From an uncultured Thermomicrobium sp. (GTDB taxonomy: Bacteria > Chloroflexota > Chloroflexia > Thermomicrobiales > Thermomicrobiaceae), in assembly GCA_938028665.1 (NCBI GenBank), contig CALIMB010000007.1:1-47434 (forward strand): a stretch of DNA of 47,434 bases. The letters run 5' to 3'. This document shows, piece by piece, positions 1 through 47,434 of the stretch (the stretch's first letter is position 1; every line of letters starts with the position of its first letter). Under the pieces are notes generated by a model. The model had not been told where the DNA came from and searched no databases. It saw only the letters and a program-made list of their open reading frames with translations. A program made the position numbers and the translations under genes.

Positions 1-426
1 CATACTGCTGACGCCTACGGCTTCGGTGAAGTGGAAGGGGTACTGCGGTTTCTCGGGTATGTCGTGGAGCTCGGCGGGGTGCGACACTCTGATGCCGGGG
101 ATACGATCGTCTACGACGAACGGGGGGAGACGGTCCGGGCACTCGAGCCAGAGGTGGCCTTGCTTCCCATCAATGGGCGCGACTGGTGCCGGGAGCGGGA
201 GGCCATTGTTGGCAGTCTCGACATCCGTGAGGTAGCCCACCTCGCGGTCGAGATTGGCGCGCCGCACCTTATGCCGTTGCACTACGAGATGGTCGCGGCG
301 AATCTGGCTGATCCAGGCGCGCTGGTGCGATATGTGCATGACCGGCAGCTGCCGGTGAACGTCTTGTTGGTGCTTCAAGTAGCACGGCCAGTGCTGGTGC
401 CACCGGTGCGGACAGTGAGACAGTGA
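1..426 (+). CDS. UlaG-like metallo-beta-lactamase-fold hydrolase, C-terminal part
   Basis: The reading frame is open from base 1, so the gene starts before the window; only about 141 C-terminal residues are present. The order of motifs matches the UlaG/L-ascorbate-6-phosphate lactonase-like branch of metallo-beta-lactamase-fold proteins: an ADAYGFG segment, a VVELGGVR strand, an AGDT metal-site motif, LLPINGRDW, and a late MPLHYEM segment carrying a conserved His. Such proteins are cytoplasmic, metal-dependent hydrolases often found in sugar-acid catabolism operons, which fits the ABC sugar permease and U32-like genes that follow. The residue before AGDT is Asp (HSDAGDT), where a His (YHAGDT/HSGDT) is more usual, so this copy may be altered like its neighbours. 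The substrate cannot be told. Confidence 0.75.
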   Translation, partial: HTADAYGFGEVEGVLRFLGYVVELGGVRHSDAGDTIVYDERGETVRALEPEVALLPINGRDWCREREAIVGSLDIREVAHLAVEIGAPHLMPLHYEMVAANLADPGALVRYVHDRQLPVNVLLVLQVARPVLVPPVRTVRQ

Positions 427-467
427 CACCGATGGATGTACAGTCGTCACAATAGGAAACGGGGTCG

Positions 468-1515
468 GTGTCGAGTAGGCGACGGCATCGCGGTGCTGCA
501 GCGGAGTCTGCCGGAAGGGGAACGTTCGCCCGGTGGGTACTGTACCGGTTAACTGAACTGTGCGAGTTCAACATCCTGGTCGCGCTGCTTGTCCTCGGCG
601 CCTTCCTCTCCGTGACGACCGACGCATTCCTGACGACGGGCAACCTGTTCGGTGTTGGGCGTGCCTTCTCGCTTACGGCGATCGCCGCCATCGGTCAGAC
701 GATGGTCATTTGACGGGTGGAATCGATCTCTCGGTTGGGTCAGTTTTAGCGTTGGCTGGTCTTTCCACGGGGATGCTTCTTGAGCGGGGAGTCCCGTTGC
801 CGGTGGCGATGCTGGCCGGACTCGGTGTGGGTACGCTGGTTGGACTCGTGAACGGTCTTTTGATCACCCGCGGAGGACTTCCGCCGTTTATCGCTGCGCT
901 CGGTACGCTGAGCATCGGTCGGGGGTTCGTGTACGTGTTGACGAAGGGATATCCGGTGACGGCCCCCTATGACTACCAGGAGTTTATTTGGCTTGGTCAG
1001 GGATATATTTGGATTATTCTGGTAGCGGCTGTCATGATGGTCATGCTGACGCTCCTCGGAACAATCTTTCTCGGCTTCACGACGTACGGGCGATACATTT
1101 ATGCGGTGGCTGGCAATCCGGAGGCTGCACGACTTGCCGGAATCCCAGTAGAGCGAGTAAAGCTCCTGGTGTACGTGCTGTGTTCCACCTTGGCGGCGTT
1201 AGCCGGGCTGATCCTTGTTGCTCGACTCGTGTCGGCGCAGCCATCAGCTGGACTGGGGTTTGAGCTTCCGGTGATTGCCGCGGCTATCATCGGTGGGACC
1301 AGTCTCATGGGTGGGGGGGAACAGTACTGGGTGCGGTGCTCGGTGCGGCGATCATGGGTGTGCTTGAGAACGGGATGGTGCTCTTAGGTGTGAGCACGTA
1401 CGCGCAGCAGGCAGTGACTGGGACGGTCATTATCCTGGCAGTTGCACTCGACATCTGGCAGAAGCGACGGCGAGCACGGGTACGTCGTGCTCGCAGGGAA
1501 GGCGCATGGGGGTGA
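468..1515 (+). pseudogene. RbsC-type sugar ABC transporter permease, two frameshifts
   Basis: Three reading frames join into one membrane protein of about 350 residues that follows the RbsC/branched sugar permease family from end to end: an N-terminal membrane segment, ILTGGIDLSVGS, an FIAALGTLSIGRG segment, YAVAGNPEAARLAGI (cytoplasmic EAA-like loop), IIGGTSLMGG and a C-terminal VLGAVLGAAIMG helix. The first break is at 709-711, where one T is missing from a T run (ATTTG in place of ATTTTG); the second is at 1312-1319, where a run of seven G needs eight. Both are single-base losses in homopolymers, so they may be sequencing errors or real inactivation. The GTG at 468 is taken as start; the joined frame stops with TGA at 1513-1515. 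The ATPase and binding-protein genes are not in the window. Confidence 0.8.
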
Positions 1516-1521
1516 CGAAGG

Positions 1522-2446
1522 GTGGAGCGGACACGAGCATTCCTGGAGCAGTTAAGGTTACCGCGAGGCGATCTCCACGAGCTTCCCACAAGCACAGTAC
1601 CGGATCGAAATTCCAAGTACGGAGGGGCCGCGTGTGCTGGCCGCCGTCATTGAGGAGGCGAAACGATATGGCATCGTTGTGCATCGCCTCTCGCAGGGGA
1701 GTGGTGTCATGCTGCTCACCGACGAGGAAATCCGCGAGATGGGGTATCTCGCAGCTGCGGAGGGAATGGAAGTGAGTCTCTTCGCGCGTCCGAGTGCGGG
1801 ATGGGACATTGGCGGAATGGCCCGAGTGAGCGCCGGGGCGATGGTGAGCGCAAAACTGCGCGGCCAAGAGCAGCTCGTGCATTGTCTAGAGGACGTGCGG
1901 CGAGCAGCTGAACTGGGAATGCGCAGCGTACTCCTTGCCGACGAGGGGGCGCTATGGGTCGCGAGCGAGATGCGGCGCGCTGGAGAGCTGCCTCGGGACA
2001 TGCAGTTCAAGGTGAGTGTCCTCATGGGTGCGACGAACCCCGCTTCAGTCAAGCTACTTGTGCAGCGTGGAGCCGATACTTACAATGTGGCGACCGACCT
2101 TACCCTCGCCCAGCTCGCGGCGATCCGTGCAGCGGTGGACGTGCCGCTTGACGTATACGTTGAGGTGCCAGATGATATGGGCGGCTTCGTGCGGCATTAC
2201 GAGATTGCTGAGCTTGTACGCATCTGTGCGCCAATCTACCTCAAGTTCGGACTTCGCAATGCGCCGAACATTTATCCGTCAGGGAGACACCTTGAGGACC
2301 TGGCGATCCAACTCGGTCGGGAACGAGTGCGGCGAGCTGCGATTGGGCTAATGATGCTCCACCGCTATGCTCCGGATGCTGTGGGGTCTCGACCTGGAGC
2401 GGCAGGGCTCGCCATTCCGGTTGTGGAGGCGTGCGGCAGAAGGTAA
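1522..2446 (+). pseudogene. U32-family peptidase-like protein, N-terminal frameshift
   Basis: From 1634 to 2446 an open frame encodes a TIM-barrel-like U32 relative: VHRLSQGSGVMLLTDEEI, SLFARPSAGWDIG, LRGQEQL, RSVLLADEGAL, YNVATDLTLAQLAAIR, DVYVEVPDDMGGFVRHYE and KFGLRNAPNIYPSG. The expected N-terminus is also present but split. A GTG at 1522, 6 nt after the permease stop, opens with ERTRAFLEQLRLPRGDLHELP in one frame, and QYRIEIPSTEGPR follows in the next frame from about 1590, joined without a stop to the long frame. This places a frameshift near 1580-1590. The alternative is a shorter protein from GTG 1634, but that loses a conserved strand. These proteins are often encoded beside sugar ABC transporters; whether they cleave peptides is doubtful. 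With the permease, this looks like a decaying operon. Confidence 0.65.
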
Positions 2447-2584
2447 CCGTTGCCACGAGCCGGCACAAGGTCCGGTGTAGAGCCGGCGAATTGTCCTCAG
2501 GAAGCAGGACAAATGTGCTAAAATGGCCGGATCAAGCGTCGCCGACGCTCTCCCGTAAAGGGGCGTCCTCTGGAATTGGGTGGA

Positions 2585-2896
2585 GTGGTGCGGACGACAG
2601 GACTGAGTGAGCTCATCGCAGTGCTGTGGCGTTGTGGCGTACCAGTAGTGGGGTGGGCCGAGGTACGAGATGGGGTTGTGCTGCTCACTGAGGGAGGGCA
2701 GACGGTTCTTGTCCCACGCCTGCGTTTAGGCGAGCGGACCGACGCACTTGCCTGGATCTTAGCGGCACAGTTGCCGCAGCGTCGGCTACTGGAGACGCCC
2801 TTGGACCCCGAGCACGTACCGCGCTTCAGCGAGCGCGAGCTTGCCTGGCTGCGCTTCATCCGCTGGTTGCGTGAACGCGGGCAGACGGCACTGTAG
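2585..2896 (+). CDS. Small hypothetical protein
   Basis: This frame encodes about 103 residues with the strong GC third-position bias of neighbouring genes and no recognisable domain. It begins with a beta-rich stretch (VPVVGWAEVRDGVVLLTEGG, then TVLVPRLRL) and ends with a charged helix containing FSERELAWLRFIRWLRERG. There is no signal peptide or membrane segment. GTG codons at 2585 or 2588 are the likely starts; a TTG at 2576 also lies in frame. A G-rich stretch at 2578-2584 is too close to 2585 to be a good ribosome-binding site. It stands alone between the decayed sugar locus and a gene-poor stretch. Function unknown. Confidence 0.5.
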   Translation: MVRTTGLSELIAVLWRCGVPVVGWAEVRDGVVLLTEGGQTVLVPRLRLGERTDALAWILAAQLPQRRLLETPLDPEHVPRFSERELAWLRFIRWLRERGQTAL

Positions 2897-3611
2897 TTGC
2901 AAGGGGATGGGTGCAGCAGCCCGACGGGCTGCGGCGTGTGAGTTCCTCGAGCAGGGTGCAGACCCGCTTTCCCTGCAAACGACCGCACACCGGGTTGTGG
3001 ATCAGTAGGCGCGATGCAGAGCGTCGTTGGTTGCATTGCGGAAAAGGTCTCCTCGAGGCTGAGACTGTTCTGCGGAGAGGGGGTGGCGCTCGGGTGTGGT
3101 GCTGAGAGGGAACAGAGGCCGTCTCTAGCCGATTTCACTGTCTTAGTTGAACGTGCGTTGAGGCGTGCCCGGAGAGGGGGCGGGCCCGCTCAGAGTGGTG
3201 CCCGATGTCACGGCAACTGTCATCGCCAACCAGAAAACTGCAAAAACGTCGCCGTTCCTGGGTCACCCAGGGCGGCGGCAGATGAGTGGTCAGGTGCTGG
3301 TCAGACGAGGCCGCGATCCTTCCACTTCTTGAGGATGTTTTTGGATCTGGCGCTCTGCCTGAGCGAGAGTTTTCTAGGGACCTGCCTGACCGATTGCGAC
3401 CTTCATAAAGAGATTGTTGAAGCTCCAGCAAACGAAGACGTCTGCCTCGGCGGCGGCCAGAGAGCCCGACCAGCAGACGTTGACCATCCAATCAGGGAAC
3501 GGTCCGGACGAGATACAGACTAGCAGGCTCTCGCTCGCTCGTTGCCGAGGTCTGTCCCAGGAAGTTGTCTTCTACCCGATTGATGCAGGCCTGCAGTGAT
3601 CTAGCCTGCAG
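2897..3611. other. Gene-poor stretch
   Basis: About 715 bp without a convincing gene. A near-perfect hairpin (GCAGCCCG/CGGGCTGC) at 2916-2932 follows the small hypothetical gene but has no T tract, so it is not a typical terminator. Open frames here (for example plus strand 3014-3523) have no family signature and poor codon bias. On the minus strand, short stretches near 3300-3480 look faintly protein-like but are broken by stops and are not assignable. It may be debris of a lost gene. Confidence 0.5.
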
Positions 3612-5150
3612 TCATTCGAGGGCGATGGACAACAGAGGGGCAGTTTGATGTCCCCAGAAAAGCTCAACCTGCAGGTGGGGCCAACGTTCGGCGATAGCCT
3701 GCCGGACGGGCTCGATCCGGTCGACTGCCTCACCAATAACAATGGTGCAGAGCTCGGCATCCTCTGGGTCGAGCGAGGATAGGGCGTGGACGGCTGCTGC
3801 TGGCAGGTGAGTGGCGCGACCTAGAGCGTTGGCAGCCTTGCCAGTACCGGACCTCGGCGCCACAACGTCGACCGTGCTCAGACGGGCGAGGGTAGCTTGG
3901 ATGTCGGGTAGTGTCTCGTCCAGCTCGCGTTCTGGGTCGAGCAAAGAAAGAGCGACGAGTTGTGCCGCAAGCGACTGCACCGGCAAGACCGTGAGGCATT
4001 GAGGAAGCAGGCGCGCGGCTCTCTGCACTCTATCAGCGTCGGTCTTGCTACTGGGGAGCACGATAATGCGTTCCACGGGGAGTTGAGCGAGGCGGCTTGC
4101 GAGCGAGCTCGCTGACCGGGTCTTCCGGTTGGTTGCAATACCGTACACTCCGAGACGATGCGCCAAGGTGACGATACCCGGGGCGGTGGAGAGGACAACA
4201 AGGAGAGCTTGCCGAGCCTCGGTGGGTGGGACCTCAGGAAAATCGCCACTAAGGCTGTCGATGCTGATCGACCGCACTTGACCAACCCGACGCAGGATCT
4301 CATGGACAGTGTCGGGCGCGGTGGTGTGCAAATGGACACGGAGGAGGTCGCCATGGTGGATGATCTCGATTGACTCTCCGTAGCGAGCGAGTTCCACTGC
4401 GATCCTCTCTCGAGGTGTGCCGTCGCAAGAAAGAAGCGCATTGAAGCAATAGCCGGTTGTTGGCTCATTACGTTGGGCAACTGGTTTCGAGAGGACAGGG
4501 AGCGGTTGGAGTTCCTTCTTACCGCCGGTCAGCGCGGCCCAGGCGTCGAAGATCACCGCGAGACCGAGTGCGCCTGAATCGACAACACCACGCTCGCGTA
4601 GGACCGAGAGAAGCTCGGGAGTACGAGCGACTGCTGCGGTGGCGGCACTCCGAACTGCCAGGAGCAAGTCCGTGAGTGTCCCCTGTGTCTTCTGAAAGTC
4701 TGCTGCAGTTTCGGCGACAGCACGAAGGACGGTGATCATGGTGCCTTCGACGGGATGTAGCAGCGCGCGGCGAGCGAGTGTATCGGCACGAGTGAGCGCC
4801 TCGCTGAAGGAGAAGACATCGAGAACAGTGCGCTCTCGCGACACCTCTGCGAAAGCTCGGTACACCTGGCTCAAGATCACTCCAGAGTTTCCATGTGCCG
4901 CCCGCAGTGCGGCTTGTGCCGCAGCCTCGGTGACTGCCGGTAGTCCTTCACCGGCCGCGCTGTGTGCGGCGCGGAGCGCTGCTCGTGTTGTGAGGAGGAG
5001 GTTAGTGCCAGTGTCTCCAGCGGCGACAGGAAAGACATTCAACGCATTGAGACTGGGGGCATGCTCACCCAAGGCGGTCACTGCCGCCTCCAGTGCAGCC
5101 AGAAAGGCCGCCTCATTCCAAACGAGCGCGGGAGACCGACGGAGCATCAT
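3612..5150 (-). CDS. fakA: FakA-like fatty acid kinase (DhaL/DAK2 domain)
   Basis: A 512-residue protein with the full FakA/YloV architecture. The N-terminal DhaL-type ATP-binding domain (about residues 10-205) has NVFP..GDTGTN, HGNSGVILSQ, HPVEGTMITV and VVDSGALGL. The middle domain carries CFNALLSCDG and RVHLHT, the His pair needed for phosphotransfer in FakA. A C-terminal EDD/Dak-phosphatase-like domain follows. FakA phosphorylates a fatty acid held by a DegV-type FakB; here a DegV gene and PlsY lie on the opposite strand, about 145 bp from this start. One oddity is the metal-binding loop, which reads VAAGDTG instead of VPDGDTG, so the first Mg-binding Asp is Ala. ATG at 5150 is chosen; a second in-frame ATG follows directly and no clear ribosome-binding site is seen. 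Assignment to this family is firm; activity is less certain. Confidence 0.85.
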   Translation of the reverse strand: MMLRRSPALVWNEAAFLAALEAAVTALGEHAPSLNALNVFPVAAGDTGTNLLLTTRAALRAAHSAAGEGLPAVTEAAAQAALRAAHGNSGVILSQVYRAFAEVSRERTVLDVFSFSEALTRADTLARRALLHPVEGTMITVLRAVAETAADFQKTQGTLTDLLLAVRSAATAAVARTPELLSVLRERGVVDSGALGLAVIFDAWAALTGGKKELQPLPVLSKPVAQRNEPTTGYCFNALLSCDGTPRERIAVELARYGESIEIIHHGDLLRVHLHTTAPDTVHEILRRVGQVRSISIDSLSGDFPEVPPTEARQALLVVLSTAPGIVTLAHRLGVYGIATNRKTRSASSLASRLAQLPVERIIVLPSSKTDADRVQRAARLLPQCLTVLPVQSLAAQLVALSLLDPERELDETLPDIQATLARLSTVDVVAPRSGTGKAANALGRATHLPAAAVHALSSLDPEDAELCTIVIGEAVDRIEPVRQAIAERWPHLQVELFWGHQTAPLLSIALE

Positions 5151-5230
5151 AGTTTCAACATTCCCGTGTTAGGACATCGGCCACCCCTGTTTCTTGAGTG
5201 GCTGAGTCAGGGAACATTCCTGCATCGTCG

Positions 5231-5260
5231 TTCCGAACCCAGTACTTCCGCCTTTATAAT
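5231..5260 (+). promoter_or_regulatory. Sigma70-type promoter for plsY-fakB
   Basis: A perfect TATAAT at 5255-5260 is preceded, after an 18-bp spacer, by TTCCGA at 5231-5236 as a weak -35 box. It lies in the divergent 144-bp gap and points toward the PlsY start at 5295, giving a short leader of roughly 28 nt. Confidence 0.55.
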
Positions 5261-5294
5261 ATACACGTGAGTTCTTCGCACATATGGTGCCGAT

Positions 5295-5933
5295 ATGGAC
5301 ACAATTATCCTGCTAATCACTGGGTTTCTGCTCGGTTCTATTCCGACGGTACAAATCGCGGCATATTTGCTCACAGGGATTGACCTGCGAGAGCGCTTCC
5401 CAAGCGTCAGTGGATCGGGGGTGTACTACGTGGTCGCGCGGTGGGCCATTGTGCCGGTTGGACTTGTGGATGTCACGAAGGGTGGGCTCGCTGCGTACCT
5501 ACCATACCAGGTCGGGGCCGGAGCAGGAATGGCGGTGGCCTGTGGGTTGGCGGCCGTGATCGGGCACAACTGGTCTCCTTGGTTGGGGTTCCGTGGAGGA
5601 CGTGGATTAAGTCCGTTTCTGGGGATGCTTGTGGTGGTCTTTCCGGCAGGAGTGCTTCTCCTTTTGGCGGCGCTGGCACTTGGGCGCCTGGTAGGCCGGA
5701 CGCCTGTCCTGGCGCTCTTGGGGCTGGCGCTGCTCCCTGGACTCATCGTGGTGAGTGGTGGATCGGACGCTGCTCTCCGCGGGAGCATTGGCATGCTCCT
5801 CCTGACGATCCTGAAGCGACTGGAGGCAAACCGCCGCAGCTTACCACAAGATCCAGGACTCCGCCGCGTGGCGCTCTGGCGACGTTTCTGGTACGACCGG
5901 GACGAGGAACAGTGGCCGCCGGAAGAGGAGTAG
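5295..5933 (+). CDS. plsY: PlsY-type acyl-phosphate:glycerol-3-phosphate acyltransferase
   Basis: A 212-residue polytopic membrane protein with about five hydrophobic segments. Three PlsY signatures are in order: GSIP at residues 14-17, DVTKGG from residue 59 and GHNWSPWLGFRGGRG at 90-104, the counterpart of the GHxxPxxxxFKGGKG acyl-phosphate/glycerol-phosphate loop, with Arg in place of Lys twice. PlsY transfers an acyl group from acyl-phosphate to glycerol-3-phosphate, making lysophosphatidic acid in the inner membrane. The C-terminal 40 residues are charged and extend past the usual PlsY end. The gene is 6 nt upstream of the DegV/FakB gene, whose ribosome-binding site overlaps its last codons. 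Its partners on both sides can make acyl-phosphate, which supports the function. Confidence 0.85.
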   Translation: MDTIILLITGFLLGSIPTVQIAAYLLTGIDLRERFPSVSGSGVYYVVARWAIVPVGLVDVTKGGLAAYLPYQVGAGAGMAVACGLAAVIGHNWSPWLGFRGGRGLSPFLGMLVVVFPAGVLLLLAALALGRLVGRTPVLALLGLALLPGLIVVSGGSDAALRGSIGMLLLTILKRLEANRRSLPQDPGLRRVALWRRFWYDRDEEQWPPEEE

Positions 5934-5939
5934 TGTTGG

Positions 5940-6782
5940 ATGCTCGGTGTCGTCACCGATAGCGTCGCCTGCTTGCCAGCAGAGCTGGCTGAGCGGTACG
6001 GAATCAGAGTCGTGCCAGTACGGATCGTGCGCGGTGACCGGGTCTACCGAGATGGGATTGATGTTTCGGTCGAGGAGGCGTTCGCGTGGCTCGCTGCGGG
6101 GGAGATTGTCACGACCTCGCAGCCGGCGGTCGGCGAGTTTGTGGACGTCTATGAGACACTCGGTCGAACAGTGGAAGGAATCGTCTCGATCCACGTCTCA
6201 TCAGGGGTAACTGGTGTATACCAGGCCGCGGTTGCTGCGGCAGGCATGGTGACCCGTGTACCGATCCGAGTCATCGACAGCGGCGCGGCAACGATGGCGG
6301 AGGGGTTCCTGGTGCTTGAGGCGGCGCGGCTTGCCGAGCGTGGTGCCGATCTGGAATCCGTTGTGCGGCGGGTGGAGGAGCTTCGCCCGCGGGTTCGCTT
6401 CTTTGCCGTGCTGGAAACAGTGAGTTTTCTGGTGCGGAGTGGACGCGCGCCCTGGCTTGCCAAGCTCGCAGTCGATCTCTTCCAGGTCAAACCTATCCTT
6501 ACCCTGCAGGGTGGTAAAATTATGGCGCTCGAACGAGTACGCACCCGGAAGCGAGCCATTGAGGTGATGCTGCGTCGCATGGAGCGCGAGGCTGGTGACC
6601 GCCCGCTGCGCGTCGCGGTGCTGCACGCTGGTGCGCTTGCAGAGGCTGAGACGCTAGCGCACGAAATCACGCAGCGTTTCCGAGTGGTCGAGCAGTATGT
6701 GACGTCGTTCACGCCGGCAATGGTCCTGTACACCGGGCCGGGATTACTAAGTCTGGCTTACGCTGTGGACGAGGAGGCATAA
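5940..6782 (+). CDS. fakB: DegV family fatty-acid-binding protein (FakB-like)
   Basis: A 280-residue DegV-fold protein. It shows VVTDSVACLP at the start, TTSQPAVGEF, HVSSGVTGVYQ, VIDSGAATMAEG, ETVSFLVRSGRAP, VKPILTLQGG and a C-terminal TGPGLLSLAY; the usual His in the last motif is Tyr. DegV proteins bind a long-chain fatty acid between two lobes and present its carboxylate to FakA for phosphorylation. The ATG at 5940 has a GAAGAGGAG ribosome-binding site inside the end of plsY, so the two are almost certainly co-transcribed and possibly translationally coupled. The divergent fakA-like gene completes the set. The protein is of normal length with no defects seen. The fatty acid preferred cannot be predicted. 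Confidence 0.88.
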   Translation: MLGVVTDSVACLPAELAERYGIRVVPVRIVRGDRVYRDGIDVSVEEAFAWLAAGEIVTTSQPAVGEFVDVYETLGRTVEGIVSIHVSSGVTGVYQAAVAAAGMVTRVPIRVIDSGAATMAEGFLVLEAARLAERGADLESVVRRVEELRPRVRFFAVLETVSFLVRSGRAPWLAKLAVDLFQVKPILTLQGGKIMALERVRTRKRAIEVMLRRMEREAGDRPLRVAVLHAGALAEAETLAHEITQRFRVVEQYVTSFTPAMVLYTGPGLLSLAYAVDEEA

Positions 6783-6998
6783 CCATTCCGTCCGCAGGCC
6801 GCGATGTCCTGGTGGGCAGAGGTAGGTGGCTCAGGCAACACCAGAGAATGCGTGTGCCACCAAGCAAGTCTATCCCGCTGGCACGGCGTAGGGAAGGTAG
6901 ATCCGAACTTCAGGTTCTCTCTGCTGGTGGCCTCCTCAGGATGGCATGAAGGCGAGGCACCAACCAGCCCTGCAGCGATGTGGAGGTACCACCTCCCA

Positions 6999-7466
6999 TC
7001 ATGGTGGCCATGGTGTGTTCGTTCCAGGACCGTAGCTGCTGTAGGTCTGGTCGATATAGGTACGGATCTCCCGGAGCGATCGACCTTCAGCTGTTAGCCG
7101 CATCACGTCACGCGTGATGTCGATACAGATCGCTCAGCCAAAGGTCATGCGACCGAGCACAACTGATCCGTCCGGACGGAATGCCTCGATCGAGCAGTCT
7201 AGCACGGAGCGATGTCCTTGTTCGCCACAGCCACAGTAACAGGGGAAGTACTGGAGGATCTCGGGATGGGTAGCCGCGTAACGATATGCCTCCTGTGCTT
7301 CCGGGGAGGCCTGGTAGAAGATTGGTGGCCAGCGATCTTGGGAAGGCCAAGCAACGAGTTCCGAATCGCTGGTGGACAAGGATCTTCGCCCACACGCAGC
7401 GAGCACGGGCAGCTTGGCGATGCCGATCAGGAAGCGGCGTCGGGTTATGCTCCAGCGACTCGTCAT
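6999..7466 (-). CDS. PCYCGC-motif lipoprotein with in-frame TGA (candidate selenoprotein)
   Basis: Read through one TGA, this frame encodes 155 residues. A basic N-terminus (RWSITRRRF), a short hydrophobic stretch and a VLAAC lipobox (Cys25) indicate a lipoprotein. FPCYCGC at residues 74-80, then HRSVLDC, is the signature of the PCYCGC domain family (function unknown, Cys-rich, probably metal or redox). After FG110 comes TGA (7134-7136, codon 111), then AIC114, ITRDVMRL, LREIRTYIDQTYS and a stop at 6999-7001. In this family a G-C-x-I-C motif is expected at the TGA, so TGA replaces a Cys and would give UAIC with selenocysteine. If TGA is a stop, the product ends at residue 110 without its last motif. 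ATG at 7466 is chosen because the lipobox lies directly downstream. The C-terminal frame is intact and convergent with fakB. Confidence 0.7.
7101..7119 (-). promoter_or_regulatory. bSECIS-like hairpin after the lipoprotein TGA
   Basis: On the coding (minus) strand, 14 nt after the TGA, a perfect 7-bp stem CATCACG/CGTGATG closes a CGTGA loop. G is the second loop base, 22 nt after the TGA, and is followed by U. Bacterial SECIS elements lie just downstream of UGA inside the coding frame, with a G in the first two loop positions about 16-37 nt away; this hairpin fits. An internal palindrome (TCACGCGTGA) could compete. Confidence 0.5.
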
Positions 7467-7686
7467 GAGGCAGTCTCCCGTGTACAACCGACGCGATCGC
7501 CAGCTATGAACAGTGTGCCACCAGAACCTTGACGAGTGGTAGCGGGGTTTTCCTGACCAATGTGACGTGCTACCTTTCTTTTGTGAATATTGGATGCGCG
7601 TGGACGCTGATATGCGGTGTGGAGGCGAGACACGGCGCGCGGAATGGTAGCGGGCAGAGAAACGCTTCTTCTCGAGGTGACCAGCA

Positions 7687-8423
7687 TCAGCCGCCAAGGA
7701 GTTGAGACGAAAGGATCGACAACTCTGGGTGAGCCATGCTGTGGTCCTGACCGACTGCAGCATGGCCACAATTTGGTATGTGTGTCTCCTTGAAGAATGC
7801 CTGTAAGGAATAGCGTGGTCCGCGTCTTCGTCCTGGAAGGCGTTTGCGTGTTTCCTTGAAGAGTGCGTGTGGCTCATGCCGGTCGATGGGAAGCTTGAGC
7901 TGCTGGCTCGCGTGCTTAATGGCGCGGTGGAGCAGTCCGACTCGTCCGGCGGAATACCCTCATGGACTGCGCCAGAGAGACCGAGCAGCGGGTGCTCCGG
8001 TGATCGAGCTGTTGGAGTGGATTCAGGGGTGGCGAGCGAAAGAGCGTTTACAAAGAGAGTGCTCGCGCAGGCAGCAAGCGACAAGAGGCGCCACGCATCG
8101 AGAAGCCGGTCTCGCCGAGGATAGAGCCGCGGACATGGTCGTGGGCAAGAAGGAGCGGAGGCACTGCAACGACCTCTTCTACGACCGTGCAGTGGTTAGC
8201 GACTTCCATTGCGAGCTTGCATCCCTCGTGGAGCTCCGTTGCGAAATTGGCAGAGTAGACGCCAGCGGTGAGGGTGAGAAAGCGCTCTGCAAAGCACCGG
8301 TTGCTGCCATAAGGAACCCAGCTCCCACTACTGCTGGACAACGACGGCGCCGGGCGCAAGAGTTCGCTCCGCAAGTGCTGGGTCACCAGGAATCGCGAGA
8401 CTATCGTTCGGGAATGTTGTCAC
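7687..8423 (-). pseudogene. Debris of a membrane-protein gene, multiple frameshifts
   Basis: No single frame is open, but coding-like pieces follow each other on the minus strand in changing frames. They run: a start-like GTG at 8423 leading to SLAIPGDPALAERTLAPG; VVGAGFLMAATGALQSAF (hydrophobic); TLTAGVYSANFATELHEGC; a segment with LLSLAACASTLFVNALSLAT; LLGLSGAVHEGIPPDESD; and RVGLLHRAIKHASQQ followed by a His-rich tail with HIPNCGHAA and HPELSILSSQLLGG, ending at TGA 7687. The order is consistent with one integral membrane protein with a cytosolic C-terminal tail that has acquired several indels. I cannot name the family. It lies directly upstream of the PCYCGC lipoprotein on the same strand, so the two may once have formed an operon. 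The frame assignments are by eye. Confidence 0.4.
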
Positions 8424-8742
8424 CCTGCTTCTTGATCTCTCCCTTGGCAGATGCACTCACGTAACCTCCCGCTGCGTCAGCATCTGGAAGGTCTCCACTG
8501 GTATCCCCAGTAGTGGAGAGCTCGCGGAAGGTGCAATCTCCGGTGGCAGATGGGTTGAGCAGAGTTATGCGAAGTTTCAGCAGTACATGCAGCCTTTCGA
8601 TCGTCGTGAGGTGCGAGACCTCATACATGGCCCAGAGAGTGGCGACGTTGGAGGTCCTTGTCGCGGTGCTGGGGGCCTGGTGTTCGTGAATGCACGGGAG
8701 CGTGTCACTGTGGCTACGCACCAGACCTGTATCCTCTCCCCC

Positions 8743-8771
8743 TTGCACAAAGAACAGCGCACGCGTATACT
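8743..8771 (+). promoter_or_regulatory. Promoter of tRNA-Lys(CTT)
   Basis: TTGCAC at 8743-8748 and TATACT at 8766-8771 are separated by 17 bp, ending 20 bp before the tRNA. This is a good sigma70-type promoter. Confidence 0.7.
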
Positions 8772-8791
8772 CAACGGCGTAGGCGGGCTAT

Positions 8792-8864
<73 letters not shown>

Positions 8865-8878
8865 CTCGAGACGGCACC

Positions 8879-8911
8879 GAGCGCTCCGGGTGACCTGGAG
8901 CGCTCCTTTTT
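8879..8911 (+). terminator. Rho-independent terminator of tRNA-Lys(CTT)
   Basis: A 9-bp perfect stem GAGCGCTCC/GGAGCGCTC with a 9-nt loop, followed by CTTTTT, begins 15 nt after the tRNA. Confidence 0.9.
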
Positions 8912-9983
8912 GGTGTCCCACTACATATCCTGGAAATGACGCTCGTGCTCCTGCGACAGCTCGCGACATGAACATTCCACTACTCCCTAATCTGTACCCG
9001 AGCCTTACCCTAGCTGTTAATTCGTTCGCCTTTCCTCACGGTCTCCTGCTGCCATTCCAGCCGAACAGGGAATGCAACGTGAGTTGAGCCGTATCTCTGT
9101 ACTCGCGAACTGATCTCACTGCAATGCGCGTAAACGTGTTTGGTGCGGAGATACTTGCACGTCACGGTACGGAGCCCGCCAGGCAGAGTGTACTCGCCCC
9201 AACGTACTCTCTCTGAATATCCAGGTCACTGAGAGCCCACGTGTATCGTCCTGCGACGGAAGCGACGAGACCCGGAGATGAGCTTCCGCGTTCGCTTGAT
9301 GGTCCGCGCAGAGCGTATCAGCTCTGCGAATCGAATACCCGATCAGCGTCTGGAGCCGAAGGGGAGAGGGTTAACGCCAATGAGCCACAACAACCCACGA
9401 ATGAGGCGCGCGACACACTTCTTTCCCCGTGATCTCGTCGCTCATGCGTCTTGTGTATCGCCGGTCGCAGGGATGCCTCTCATTCGGGTATGGTCTCTCA
9501 GAAGCAGATCTGGACAGCGTGAGGTTATTTGGCTCATGTGTGCATCGAAGACCTACTGCAAAGCGTGTGGTTGTTGAGCGAGGAGTCGTCACTGTCATTA
9601 GAGGCGAGGGCTTGGCCTCCTGGTGATTGAGGGTCTTGGGGAGAATTCCGATTGGGAGACCGTAGCGTAGTCAGTGGTTCCAAGCGAGCGTGTAGGAAAC
9701 CTTGGGGGAGACGGCGTGAGTGAGTCAGGAGCTAGCAAGTGACACCGGAGCTCCTGTGGCAAGGCGGGCGGTGACTGGGACAGCAGGCGAGAAGTAGGCT
9801 GGCCATAGGCGATTGACGCAGGCATGCGGTGAGCAATTTGCAGGGTGGATCGAGACTGGGTGATCCCGGTGATAGGAAAAGGAGGGTAGGACGAAAGCGA
9901 TGAAGTAAAGAGGGGAAGCGGGATGACGCCGCGCAAGCGGACCTCTCTCCGAAGCGGAGATGCGCGGCAGGGCGCTCACGCGA
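8912..9983. other. 1.07-kb stretch without a recognisable gene
   Basis: No open frame on either strand here combines a plausible start, codon bias and a protein family. The longest (minus strand 9598-9936 and 9725-10129) are rich in Ser, Pro and Arg, as expected of non-coding GC-rich DNA. No tRNA, strong hairpin or repeat was seen. The last ~100 bp before 9984 contain short GC-rich inverted repeats downstream of the membrane gene read on the minus strand. Confidence 0.5.
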
Positions 9984-10436
9984 TCAGACTGACTTGCTGG
10001 CCGTCGAAGCTTGTCCGGACCGAGTTCGCCACAAGAGCCGTGCGCGATAGGCGAGTGTGGAGATAAGTAGCGCAATGCCGAGCAAGCCGAGGGCGGGCTG
10101 GAGGGGTGCGAACCATTGGAGTGCTCCACTGCTCCCCAGGAGCAGCAAGACCAGCTTGTTGCAGGTTGGGCAGCCCACGGCGAAATAGGTAGCGATTGTG
10201 CCTACAGCGAGGCGTCGTTCCGGAAGCGGGCAAGCAGCTGGCCAGGCATAGGTGGCAGCCAGTGCTGCCGCCAGCAGTACCGTGGTACCGAAGAAAAGGT
10301 AGTCGACCGTATCGGGTGGGATCATTCGTCCAAAGATCGGATTTGGTATGAGGGCGGTGGGGACACCGATGATCAGCACCGTGACAGTGGCACCGAGGAT
10401 CGCGTAGAGCACGAGGCGTATCACATTTGGTTGCAC
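9984..10436 (-). CDS. Small polytopic membrane protein with CPTC motif
   Basis: About 150 residues with four hydrophobic helices: roughly 7-30, 46-66, 80-104 and 112-132. The third contains VGCPTCNKLVLLLLG, so a CxxC pair lies in or at the edge of the membrane. I do not recognise a named family. CxxC in a small membrane protein suggests metal handling or thiol redox, but nothing here proves it. The start is a GTG at 10436 preceded by AAAGGGG at good spacing; the gene is divergent from the MFS exporter, sharing a 97-bp promoter region with it. The C-terminus is basic and probably cytoplasmic. Confidence 0.7.
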   Translation of the reverse strand: MQPNVIRLVLYAILGATVTVLIIGVPTALIPNPIFGRMIPPDTVDYLFFGTTVLLAAALAATYAWPAACPLPERRLAVGTIATYFAVGCPTCNKLVLLLLGSSGALQWFAPLQPALGLLGIALLISTLAYRARLLWRTRSGQASTASKSV

Positions 10437-10533
10437 TGAGTAACCCCTTTCCAGCTCTCAGCCTGGAGTGTACCCCCATAGCCGATGTTCATGCTACGCT
10501 GCTCTCCCGGCTGTAGATGGAGGGAGGAGGTTA

Positions 10534-11859
10534 GTGTTTGTTCACTGGTCGGAGGCGCTGGCTGCCTTGCGCTTCCGCGACTTCCGCCTGCTCTGGGCTG
10601 GTCAGTTCGTCTCCATGCTCGGCACACAGATCCAGACGGTGGCTTTGAGCTGGCTGGTGTACGAGTTGACAAGATCGCCGGCCCAGCTTGGTGGTATCGC
10701 ACTGGCACGGGCCATTCCGACAATTAGTCTCTCACTGTTTGGCGGTATGCTGGCGGATCAAGTGGATCGCCGCCGGCTTCTGCTCGTGACGCAGACGGTC
10801 GCGGCGGCCTTGTTGGCCAGTCTTGCGATCTGCGTCAGTGTAGGATGGACAGCGCTGCCAGTGCTGTATACGTTCGCCTTCACCTCTGCAGCGGCAATGG
10901 CCTTCGATGCACCAGCCCGACAGGCGCTGATTCCGGCGCTGGTTCCACGTGAGCGCCTGGCGAATGCCTTGACACTGAATGTGCTGGCTTGGGACGTGGC
11001 GGCGGTCACCGGACCTGCACTCGGCGGTCTCGTTATCGCACGATTGGGAGTGTCGGCGGCATTCTGGATTGATGCATTGAGTTACCTCGCGCTCGTGTGC
11101 GCTCTCCTGATGATGCGCCGGGATATTCCACTCCCTAAGCCGGGACGGCGTGGTTGGGAAGCGTTCGTTGATGGACTGGCCTTTGTGCGACGACGAGCAG
11201 TTCTCTGGCAACTGATGCTCCTTGACTTCTTCGCTGTTGTTCTTGTAACCTCAACGGGGTTGCTTCCTGTCTTTGCACAGGATGTCCTCGGAGTAGGGCC
11301 GGAGGGGCTCGGGCTCTTGTTTGCCGCTCCGAGCGTAGGTGCGGTTGTTGGAGCGGCCCTTTTCGCGCTTGTCTCGTTGCCGACGTATCCGGGGCGAGTG
11401 GTGGTTTGGGTGGTCGTGGGGTACGGCGCTTCGCTCGCATTCTTTGGGGTGAGCCGCTCCTTCTGGCTCTCGCTCGCGCTACTTGCTCTCTCAGGAGGGC
11501 TTGATGCTGTGAGTATGGCGCTGCGCCATACCGTGAGACAGTTGGCAACGCCAGATGCCTACCGAGGGCGAGTCGGTGCGCTTGCCTCGGTCTTTGCAGC
11601 GGGGGGACCACGCTTGGGTCAGTTCCAAGCTGGTCTTCTTGCTAGTGCTGTGGGACCGGCGGGTGCGATGGTCTTGGGTGGAATTGGGTGTGTGGTGGTC
11701 GCATTGGCGACTCGCTGGTGGGCTCGCGAACTATGGCGATACCGCGGTGAGCAGCTTACGCTCACCACGGTACACCCTGCGGGGACGCACGGTGAACGCG
11801 GGAGCATACCACTAGGACATGAGAAAGGCAGGGTATCCGATTTGGGAAGAAAGTCCTAG
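10534..11859 (+). CDS. MFS transporter, EntS-like exporter family
   Basis: A major facilitator superfamily protein of about 441 residues with 11-12 hydrophobic segments. It opens with the typical LRFRDFRLLWAGQFVSMLG, then the A-motif-like GGMLADQVDRRRLL between helices 2 and 3, FDAPARQALIPALVPRERLANA (conserved in the MFS_3/EntS-like group), and the late cytoplasmic RHTVRQLATPDAYRGRVGA. This group exports siderophores, macrolides and other small molecules; the substrate is unknown. GTG at 10534 is preferred because an AGGGAGGAGG ribosome-binding site ends just before it; an upstream extension to 10468 would be poorly coded. The last ~40 residues are hydrophilic. No defects seen. Confidence 0.85.
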   Translation: MFVHWSEALAALRFRDFRLLWAGQFVSMLGTQIQTVALSWLVYELTRSPAQLGGIALARAIPTISLSLFGGMLADQVDRRRLLLVTQTVAAALLASLAICVSVGWTALPVLYTFAFTSAAAMAFDAPARQALIPALVPRERLANALTLNVLAWDVAAVTGPALGGLVIARLGVSAAFWIDALSYLALVCALLMMRRDIPLPKPGRRGWEAFVDGLAFVRRRAVLWQLMLLDFFAVVLVTSTGLLPVFAQDVLGVGPEGLGLLFAAPSVGAVVGAALFALVSLPTYPGRVVVWVVVGYGASLAFFGVSRSFWLSLALLALSGGLDAVSMALRHTVRQLATPDAYRGRVGALASVFAAGGPRLGQFQAGLLASAVGPAGAMVLGGIGCVVVALATRWWARELWRYRGEQLTLTTVHPAGTHGERGSIPLGHEKGRVSDLGRKS

Positions 11860-11876
11860 AATGGCTCCTAGCCAGT

Positions 11877-14204
11877 ATGATGGGAGTACAAGTGGTGGAG
11901 GTAGATATACATGCCGAGGCATTCAGTGTGGGAAGGTCGAGAGATCTCGATCTGATCATCATTGACCATGATCCAGCACGACGAGCGGTCGTGGCACGTC
12001 TGGCGGAAGACGTGGAGATTAGCCGAGTAGTGCTGGTTGAGGCGTGGCCGGAATCGCTCACTGAGTCTTTCGTCACAAAGCCGACCGTCGTTCTGGTGGA
12101 TGGAGCGCTTCTCCGCTACCAAGCGCTCGATCTCTCGAGGCTGGTACGGTCTGGACTCGTGTTTGTTGCAGTTGTGCACGGTGAGTCAGCGACGACGTTC
12201 GAGTTTTTGGCAGTTGGCTGTGTCAGAGTTCTATGCAGTCCGATCACCGTAACCGATCTGGAACGAATTGCTGCGATAGCTCGGTCGGTGCTGGCGCAAG
12301 AGAGTGATCGGCAGCGACGTCAGCTTGTCAAGCTTCATGCCTTGAGGCAGGTTGGGGCCGACCTTACCTTGCTTGCCGAGCTGACGCCCGAGTGGTTGAT
12401 GCAGGGTCTCCGGGTGCTGCAGCAGCTTCTCGGTGTCCCGGCGCTCGCAGTGTGGCGGATCGACTGGGAGAATAACGCGGTAGTCAAAGAGGGAGCAGTC
12501 GGCCTCACAGCAGCATTTGTTCGTGAGGTCGAGGAGAAGGCGCGCGGGCGAGCGGCGGAGCTGGTGCACCGCGTCCTGGAGTCATCTGTCCGCCCGATTG
12601 CTATGCTGGAACGTGCGGATGACGATCGAGGAGTCACGGTTTCAGAGAGCTGCTGTGAAATCGGGTCGGAGGCCGAGGTAGTGGTGCCGATCCGGCGCGC
12701 CGGACGAGTTGTTGGCATGCTCTCGATCTATCTTCGGCGGGTGGAGGATTGCGACCGTGCCGAGATGCAACTATACGACTCGGCAGCCGAAGCGTTGGCG
12801 ATGGCCTGGACGGTGGCGGAAGCTCGTCGGGAACTCCTCTTGAACCAGCAACTGTATCGTGCGCTGGTCGAGGAGCAGCCGGTTGGGATTGTCCTGTGTG
12901 CGATCGACGGGCAGGTGCGGCTGGCGAACGGTTCGGCGGCCCGGCTCCTTGGCTATGAGTGTCCGGAACGCCTGCTGGGCGTACGACTACCGGAGGCGGT
13001 CCGGACACTTGCTCCGTTGCCTTGGGATGAGTGGTGTCAACGTTCAGCTGGGGTAGCAGCCTCCGGTGTCATGATCCCTGTGCTGTCGCTTGACAAACGG
13101 CTCCGAATTCTTGAGTTTCATACGCGGATCGTCGAACTTCCTGGAGCTGGTGCACGGTGGGAGCCGCAGCTCCAGCTTGTTCTACGGGACGTAACGCTGG
13201 AACGACGTCGCCTCATGGAGCTCGAGCTTCTCCACGATTTGACGCGGATGGTCAGTGAGGATCGTGATCTAGATCCGGCTTTTCAAATAGTGGCTGAGCG
13301 ACTCCAACGAGAGTTTGGTTATGGGCTGGTTGGCTTAGCTCTACTCAGCGGAGACGGGTCGCGCTTTGCGGGACGGGCGGTTCGGGTTGAAGGGGGACTG
13401 ACTTACAACGAATGGCGAGCGGACCGAGGGATAACTGGTCGAGCAGTGCGGGAAAACCGGGCGCAGCTCGTGGTGGATGTGCGGCAGGATCCGGACTACT
13501 TTGATGCCCAGCCTGATCTCCAGATGGAGAGTGAGGTGGTGGCGGTGCTCCGCCGAAACGGCCAGCCGATTGGTGTCCTGAACATTGAGAGCAAACAGGG
13601 ACACCGGCTTGACCAGGAAGATCTTCGGTTGGCGCAAAACGTTGCGGTGCATTTGGAGCTCTTGATGCGCCAAGTGGAACTGACAGAGCAGCTGGAACGC
13701 CAGGCGCTGAGCGACCCACTGACCGGATTACCTAACCGGCGTGCGCTCCTCGATCACGTGAGGCGTATGCTCTCTGATCGCCGGGTGGACAATGTGATTG
13801 TGGTTCTGATCGATTTTGACGGGTTCAAGACACTGAACGACAAGCAGGGGCATCTCTTTGGAGATGCGATGCTGCAGGCGGTGGGGCAACGCCTCGTGCA
13901 GTCGTTGCGCCCGAGCGATCTCATCGCGCGGTATGGGGGCGACGAGTTTGCGGTAGTGCTCACTGGCGCGAATCTCCATGCGGCGGGAGAGATTGCTGAG
14001 TGGCTGCGTGAACGGATCGCAGGTACTCCGTTCCAGATTCACGACCAGCTAGTTCATCTCACGATTTCGCTGGGCATTAGTGCCTATCCCGAGCATGGTG
14101 AAACCGTCGATGCCCTTCTCCACGCAGCAGACCACGCGATGTATGCCGCGAAACGGCGTGGTGGGAATGCGGTTGCGCTGGCCGAGGAGCGTACGCCGCG
14201 CTGA
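11877..14204 (+). CDS. Diguanylate cyclase with receiver-like, GAF, PAS, GAF and GGDEF domains
   Basis: A 775-residue signalling protein. Residues about 25-135 resemble a degenerate receiver domain (LIIIDHDPARR, VVLVDG) without a clear phospho-acceptor Asp. A GAF domain follows (about 150-315), then PAS (325-440, GIVLCAIDGQVRLANGSAA), a second GAF (455-595, GVLNIESKQGH) and a C-terminal GGDEF domain starting SDPLTGLPNRRALLD. The catalytic GGDEF is intact at residues 687-691, and an RPSD product-inhibition site lies five residues before the YGGDEF core (678-681). It should make cyclic-di-GMP, be feedback-inhibited and respond to small molecules through the GAF/PAS domains. No membrane segment is seen. 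ATG at 11877 is used; the ribosome-binding site is weak. No EAL or HD-GYP partner is nearby. Confidence 0.88.
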   Translation: MMGVQVVEVDIHAEAFSVGRSRDLDLIIIDHDPARRAVVARLAEDVEISRVVLVEAWPESLTESFVTKPTVVLVDGALLRYQALDLSRLVRSGLVFVAVVHGESATTFEFLAVGCVRVLCSPITVTDLERIAAIARSVLAQESDRQRRQLVKLHALRQVGADLTLLAELTPEWLMQGLRVLQQLLGVPALAVWRIDWENNAVVKEGAVGLTAAFVREVEEKARGRAAELVHRVLESSVRPIAMLERADDDRGVTVSESCCEIGSEAEVVVPIRRAGRVVGMLSIYLRRVEDCDRAEMQLYDSAAEALAMAWTVAEARRELLLNQQLYRALVEEQPVGIVLCAIDGQVRLANGSAARLLGYECPERLLGVRLPEAVRTLAPLPWDEWCQRSAGVAASGVMIPVLSLDKRLRILEFHTRIVELPGAGARWEPQLQLVLRDVTLERRRLMELELLHDLTRMVSEDRDLDPAFQIVAERLQREFGYGLVGLALLSGDGSRFAGRAVRVEGGLTYNEWRADRGITGRAVRENRAQLVVDVRQDPDYFDAQPDLQMESEVVAVLRRNGQPIGVLNIESKQGHRLDQEDLRLAQNVAVHLELLMRQVELTEQLERQALSDPLTGLPNRRALLDHVRRMLSDRRVDNVIVVLIDFDGFKTLNDKQGHLFGDAMLQAVGQRLVQSLRPSDLIARYGGDEFAVVLTGANLHAAGEIAEWLRERIAGTPFQIHDQLVHLTISLGISAYPEHGETVDALLHAADHAMYAAKRRGGNAVALAEERTPR

Positions 14205-14208
14205 TGTG

Positions 14209-15309
14209 TCACGGGAGTTCAAGCAAGTCGTGGGGCGAGATGGTAAGCCGCTCTGCTCCGTCTTCTGTAATCATGACGACGTCTTCAATGCGGAGTCCCC
14301 AGCAGTTCGGGAAGTAGACGCCTGGCTCGTCAGTCACAACCATCCCAGGTTGCAACACGTCTCGGTTGCCCGGAGCGAGGTACGGTGGTTCGTGAACGCT
14401 GAGTCCCAGTCCGTGACCGAGACGATGGATGAACGCATCGGCGAGACCGTGTTCGGCCAGTACGTCACGGGCTACCCGGTCGATCTCCTCGCAGGGAATA
14501 CCAGGGCGCATTGCCGCGAAAGCAGCCTGTTGTGCCTCGAGCACCGCCTCATACGCGGCGGCGAAATCAGAGTTGCGAAGCGAGCCAGCGACCGGCGTCC
14601 GTGTCAGGTCGGCGTAATAGCCTCGGTAGGGTCCTCCAATGTCGATGACAACAGGGTCACCAGGCTGGACAATGCGATCACTTGTGGAATGGTGTGGCGA
14701 GGCAGCGTTCGGGCCGCTCGCGACGATGCAGAATTCCACATGATCGAGCCCAGCTTCGAGAAGGAATTCGGTCAGACGCCAAGCGATCTGTCGTTCGGTT
14801 CTACCGATGAGTTTCTCGGTGGCGCAGAAGCGTGCCCAGGCGGCATCGACGCGGGCGACAGCCTCACGGAGAAGGGCGAGTTCGGCAGGGCTTTTGACGA
14901 TCCGGAGGGTCTGGAGGAGAGGACTGACACGGACGAAGCGACGATTTGGCAGTCGCTCCTGAAGAGGGAGGAGGAACGCAGCCCAGAACTCATCGTTCAC
15001 GCCAATGGTGTATGCGGAGAGTTGTTCAAGCTGGGTCGCGAGGTGGTGCAGAGGGTCCTCGCCGTCTTTCCAGCGCAGCACCGTGCCGATGTTCGATGCT
15101 GCGAATCGCGGTGCCTCGAGCTCAGGCACTAGGAGGAGCGGCGTCCTGTCAAGAGGGATCACTAGTGCGAGGAGGCGCTCGCTGTGGCTCGCTGGCTGTC
15201 CGGTGAGATACCGGAAGTCCGCGGAGGGGCCGATGAGCGCAGCATCGATACCGTGCTGTGCAAGGAGGGTGCGTGTGCGCGCGAGTCGGTGCTCAAGTTC
15301 GGTGTGCAT
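14209..15309 (-). CDS. M24 family Xaa-Pro peptidase
   Basis: A 366-residue creatinase/aminopeptidase P-type enzyme. The N-terminal creatinase-like domain (about 1-130) has FRYLTG. The C-terminal pita-bread domain shows the five metal ligands in order: the Asp in VVIDIGG, the Asp in YYADLTRT, the His in GHGLGLSVHE, the Glu in TDEPGVYF and the Glu in GLRIEDVV. It should remove an N-terminal residue preceding proline, or cleave Xaa-Pro dipeptides, with two Mn or Co ions in the cytoplasm. Length is normal for PepQ/PepP-like enzymes. It converges tightly with the GGDEF gene (4 bp between stops) and is about 20 bp downstream of the amidohydrolase-like gene on the same strand, suggesting an operon. 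Confidence 0.9.
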   Translation of the reverse strand: MHTELEHRLARTRTLLAQHGIDAALIGPSADFRYLTGQPASHSERLLALVIPLDRTPLLLVPELEAPRFAASNIGTVLRWKDGEDPLHHLATQLEQLSAYTIGVNDEFWAAFLLPLQERLPNRRFVRVSPLLQTLRIVKSPAELALLREAVARVDAAWARFCATEKLIGRTERQIAWRLTEFLLEAGLDHVEFCIVASGPNAASPHHSTSDRIVQPGDPVVIDIGGPYRGYYADLTRTPVAGSLRNSDFAAAYEAVLEAQQAAFAAMRPGIPCEEIDRVARDVLAEHGLADAFIHRLGHGLGLSVHEPPYLAPGNRDVLQPGMVVTDEPGVYFPNCWGLRIEDVVMITEDGAERLTISPHDLLELP

Positions 15310-15330
15310 AGGTGATCTTCCCCACTGTTC

Positions 15331-16476
15331 TTACGATGGAAAACGATAAATGCGCTGGGCATTCCCGTAAAGGAGCAAGGCGGCATCTGTCTCAGCATCG
15401 GCGAGTGTTCCGAGCCCCTCATCGATGAGCGAGCCAAAGGCACGGACAATCGCGGAGCGCCAGATTCGTGCGACGAACCACTGGTGCTCTGGCAAAAACT
15501 GACCGCCCGTCGAGGCGAGCAGCTTGGTCGTGGGGACGCCCGCGAGGAGTTCGCGTAGCATCGCAGGTGCCTCACTGGGACGGCTTAAAAATGCTGGGCC
15601 AGGATCAAGGTACAGGTGAGGGTAGCGGCGAGCAAGAGCGAGGGCATGCGGGTGCAAGCGAATGGCACTCACAAGCACGAGCGGGACGTGCTGATAGCGT
15701 GGCTCATCGAGAACGGCCTGAAAGAGCGAGGGATCGTTAGCATGGGGATCGCGGGCTGATCCCTGAGCAAGGTGAATTTGGAGCGGAACGCTCAGCTCAG
15801 CGGCGACCTCGAGCGCGACCCAGAAGAGAGCGTAGAGGAGTCTCCGGTGTTGGAGCTGCTCGAACGAGCCGGCGTCGATCTCGGCGCGGACTTCGTGGAA
15901 CGAACGGTCAGCGGTAGCGACATCGACCGGCTGGATAGCGAACGACGTCCGTCGCGGGAAGTCACTGACAAAGCCAAGCGCACCGCGGCCGACTGCCTCC
16001 GCGAGGGATTGCGCGAAAAGAGTACGGAATTCGTCCCAGGAGGAGCAGTGCGGAAGGAGCCGCTCGGCAAGTGCCTCGATCAAAACCAGAGATCCGATTG
16101 GGCGTTGGATGATGTCCGCCCACTCCGTGGGAGAGCGGATCATTTCATCTTCGGCGACGATGGCGCAACAAGGACCAAGGCATGCGTCATCAGCGAGGAG
16201 CCGCTCGAGCTCGTCAGGAGAGCGTTGGGCGCGGGCTGTGAGGACAGCCTGTTCGGTCGGATCACACCCGAGGAGTTCGGCGAGCCAGCGGAGGGCGAGG
16301 CGGTAGGGGAGCGTGGACGGAGCGAAGCGCTGCGCATCGGGGAGAGCATCGGGGAGGAAGCAACGGCGGAGGTAATCGGCGGGAATCCGCGAGGTGAGGC
16401 GCTGGGGCGGAGTGCAGGAGTGATCGAAGAGAGGCCGATCCACCAACCGCTCGTGGAGCCAATCGCGTGCAGACAT
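15331..16476 (-). CDS. Amidohydrolase-superfamily-like protein lacking metal ligands
   Basis: A 381-residue protein resembling the amidohydrolase-2/uronate-isomerase-like TIM-barrel group: an N-terminal RPLFDHSCTP segment, PYRLALRWLAELLGC, GALGFVSDF, LQIHLAQGSARDPHANDP, PLVLVSAIRLHPHA, YPHLYLDPGPAF and TKLLASTGGQFLPEHQW. In active relatives the first strand ends in a His-x-His pair and the last strand in an Asp (often S/T-D-G). Here these positions read Ser-Cys-Thr (residues 20-22) and Thr-Gly-Gly. The protein may therefore bind ligand without hydrolysing, or use another metal site. The alignment is by eye. It lies upstream of the M24 peptidase and is divergent from the histidine kinase. Start ATG at 16476. 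Confidence 0.65.
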   Translation of the reverse strand: MSARDWLHERLVDRPLFDHSCTPPQRLTSRIPADYLRRCFLPDALPDAQRFAPSTLPYRLALRWLAELLGCDPTEQAVLTARAQRSPDELERLLADDACLGPCCAIVAEDEMIRSPTEWADIIQRPIGSLVLIEALAERLLPHCSSWDEFRTLFAQSLAEAVGRGALGFVSDFPRRTSFAIQPVDVATADRSFHEVRAEIDAGSFEQLQHRRLLYALFWVALEVAAELSVPLQIHLAQGSARDPHANDPSLFQAVLDEPRYQHVPLVLVSAIRLHPHALALARRYPHLYLDPGPAFLSRPSEAPAMLRELLAGVPTTKLLASTGGQFLPEHQWFVARIWRSAIVRAFGSLIDEGLGTLADAETDAALLLYGNAQRIYRFPS

Positions 16477-16579
16477 CTCCCAGCGTCCTTCCCGCTCTCA
16501 CGTGCTTGGCGACGCAAGCTCAGAGCAAGACAGCATTTCGCTGACCTCATGGTACACTGCGGCGTGCTGGAGGTGGTCA

Positions 16580-17815
16580 ATGATTGAGCGCGCAGAGGGT
16601 CGAGCCCCCCTCGTCGACCGTGATTGGCAAGCGCAACTCGAGTCGCTCTACGCGAGCTCGGTCGAGATTGCTGGGTTACGGGAACTCAGTGCCGTCATGG
16701 ATCGAGCACTCGAGTATTGCTTGTCGTTGACTGCCTCGACCTTCGGCTTTGTGGGTCTTGTCGATGGTCCAGAGACCATGGACGTGGCTGCAATTCGTGG
16801 GTTCGTGCCGGATCGACCAGATTTTTATGAGCGATTCCGGAAAATTCCGATTCGGCGGACGATATTCGGTATTGTGATTCTAGAAGGACGGCCAAATATT
16901 TCTAATGACGTGCGCAACGATCCATTACATCGCGGTGCACCGCGTGGTCATCCGCCGGTGGAGACCTTCCTTGGTGTACCGCTGAAGGTGCGGGAGCAGA
17001 CGATCGGGATGATTGGGGTTGCTAATCGCCCCGGTGGATACGATGCGGGGCATGAGCGTCTTCTGAGTACCTTTGCCAATCAAGTGGCGGTTGCAATCGA
17101 AAATGCGCGTCTTTACGAGCGGCAACGGCAGATGATTGCGGACCTGCAGCAGCTGCACGCGCGGCTCGATGCCGCTCGGGTGGAAGCATTGCTCCATCAA
17201 GAGCGTAACCGAATTGCAGCGGAATTACATGATCGAGTGGCACAGATCATGTTTGGAATCGGAGTTGAAGCGACCTGGTGCTGCGAGCAGCCAGATGTTT
17301 CCGGGCCTATTCGCCAGAGTCTTGAGCGCATCCGCGAGCTCGCGGCCCGCGGAGCGGCTGAAGTGCGCCGGGTCGTGTACAACTTGGCCGAGTTCCCGGA
17401 AAGTGGACGCGAATTAGTAGAAGAGCTCCAGCGGCTGGTCGAGGCGTACCGGAATGAGGAGTTGCAGGTTGAGCTGGTGCTGGAGGGGAAGCCACGACGA
17501 CTGCCGCATGCGCTGGAGGATACGATTCTCTTGATCGCGAGCGAGGCGCTCACCAACATTCGGCGTCATTCTGATGCGGATTTGGCGATCGTAAGTTTGC
17601 ACTTTACTGAACAAACTGTGACGCTGGTGGTCCAGGATAATGGGCGAGGCGTCCCCCCGACGTTGCTTACCCAGTGCGCAAATCAGCTCGGGCATGTGGG
17701 GCTACGGTCCATGCGACGTCGGGCCGAATCTGTGGGAGGTGAGCTGCATCTGCAGAACGGAGAAGACGGTGGTTTTGTTGTCCGGGTCGTGATACCGGCG
17801 GAGCCGCGATGGTAG
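16580..17815 (+). CDS. Sensor histidine kinase, GAF plus HisKA_3
   Basis: About 411 residues, cytoplasmic. A GAF domain (about 30-185: FVGLVDGPETMDVAAIRGF, FLGVPLKVREQTIGMIGVANRPGG) is followed by a coiled coil and a NarX/DesK-type HisKA_3 dimerisation domain with phospho-acceptor His217 in AAELHDRVAQ. The ATPase domain (about 300-410) shows ALTNIRRHSDA, DNGRGVPP and GLRSMRRRAESVGGE. ATG at 16580 has a GGAGGTGG ribosome-binding site 4-10 nt upstream. The response regulator gene follows 10 nt after the stop, so the pair is co-transcribed. The GAF residues binding a signal are unclear; without Cys or His ligands evident, a small molecule or heme cannot be chosen. Proximity to coxMSL makes a CO or redox link possible but unproven. 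Confidence 0.9.
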   Translation: MIERAEGRAPLVDRDWQAQLESLYASSVEIAGLRELSAVMDRALEYCLSLTASTFGFVGLVDGPETMDVAAIRGFVPDRPDFYERFRKIPIRRTIFGIVILEGRPNISNDVRNDPLHRGAPRGHPPVETFLGVPLKVREQTIGMIGVANRPGGYDAGHERLLSTFANQVAVAIENARLYERQRQMIADLQQLHARLDAARVEALLHQERNRIAAELHDRVAQIMFGIGVEATWCCEQPDVSGPIRQSLERIRELAARGAAEVRRVVYNLAEFPESGRELVEELQRLVEAYRNEELQVELVLEGKPRRLPHALEDTILLIASEALTNIRRHSDADLAIVSLHFTEQTVTLVVQDNGRGVPPTLLTQCANQLGHVGLRSMRRRAESVGGELHLQNGEDGGFVVRVVIPAEPRW

Positions 17816-17825
17816 GTGAGAAGGG

Positions 17826-18467
17826 ATGAAGGGGAGACCGCTTCGCGTCGCTATCATCGATGATCACGAGATCGTGCGCAGTGGGGTGAAGCACATCCTG
17901 GAAGGAGATCCAGAGTTCGAGGTGGTGGGCGAGGCGGCGGATGGGCCGAGCGGAGTGGCGATGGTGGATACGCTACGGCCTGACGTTGTCATCGTCGATG
18001 TGCGCTTGCCTTCAATGCAAGGTGATGACGTGTGCCGCCTCATTCGAGAACGTGTTCCCGGCGTGCGCATTCTGATCTTGAGCGCCTTTGGTGAGGACGA
18101 ACTGGTTTATCGCTGTCTGGTAGCCGGGGCACAGGGGTATGTTTTGAAGGATATTGTCCACTTTGATTTGAAGGAGAGTTTGAAGGCGGTCGCTCGGGGC
18201 GAGGCAGTCCTTGATCCGCGGGTTGCGCCATCCATCATCGAACGGCTGCGCACTCGTGAGACGCAGCGCGAGGTACCACTCTCACCGCATCAATTGTCGG
18301 TCCTCCGTTTAATGGCGCAAGGACTCTCCAATCGGGAGATCGCTGAACGGTTATTCCTGAGCGAGAACACCGTTAAGGGCTATGTCCAAGAGCTGTTGCG
18401 CCGTTTAGGAGCACGCAATCGACTGGAGGCGGTGATGATCGCCAACCGACGTGGTTGGTTGAGCTGA
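17826..18467 (+). CDS. NarL/LuxR-type response regulator
   Basis: A 213-residue response regulator. The receiver domain has the acidic pair Asp12-Asp13 (IIDDHE), phospho-acceptor Asp58 (VVIVDVRLPS), Ser in LILSAF and Lys in GYVLKD. The C-terminal LuxR-type helix-turn-helix reads LSPHQLSVLRLMAQGLSNREIAERLFLSENTVKGYV (from about residue 152). It should bind DNA as a dimer after phosphorylation by the upstream kinase. It has an AGAAGGG ribosome-binding site and is followed after 4 nt by the MocA-like gene, so regulator and cofactor gene are likely on one transcript. No defects seen. Confidence 0.92.
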   Translation: MKGRPLRVAIIDDHEIVRSGVKHILEGDPEFEVVGEAADGPSGVAMVDTLRPDVVIVDVRLPSMQGDDVCRLIRERVPGVRILILSAFGEDELVYRCLVAGAQGYVLKDIVHFDLKESLKAVARGEAVLDPRVAPSIIERLRTRETQREVPLSPHQLSVLRLMAQGLSNREIAERLFLSENTVKGYVQELLRRLGARNRLEAVMIANRRGWLS

Positions 18468-18471
18468 GGGT

Positions 18472-19092
18472 ATGGTGCGTATGCGGATTGGCGCAGTTGT
18501 TCTTGCAGCTGGACGTTCAGAACGTTTGGGTCGCCCCAAGCAGCTCTTACCGTGGGATGGCCGAACGCTGATTGAGGCGGTGCTTGACGAGGTGTGTCGA
18601 GCGCCGAGTCTCATGGCGGTCGTAGTGGTCCTGCGCTCCGAGGTGGCGGAGCAGTTGGGCGTCCAGGCTGGCGGGTCACTCGGTTGTGCACGCGTGGTGC
18701 TGCCGGAGACAGAAGGTGAGGGATGTGCCGCCTCCTACCGGAGCGGGTTAACCGCACTCCGGGACTTGGGGTTAGACGGTGTGGCGATCGTGCTGGGGGA
18801 CCAGCCAGAGCTTAAGGCAGAGACGATTGAGCGCGTGGTGAACGTTTGGAGCGAGTCGGGAGCATTGCTGGTTGCGACGCGGTACCGTAATGGGAGGGGA
18901 CATCCGCTTGTCTTTGGGAAGGAGCTGTTTGGGGAGCTTGAAGCACTGCGGGGAGAGAAGGCGGCGTGGAAGCTGGTGGATCGGTACCGAGATCGCGTGC
19001 TGTGGGTAGAACTGGACGAGCTGATGCCACAAGACATCGATACGGAAGAGGACTATCGAGCTATCTGGGCAGGGCGGGTTCGTCCAGAATGA
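18472..19092 (+). CDS. mocA: MocA-like molybdenum cofactor nucleotidyltransferase
   Basis: A 206-residue NTP-transferase-like enzyme. The N-terminal GAVVLAAGRSERLGRPKQLLPW is the nucleotide-binding loop of the MobA/MocA group; GCAASYRSGL, VLGDQPELKAETI (Mg-binding Asp), NGRGHPLVFGKELF and the C-terminal QDIDTEEDYRAI follow. MocA adds CMP to molybdopterin, giving the MCD cofactor used by CO dehydrogenase and other xanthine-oxidase-family enzymes; MobA would add GMP. The MocA reading is favoured by QPELKAET/RGHPL motifs and by coxMSL 2.4 kb downstream. ATG 18472 or ATG 18481 may be the start; the latter is better spaced from GAGGG. It overlaps the transcription unit of the two-component system. 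Confidence 0.82.
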   Translation: MVRMRIGAVVLAAGRSERLGRPKQLLPWDGRTLIEAVLDEVCRAPSLMAVVVVLRSEVAEQLGVQAGGSLGCARVVLPETEGEGCAASYRSGLTALRDLGLDGVAIVLGDQPELKAETIERVVNVWSESGALLVATRYRNGRGHPLVFGKELFGELEALRGEKAAWKLVDRYRDRVLWVELDELMPQDIDTEEDYRAIWAGRVRPE

Positions 19093-19116
19093 CATTTCCC
19101 GAGAAGGGAGGAACCG

Positions 19117-21108
19117 GTGACGCAGAAGGAGTCACTGAGCGAGCTGCTCACAATTGACGAGTTGGTGACCATGAGGCGACCGTCGGACGTGCAAATATCC
19201 CCCGACGGGAAGCTCGTAGCCTACGTCGTACGGCCAGTGAGTCGAGAGGGAGAGTATTGGGAGACCAGCATTTGGGTGGTGCCGTTTGACGGTGGTGAAC
19301 CGCGGCAGTTTACGAGTGGGTTATGGCAGGACGAGCAACCGCGCTGGTCTCCAGATGGGCGACTTTTGGCGTTTGTCTCGGACCGAGCCGAGCGCGGGAA
19401 GGCGAGTGTCTACGTGATGCCGCGCGACGGAGGGGAGGCGATCCGCGTTTTTGATCAGTCTGGTGAAATCACGGAGCTTTGCTGGTCGCCTGATGGGCGG
19501 TACGTGTCCTTCCTGATGGTGGAGCCCGAGACAGAGGAAGAAAAGCAGCGTCGAGAGCGGCGTGACGATGCAAGGATCTGGGATACGAATTGGAAATTTC
19601 GGCGCCTGTGGATCTTGGACGTTGCGACCCGGCAGGCGCGTGTGGTCTCCCCGAGCCGGGTACAAGTATGGGGATATGCTTGGGCGCCGGATAGCCGGCG
19701 AGTGGCGCTAGCGATCAGTTGGTCGCCGCGGTTTGATGACCTGTTTCGGGAGACCGCGGTTGCTGAGCTGCAAGTGGAAGAGGGCAGTTTTCGGGAGCTG
19801 TTCCGGGTGCGAGGACTAGCGGAGGACCTGGTGTGGTCAGCGGATGGCGAGTGGCTGGCTTATCGCGGACCGGCTGGACGAGTGATACACGGGGAGTATG
19901 TGTTTCGACGCCATATTGCCGGAGGAGAGGCGGAATGCCTGACTCCCAACTATTTAGGAACGGTGGAATATCTGGGAGCCTATCGTGGTGGAGAGCAGCT
20001 TGTGATTGTTGGGTATGAGGGGGTAAACGCGAGGATCTACCGACTGGGGTGGGATGGAGAGCGGCGGCTGCTGTGTCCGCGAGTTGAAGGGAGCTGGCAT
20101 GGGCCGGTGAGCGGGAGTGCGGATGGGGAGCGCTGGGCTGGGGTCTGGTCGGACGGGGAGCACGTTCCGGACGTGTGGGGCTGGGGCGCTCCGCACGACA
20201 TATCCCATGAGAACTCCGAAGGCGCACCATTAGGAGATCTGGTTCGTCTCACGCAGCTCCATGCCGAGATTGAAGCGAAGCTCTGCCCAGTCCGAATTCT
20301 TGAGTGGGAAAGTGATCCTGGTATCCGGGTACAGGGGCTGTTGATTGTCCCGCGGGGCGAAGCAAGACCACCGTACCCGCTTGTCGTGCAGATTCACGGC
20401 GGTCCCACGAGTCTTTGGGCCAACGAATTCGTGGGTTCGTGGCATGATTGGGCGCAACCGCTCGCCTCGCGTGGCTGTGCTGTTCTGCTCCCGAATCCGC
20501 GCGGGAGTACGGGGCGGGGGACAGAGTGGGTGAATGCGCTCTTTGGTGACGTTGCTGGGGGCGAGTTCCGTGATGTTCTTGCTGGGGTGGAATTCCTCGT
20601 TGCGCAGGGCCTTGCTGATCCTGAGCGGTTAGGTGTCTCGGGTTGGAGTTGGGGAGGCTACTTGACCGCTTGGACGGTGACCCAGACAGATCGGTTTAAG
20701 GCCGCTTTCATGGGTGCCGGCCTCTGCAATCTGATTAGCGACAATAATCTCGGTGATATTCCTTCTGCCAATCTCTCTTATTTTCCGTGCACCCCATCTG
20801 AGGATCCGGAACCGTACTGGGAACGGTCACCAATCCGGTACGTGGCGCGCGTATCGACACCGATTCTCATCGCACACGGTGAAGAGGACGAGCGCGTCAG
20901 TGCCTGCGAGAGCATTCAGTTCTACCGAGCGTTGCAGCTACTCGGAAAGTCGTCTGTCCTGGTCACTTACCCCCGGGAGAAGCACGGCTTTGAAGAGCGG
21001 CAGCACCAGCGCGATCTCCTGACGCGTCTTCTTGCCTGGTTCGCGGAGCATCTGGACTTTCCAGCGCCAGAGCGGACTGCTCTGCCGGTGTCGCTCGCGG
21101 TGCGGTGA
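19117..21108 (+). CDS. S9 family prolyl oligopeptidase-like peptidase
   Basis: A 663-residue protein with an N-terminal beta-propeller (WSPDGR repeats at about 70, 120, 190, 245) and a C-terminal alpha/beta-hydrolase domain. The catalytic triad is Ser511 in GWSWGG, Asp591 in HGEEDERV and His623 in REKHGF. HGGPTSLW supplies the oxyanion loop. It resembles acylaminoacyl-peptidase and dipeptidyl-peptidase-like S9C enzymes, which act on short peptides. There is no signal peptide, so it is likely cytoplasmic. GTG at 19117 has an AAGGGAGGAA ribosome-binding site 7-8 nt upstream. It is 24 nt after the MocA gene and may be on the same transcript; no functional tie to CO oxidation is evident. Confidence 0.9.
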   Translation: MTQKESLSELLTIDELVTMRRPSDVQISPDGKLVAYVVRPVSREGEYWETSIWVVPFDGGEPRQFTSGLWQDEQPRWSPDGRLLAFVSDRAERGKASVYVMPRDGGEAIRVFDQSGEITELCWSPDGRYVSFLMVEPETEEEKQRRERRDDARIWDTNWKFRRLWILDVATRQARVVSPSRVQVWGYAWAPDSRRVALAISWSPRFDDLFRETAVAELQVEEGSFRELFRVRGLAEDLVWSADGEWLAYRGPAGRVIHGEYVFRRHIAGGEAECLTPNYLGTVEYLGAYRGGEQLVIVGYEGVNARIYRLGWDGERRLLCPRVEGSWHGPVSGSADGERWAGVWSDGEHVPDVWGWGAPHDISHENSEGAPLGDLVRLTQLHAEIEAKLCPVRILEWESDPGIRVQGLLIVPRGEARPPYPLVVQIHGGPTSLWANEFVGSWHDWAQPLASRGCAVLLPNPRGSTGRGTEWVNALFGDVAGGEFRDVLAGVEFLVAQGLADPERLGVSGWSWGGYLTAWTVTQTDRFKAAFMGAGLCNLISDNNLGDIPSANLSYFPCTPSEDPEPYWERSPIRYVARVSTPILIAHGEEDERVSACESIQFYRALQLLGKSSVLVTYPREKHGFEERQHQRDLLTRLLAWFAEHLDFPAPERTALPVSLAVR

Positions 21109-21539
21109 ACAGACGTCAGGCGCGGCGGACAGGGCTACCACCTCGATGAGCGATTTGGGCTCTGGTGTCCATCAGCGCTGGTGGCGATGCTGATGATCAG
21201 ACATCCGGTTGCCCGTGGGAACATTGGCTACGAGATGCTGGGAACCAGGACACCGGAGTAGAAGCGATTCCCTGCCCGCATCTTGAGGGGCTTGTCTCCC
21301 CCCGCCTCGGTGATCTCACCCTCCGATCGGAGGGTGAGATCACCGCCAAATAGGCTGTTTCCCGCGCTGCCTCTGCCCAGTACACTGTTCAGGTGAGAAG
21401 AGGAATCCAGCGAGGAAGTTGCTCTTTCCCATTGGTATGTGTGCCTGACGCACTGCCTCATCATGGGTACGTTCTGTCGCTAGGTGCATTCAGGAGCCTC
21501 AAGAAGTCGTGATCGGTCCCTAACGGAAGGAGCTGAGCC
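21109..21539. other. Intergenic region before coxM
   Basis: 431 bp with no convincing gene. It holds the 38-bp perfect palindrome listed separately. The cox operon promoter must lie in the last ~150 bp, but no strong -35/-10 pair was found by eye. An AAGGAG ribosome-binding site precedes coxM. Confidence 0.5.
21308..21345. repeat. 38-bp perfect palindrome
   Basis: The two 19-bp arms beginning CGGTGATCTCACC are exact reverse complements with no spacer, centred on CGATCG. There is no T tract on either side, so it is not a standard terminator, and it is far longer than an ordinary operator. It sits between the S9 peptidase and coxM. Confidence 0.9.
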
Positions 21540-22415
21540 ATGATCCCGGGGCCAGTTCGGTACCGCAGGGTGCGCTCCGTCGATGAGGCTGTTGTACTGC
21601 TCTCCCAATTGGGAACTGACGCAAAGGTTTTGAGTGGAGGGCAGAGCCTCATCCCGATGATGAAGTTTCGGCTTGCCGAGCCGAGCTACCTTATTGATAT
21701 CAATGCCATTCCAGGGCTTGACTTCATTGAGGAACGCGGTGGAGTGCTGTGTCTGGGCGCGCTTGTGCGGGAGTCTACGCTCGAGCGTTCGATGCTTGTG
21801 CGTCAACGTTATCCGATTCTGCATGACACAGCCGAGGTGATCGCTGACCCGCTTGTCCGGAATCTCGCGACAGTCGGTGGCAACCTTGCTCATGGCGATC
21901 CGGCGAATGATCATCCAGCAACAATGCTGGCGCTCCGGGCACAGGTGGTGGCACGCGGACCGAACGGGGAGCGTAGTATCCCGATCGATGACTTCTTTGT
22001 TGACACGTTTGTTACGGCACTCCAACCGGACGAGCTCCTGACCGAGATTCGTATCCCGGTTCCACCGCCGCGATCGGGTGGAGCATATGTTAAGTTCGAG
22101 CGCAAAGTGGGTGACTATGCGATCGCTGCGGCGGGGGTGTTTCTTGTCCTGGACGAGGCAGGGCGAATCACGCAGGCCGGCATCGGTCTTACCAATCTCA
22201 GCTACAAACCATTACGGGCAGTGGATGCGGAGCGTGCGCTGCTTGGCCAGTATGCGAGCGATGAGCTCTTGCGCTACGCTGCGGAACTGGCGGCCCAGGC
22301 AACAGATCCGGTCAGCGACTTGCGCGGGCCAGCAGACTATAAGCGTGCAGTCGCCCGGACAATGACGCTGCGCGCATTGCGCCGAGCTCTGGAACGTGCG
22401 CAGGCGAATGCCTGA
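21540..22415 (+). CDS. coxM: Carbon monoxide dehydrogenase medium (FAD) subunit
   Basis: A 291-residue flavoprotein of the CoxM/XdhB group. FAD-binding signatures are SGGQSLIPMMKFRL (residues 32-45; usually AGGHSL) and TVGGNLAHGDPANDHPA (from residue 111). The C-terminal CO_deh_flav_C domain begins about residue 175. The subunit passes electrons from the iron-sulfur subunit through FAD to the quinone pool at the membrane. It heads the M-S-L gene order typical of form I CO dehydrogenase; coxS follows after 12 nt. The ATG has an AAGGAG ribosome-binding site 9 nt upstream. Length and motifs are normal. Confidence 0.93.
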   Translation: MIPGPVRYRRVRSVDEAVVLLSQLGTDAKVLSGGQSLIPMMKFRLAEPSYLIDINAIPGLDFIEERGGVLCLGALVRESTLERSMLVRQRYPILHDTAEVIADPLVRNLATVGGNLAHGDPANDHPATMLALRAQVVARGPNGERSIPIDDFFVDTFVTALQPDELLTEIRIPVPPPRSGGAYVKFERKVGDYAIAAAGVFLVLDEAGRITQAGIGLTNLSYKPLRAVDAERALLGQYASDELLRYAAELAAQATDPVSDLRGPADYKRAVARTMTLRALRRALERAQANA

Positions 22416-22427
22416 AAGGGGAAGAAG

Positions 22428-22928
22428 ATGGAACCGTTGCCGATCCAGGTGACAGTGAATGGTCGCACCTATTCTGCTGAGGTCGAGCCTCGGTTACTGC
22501 TGGTGCACTTCCTGCGTGAGGTGCTGAATCTCACCGGGACACATATCGGGTGCGATACGACGAGTTGTGGTGCGTGTACGGTGCTCTGGAACGGTCGGCC
22601 GGTCAAGTCCTGCACGGTCCTCGCTGTGCAGGTCGACGGGGGCGAAATTCTCACTGTCGAGGGACTGGAGGGCGAGGGACAGTTACATCCGGTGCAAGAG
22701 GGTTTCTGGGAAGAGCATGGGTTGCAGTGTGGGTTCTGCACACCGGGGATGATGATGACTGCTGTTGCCCTACTGAACGAGAATCCGGATCCGACGGAAG
22801 AAGAGATTCGGAAAGCAATTTCCGGCAATCTCTGTCGGTGTACCGGGTACGTCAACATCGTCAAAGCCATCCAGTATGCAGCCCGCAAGATGCGTGAGGG
22901 TATGAGTGTCCACGCGGGGGGAGTGTAA
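22428..22928 (+). CDS. coxS: Carbon monoxide dehydrogenase small ([2Fe-2S]) subunit
   Basis: A 166-residue protein with two [2Fe-2S] clusters. The plant-ferredoxin-type site is [16 protein letters not shown] with a later Cys in VKSC. The C-terminal site is [11 protein letters not shown] with GNLCRCTGY. It relays electrons from the Mo-Cu centre of CoxL to the FAD of CoxM. It lies 12 nt after coxM with a GGGGAAGAAG ribosome-binding site, and 4 nt before coxL. The C-terminal dozen residues after the alpha-helical domain are variable. All eight ligand Cys are present. Confidence 0.95.
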
Positions 22929-22932
22929 AACA

Positions 22933-25278
22933 ATGGCCGCGAGAGCAGTTCACGGGATTGGCGTTCCTGTAAAGCGCAAGGAAGATCCGCGCTTCATTCG
23001 GGGCAAAGGCACGTATGTGGACGATATCAAGCTGCCCGGCATGCTCGTCATGGATATCGTGAGGAGTCCGTACGCACATGCCCGGATCAAGCGGATCGAT
23101 GTCTCCAAAGCGTTGGCGATGCCGGGCGTCATTGACGTGATCACGGGTGAGGAGCTCGCCAAGGCCAACCTCGCCTGGATGCCGACCCTCATGGGTGACC
23201 GACAAATGGTGCTGCCGACTGACCGAGTGGTGTACTACGCACAAGAAGTCGCCGCGGTCATCGCGACTGACCGGTATCGAGCGGCAGACGCCGTACTAGC
23301 GGTCGAAGTGGAATACGAGCCGCTGCCGCCGGTGCTCAACCCATTTGACGCCCTGAAGCCCGATGCCCCATTAGTCCGCCCGGATCGCGAACAGAAATCG
23401 AACCATATTTGGCATTGGGAGGCCGGTGATAAAGAAAAGACGGATCGCATTTTCCACGAGGCAGAAGTCGTTGTGGCACAGGATCTGTACATTCCACGTA
23501 TTCATGTGGCTTCAATTGAAACCTGTGGATGTGTGGCGAACTATGATCCAGTGACCGACAAGTTAACGATCTGGATGACCTCGCAGGCACCGCATGCCCA
23601 TCGCACCGTTTTCTCACTGGTGACGGGGATCCCAGAGCACAAGATCCGCATCATCTCACCGGATATTGGCGGTGGATTCGGCGGGAAGGTGCCCGTCTAT
23701 CCTGGGTACGTCATCGCCACCTATGCGACGTTGAAGCACAAGAAACCAATCAAATGGATTGAGGATCGCTCGGAGAACTTGCAGGCCGACTCCTTTGCAC
23801 GGGACTACCATATCCACGCTGAGCTCGCGGCGACTCGTGATGGAAAGATACGCGGGTTGCGCGTCCGCGTCGTGGCTGACCATGGCGCGTTCGACGCGGC
23901 AGCGAACCCCTCGCGGTTCCCGGCTGGTCTCTTCAGCGTGTGTACCGGATCGTACGATATGCAAGCCGCACACATCCAGGTCGACGGGGTGTACACAACG
24001 AAGCCGCCGGGAGGTGTTGCCTACCGCTGCTCATTTCGGGTGACGGAGGCGGTCCACACGATTGAACGGATGGTTGATATCTTGGCTGATGAGCTGGGCA
24101 TGGATCCGGCCGAGATCCGCTTCAAGAACTTTGTCCAACCACACCAGTTCCCGTACAAGTCCCCGACCGGGTGGGAGTACGACAGCGGCAATTATCCAGC
24201 TGCACTGCAGAAAGCGCTGGAAACGATCGGGTACCAGGAGCTCCGGCGGGAACAGGCCGAGCGTCGTGCTCGCGGCGAGCTCATGGGTATCGGAATCTCG
24301 ACCTTTACCGAGATCGTCGGTGCTGGTCCCTCACATACGTTCGACATTCTGGGTATCAAGATGTTCGATAGTGCTGAGATCCGGGTGCATCCCACCGGCG
24401 CTGTCATCGTGCGCATCGGCGTCCAGACGCAGGGGCAGGGACACGAGACGACGTTCGCACAAATCGTAGCCGAAGAGCTTGGAATTCCGGTCGAGTACAT
24501 TACTGTCGAGCACGGAGACACCGACACGGCACCCTATGGACTGGGTACCTATGCGAGCCGGAGCACTCCGACGGCCGGCGCAGCCACAGCCGTTGCAGCT
24601 CGCAAGATTCGCGAGAAAGCGCGGCTCATTGCAGCGCATCTCCTTGAGGTCAGCCCGGATGACCTGGAATGGAAAGATTATGCATTCCGTGTTAAGGGAG
24701 CCCCCGACCGCCACAAGACGATGCAGGAGATCGCTTTTGCGGCCTATACCAACTTCCCGTTGGGGCTCGAACCGGGCTTGGAGGCGGAGTGCTACTATGA
24801 TCCACCCAACCTCACCTTCCCCTTTGGTGCTTATGTCTGTGTCGTGGACATTGACCGCGGCACAGGGCAAGTGAAGATCCGTGAATTTCTCGCCGTCGAT
24901 GACTGCGGGACAATCATCAACCCGATGATTGTCGAAGGACAGATCCATGGTGGGCTCACCATGGGTATGGCGGCCGCACTCTTGGAGGAGATCGTCTACG
25001 ACGAGAATGGTACGATGCTCACGGGTACCTTTATGGACTACCTTCTCCCAACAGCAGTGGAAACGCCGCACTGGAAGACAGCAAAGACGATTACGCCTTC
25101 ACCGCATCACCCCTTGGGGGCGAAAGGCGTGGGTGAGAGTCCAACGATTGGAGCGCCGCCGGCTCTTGTGAATGCTGTCGTTGATGCACTGAGCCACCTG
25201 GGCGTGCGACACATCGATATCCCGATCACGCCCGCGAAGGTCTACCGTATCCTTCAGGAAAAGGGCGTGGCGGAGTAA
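22933..25278 (+). CDS. coxL: Form I carbon monoxide dehydrogenase large (Mo-Cu) subunit
   Basis: A 781-residue molybdopterin hydroxylase. The active-site loop reads AYRCSFR at residues 363-369, the AYxCSFR signature that separates true (form I) CO dehydrogenases from form II relatives; Cys366 should bind the Cu of the Mo-S-Cu centre. Other cofactor segments are DIGGGFGGK, GVQTQGQGHETTFAQ, and GAKGVGESPTIGAPP with the catalytic Glu. It oxidises CO to CO2, feeding electrons via CoxS and CoxM. The ATG at 22933 is chosen because it aligns with the usual N-terminus and has a GGGGGAG ribosome-binding site 10 nt upstream. A strong hairpin follows the stop, ahead of the XdhC-YHS gene. Confidence 0.95.
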   Translation: MAARAVHGIGVPVKRKEDPRFIRGKGTYVDDIKLPGMLVMDIVRSPYAHARIKRIDVSKALAMPGVIDVITGEELAKANLAWMPTLMGDRQMVLPTDRVVYYAQEVAAVIATDRYRAADAVLAVEVEYEPLPPVLNPFDALKPDAPLVRPDREQKSNHIWHWEAGDKEKTDRIFHEAEVVVAQDLYIPRIHVASIETCGCVANYDPVTDKLTIWMTSQAPHAHRTVFSLVTGIPEHKIRIISPDIGGGFGGKVPVYPGYVIATYATLKHKKPIKWIEDRSENLQADSFARDYHIHAELAATRDGKIRGLRVRVVADHGAFDAAANPSRFPAGLFSVCTGSYDMQAAHIQVDGVYTTKPPGGVAYRCSFRVTEAVHTIERMVDILADELGMDPAEIRFKNFVQPHQFPYKSPTGWEYDSGNYPAALQKALETIGYQELRREQAERRARGELMGIGISTFTEIVGAGPSHTFDILGIKMFDSAEIRVHPTGAVIVRIGVQTQGQGHETTFAQIVAEELGIPVEYITVEHGDTDTAPYGLGTYASRSTPTAGAATAVAARKIREKARLIAAHLLEVSPDDLEWKDYAFRVKGAPDRHKTMQEIAFAAYTNFPLGLEPGLEAECYYDPPNLTFPFGAYVCVVDIDRGTGQVKIREFLAVDDCGTIINPMIVEGQIHGGLTMGMAAALLEEIVYDENGTMLTGTFMDYLLPTAVETPHWKTAKTITPSPHHPLGAKGVGESPTIGAPPALVNAVVDALSHLGVRHIDIPITPAKVYRILQEKGVAE

Positions 25279-25283
25279 GACTG

Positions 25284-25315
25284 GGGAGGGTGCGGGTGGT
25301 CTCCCGCACGCTCCC
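25284..25315 (+). other. Hairpin after coxL
   Basis: GGGAG-G-GTGCGGG pairs with CCCGCAC-G-CTCCC around a 6-nt loop, 12 bp with one G-G mismatch, starting 6 bp after the coxL stop. It has no T tract. It may stabilise the cox mRNA 3' end or attenuate transcription into the XdhC-YHS gene. Confidence 0.6.
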
Positions 25316-25353
25316 ACTGTCCACCTGTGGTGGCGAGCGAGTAGCAGTGTGCG

Positions 25354-26370
25354 ATGACGCGTTCGAGTGGTGACCGGACACAACTGGGGAGGGATCTTTT
25401 CTCACTCGCAGTGGAGCTCCGCGAGCAGGGTATCCCTTTCGTCCTTGCGACCGTTGTGTGGAGTCAAAGTCCGACCTCAGCCAAACCGGGGGCAAAAGGG
25501 ATCGTCACCGCAAACGGAGCACTGTTCGGGTGGGTTGGTGGAAGTTGCGCTCAGCCAGCGGTGATGCGGGAGGCAATTACTGCGCTGTCTGATGGACAGG
25601 CACGGCTTCTCCGCATTGACCCGGCAGGAGCTGAGGGTGTCTCAATCCGACCAGGAGTCGTGGTGGCACCGATGACGTGTCACAGCGAAGGGGCTTTGGA
25701 GATTTTCTTGGAACCGTTTCTTCCTGCGCCGCAACTGTTGATTTATGGCGAGACTCCTGTGGCCGATGCGCTCGTGCGACTCGGCAGCGCCATGGGATAC
25801 GCTGTTGTCGCCTTCCGTCCGGGGGCAACCGGTGCCCCGCTGGAAGCCGACGAATGGGTGGACGGTCTCGATCCCGGCGAACGACCCCGTCGACGGCCGA
25901 GCGTCGCGATCGTTGCTAGCCTCGGGGCCTATGACGAGGATGCCATCGAGGCAGCACTTCGCGCTGGTGTACCGCTGGTGCAACTTGTCGCCAGCCGGAA
26001 ACGCTTTGCGGCTATCCGTGCAGCACTCGCGGCGACGGTACCAAGCGAGTTGCTGGATCGAGTGAAGGCACCAGCAGGACTCGATATTGGGGCGACGAGT
26101 CCTGAAGAGATCGCGGTCAGTGTGCTGGCAGAGCTAATCGCGCGTCGGCAGGACTGGCGCAATGCGTGGCGCCCCGAGGGTGCAGTCGGAGCCGTGCTTG
26201 CAGAGGCAGCTGCCGAGGTCATCGATCCGGTATGCGGGATGCGAGTGGATCCGCGTACGACACGTCATGTCACGGAGTATCGCGGCCAGCTCTACTACTT
26301 CTGTTGCCCGGCCTGTCGACGGCTCTTTGAAGCCGATCCGGGAGCATATCTGGCGTCGACATCCCACTAA
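25354..26370 (+). CDS. XdhC/CoxF-type maturation protein fused to a YHS domain
   Basis: A 338-residue protein. Residues about 15-85 form the XdhC/CoxI N-terminal domain (PTSAKPGAKGIVTANGALFG, GGSCAQP); 125-270 form the Rossmann-like C-terminal XdhC domain (LLIYGETPVADALVRLG, GATSPEEIAVSVLAEL). The last ~45 residues are a YHS metal-binding domain: DPVCGMRVD, then YRGQLYYFCCPACRRLFEADP, with Cys ligands intact. XdhC-type proteins deliver the sulfurated Mo cofactor to xanthine-oxidase-family enzymes. YHS domains bind copper or other soft metals, so the fusion could couple Mo-cofactor insertion with the Cu of CoxL; this is inference. The ATG lies 75 nt after coxL, in the same orientation; the ribosome-binding site is weak. 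Confidence 0.85.
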   Translation: MTRSSGDRTQLGRDLFSLAVELREQGIPFVLATVVWSQSPTSAKPGAKGIVTANGALFGWVGGSCAQPAVMREAITALSDGQARLLRIDPAGAEGVSIRPGVVVAPMTCHSEGALEIFLEPFLPAPQLLIYGETPVADALVRLGSAMGYAVVAFRPGATGAPLEADEWVDGLDPGERPRRRPSVAIVASLGAYDEDAIEAALRAGVPLVQLVASRKRFAAIRAALAATVPSELLDRVKAPAGLDIGATSPEEIAVSVLAELIARRQDWRNAWRPEGAVGAVLAEAAAEVIDPVCGMRVDPRTTRHVTEYRGQLYYFCCPACRRLFEADPGAYLASTSH

Positions 26371-27107
26371 CGTATGCGCCACGCCTCTTGCTCGGGTCGG
26401 ATCGCCCAGCTCCCAAGGCTTGTCCGCTCAAGTACGCGTGCTGGGAGGGCACCAGCGTGCGTCGCAGGTAACCGGAGCTAGCTGAAAGGCCAAAGTACGG
26501 TCGATCGTAGCTGGTCTTCGTCTCTGCTGGTGTGTTCAAGGCAACAGATTATGAAAGTCGACTGTACACGCAATGTGCCGGTGACTGCTCGGTCTTGGCC
26601 GCATGTGCAGTCAGTGTTAGGCGTGTGCGGGAGGGGTGAGCACGTCATCCTTTGTTTCCAATTGCTGCGTGGAGAAATGCGGCGAGTGCTAAAGGATTGC
26701 CGGGGCGCAGAAGGGATAGCAGGGATTGTCATCGAGAGTCTGGTGGTGTCAGCCACGCATGAGGACGGGGCGGTCTGGTGGGTACCGCCCCGAAGAGAGG
26801 GGTAGAGAGGGGGAAACTGGAGGTGCAGAGAGGATATTCTCAAGCCGACTCCAGAGGAAGGCTGAGTCGGCAATTCAGTGCAGCGCATTTAACACCTCTC
26901 GGCACAACGCCGCTCAGGTCTTGCGCTGCGAATGTCAGTGTAACGCAGCACTGTTGCGGTGTCTGTCGGGAAAATCTGGACATCTTCCTCGGCCGTTTGC
27001 TGCCTGCGGCACTGCTGTGCTGCGAGGATCCGGAGTAGAGTTAGGAGAGACGAAGGGCGGCCTTACGCTATGAGACGATGTGCGGGAGCGGTAGAGGGAG
27101 AGCGGCA
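26371..27107. other. 737-bp intergenic stretch before aconitase
   Basis: No frame here has credible coding features. A hairpin GGGGCGGT/ACCGCCCC with a 9-nt loop lies at 26767-26791 without a T tract; it could belong to the aconitase leader. AT-rich patches near 26540-26560 and 26885-26895 might hold promoters, but no good -35/-10 pair was found. Confidence 0.5.
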
Positions 27108-29891
27108 ATGGTGACACGAGGGAATGATCCGTTTGGCGCAAGAGGTGTCCTGGAGACGTCGGAAGGGCGGGTGACCTATTTCCGGCTTGGGGCGGTGGCT
27201 GACCAGTTGGCAGTGCCGCTGGAACAGTTGCCGTTTACTGTGAAAGTCTTACTGGAGAACGTTCTCCGTTATGCGGGAACGCCACCGTTCACTGAGGAGG
27301 ACGTCGCGCTCGTGACGAGTTGGCGGCCTGGTGAGAAGGCGGGCCGGGAATTTCCGTTCCTGCCAGCCCGGGTGCTCCTTCAGGACTTCACGGGCGTGCC
27401 AGCGGTGGTTGACCTCGCGGCGATGCGCACCGCGGTTGCCCGGCTGGGGGGTGATCCCGCACGCATCAACCCTCTTGTCCCGGTCGACTTAGTGATTGAT
27501 CACTCAGTGCAAGTTGATGTCTTTGGGACGACGAGAGCGTTCCAGCGCAACGTGGAAAAAGAGTACGAACGGAACCGTGAGCGCTACATGCTTCTGCGCT
27601 GGGCGCAGCAGGCATTCCGCAATTTCCGCGTCGTTCCGCCGGGAACAGGCATTGTGCACCAGGTCAACTTGGAATACCTCGCATCGGTGGTTGCGGTACG
27701 GCAGCAGGATGGAGAAGCGGTTGCGTTTCCGGATACACTCGTCGGTACGGACTCGCACACAACAATGATCAATGCCCTTGGTGTCCTCGGCTGGGGTGTG
27801 GGTGGAATTGAGGCCGAAGCGGTACTCCTGGGTCAGCCGATCTATTTGCTCCTTCCAGAGGTCGTGGGACTTCGCCTCATCAATGAGCCGCCAGGTGGAG
27901 TGACAGCAACCGACCTTGTGCTCACCATCACACAGCTCCTACGGCAAGTCGGGGTGGTTGGGAAGTTTGTCGAAGTCTTCGGCCCCGGCCTGCGGCACCT
28001 GAGCCTGCCGGATCGAGCGACGATCTCCAATATGGCTCCAGAGATGGGCGCAACGGCAGTCATGTTCCCGATTGACGATGAGACACTTAGCTACCTGAAG
28101 CTCACTGGGCGAGGCGAGGGGCACGTTCGGTTGGTTGAGGCCTACGCAAAGGAGCAAGGGCTCTTCCGCACTAGCGATGAGCCCGAACCGGTGTTTGATC
28201 AAGTGGTGGAGCTCGATCTGTCCCTGCTCGAGCCGAGTCTTGCTGGACCACGGCGACCGCAGGACCGCGTCCCTCTCTCCGAGCTTCCTGCGAGCCTCCG
28301 AGCGGCCTTCCCGGAGCAGTTCTCTCAGTCACAGACAGATGAGGAGCGGTTCGACTGGGAGGGTGGGACGGTGAACGAGGCAGAGGAGCCGAGTGAGCCG
28401 GTGGTGCCGGTTAGTCAGCGGCGCAAGGTGGTTGATGTCCATCTGGATGGGCGGCATGTGGAACTCACCCACGGCTCGGTGGTGATCGCGGCGATCACGA
28501 GCTGCACTAACACCTCGAATCCTGAAGTGATGCTGGGTGCTGGCATTCTGGCCAAGAAGGCGGTCGAGCGTGGGTTGGACACCAATCCGGCTGTGAAGAC
28601 CAGCCTTGCACCGGGTTCCGGGGTAGTGACGACCTATCTGGAGCGGGCTGGCCTCATGCCTTATCTGGAAGCGCTACGCTTCCACCTGGTTGGGTACGGC
28701 TGCACGACCTGTATCGGGAATAGTGGACCGCTGCCCGAGCCAATTGCTAAGGCGGTGCAAGAACACGAACTTGTTGTGGCAGCGGTCTTGAGTGGGAATC
28801 GCAACTTCGAGGGACGCATTCACCCACAGGTGCGAGCAGCGTATCTTGCCTCTCCGCCACTTGTTGTTGCCTTCGCCATCGCTGGGCGCGTGGACATCGA
28901 CCTCACAACCGAGCCACTCGGCTACGACCCGAACGGTGAACCGGTATACCTGCGTGACGTCTGGCCGACGCCAGAAGAGATCCGCGAAGCGATGGAGAAG
29001 GCGATCGGGCCAGAACTGTTTATCGAGCGATATCGTGAAGTCTTCAGTGGTGACGAACGCTGGCGTTCCCTTCCAGTACCAACTGGAGATCTCTACGAAT
29101 GGGACCCCAACTCGACGTACATTCAGGAGCCACCCTTCTTCCAGGGCCTGGCCCTTGAACCACCACCGCTGCACGACATCGAGCGTGCACGTGTCTTGGC
29201 CTGGCTGGGCGATTCGGTGACTACCGACCACATCTCGCCGGCTGGTTCGATCCCGGTCAATAGCCCAGCCGGGCAGTATCTGATCGCGCGCGGCGTGCAG
29301 CCGAAGGATTTCAACAGCTACGGTGCGCGGCGCGGGAACCACGAGGTGATGGTGCGGGGAACGTTCGCCAATATCCGCTTGCGCAATCGTCTCGCGCAGG
29401 GTCGTGAGGGTGGGTGGACGACCCACTTTCCGAGCGGAGAGCTAGTGACGATTTACGAGGCTGCGATGCGCTACCAGATGGCGGGGACACCACTCCTCAT
29501 CCTGGCCGGGAAAGAGTACGGGAGCGGAAGCTCGCGCGATTGGGCGGCCAAAGGACCGATGCTGCTCGGTGTGCGGGCAGTGCTTGCCGAGAGCTACGAG
29601 CGGATCCACCGCAGCAACCTCGTTGGTATGGGCGTCCTGCCATTGCAATTCCTCCCTGGTCAGAACGCGGACGCGCTTGGTTTGCAAGGGAACGAGTGCT
29701 TCACAGTCACGGGTATTGCAGACGGACTCGAGCCGCGCGAGCTTCTGACCGTGCGTGCTGAGCGGGATGACGGTACAGTGATTGAATTTCGGGCGATTGC
29801 TCGGCTCGATACTGAGATGGAGATCGAATACTACCGTCATGGAGGGATCCTGACCTCGGTTCTGCGGCGGTTGCTCCGAGCTGAGGCCTAA
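27108..29891 (+). CDS. acnA: Aconitate hydratase A
   Basis: A 927-residue aconitase of the AcnA/IRP type. The [4Fe-4S] ligands are Cys466 in [10 protein letters not shown] and Cys532/Cys535 in [12 protein letters not shown]. Other active-site segments are [21 protein letters not shown] and, in the C-terminal swivel domain, [31 protein letters not shown] and [14 protein letters not shown]. It isomerises citrate to isocitrate in the TCA cycle. ATG at 27108 is chosen over a GTG at 27078 because it follows an AGGGAG ribosome-binding site at 7-nt spacing. An acidic insert of about 40 residues near 410-450 is common in the family and not a defect. The M16 peptidase gene begins 46 nt after its stop. 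Confidence 0.95.
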
Positions 29892-29937
29892 GAGGCACAC
29901 CGGGCGCCGGCATGGAGCAGATGGAAGGCACGAGACG

Positions 29938-32646
29938 ATGCGAGAAGGGATGTTGAGCGGGCGTGATGAAGCGCGCCCCTACGAAGTCGAAACACGGCTT
30001 GAGAACGGATTGACCGTTCTTGTCCAGCCGCTGCGGCACGCGCCGGTCGTCTCGTGCTGGATGTGGTACCGGGTGGGGAGCCGCAATGAGCCGCCAGGGC
30101 TGACAGGACTCTCGCACTGGGTTGAACACATGCTCTTCAAGGGAACATCGCGCTTCCCACCTGGCTCGATCTTCCGCGAGGTGAACCGTTGGGGTGGGAC
30201 ACTCAACGGCTTCACTTGGCTGGACTATACGGCCTACTTCGAAACGCTGCCGACGCCAGGGTGGGAGCTCGCACTCGCCATCGAGGCGGATCGCATGGTC
30301 GCGGCCAGCTTCGATCCGGCAGAAGTGGAACGCGAACGGACGGTGATCCTCGCCGAGCGTGCAGGCAGCGAAAATCAACCAGGCACGTATCTACGGGAAG
30401 AGGTTGTCGCGGCTGCTTTTCGGGCACATCCCTACGGGCATCCGGTGATTGGCTACCGTGACGATCTGCTGCAGATCACGCGTGAGGAACTTTACCAGCA
30501 CTACCGCACGTACTACCGGCCAAACAATGCGGTGCTGGTTATCGTCGGGGACGTGGAGCCCACGGTAGCACTCCAGGCGGTCGAGCGCCACTTCGGTGAG
30601 CTGCCAGCAGGAGCAGTGCCGCCAGTGCTGCGAGTGCATGAGCCGGAACAGTGGGGTGAGCGACGGGTTACGGTACGCCGGCCAGCACCGACAGCGCAGC
30701 TGCTCATGGCGTGGCGTGTGCCAGGAGCAACACATCCGGATATCCCGGCGTTGCTTGTGCTCGATGCGGTGCTTTCTGGCGGGAAACCGGTGGCCTTCGG
30801 TGGTAGTGGGATGGGACGCAGCGCTCGCCTTTACCGTGCCTTGATTGCTCCCGGGCTCTGCACTACTGCTGCCTCAAGTATGTCTCTCACCCTCGATCCG
30901 TTTCTTTTCACGATTTCGGCGACATTGACACCACTAGCCGAACCACGGCACGTTGAGCACCTTGTTGACGACGTCGTGCGGGGTCTCCAGGAGGAGTTGG
31001 TTGGCGAGGAGGAACTTGCCCGGGCAAAGCGGCAGCTCGCGGTGCAGCTTGCGGCGGCCAATGAGAGCGCGCAGAGCCGTGCAGCACTTCTTGGGTCACT
31101 GGCTGTCGTGTGTCCGGAGCGCTCACCACAGCAGCTGTGGCGGGAGATCGAAGCAGTGACGAGTGACGATCTCTTGCGTGTTGCAAATATGTATCTGCAA
31201 GCGGAGCGCCGCACCATTGGCTGGCTTGAGCCAAGCTCCGACGGCCAGGGGAGCTCCGAACCTGGAGGGACGCGATTCATCGCACCCGCAGAATCAGTGA
31301 TAGCCGCGCCGCCATACTGGTTCTGTGAAGTTCCGGAAAGCCCGGCAACACCGGTCGTGCTTCCACGGGTACAACTGACAGCGACGGCCGACTACTTGAA
31401 AAACGGTGCGTTCTTCGTTGGGCAGGAGATCTCAGCGAGCCGTCTGGCCGTGGTTAGTGTCCGGATACCAGCCGGTGCTGCCCGTGACGCAAGACGGCCG
31501 GGACTGGCGTATGTGACCGGGCAACTCTTGTCGCGCGGGACACGACGGCGCGATGAAGCATCGCTGAATGAGGAGCTAGATCGGCTCGGTGCCACACTGA
31601 CGGTCGGAGTTGGTCGCGATGCGGTCGACGTGAGTCTGAGTTGCCTTGTCGAGGTGCTGGATGCGGCGTTACCGCTCTTGGCCGAAGTGCTGTTGGAGCC
31701 AGCGTTTCTGCCGGAGCAGCTGGAGCGTGTGCGACAGCAAGCGCTTACTGCCTTACGACAGGCGGAACAGAGCACGCGTGCGCGAGCCGATGCACTGTTG
31801 CGTGCCTTGATCTACCCCCCAGGGCATCCCTATCACCATCGGGTACTCGGAACCGAAGAAACGCTCGACACGCTCTCATCGGAAGAGGTGCAGGTCTTTC
31901 ATGAGGCGTTCTACCGTCCCGCGGGGGCGGTGATTGCGGTGGCTGGTGGTGTGGAGCTTGGTCAGGTGCGGGCGTTACTTGAGCAAGCTCTAGCACTGTG
32001 GGAGGGGGAAACTCCACGCCTGGTGATTCCTCCCGTGAACCCGTCGACAGAGGGGCAGCGTCGTAGTGAGACACTGCCAGGAAAGCAGCAGGCAGATGTG
32101 GCACTTGGTGTCGTCACGGTGCCACGCCAGCACCCGGATTTCGAGGCGCTACGCCTGGCCAACATCATCCTGGGACGGCTTGGCCTCATGGGACGGATCG
32201 GTGCACGTGTGCGTGAACGCTCTGGTCTTGCGTACTATGCGGCGAGTGCGTTAGAGACGGGTTTAGGACCCGGCTACTGGAGCGCCTACGCAGGAGTTGC
32301 CTCGGTACATGTGGAGCGCGTCATTGCGGAGATTGTGGAAGAGATCGAGCGGCTCCGCCAGGAGGGGCCGGAAGCACGAGAGCTGACCGATGCTAAGACG
32401 GCGCTTATGGGAACGCTTGTGCTCGGCCTGGCGACGACCGGCGGAGTGGCTGGTGCACTCCTCGACCTGGCGTTTTATGGGCTGGGCTTGGACTATTTGG
32501 AGCGGTTGCCTGACCTCCTTGCGGGCATCGATGAGACGATGATCCGTGACGTGGTGGTCCGCTACCTGGATCCAAAGCGTCTACACGTCGTCGTTGTTGG
32601 TCCAAGCCAGGAGACGATACTCTCGGTCTCGGAGCCGCAGCGATAG
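29938..32646 (+). CDS. M16 family zinc peptidase, tandem two-unit form
   Basis: A 902-residue protein with two M16 units. The N-terminal unit has the inverted zinc motif HWVEH (His60, Glu63, His64) and the third ligand Glu near residue 140 in VILAERAGSEN, so it should be catalytic. The C-terminal unit (from about 465) has LAYVTGQLLSRGT at the corresponding place with no HxxEH, but keeps RPGLAY, HPYHHRVLG and RERSGLAYYAASAL; it is the inactive partner that forms the clamshell chamber. No signal peptide is evident. Fused two-unit M16 enzymes degrade or process peptides. ATG at 29938; a second in-frame ATG 12 nt on follows AGAAGGG directly. It may be co-transcribed with acnA. Confidence 0.9.
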   Translation: MREGMLSGRDEARPYEVETRLENGLTVLVQPLRHAPVVSCWMWYRVGSRNEPPGLTGLSHWVEHMLFKGTSRFPPGSIFREVNRWGGTLNGFTWLDYTAYFETLPTPGWELALAIEADRMVAASFDPAEVERERTVILAERAGSENQPGTYLREEVVAAAFRAHPYGHPVIGYRDDLLQITREELYQHYRTYYRPNNAVLVIVGDVEPTVALQAVERHFGELPAGAVPPVLRVHEPEQWGERRVTVRRPAPTAQLLMAWRVPGATHPDIPALLVLDAVLSGGKPVAFGGSGMGRSARLYRALIAPGLCTTAASSMSLTLDPFLFTISATLTPLAEPRHVEHLVDDVVRGLQEELVGEEELARAKRQLAVQLAAANESAQSRAALLGSLAVVCPERSPQQLWREIEAVTSDDLLRVANMYLQAERRTIGWLEPSSDGQGSSEPGGTRFIAPAESVIAAPPYWFCEVPESPATPVVLPRVQLTATADYLKNGAFFVGQEISASRLAVVSVRIPAGAARDARRPGLAYVTGQLLSRGTRRRDEASLNEELDRLGATLTVGVGRDAVDVSLSCLVEVLDAALPLLAEVLLEPAFLPEQLERVRQQALTALRQAEQSTRARADALLRALIYPPGHPYHHRVLGTEETLDTLSSEEVQVFHEAFYRPAGAVIAVAGGVELGQVRALLEQALALWEGETPRLVIPPVNPSTEGQRRSETLPGKQQADVALGVVTVPRQHPDFEALRLANIILGRLGLMGRIGARVRERSGLAYYAASALETGLGPGYWSAYAGVASVHVERVIAEIVEEIERLRQEGPEARELTDAKTALMGTLVLGLATTGGVAGALLDLAFYGLGLDYLERLPDLLAGIDETMIRDVVVRYLDPKRLHVVVVGPSQETILSVSEPQR

Positions 32647-32977
32647 CATGCTTCGTGCGGCCGGGGTCATTTCCACAGTGAGCCGGATGCATCACTTACC
32701 CACGTCGATGGAACGACTTATCGTGTCATGCTTGGTATCCAGGCGTGACGATAGAGCGGAGCTCCATCTCTGCTGGTGGGCTGGTCCCATCACCCGGTTC
32801 CCTTTCCGGTTGCTGACTTTGCAAAAGACAGGGTGAGGTTGTGCCTGCTGCACCTGGGTGGTTGGAGGGAGAGCGTCCGCTAAGTTCGTTTGAGACTCGA
32901 TCAATTTCGGGAGATTTGGCAGAATCAGCCCAGGGGGGACGGACTCGAGCTTCGTAGTAGGGAATGGAGAGAGGAAG
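32647..32977. other. 331-bp intergenic region
   Basis: No gene, repeat or strong hairpin recognised between the M16 peptidase and HemQ. The HemQ ribosome-binding site GAGAGGAAG is at its end. Confidence 0.5.
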
Positions 32978-33643
32978 ATGAGTGCGTCGCCACGTTACAC
33001 AGTCTTTTGGCTTGCTACGCTGAAGCGCGAACATATCTCCGGCGACGTGGAGACGGTGATCGCGGAATTCGTGCCGTTGCTCGAGCGCAGTGAGAGGACA
33101 CAGCTCCGCGGGGCATATCTGTCAGTTGGCTTCCGCCCGGATGTCGATCTCATTCTCTGGTTCTTGGGATACGATCCTGCCGATATCCAGGATCTCGCGC
33201 TGGCGCTGCGGCGGACGGCGATCGGCCGTGCCTTGCAGCTACAATATGCCTACTTTGGTATGGCAGGGTCCTCGCAATACGATCCGACGCACGGCCCGGC
33301 CTTTCTCCGTGGGATCCCCCCGAAACGCTATCTGAGCGTCTATCCCTTCGTGAAGACACCCGAGTGGTATCTCTTGCCATTCGAGGAGCGGCGGCGTCTT
33401 ATGGCCGAGCACGGGCGGCTCGGCGACGAGTTTCCGAGTGTGCTGACGAATACGGTGAATTCCTTTGGTGTTCAAGACCAGGAGTTTATCGTGGCTCTCG
33501 AGGACGATGACGTTGCAACGTTAATTCAGATGGTGCAACGTCTGCGGGCAGCAGAGGTACGCAAGTACACGCAGCTTGACACGCCGATTTTCCTCGGGCA
33601 GCGCTATGAGCCAACAGAGGCTCTCCGTCGATTGCTGTCGTGA
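32978..33643 (+). CDS. hemQ: HemQ, coproheme decarboxylase (chlorite dismutase family)
   Basis: A 221-residue protein of the chlorite dismutase family, non-canonical HemQ/ChdC branch. Segments are LRGAYLSVGFRPDVDLILW, LSVYPFVKTPEWYLLPFEERRRLMAEHGRLG and NSFGVQDQEFIVALEDDD. His145 in AEHGRLG is the expected proximal heme ligand, and the Tyr in VYPF corresponds to the catalytic Tyr of HemQ. The residue needed for chlorite breakdown (a distal Arg) is not evident, supporting the heme-synthesis role: oxidative decarboxylation of coproheme III to heme b. The 3' end overlaps the DUF92 gene on the opposite strand by 40 bp. ATG has a GAGAGGAAG ribosome-binding site. Confidence 0.88.
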   Translation: MSASPRYTVFWLATLKREHISGDVETVIAEFVPLLERSERTQLRGAYLSVGFRPDVDLILWFLGYDPADIQDLALALRRTAIGRALQLQYAYFGMAGSSQYDPTHGPAFLRGIPPKRYLSVYPFVKTPEWYLLPFEERRRLMAEHGRLGDEFPSVLTNTVNSFGVQDQEFIVALEDDDVATLIQMVQRLRAAEVRKYTQLDTPIFLGQRYEPTEALRRLLS

Positions 33644-34446
33644 GCGGTCCTAAGCCACAGCGCGAAAAGCGCAGCGGCAAGGGTGGCGAGCGCGTTGACA
33701 ATGTCGTTGGTCATGCCCGGAAGCCCACTGATGCGCCGACCGTCTGCGGCGCAGTCATGCTGTGGGGATTCAAGGACGCGTTGGCACTGAGGGCAACGAT
33801 AGCGAGCTTGGAGAGTTGCGCCAAGCAGGCTATCGAGGATCGCCCCGAAACTCCCGGCAGCGATGACAGGCCAGCGTGGGAGCCGGCGGGGAGTGAGGAG
33901 GGCGACGAACGTGGCGCCACCAACCATGGCGAGAGACCCGAGAAGAGAAACAGCACCCGAGGTGCCGGGTGGGACGGGACGTCCTGTGCGGAGTGAGCGT
34001 GGTGGGCTAGGGCTGAGTACGCCAAGCTCGGTAGCCCACGTGTCGGCGGAAGCGGCAGCGATTGCAGCGAGATAGGGGAGCGTGTAGTCACGGCTACAAG
34101 AACGGAAGATCTGGAGCACGGCGAGTGCTGCAGCGACCCCACCATTGGCGAGCACTTGCGTCGCGGTGCGTGGCCGACTCACCTCGCGCTGCGGGGCGCT
34201 GAGCACCTGCTTGCGACCCGAGCCGAGACGCGTGAGCGTGCTCGCAGCGGCAAAGAAACCAATCATTGGTACTGACCAAGACAGACCGCCTGCAGTGAAG
34301 ATAAGTGTTCCGGTGCCCGCTGCTGCCAGTGCACCACCGCGGTCGAGCGTGCGAGACCGATAAGCGAGCAGTCCCACGCAACTCGCAAGAATTCCACCAA
34401 GAGGGAGACGGAGGAGCGCTCGTGTGCGAGTGGGGCACGGGTTCAT
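33604..34446 (-). CDS. DUF92 family integral membrane protein
   Basis: A 280-residue protein with about six membrane segments and the DUF92/TMEM19 core: GALAAAGTGTLIFTAGGLSW, an ATQVLANGGVAAALAVLQ segment, AAIAAASADTWATELGVLS, TGRPVPPGTSGAVSLLG and GAILDSLLGATLQARY. Plant and cyanobacterial relatives (VTE6) phosphorylate phytyl-phosphate or related prenyl phosphates; bacterial roles are mostly untested. RYRCPQCQ and HDCAADG form a small Cys-rich loop near the C-terminus. The start ATG at 34446 overlaps the stop of the 84-residue protein by 4 bp (ATGA), so the two are translationally coupled. Confidence 0.82.
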   Translation of the reverse strand: MNPCPTRTRALLRLPLGGILASCVGLLAYRSRTLDRGGALAAAGTGTLIFTAGGLSWSVPMIGFFAAASTLTRLGSGRKQVLSAPQREVSRPRTATQVLANGGVAAALAVLQIFRSCSRDYTLPYLAAIAAASADTWATELGVLSPSPPRSLRTGRPVPPGTSGAVSLLGSLAMVGGATFVALLTPRRLPRWPVIAAGSFGAILDSLLGATLQARYRCPQCQRVLESPQHDCAADGRRISGLPGMTNDIVNALATLAAALFALWLRTAHDSNRRRASVGS

Positions 34447-34697
34447 GCTCGTCCAGGGCCGAACAGGAGGATGAGTTCCTCGTCGCGGATCTCAAAAACA
34501 TAGTCGGCTACTTCGACCACAGCTGGGGAGCTCATCTCACCGTAGCGAATACGGACGTCATAGGTATCGATACAGAGCATGCGTGTGCCAGCGGGCGAAA
34601 GCGGGTGGCGAGGTGAGCGATAAACTGCGCGTGCCCCGCCCAGTTGGTCGAGTGCTCGGAGTGCGAGGCGACGGGCCTGGGCTTCATCCAGCGGCAT
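34443..34697 (-). CDS. Small hypothetical protein upstream of DUF92
   Basis: About 84 residues, starting MPLDEAQARRLALRAL and ending RDEELILLFGPGRA. A helix precedes a beta-rich C-terminal half (CIDTYDVRIRYG, VVEVADYVFEI). No membrane segment or known family is recognised. ATG at 34697 is preferred over a long N-terminal extension because GAGAGGAG lies 9 nt upstream and the extension has non-coding composition. Its stop overlaps the DUF92 start by 4 bp, so they form one operon. Confidence 0.65.
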   Translation of the reverse strand: MPLDEAQARRLALRALDQLGGARAVYRSPRHPLSPAGTRMLCIDTYDVRIRYGEMSSPAVVEVADYVFEIRDEELILLFGPGRA

Positions 34698-35001
34698 GAT
34701 GACTGACTCCTCTCTGATTTCGTGACCACTTCCTGCAACGGAGTCATACGATCTGAGCGACGGTAATGAGTAGGGCCTCGTTCTCGGCTGACGAGTATAT
34801 GCAGGGGCCGAACTTGCTGGTTGCGTGTGGCGGATTAGCCTGCTTGATTGTGCCTCTGTGATGATGGAAGCTTCAAAGTAGCTTGTGAGGTAGGGACTTG
34901 TGCGAGCTTGGCGCATGTCAGGCATTTGTTGGTCGAGACGACGGCAGGGTTGTGAGTCATAAAGCCTTGTGCTGGCTCCTTTGTGCAAATGAGCGCAGGG
35001 A

Positions 35002-35030
35002 TGCACAGAGGGACCCGGATCGACTACAAT
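35002..35030 (+). promoter_or_regulatory. Promoter of tRNA-Lys(TTT)
   Basis: TGCACA at 35002-35007 and TACAAT at 35025-35030 are separated by 17 bp and lie 37 bp before the tRNA. Confidence 0.55.
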
Positions 35031-35067
35031 TAGCATGAGCGCGGTGGCTATGCCACCGGCGTTGAAG

Positions 35068-35143
35068 GGGCTGGTAGCTCAACTGGCAGAGCAGCGGACT
35101 TTTAATCCGCGGGCTGTGGGTTCGAGTCCCACCCGGCCTACCA
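35068..35143 (+). tRNA. tRNA-Lys (anticodon TTT)
   Basis: A complete cloverleaf: acceptor GGGCTGG/CCGGCCT, D arm GCTC...GAGC, anticodon arm GCGGA/TCCGC with loop CTTTTAA and anticodon TTT, T arm GTGGG-TTCGAGT-CCCAC. Discriminator A at 35140 is followed by an encoded CCA, unlike the tRNA-Lys(CTT) at 8.8 kb. Together the two cover both Lys codons. Confidence 0.95.
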
Positions 35144-35183
35144 GAAAGGTGCTATACCGAAAAGCGAAGGCGAAAGTGTGGGA

Positions 35184-35215
35184 GCTCCCCTGGCAGTGGG
35201 AGCGATTGCTTTTTT
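35184..35215 (+). terminator. Probable terminator of tRNA-Lys(TTT)
   Basis: GCTCCC/GGGAGC with an 8-nt loop is followed, after 6 nt, by a run of six T at 35210-35215. Confidence 0.5.
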
Positions 35216-35977
35216 CAACAAGCTCTGTGCTATGCAAGGGCACTTTTCGTGGACGAGGGCGCTGTTCAGACGGCTCAGGCAGTGGCTGGACAGGTCTGCG
35301 GAGGACCATCAGATGCCAGGCCGCTTGGGAATGTGGTTCGCCAGCGTCGCCACCGGCTTGAGGGCAATTCTGCAAAGAAGTCAGGCGGTGGAGTCATACG
35401 GGAAGCATGGTCGTGGGCCTCAGCTACACCTTCCGCAGTACAAGACGGGTTGAGTGATCGAGCCGAAAGGTGGTGGATCGAGGTGAGCTACGTTCATCCT
35501 GTCCTTAGAGAGGCGGTGATCCCTTTTCCTCATGAAACATGATAGTTGATGGTGTTCATTCTTTGCTGGGAAAGTCCGGGCACATGAGTGGGCATTGACG
35601 CCAGTAACTCTGAGATCTTGCATCGAGTGAGATCACGCGTCCGCCAATACTGCACAAGGACTCTCGACCAGAAGACGCAGAGGGCCGTTCGGGGAATAGG
35701 TATCGTCGGCATGTGCATACTGGGAAGGCTAACACGTTGTTCTCGTGAACACTGTCTTATCCTGTTCACAAGTACCAGTAACAGTGACAAAGGTGGTTGA
35801 CGTGCCAAACGATGACAATGTGCCGAGACGGCTGATCGGCCGGTTCAGGGAGGAGAAATGGCGGTGTGATGTCGGGGGTAGGGGCGCCACCACGGTACAA
35901 GTCTGTGTTCGTGTTCGGCGACCTGGAGGAACAGACAAGCGCGCGTCCGTGGGGAAGTACCGAGGGAGTTGAATACC
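35216..35977. other. 762-bp intergenic stretch before the ACR3-like gene
   Basis: No convincing gene on either strand; no ArsR-like regulator could be traced. A 7-bp inverted repeat GTGAACA/TGTTCAC with an 11-bp spacer lies at 35745-35769, overlapping a possible TTGTTC -35 box. It could be an operator, but no regulator gene is adjacent. Confidence 0.45.
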
Positions 35978-37015
35978 ATGAGAAACGGTGCAGAGGTAAC
36001 CACGCGCGTAGCTGCTCGCCTATCGATACGTGATGAGGCAAAGCCCTTGCTGCTGATCGCAGCGGTTCTCCTCGGTATTGTGTTGAACCGCCTTTTGGGG
36101 GCTGGAGTCAGTTGGTTGATTTGGGTGGTGCAGATTGGAGTCTTCTTCGTCATCCTCGCGGTCATGCTCCCGGTCGAAATCAAGGATGTCTCTAAGGCCT
36201 TTCGCAAAGTGAAACCGACAGCTATCGCGTTGCTCATCAACTTCGTCTTCATTCCGATCTTCATCTGGACTATGGGGTGGTTGTTCCTTCGTCCTTTCCC
36301 TGATGTCTGGGCGGGAGTCATTTTGTATGCGCTGACGCCATGTATTGGCTGGTACCTGATCTTCACCGACCTTGCGGAGGGTGATGTTGCCTGGGGTATG
36401 GCGCTTCTACCATGGAATATCACGCTTCAAGTTTTGCTCATGCCCCTGTATCTCTGGTTCCTCGTTGGTAAGGTACTGCCCTTAGACTTGCATGCGCTTC
36501 TGACGAGTGTCGTGCTCTATCTTATTGCACCATTCGTGCTTGCCTATCTGCTGCAGCGCTGGCTCATCGCGCGCTATGGTCGCGACTTTTTCTTCGGTCG
36601 CGTGAAGCGGACTCTGGGCGAAGTGAAACTCTGGGCGCTTGTCGTGGTGATCGTGTCGATGTTCGCTTCGCAGCGGTCAGTCGCACTGGCCGATGTTGGT
36701 CTGGTCACCTTGATTATCGGAGTGCTTCTTCTCTTCTTCCTTGTCCTCTTCGTCTTAGCCTTGACGATCGGGAAGCTTGCCCGCCTACCCTACCATGAGA
36801 ACGTGACACTGGCCTTTACGACAACCGCACGGAATCCGGAAGTGGTGATCGGCGTGGCGCTGAGTGCTTTCCCTGGGCAGCCGCTCGTCTATTTTGCTAT
36901 CATCTTGGGCCCAATCGTCGAACTCCCCGTGTTGCTCCTGATCGCTCGCGTGCTTCTCACGCTACGGGATCGCCTCTGGTCCTCCGGAGCACCGGTTCAT
37001 CATGTCAATGGGTAG
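35978..37015 (+). CDS. ACR3/BASS-family arsenite or organic-anion efflux protein
   Basis: A 345-residue membrane protein with about ten hydrophobic helices, related to the ACR3 arsenite permeases of the bile-acid:sodium symporter superfamily. It has the paired discontinuous-helix motifs: ILYALTPCIGWYLIFTDLAEGD, whose Cys aligns with the functional Cys of ACR3, and TLAFTTTARNPEVVIGVAL, the counterpart of the FTAASNNFELA motif. The usual LMMYPPLAKV is replaced by AVMLPVEIKDV, so the substrate may differ. ATG at 35978 is preferred to the upstream TTG at 35969 because a GAGGGAG ribosome-binding site lies 9 nt before it. No arsR or arsC is present, weakening an arsenic-only reading. Confidence 0.72.
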   Translation: MRNGAEVTTRVAARLSIRDEAKPLLLIAAVLLGIVLNRLLGAGVSWLIWVVQIGVFFVILAVMLPVEIKDVSKAFRKVKPTAIALLINFVFIPIFIWTMGWLFLRPFPDVWAGVILYALTPCIGWYLIFTDLAEGDVAWGMALLPWNITLQVLLMPLYLWFLVGKVLPLDLHALLTSVVLYLIAPFVLAYLLQRWLIARYGRDFFFGRVKRTLGEVKLWALVVVIVSMFASQRSVALADVGLVTLIIGVLLLFFLVLFVLALTIGKLARLPYHENVTLAFTTTARNPEVVIGVALSAFPGQPLVYFAIILGPIVELPVLLLIARVLLTLRDRLWSSGAPVHHVNG

Positions 37016-37680
37016 GAGGCACTGAGCTCGGTAAATCGTCCTCCCGACAGTGAGTTCGTCTTGGTGTGGACCATACTCGCGCCGAGTAAGCTGTGTGCCA
37101 ACCCGGTGGAGTACCGACTGGTGTCAACGCAGGTCGGAGGGGGCTCCTGGATCCCGTGATTGCTCTAACGCGTTTGGAAGGAACAAGCTTGATACTGGTG
37201 AAAAACCCCTCTGCCAGTGCAGCCATCCGGGATTCCCCACGTGGTGCTGTGTTTCGCGGGGTAGTGAAGATGGAGGCTGCTATCGAGTTGTATGCTGCCG
37301 GTCGTTGCTCTCGTCGGCAGTTCGGATACTTGAGTGATGGGTGGCGTGTTTGGTCAGGTGAGTACGAGGGCCGCTGCGTGGTGCCTGTACGCCGCGATTT
37401 TGAGATGCTGCATGTGCGGGTCATTCTGCGTGCACCAACGGCAGGTTCGTGCGGGGCTGGTGTTGACCGAACGGAGCATGACTTTTCTCAGGCACCACAG
37501 AATGCGACTCCATTGTGTTCGGAGGATGTGCTGAGCCGTGTCCTGCATATTGAGAAGGCTCCCTACTACTCCGTGTCGCTTGTGGGAGCATCGCTGTGAT
37601 CATCGTGAGAAGAAAGCAAGATCCTGGCTTGAGGAAAGAGAGCACCGGGGCAACCAGGCAGTGGTTATCACCGAGGCTAA
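37016..37680. other. 665-bp stretch without a convincing gene
   Basis: Plus-strand 37093-37599 is open for 168 codons and minus-strand 37005-37424 for 139, but neither has a family signature, a good ribosome-binding site or the local codon bias. No repeat or strong terminator was recognised. Confidence 0.45.
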
Positions 37681-38133
37681 TTAGCGAAGCGCCGCAAGTA
37701 CGGCTTCATTCTGGGGTATATCACGCATCGAGTTACCATACCAGGCGGCGCGGACAATGCCTTCGGCATCAACGACGATCACCGCTGGCATACGACCAAG
37801 CTTGAGCGGCTTGACCTCTTGACCGAAGAGTGCAGCGAGCCGATGCTCAGGATCAGCGATCACCGGGAAGGGGAGCTGTTCCCGTTCCCAATGGCGACTG
37901 ACGGAACGTGGACCGTCGGGAGCTATCACAATTACTTCTGCGCCCGCTTCTTGAAACTTCTCATAGTCCTGGCACAACTGTGCCAGATGCCGACGGCAGT
38001 ATGGTCAACGCAGTCCACGTGCAAGAATGAGCACAAATGGACGACCATGCAGTGTCTCGCTGCCGATCAGTTCCCCCTGGATCGTTGTTGCTGTCCAAAG
38101 TGGTAGACGTTCACCAGTCTGTAGACCGGCCAT
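37681..38133 (-). CDS. Peroxiredoxin-like AhpC/TSA protein with in-frame TGA (candidate selenoprotein)
   Basis: Read through one TGA this is a 150-residue AhpC/TSA thioredoxin-fold protein. The N-terminus MAGLQTGERLPLW, then GRPFVLILARGLR (strand before the active site), TGA at 38005-38007 (codon 43), PYC46, RRHLAQLCQDYEKFQEAG, AEVIVIAPDGP, LPFPVIADPEHRLAALFG and MPAVIVVDAEGIVRAAW. Relatives have RGxWCPYCRR here, so TGA replaces the active-site Cys and gives UPYC if Sec is inserted. The frame is continuous on both sides; without read-through the product is a useless 42-residue peptide. The ATG at 38133 lies inside the end of the alpha/beta-hydrolase gene (23-bp overlap), so the genes are co-transcribed. 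Expected role: reduction of peroxides or protein disulfides. Confidence 0.78.
37969..37986 (-). promoter_or_regulatory. bSECIS-like hairpin after the peroxiredoxin TGA
   Basis: On the coding (minus) strand, 18 nt after the TGA, a perfect 7-bp stem CTGGCAC/GTGCCAG closes an AGTT loop. G is the second loop base, 26 nt after the TGA, and is followed by U, as in the lipoprotein hairpin. An upstream GCCG/CGGC pair could compete. Confidence 0.55.
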
Positions 38134-38983
38134 GCTCGACCTCCTGCAGAAACTCTTGGACCACAGCCACAAAGCGCTCAAACTCTTCCATGTGGGGGAG
38201 GTGCCCACTGCGCTCGAATAGCTCGACCCGCCCATGCCAACCAGCCGACCGCCATTGAGTAAGGACGTGCTGAGTGCGGCTGTTCGGCACGATTCGGTCA
38301 TACTTCCCGAGCACGACCAGGGTCGGTACAGCTGGAGGTTCTCTCGACGGTGCAGGAGGCTCAGCAAGTGAGGCAGTGGTAACCCGCCAGAGTTCCTGAT
38401 CCCAGCCAACGACGCTCACCGCTGCGCGGAGCTGCCACGCCGACTGCGGCGATGGCGGATTTGCCCAAACCAGCCGCTGCGCGGCAAGGAACGCAAGTGG
38501 GCCACTGAGACGGACGATAGTTTGACCAACTATTTCGATCGGGCGAAGCCGTAAAAGTCGACTCACTCGCGGCGAACTTGGGCGATCCCATGCCGGGGCA
38601 ACCAGGACGAGCCCAACCACCCGCTCTGGGGCCAAGCGCGCAAGCTCATAGGCGACTCTACCACCCATGGAATGCCCAAGGAGGACAACAGCCTCAATCT
38701 GGAGTGCGTCAAGGAGCTCAAGTGCGATTGCTCCTTGAGCAGATGGGGCATATGGATCCCAACCCCGCCAGCGATCGGTCGTGCAACGCGTCAGGCCAAA
38801 GCCCGGGCGGTCATAGGCAACAACCTGCCGTTCCGTACCGAGTGTACGGATCACCGGGAGCCACGAGAGTGCACTCGAGGCAAAGCCGTGCAGGAGCAGA
38901 ATGGCTGGTCGGTGATGCGTGTCAGACTGCAGGACGAAGAGTCTCAGACCGTCCAGCGGAAGAATCTGTGAACGAACTGACAT
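38111..38983 (-). CDS. Alpha/beta hydrolase
   Basis: A 290-residue alpha/beta-hydrolase-fold protein. The oxyanion segment is LLLHGFASSALSW, YDRPGFGLT is the next conserved turn, the nucleophile elbow is GHSMGG with Ser105, the acid is in VVLGKYDRIVP and the catalytic His in ERSGHLPHMEE. It belongs to the broad esterase/epoxide hydrolase/MhpC-like group; the substrate cannot be predicted. A long N-terminal extension is open upstream, but ATG at 38983 is preferred because GGGGGAG lies 6 nt before it. The 3' end overlaps the start of the peroxiredoxin-like gene, suggesting coupled translation. Confidence 0.85.
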   Translation of the reverse strand: MSVRSQILPLDGLRLFVLQSDTHHRPAILLLHGFASSALSWLPVIRTLGTERQVVAYDRPGFGLTRCTTDRWRGWDPYAPSAQGAIALELLDALQIEAVVLLGHSMGGRVAYELARLAPERVVGLVLVAPAWDRPSSPRVSRLLRLRPIEIVGQTIVRLSGPLAFLAAQRLVWANPPSPQSAWQLRAAVSVVGWDQELWRVTTASLAEPPAPSREPPAVPTLVVLGKYDRIVPNSRTQHVLTQWRSAGWHGRVELFERSGHLPHMEEFERFVAVVQEFLQEVEHGRSTDW

Positions 38984-39486
38984 TGACGCTCCCCCAGTAG
39001 GCAAAGCCTGGTAATCGGCTTTCCCACCTAGTACCCAAGTGTACCTGATGCTATTGCCGGCGATTGGGTCTACTATGACGCGATGCACCATCACCTCGCG
39101 TCTGGGCTGCACGACTCCTTGACGTGAACGCCTGGCTGCGGCTACCTGTGTTACAGAAGAACTGGGTGTCCCCAACCGCTGTCAAGCGCAGAGTTCTCGA
39201 GGGTAGCCACGCGCAAACCGTCTTGAGGAGCCACCTTGTGTGGTGCGAGATATCTCGGAACCGATCTGCGCTCGGACCGGCAAGGTATTGGCACAGCCGA
39301 AAATGATGTCAAGAGACAAGAATTTGAACCGTTTCATCCTAAGGCAGATGTCGGTTGGCAGAGCTGAAAGGGACGTCAAGAGGCCTTGTCTGACAAGATC
39401 CTTGCGCGGCGTTACCTGGTCGTGTCATCCTCGGCCTCCGGCAGGAGGGAAGCGATGAATTGCTTCCGAGGGGAGGACAAGAGAGC
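38984..39486. other. 503-bp intergenic region
   Basis: Divergent region between the hydrolase (minus) and the PPOX gene (plus). No gene, repeat or strong hairpin recognised. GGGGAGG at 39470-39476 is the PPOX ribosome-binding site. Confidence 0.5.
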
Positions 39487-39900
39487 ATGGTTCACCTGAC
39501 AGCGGAGTTGCGGGATTTTCTGGCTGCCCCTCGCTTCGGCGTGTTGGCGACAATCGCTCCGGATGGGCTTCCCCGCCAGTCAGTGATGTGGTATGAGCTA
39601 CTGGACGACACCCTCATCGTGATGAACACAGCTGAGGGACGAGCGAAGCTCCACGATCTGCGTCGCGATCCTCGAGCCTCACTCTGTGTTGCCGACGGCT
39701 ATCGCTATGTCACCATCGTTGGTCGGGTGCAGCTGATCGAGGATCAGGCCAGGGCTCAAGCCGATATCGCTCGTCTTGCGCTACGGTACGTTGGTGCCGA
39801 CGAGGCTCACATGTGGATCCCGCAGTTTCGCAGCCAGCGGCGTGTCACACTCCTCTTGCACATCGAGCGTCTCTCTGTTCATGGTTTTGCCGAGGACTGA
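39487..39900 (+). CDS. PPOX-class (FMN/F420-binding split barrel) protein
   Basis: A 137-residue split-barrel protein of the pyridoxamine-phosphate-oxidase-like superfamily, with the layout of F420-dependent members: FLAAPRFGVLATIAPDGLPRQSVMWYEL, LIVMNTAEGRAKLHDLRRDPRASLCVAD and YRYVTIVGRVQLIED. Its stop is 3 nt before cofE, which makes coenzyme F420, so F420 rather than FMN or PLP is the likely cofactor. ATG at 39487 has a strong GGGGAGG ribosome-binding site; a TTG at 39460 is unlikely. Members reduce small molecules such as biliverdin or quinones or act as deazaflavin-dependent reductases; the substrate is unknown. Confidence 0.82.
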   Translation: MVHLTAELRDFLAAPRFGVLATIAPDGLPRQSVMWYELLDDTLIVMNTAEGRAKLHDLRRDPRASLCVADGYRYVTIVGRVQLIEDQARAQADIARLALRYVGADEAHMWIPQFRSQRRVTLLLHIERLSVHGFAED

Positions 39901-39903
39901 AAG

Positions 39904-40659
39904 ATGATCGATCACGAGATCCGCATTATCCCCATCCGTGGAATTCCTGAAGCAGAACCGGGTGCTTCAGTGGCAGAGCTCATCCTCCGCGGACTAGAGC
40001 AGAGCGACCTTGTTGGTGAACCGGGCGATATTCTTGTGGTCACACAGAAGCTGGTCTCGAAAGCGGAGGGGCGAATTGTTCGTTTGCTCGATATTGACCC
40101 GTCGCCGCTAGCACAGGAGTATGCTGCGCGCTGGGAACGCGACCCGCGCCAGGTTGAGCTCGTCCTGCGCGAAAGTGTGCGCATTGTGCGCATGGACCGG
40201 GGACTCATCATCGCGGAGACACGTCATGGCTTCGTTTGTGCCAACGCCGGTGTTGACCTCTCTAATGTTCCCCCAGGCTACGCCGCGCTCCTGCCCTGCG
40301 ATCCGGACCGTTCAGCAGCTATCATTCGGCGTGAGCTCCGTGAGCTGCGTGGATGGGAACCAGCCGTTATCGTCTCTGATACCTTTGGTCGAGCATGGCG
40401 CAATGGGATTGTGAATGTTGCGATTGGAGTGGCTGGTCTGCGGCCGCTGCGCGACTATCGGGGGCAGCATGACACCTATGGGAATGAGCTCCGAGTTACC
40501 GTGATTGCAGTCGCTGACGAACTTGCGGCTGCAGCAGAACTGGTGATGGGTAAGACGGAGGGGTGTCCGGCGGCCATCATTCGTGGGTTCGCCTATGAAC
40601 CAGGTGAAGGGACCGCGCGGGAACTTGTCATGCCGCCCGAGCGTGACCTTTTCCGGTGA
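39904..40659 (+). CDS. cofE: Coenzyme F420-0:L-glutamate ligase
   Basis: A 251-residue protein of the CofE/FbiB N-terminal family. Segments are IIPIRGIPEAEPG, PGDILVVTQKLVSKAEGR, RHGFVCANAGVDLSNV, VIVSDTFGRAWRNGIVNVAIGVAGL and a late GKTEGCPAAIIRG. The enzyme adds glutamate residues to F420-0 using GTP, the last step of F420 synthesis. It is stand-alone (no nitroreductase-like C-terminal domain as in actinobacterial FbiB). The gene is 3 nt after the PPOX stop, probably one transcript. Length is normal; no defects seen. Confidence 0.92.
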   Translation: MIDHEIRIIPIRGIPEAEPGASVAELILRGLEQSDLVGEPGDILVVTQKLVSKAEGRIVRLLDIDPSPLAQEYAARWERDPRQVELVLRESVRIVRMDRGLIIAETRHGFVCANAGVDLSNVPPGYAALLPCDPDRSAAIIRRELRELRGWEPAVIVSDTFGRAWRNGIVNVAIGVAGLRPLRDYRGQHDTYGNELRVTVIAVADELAAAAELVMGKTEGCPAAIIRGFAYEPGEGTARELVMPPERDLFR

Positions 40660-40661
40660 CG

Positions 40662-40691
40662 TTGCCGAAGGTTAGGAGACTCGGTTATACT
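40662..40691 (+). promoter_or_regulatory. Promoter of the OsmC-family gene
   Basis: TTGCCG at 40662-40667 and TATACT at 40686-40691 with an 18-bp spacer, immediately after cofE. The leader to the ATG at 40734 would be about 36 nt with AAGGGGG as ribosome-binding site. Confidence 0.6.
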
Positions 40692-40733
40692 CCGGTCGCG
40701 TTTGGTAATGTGCCAACCGAAAGGGGGACATTG

Positions 40734-41165
40734 ATGCCGATGCGGACAGCGACGGCGACGTGGGAAGGATCGTTGCAGGGCGGTACCGGGACGGCGATGG
40801 CGGGGAGTGGTGCCTTTTCCGTGCGCTTTTCCTTTGGTACCCGCTTCGGTGAAGAACCAGGGACAAATCCAGAGGAGCTGATTGGTGCAGCCTATGCTGG
40901 CTGTTACAGCATGGCACTGTCTGCAATCCTCGGCCAAGCTGGTTATACGCCCGAACGGATCAGGACGACCGCACGCGTGCGTATCCAGCAAGTTGAGGGC
41001 GGCTTTGCCATTGACCGCATCGAGCTCGAGACGGAGGGCCGCGTCCCTGGCATCGATGAGGCTAAGTTTCAGGAGCTCGCGGAGCAGGCAAAGCGGGGAT
41101 GTCCGGTGGGCAAAGCCCTCGGCGGCGTCGGGGAGATTGTCGTGACCGCTCGCCTGGCGCAGTAA
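40734..41165 (+). CDS. OsmC-family peroxide reductase
   Basis: A 143-residue OsmC/Ohr-fold protein. The two redox Cys are in AAYAGCYSMALS and KRGCPVGKAL, in the arrangement used by OsmC proteins to reduce organic hydroperoxides with lipoyl or thiol donors. Other family segments are FSVRFSFGTRFGEEPGTNPEEL and IDEAKFQELAEQAK. ATG at 40734 has an AAGGGGG ribosome-binding site 7 nt upstream and its own promoter. It is followed by a strong terminator. Function is oxidative stress defence in the cytoplasm. Confidence 0.9.
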   Translation: MPMRTATATWEGSLQGGTGTAMAGSGAFSVRFSFGTRFGEEPGTNPEELIGAAYAGCYSMALSAILGQAGYTPERIRTTARVRIQQVEGGFAIDRIELETEGRVPGIDEAKFQELAEQAKRGCPVGKALGGVGEIVVTARLAQ

Positions 41166-41211
41166 CCCTGGTTTACCGCGCATAGTGTTCCGCGGCGCGG
41201 TCAGTCTTCCT

Positions 41212-41256
41212 CAAGAACCACCGGCGTGGGGAAGAGTCCCATGCCGGTGGTTCTTG
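41212..41256. terminator. Bidirectional terminator between OsmC and formamidase genes
   Basis: A 19-bp stem (arms starting CAAGAACCACCGGC and ending GCCGGTGGTTCTTG, with one G-T pair) closes a GAAGAGT loop. It lies between convergent genes. The plus side is followed by ATCTTT, the minus side by little T. Confidence 0.8.
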
Positions 41257-41293
41257 GTATCTTTGGTCGGATTGCCAGGCGTTCTCGGGCCGC

Positions 41294-42421
41294 TTAACTC
41301 ACGAAAATATCCAGCGGTAACACCGCTGTCACCATAACATTAGGGACATCCACAGTCTCTGACACGCGGAGGTCGACAGCGACACTGCAAAGGGCATAGG
41401 CCTGCTGTGCGGTGAAGCCACGACGCTGGAGATACTCGATCATGCGGAACAGGGCATCGCGCGCGGCAAGTGTTAAGTCTTCCGACTCGTTGCGACCGTT
41501 CCGGACACAGATACCCGTCGTTGCATAGAAGCGGCGCGGGGCGGCTATCTCAGGGGCAGTAAAATAGCCATCGCGCAGAAATTGCAGTGTCCGGATACCA
41601 CGACGGCGCGCTTCACCCTTGTGCACACGAAACTCCACGTGGACAACCGAGCACATCTCGATCGCGGTGCCGCAGACTTCGCCGTCACCCTGAGCGAAAT
41701 GCACGTCACCAACCGAGAAAAGTGCTCCCTCGACCCAAACGGGGATGAAGAGGCTGGCGCCAGGGGTCAGCTGCTTGATGTCAACGTTGCCTGCATTTTC
41801 TCGCGGAGGGATAGTTCGTAGTCCCTCCGACGCAATCGGCTCGCTCGCGGGGATAGCTCCTTGCGAGTCGGGGAGAAGCGCCATACCGCCGCGCTCGGCG
41901 AGTTCGGCTTCCCGGCGCGCTGCTTGTTCACGGAGTTCGCGTGACGGCGCGACACCGATTGTCCCCGGGTGCGGGCAGCGAGGAATGCGCACACCCGGAA
42001 GCTGTGGCGACTCGGCGTAGCTTGGATAGAGATGCCAGTGGATGATATAGGGGTTCGGAAATTGGTCACGAAGAAAACCGAAGCCAGGAACCTGCACCGT
42101 ATATCCCCAGTGTTGCCATGGATCGGACTCAATTTCCAAGATCTTCACTTCGAGCAGATCACCTGGTTGCGCGCCTTTGACGTATACCGGGCCAGTGAGC
42201 GGGTGCACACGTCCCAGATCAGCTGTAGCAACATCCTGTATTGTTGAATGAGGCGTTAATTGCGCGTCGAATGCGTCCCAGGTCTCCAGTGCAACTGGTT
42301 CTCCTGGTTCGACTTCCAGTGCGGGTGGAATCGCCTCGTGCCAGCGGTTATGACCTTTGCCGGGCTGTGTCGCAAGTGGTCGTAAAGGATCAATAGTGAT
42401 TCGCCGCTGCTGGATCATCAT
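41294..42421 (-). CDS. Acetamidase/formamidase family protein
   Basis: A 375-residue protein of the FmdA/AmdA family. Signatures are GKGHNRWHEAIPPALEVEPGE, TGPVYVKGAQPGDLLEVKIL, IPRCPHPGTIGVAPS, PRENAGNVDIKQLTPGASLFIPVWVEGALFSVGDVHFAQGDGEVCGTAIE. These enzymes hydrolyse formamide or short amides to ammonia and the acid and bind a metal. The Cys and His in GVRIPRCPHPG and the GDxHxxQGDGE motif are intact. ATG at 42421 is taken (a second ATG follows). It is divergent from the UspA gene. Length is normal for the family. Confidence 0.9.
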   Translation of the reverse strand: MMIQQRRITIDPLRPLATQPGKGHNRWHEAIPPALEVEPGEPVALETWDAFDAQLTPHSTIQDVATADLGRVHPLTGPVYVKGAQPGDLLEVKILEIESDPWQHWGYTVQVPGFGFLRDQFPNPYIIHWHLYPSYAESPQLPGVRIPRCPHPGTIGVAPSRELREQAARREAELAERGGMALLPDSQGAIPASEPIASEGLRTIPPRENAGNVDIKQLTPGASLFIPVWVEGALFSVGDVHFAQGDGEVCGTAIEMCSVVHVEFRVHKGEARRRGIRTLQFLRDGYFTAPEIAAPRRFYATTGICVRNGRNESEDLTLAARDALFRMIEYLQRRGFTAQQAYALCSVAVDLRVSETVDVPNVMVTAVLPLDIFVS

Positions 42422-42495
42422 TTCCCTCCCTCTCGGTCAGAGACGCACTCACGTCCCAGCATAGGGCCATTATCGCTAGTTGGGAAGCATCTTGT

Positions 42496-42524
42496 TTGTT
42501 TTTGGACAGCAAGCCTCCTATGCT
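42496..42524 (+). promoter_or_regulatory. Promoter of the tandem UspA gene
   Basis: TTGTTT at 42496-42501 and TATGCT at 42519-42524 with a 17-bp spacer; the UspA ATG is 30 bp downstream. Confidence 0.5.
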
Positions 42525-42554
42525 TCAGGGTAGGGATTGCAGTGAGGAACGTGG

Positions 42555-43469
42555 ATGATTGAAACGGTTCTCGCAGCCCACGACGGTTCGACGGCAGCGG
42601 ATGCTGTGTTGCCTGCCTCGGCGCTCCTGGCGCGGCTCTTTCTCGCACCAGTCGTCGTTGTCCGCGTGCTTGAGACGATGCGCCCTTTCTATGATCCAAC
42701 ACGCGGTGAGGTGGTGTGGCTCTCGACGGAAGAGCCACGTCTTGACGTCGCCGCTGAAGAATTCCTCGCTGATCACCTGGCAGTGCTCAAACAACTTGGT
42801 GTCCAGGCGCACGCTGTTGTACGCCTGGGGCGAGCGGAAGAGGAGCTTGTTGAGGAGGCAACGCGCTGGCCAGCACCTGTGCTCGTCATTGCCAGTCATG
42901 GCCGAGGTGGGCTTGGCCGGGCCGTGCTAGGGAGCATTGCGGATCGGGTGCTCCGGACGGCGCCGTGTCCGGTGCTCGTAGTGCGCGTGGATGGTGCTCC
43001 TCTGGAGCGCTTGGAACATGTGCTGGTACCGCTTGATGGCTCGGAGCGAGCTGAGCGGGCATTACCCTACGCGTGCGCACTCGCCGAGCGTGCCAGTGCC
43101 CGGATCACTCTCGTTCGAGTTGCAGAAACGTATCGCGAGCTCCTTTTGGACTGGCATGGGCGACCGATCGCAGCGACGGCGCAGGAGGTGTTACGCCAGC
43201 TGGAACAGGAAGCGCTCACCTATCTCGAGGATATTCAGGTTCGGATCCCTTGTCATCTTGCGGTGCGGATCCAGGCTTTGAGTGGAGATCCCAAAAGGGA
43301 ACTTGTTGCTGTAGTGGAACGCGAGCGACCAGACCTGGTGGTGCTGACGACACGTGGACGAGGTGGGGTGACGCGCTGGCTTTTGGGCAGTGTGACGGAG
43401 CGACTGGTGACGACCACCCGCACTCCCCTCTTGGTCGTCCCAAGTGAAACGCTGAATCAGCGTCGCTGA
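42555..43469 (+). CDS. Tandem universal stress protein (two Usp domains)
   Basis: A 304-residue protein made of two Usp domains (about 1-145 and 152-300). Each ends with the ATP-binding G-2x-G-9x-G(S/T) motif: GRGGLGRAVLGSIADR and GRGGVTRWLLGSVTER, both intact, and each domain starts with a VLAAHDGS- or VLVPLDGS-type strand. Such proteins bind ATP and act in stress survival. No membrane segment. It is divergent from the formamidase gene. Confidence 0.9.
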   Translation: MIETVLAAHDGSTAADAVLPASALLARLFLAPVVVVRVLETMRPFYDPTRGEVVWLSTEEPRLDVAAEEFLADHLAVLKQLGVQAHAVVRLGRAEEELVEEATRWPAPVLVIASHGRGGLGRAVLGSIADRVLRTAPCPVLVVRVDGAPLERLEHVLVPLDGSERAERALPYACALAERASARITLVRVAETYRELLLDWHGRPIAATAQEVLRQLEQEALTYLEDIQVRIPCHLAVRIQALSGDPKRELVAVVERERPDLVVLTTRGRGGVTRWLLGSVTERLVTTTRTPLLVVPSETLNQRR

Positions 43470-43618
43470 CAGACCATCCTGCACGCGCGTGCAGAAAGCC
43501 AGGACACCACCGGGTGTGCGGCACAGCGGTCAGAAGGACCGGCGAGCACTGCTAAGCCAGAGCGGTCGGGAGCAGGGTCGACAGCGGGGTGGGTCATCGG
43601 CTGGCGCTGCTGCAGTGC
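43470..43618. other. Short convergent gap
   Basis: 149 bp between the UspA and second PPOX genes. GCACGCG/CGCGTGC-like symmetry near 43482-43492 is short; no terminator with a T tract is seen. Confidence 0.35.
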
Positions 43619-44023
43619 TTACCAGTGGACCACATGTTCCAGTCGCACGCGAATCAGCGTGCTGTACTCAGCTGCAAATTCTGAAGCAGTCATGCCCAGT
43701 CGGGTGATTGCCTCACTATACTTTGCCAGGTAAGCGGGGACAGCGGTCACCAGTGGAGGATCAGGCACAAGCTCTGCGGATCCATCGAAACGCGTCACAT
43801 GAGTCGCCCACCGGTCACTGTTGAAATGGAGGGAAACGCGCGGGTTTTTCTGGATATTCCGCACCTTTTGACTCCGAGGAAGCGAGTAGATCAGTAGGTA
43901 CTGGCCGTCCCAGAGAAACCAGACCGGGACGATCTGGGGTTGACCGTCCTGCCGTACCGTCGCAAGCCAGACGATAGGCTCATCGTGCAGTTAGCGCTCA
44001 ACTGACGGCGGAAAGTTTGACAT
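43619..44023 (-). pseudogene. PPOX-class F420/FMN-dependent protein with early in-frame TAA
   Basis: From the ATG at 44023 the frame encodes MSNFPPSVER, then TAA (43991-43993, codon 11), then LHDEPIVWLATVRQDGQPQ, VPVWFLWDGQYLLIYSLPRSQKVRNI, NPRVSLHFNSDRW and a normal C-terminus, 134 residues in all. It matches the PPOX-class F420-dependent family (the group with a VWFLWDG motif). Relatives have Leu or Phe at the TAA, so one base change suffices. TAA cannot be selenocysteine, so this is either a nonsense mutation, a sequence error or a gene that starts at the CTG right after the stop. The rest of the frame is intact. The upstream HMG-CoA lyase gene is 24 nt away on the same strand. Confidence 0.75.
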
Positions 44024-44047
44024 ACTGCCCTGTCCTTCCTCTGTGCG

Positions 44048-44974
44048 CTAGACCGTGACGGTAGGATCGTCTGGCCGCGCGCTGGCTTGAGCCGTTCTGC
44101 GCTGTACAAGTTCTGGGACGCCCTTCTGGAGGGTGAACCAGGCGTCTTGTAGTGCTCGTCGGTCGATGCCGTGAATGTACCCGACCGCGTCGAGTAAGTC
44201 TAGTAACATTTCTGTGGCTAGGTTCCCGGGTGCGCCGGGGGCAAAGGGGCAGCCGCCGAGACCGCCGATGGAGGCATCGACGGTGCGGATGCCAGTGTCG
44301 AGCGCAACGGCCACGTTCTCCAGAGCTTTCCCAGCGGTATCGTGAAAATGGACCGCCACGCGCTCTGGGGGAACCTCCTTGAGCAGTTTTTCGAGCAAAC
44401 GTGCGACGTCATGGGGTGTTGCCCGACCGATCGTATCGGCGATAGCGAGTTCATCGCAGCCGAATTCGAGGAGCCGAAGCGCGACTGTGATCGCTTGCTC
44501 AGGCGCAACCGGGCCGCTGTATGGACAGTGGAAGGCGACAGAGATGTATCCACGCACCCAGCAGCCAGCGGCCTTGGCACGGGCAGCGACAGTGGCATAC
44601 CGAGCCAGTGTGTCAGCAATCGATGCCCGCAGGTTGGCCTGGGAAAAAGCTTCTGTCGCGGCAGCAAAGAGGGCCACGGCGTCACAGCCGACGGCGAGCG
44701 CGCGCTCAAGTCCGCGCTCGTTGGGGACGAGAACAAGATAACGGGTACCAGGACGGCGGCGGAGGTGACGCATCACCTCGTCGGCATCGGCGAGTTGCGG
44801 GACGGCCGTGGGGGAGACAAAACTTGTGCATTCAATGACCGGAAAGCCGGCCTCGCTCAGGGCATTGATGAACGCCACCTTTACTTCCGTCGGTACTGGG
44901 ATCGGCTCGTTCTGTAGACCGTCGCGCGGCCCAACCTCAATCACCTTCACGGGAGTGTTGCTTGTGGGTACCAC
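44048..44974 (-). CDS. mvaB: Hydroxymethylglutaryl-CoA lyase
   Basis: A 308-residue DRE-TIM metallolyase. Motifs are VGPRDGLQNE (catalytic Arg-Asp), FVSPTAVPQLADADEV, CDELAIADTIGRATP, VHFHDTAGKALENV with the metal-binding HxH, and GLGGCPFAPGAPGN with the catalytic Cys. The enzyme splits HMG-CoA into acetoacetate and acetyl-CoA, the last step of leucine degradation. GTG at 44974 is preferred to GTG 44983 because GGAGGTGG ends just 6 nt before it and would overlap the upstream codon. The C-terminus ends normally. No other leucine-degradation gene is in the window. Confidence 0.92.
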   Translation of the reverse strand: MVPTSNTPVKVIEVGPRDGLQNEPIPVPTEVKVAFINALSEAGFPVIECTSFVSPTAVPQLADADEVMRHLRRRPGTRYLVLVPNERGLERALAVGCDAVALFAAATEAFSQANLRASIADTLARYATVAARAKAAGCWVRGYISVAFHCPYSGPVAPEQAITVALRLLEFGCDELAIADTIGRATPHDVARLLEKLLKEVPPERVAVHFHDTAGKALENVAVALDTGIRTVDASIGGLGGCPFAPGAPGNLATEMLLDLLDAVGYIHGIDRRALQDAWFTLQKGVPELVQRRTAQASARPDDPTVTV

Positions 44975-45058
44975 GATGGCCACCTCCGCGGTTGTTCGCG
45001 AGTATACTCTGCTTGACGCACATGTCCGAGGAAAAGCTCTAAAGGGAGAGTTGTAGGG

Positions 45059-46000
45059 ATGTCGCGCCGCGGATGGCTGTTTCTCGGTTTTGGGGTGGTG
45101 TTCGCCGTGGCTTGCACCTGTCTTGGCGTCCTTGGGGCTGCCGGACTTTGGTATCTTGCCCGTTCCGCATCATCGACTGCAACGCCAACTCCAGTCCGGG
45201 CAAGCACGTGGCGGACAGTGCAGGCAGCCCAGGGACAATCGGCGTTTGTGCTTGAGACGCAAGAGGATGTGCCGTTCCAACCGGGATTGTTCTGGTTCCA
45301 CGAGCCGCTGCCGCAACCGATGAACCCGCTGCAGTACGCTGCTGTGATCTACTTCCGACTTCGCCAGCAGAACGAGGCGTTGGTGGCCTACGATGCCCGC
45401 TGGGTTGTTTTGGAGGGTTGGCCGGCAGTACAAGTCGCCTATGCGGCGATCCAGCAGGGGCAGCCGTACGAGGGAGTGCTCTGGATCGTCACTGATGGCT
45501 GGACTGGGTATGTACTGAGTTTTGTCGCACCATATGGGGCACTTGCGAACTACGTACAGGACATTCCGGCAGTGCTGCCGCAAGTAACGGACGAGCTTTT
45601 CGCTGCATTGGGACCGTTGGAAGGCGGTCCTGTGCCTGAGGTGTGGACGGAGGAGTACTGGCAGGGCATGAATGGTTCTGGTGTGCCGGCGGCATGGGAC
45701 TGGAGCAGTGTCGATGCTGATGTTCCGCTGGCAAATTTCCAAGACCCGTACGCAGGAGCGACCTGGGACGGTTCGGCTAGCGATCTTTGGTCGGATCTGC
45801 CGCAGAGCGTGGGGAGTGTTCCCTACGACAGTGACCACGACGCGTTCAACACGTGGATGGCCGAGGAGTGGAGCCAGATGCTCAGTGGTGAGAATCCAGA
45901 GCCGAGCTGGCAGGACGAGGCCGGGAACTTGTACTGGGAGGGGCCGTCCGGCACGCTTCACGAGTGGAGCGCGGACTATGATCCGAGTCTTGGAGATTAA
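45059..46000 (+). CDS. Membrane-anchored, Trp-rich acidic protein of unknown function
   Basis: A 313-residue protein. Residues about 6-34 form a membrane segment (LFLGFGVVFAVACTCLGVLG), followed by a short Ser/Thr/Pro linker (STATPTPV), so the rest is probably outside the cell. Residues 50-180 make a compact beta-rich domain (FVLETQEDVPFQPGLFWF, VAYDARWVVLEGWPAVQVAY, LWIVTDGWTGYVLSFVAPYG). Residues 190-313 are strongly acidic and Trp-rich (WTEEYWQGMN, AAWDWSSVDAD, ATWDGSASDLW, TWMAEEWSQM), low in Lys/Arg and Cys-free. No family is recognised. ATG at 45059 has a GGGAGAGT ribosome-binding site. It may be co-transcribed with the following hydrolase gene (35 nt apart). Confidence 0.75.
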   Translation: MSRRGWLFLGFGVVFAVACTCLGVLGAAGLWYLARSASSTATPTPVRASTWRTVQAAQGQSAFVLETQEDVPFQPGLFWFHEPLPQPMNPLQYAAVIYFRLRQQNEALVAYDARWVVLEGWPAVQVAYAAIQQGQPYEGVLWIVTDGWTGYVLSFVAPYGALANYVQDIPAVLPQVTDELFAALGPLEGGPVPEVWTEEYWQGMNGSGVPAAWDWSSVDADVPLANFQDPYAGATWDGSASDLWSDLPQSVGSVPYDSDHDAFNTWMAEEWSQMLSGENPEPSWQDEAGNLYWEGPSGTLHEWSADYDPSLGD

Positions 46001-46035
46001 GCGAGGTCAGTGTGTTGAGGCAGGGAGGATGGCAC

Positions 46036-46650
46036 ATGAGCCGCACAGTGGAAGTTCCAGCCTATGAAGTTGTGCCTGAGGTTCTCATCGACCCGCTGAA
46101 GACAGCGTTGATTGTTATCGACATGCAGAACGATTTTGTGAAACCGGAGGGGAAACTGTTCGTTCCAGATGCTCCGGCGACCATCCCCAAGATTCAACAC
46201 CTTCTGAGTCTGGCGCGTGAGCAGCGAATGTTCACGGTGTTCACTCAAGATACCCATTATCCGGGAGATCCCGAGTTTCCGATCTGGGGTGAGCACTGTC
46301 TGGCCGGGACATGGGGCTGGCAGATCGTGGATGAGCTTACGCCGCAGGACGGTGAGCTCGTTCTGCAAAAACGACGCTACGATGCATTCTACGGGACGCC
46401 TCTTGACCACGAGCTTCGACTCCGGCGGATCGAGCAGCTGATCATCTGTGGGACGGTCGCTTCGATCTGCGTGCACTACACGGCGGCGAGTGCAGCACTT
46501 CGCTGGTATCAGGTGATTATCCCGGTGGATGCGACGTCTGCATTGCACCCCTTTGATATGGAGGCAGCGAATCGGCAGACGGCCTTCTTGTTCCGGGGGA
46601 CGTTGACGCGAACAGAGGGTGTGCGAGTTGGAGTATCAGCGAGGGGCTGA
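46036..46650 (+). CDS. Isochorismatase/nicotinamidase-family cysteine hydrolase
   Basis: A 204-residue protein with the catalytic triad of the family: Asp in VIDMQNDF, Lys in QKRRYDAFYGT and Cys in IICGTVASICVHYTA. THYPGDPEFPIWGEHCLAG carries the segment that binds metal in nicotinamidases (the D-x-H pattern is DTHYPGD). It probably hydrolyses an amide such as nicotinamide or a carbamoyl compound; the exact substrate is uncertain. ATG at 46036 is preferred to the upstream TTG at 46012 because GGGAGG lies 8 nt before it. Normal length. Confidence 0.85.
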   Translation: MSRTVEVPAYEVVPEVLIDPLKTALIVIDMQNDFVKPEGKLFVPDAPATIPKIQHLLSLAREQRMFTVFTQDTHYPGDPEFPIWGEHCLAGTWGWQIVDELTPQDGELVLQKRRYDAFYGTPLDHELRLRRIEQLIICGTVASICVHYTAASAALRWYQVIIPVDATSALHPFDMEAANRQTAFLFRGTLTRTEGVRVGVSARG

Positions 46651-47028
46651 TACGGAAAGGCCTCTGCCTGACGGAGGGTGCTGCGTGGTGCTCCGTGGGG
46701 TTAGCGTGATGTCAGCGACTATGTCGCCTTGAGGGGTAGGAGGAGACAAAGACCATGACTGTCCGGGGGCGTTGTGACAGGTCACGGGGAAGGGTGCAGT
46801 GGACTCGGTGAGCTGCTCTTCGTAGGTGTGTCAGTCCTCGCTAAGTAGAGAAGGCACACGGGGGGCTCCTCGTGTTGGACCGGCGGCGGTCAAGCTCAGG
46901 GAACAGGCTGAGGGTGAAAGGGAATACCGCCGTTGGTGGGATCTGTGTTCTGTCCGGCAAGGTGTTGTCGATCGGGCAGGGATGGGGAGAACGTGGTTGT
47001 GGTGAAGAGTTACTGGCGACTGGAGCCC
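46651..47028. other. Region between hydrolase gene and rRNA promoters
   Basis: About 380 bp without a convincing gene, tRNA or strong terminator. Open frames are short and lack ribosome-binding sites. Confidence 0.45.
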
Positions 47029-47057
47029 TTGACAAGGGAGGGGCGCGTGAGTAGTAT
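47029..47057 (+). promoter_or_regulatory. rRNA operon promoter P1
   Basis: A consensus -35 box TTGACA at 47029-47034 and TAGTAT at 47052-47057, with a 17-bp spacer. It is the upstream of two tandem promoters before 16S rRNA. Confidence 0.7.
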
Positions 47058-47101
47058 TAATTTTTGCCGCGCGGGAGCAGCGCGGCGAGGAAAAGCGGGT
47101 C

Positions 47102-47131
47102 TTGACAAGATGGCATATCTCTCGCTATACT
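47102..47131 (+). promoter_or_regulatory. rRNA operon promoter P2
   Basis: Consensus TTGACA at 47102-47107 and TATACT at 47126-47131, with an 18-bp spacer, about 170 bp before 16S rRNA. A third TTGACA at 47179-47184 has no good -10 box and is probably part of the leader. Confidence 0.8.
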
Positions 47132-47217
47132 ATAGCGATGGGTTTAGCGAAAGACCCGAGCGCCGTGAGGCGAGCACCTTGACAACTGAGGTGTGGTTCG
47201 CGAGAGTGCCCCGCCGA

Positions 47218-47289
47218 CCGATCGCTGTTGTGCGATCGGGAGAAGGTGACACTGGGCCAACCGGCGCTCCGAAAGGAGCGCGTGGTTGG
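47218..47289 (+). other. rRNA leader hairpins
   Basis: Two hairpins lie between P2 and 16S: CCGATCGC/GCGATCGG (47218-47239, 6-nt loop), and a stem with GCGCTCC-GAAA-GGAGCGC extended by CCAACC/GGTTGG (47257-47289), capped by a GNRA tetraloop. They are likely leader structures for antitermination or processing. Confidence 0.6.
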
Positions 47290-47300
47290 AATGGTAGTTC

Positions 47301-47434
47301 ATGGTGGAGAGTTTGATCCTGGCTCAGGGGGAACGCTGGCGGCGTGCCTAATGCATGCAAGTCGGACGGGAGCGCGTGAGAGCGCGCCGACCGTGGCGGA
47401 CGGGTGCGTAACACGTGGGGAACCTGCCCTGGTG
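47301..47434 (+). rRNA. rrs: 16S ribosomal RNA, 5' part
   Basis: AGAGTTTGATCCTGGCTCAG, the universal 5' primer site, starts at 47308, followed by AACGCTGGCGGCGTGCCTAA, ATGCAAGTCG and GGACGGGTGCGTAACACGTG. The mature 5' end is estimated at about 47301. The gene runs off the end of the window; 134 nt are present. Confidence 0.97.

Follow-up and report, generated by a model that had tools for sequence, protein, structure and literature searches.

Does the TGA that interrupts a lipoprotein gene of an uncultured Thermomicrobium sp. end translation, or does it encode selenocysteine (Sec)? The gene occupies positions 6999-7466, on the minus strand, of the 47,434-nucleotide stretch of DNA analysed here (the window). 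A preliminary description made from the sequence alone had proposed a candidate new selenoprotein, and the first half of this proposal stands: the TGA, a Sec insertion sequence (SECIS) and the Sec machinery together indicate a selenoprotein gene. The second half does not, as its family, PF13798 (CYCXC), is already listed among selenoproteins. On comparative evidence we put the probability that the UGA at codon 111 specifies selenocysteine in an exported PF13798 lipoprotein at roughly 0.94.

An in-frame TGA at an invariant cysteine position

The minus-strand frame begins with ATG at position 7466 and extends over 155 codons to the next stop at 6999-7001, likewise a TGA, and is interrupted only by the TGA of codon 111 (7134-7136), just as the preliminary description had it. 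The C-terminus expected of the PCYCGC family was said to follow this TGA, and the read-through product indeed matches PF13798 (PCYCGC/CYCXC) over residues 42-154 (E 4.7e-27; 95.2 bits, against a gathering cut-off of 25 bits). By inspection only, the N-terminal 25 codons (7392-7466) look like a twin-arginine lipoprotein signal, with a twin-arginine-like SITRRRFLIG segment and a lipobox LAAC ending at Cys25. They are followed by the CYCGC motif (Cys76, Cys78 and Cys80; 7227-7241), which is invariant in the family, and by the motif at the TGA itself, U111-A-I-C114, in which the Sec codon stands opposite a Cys invariant in Cys-containing homologues and forms UxxC with Cys114. The invariant columns of the homologue alignment comprise CxCxC, a His, a further Cys, the Sec/Cys site and the final Cys. 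The claim that the TGA replaces a conserved Cys is thus borne out, the column being invariably Sec or Cys, and near relatives have the TGA as well.

The closest named relatives of the protein are Thermomicrobium records. The gene was found in six of the seven Thermomicrobium genomes, that of the window included, the seventh being 54% complete, and each of the six copies contains exactly one in-frame TGA; in Thermomicrobium roseum DSM 5159 it lies at the same codon on the complete megaplasmid (NC_011961.1). At class level, 16 of 19 copies have TGA and the other three TGC (Cys), and a phylum-wide sample of Chloroflexota yielded further TGA forms and Cys forms. On the Bacillota side (398 genomes sampled from the phylum of an Alkalihalobacillus), TGA was found in three genomes. 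Throughout the copies read, the site is always Sec-TGA or Cys, and the only stop codon seen there is TGA, never TAA or TAG. Two genomes each contain two TGA-type copies (L084 and L090 in one, L086 and L088 in the other), and one viral-contig record has, close to its end, a short family-related fragment (31 residues, 41%).

Chance, sequencing error and decay can be ruled out because the TGA is shared across genomes and the column is invariably Sec or Cys. The window genome is a draft of 110 contigs, in which an error could have made TGA out of TGC or TGT, but the same TGA recurs in other, independent genomes, among them the complete T. roseum megaplasmid, which leaves this explanation a negligible probability, and it was rejected. 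Decay deserves more attention, given that the preliminary description had warned of heavy frameshifts in the gene upstream. That gene, a dienelactone hydrolase (PF01738), is indeed a decayed remnant in the window (about 7815-8417, minus strand); it is intact in three congeners (L077, L080 and L116) and apparently partly decayed in another (L078). The remnant lies outside the selenoprotein gene, however, and the decay does not reach it. That the gene is a pseudogene decaying along with its neighbour, with the TGA a plain nonsense mutation, is extremely improbable given a TGA at the same codon throughout the genus and in two phyla, never replaced by TAA or TAG in the copies read, a covarying hairpin (see below) and purifying selection on the sequence that follows. 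Across the six Thermomicrobium copies, the 42 codons 3′ of the TGA show dN/dS values of 0.10-0.29, so that the downstream frame, whose lack of conservation would have spoken for decay, is conserved together with the TGA, and the pseudogene reading was rejected.

SECIS hairpin and selenocysteine machinery

The perfect 7-bp hairpin with a 5-nt loop noticed 14 nt after the TGA proved to be real and conserved in 24 TGA-type sequences. It spans positions 7101-7119 on the minus strand (stem 7113-7119/7101-7107; loop 7108-7112, CGUGA), with the loop 21 nt from the TGA and a minimum free energy (MFE) of -11.3 kcal/mol. It lies inside each of the four limits set by the published model for bacterial SECIS elements, which specifies a loop of 3-9 nt, a stem of 4-16 bp, a G within the first two loop positions, a UGA-to-loop distance of 16-37 nt and an MFE of at most -7.5 (PMC13188914). 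When single sequences were folded the hairpin was no more stable than dinucleotide shuffles (z -0.02), and it was therefore judged by covariation and by comparison with Cys-type genes as a control; relative to synonymous codon choice, its stability gave a mean z of -1.25, individually modest. In the alignment of 24 distinct sequences of the TGA type, 95.2% of cells are paired and four of the seven pairs have changed on both sides; none of 500 shuffles reached the observed covariation score, and slid registers pair at no more than 62%. TGA-type sequences retain on average 6.8 stem pairs compared to 3.9 in Cys-type sequences (p 2.7e-7), and the hairpin as a class is missing from Cys-type genes; as the sequences are related, these covariation and pairing figures overstate the number of independent events. 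In the Thermomicrobium copies, dS is lower after the TGA than upstream of it (e.g. 0.38 versus 1.95), as would be expected of an RNA element overlapping the code.

A search of the window genome for the Sec machinery, suggested in the preliminary description, recovered all of its parts: a tRNA-Sec with anticodon TCA, and profile matches to SelA (549.8 bits), SelB (347 bits) and SelD (362.9 bits). The selD gene (G000:C19:10584-11519) itself contains an in-frame TGA, in CAGUAGK, a known Sec site of SelD, and SelD is a second predicted selenoprotein of this genome. Two congener assemblies, of 62% and 90% completeness, yielded no tRNA-Sec. A strong SelB match is present in 37 of the 41 phylum genomes with either form of the gene, and in all 21 of the most complete ones; the three TGA-type phylum genomes without one are 77-82% complete. 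On the Bacillota side, SelB is present in all three TGA genomes, whose PF13798 genes (L130, L131 and L132) also have SECIS-like hairpins, and is missing from two of the five genomes with Cys forms. In the proposed mechanism, SelB would bind the hairpin that starts 14 nt after the UGA and bring Sec-tRNA(Sec) to this codon. By comparative standards Sec insertion is near certain, because of the conserved TGA, the Sec/Cys column, the covarying SECIS and the complete machinery.

Against this stands the annotation of the type species in RefSeq, where the TGA is a functional stop yielding a short protein of 110 residues. The RefSeq PCYCGC lipoprotein of T. roseum DSM 5159 (WP_012642643.1; L129 2950-3267; NC_011961.1 573004-573321) stops at precisely this TGA. 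A certain amount of termination is normal at Sec codons, which also counts in favour of a stop. A protein ending there would nevertheless lack two conserved helices and an invariant pair of Cys residues, and the codons downstream are under purifying selection and overlap a SECIS. This makes a short product as the intended one very unlikely; the reading was rejected, and the T. roseum annotation truncates the protein at its Sec codon.

Possible function and exchange of selenocysteine with cysteine

With Sec at codon 111, the mature protein would combine C-x-C-x-C with an invariant His and one more Cys, and its C-terminal U-x-x-C would sit where a helix begins. It is most likely an exported thiol/selenol oxidoreductase or metal-handling protein, with the Sec-Cys pair as its putative redox-active centre and a weakly CcmH-like fold; thiol redox, as against metal binding, appears to have about an even chance. 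The predicted structure (pLDDT 90.3) consists of a helix, a Cys-rich loop, a short strand pair and the U-x-x-C leading into two helices. Its best fold matches in the PDB are the three-helix periplasmic domains of CcmH (2hl7 and 2kw0), with weak VIA Z scores of 4.7 and 4.4 that could reflect a common helical arrangement. The protein differs from CcmH in its additional Cys-rich stretch and in giving no match to PF03918 (CcmH) at E≤1, a model weakly matched by 3 of 35 family members (best E 0.0024). Profile searches gave weak matches to chains of saposin, CcmH and ferredoxin, and comparison with the profile of a Chloroflexota CcmH returned a probability of 4.8%.

A tentative alternative is that the protein binds copper or zinc rather than acting in thiol redox, the CxCxC, His, Cys and UxxC together forming a metal site. 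It draws on seven invariant residues that could act as ligands (C, C, C, H, C, U/C, C) and on Pfam assignments of one P-type ATPase and one COX2/cupredoxin neighbour, homologous genes being found beside several other copies, but neighbourhoods are variable and UxxC is a common redox arrangement. Among relatives, neighbours include thioredoxin-like, CcmH and DsbD proteins (L092), a cupredoxin/COX2 protein (L093) and a P-type ATPase (L097), and no stable gene partner was found beyond the genus in the neighbourhoods compared. Synteny with the downstream DegV/GPAT/DAK2 genes is confined to Thermomicrobium, and nothing obvious connects them to the lipoprotein in function. Elsewhere in the window (9984-10436), a hydrophobic protein of 150 residues with a CPTCNK motif has no Pfam match; a hypothetical protein of the same length lies at a like position beside the T. 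roseum copy of the lipoprotein gene (L129 1436-1888), the comparison covering only position and length.

On a tree of 46 rows, at least five changes between Sec and Cys forms are needed, two of them forced by well-supported branches. One Cys-type gene (L113, genome G225) keeps a broken version of the hairpin and belongs to the same genus as a TGA-type gene (L096, genome G378), and this pair likely represents a recent Sec-to-Cys switch. Loss of the Sec machinery as the cause of Cys forms was rejected, as most genomes with Cys forms retain SelB. The occurrence of both forms inside single families, one Cys form having a SECIS remnant, offers a tractable natural comparison of what Sec contributes. 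A fuller proposal, of an exported CcmH-like seleno-thiol (or seleno-metal) lipoprotein for maturation of cytochrome c or copper enzymes in Chloroflexota, with repeated Sec/Cys switching within one genus and forming a subfamily apart from OS_HP4, is speculative and on balance improbable.

Relation to known selenoproteins

OS_HP4, now the CYCXC family (PF13798, UxxC, one Sec), is a listed selenoprotein (PMC13188914, PMC9312934). No literature linking the name "PCYCGC" with a selenoprotein was found, because reviews refer to OS_HP4 or CYCXC, and no paper found among the main texts of the open-licence literature names a Thermomicrobium member. As far as could be found, what is new is a well-supported Sec form of the protein, in Thermomicrobium and in Chloroflexota more widely; PF13798 is already a known selenoprotein family, and the window gene is a missed member, not a new kind. 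The present analysis adds to PF13798 a well-supported selenoprotein clade covering Thermomicrobium and much of Chloroflexota, and reveals a public annotation of the type species that is truncated at the Sec codon.

PF13798 and UxxC are common to OS_HP4 and the window protein, yet OS_HP4 is attributed to a symbiotic deltaproteobacterium of Olavius algarvensis, whereas the host here is a Thermomicrobium of the Chloroflexota. NF041379, the NCBIfam "(seleno)protein" model for the CYCXC/OS_HP4 family, is matched by all 35 alignment members, and its cut-off was exceeded in none of 400 Chloroflexota genomes. Since the window protein scores 59 bits with this model, under the curated cut-off of 90, it is not filed as an OS_HP4 equivalog; compared through the profile and the listed motif, it is best described as a predicted PF13798 selenoprotein. 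The PCYCGC-motif lipoproteins of Bacillales, 31-42% identical to it (tblastn), have the same conserved set of Cys residues, with Cys at the Sec site, as in the Cys-form lipoprotein AOT13_14730 of Parageobacillus (PMC13068155).
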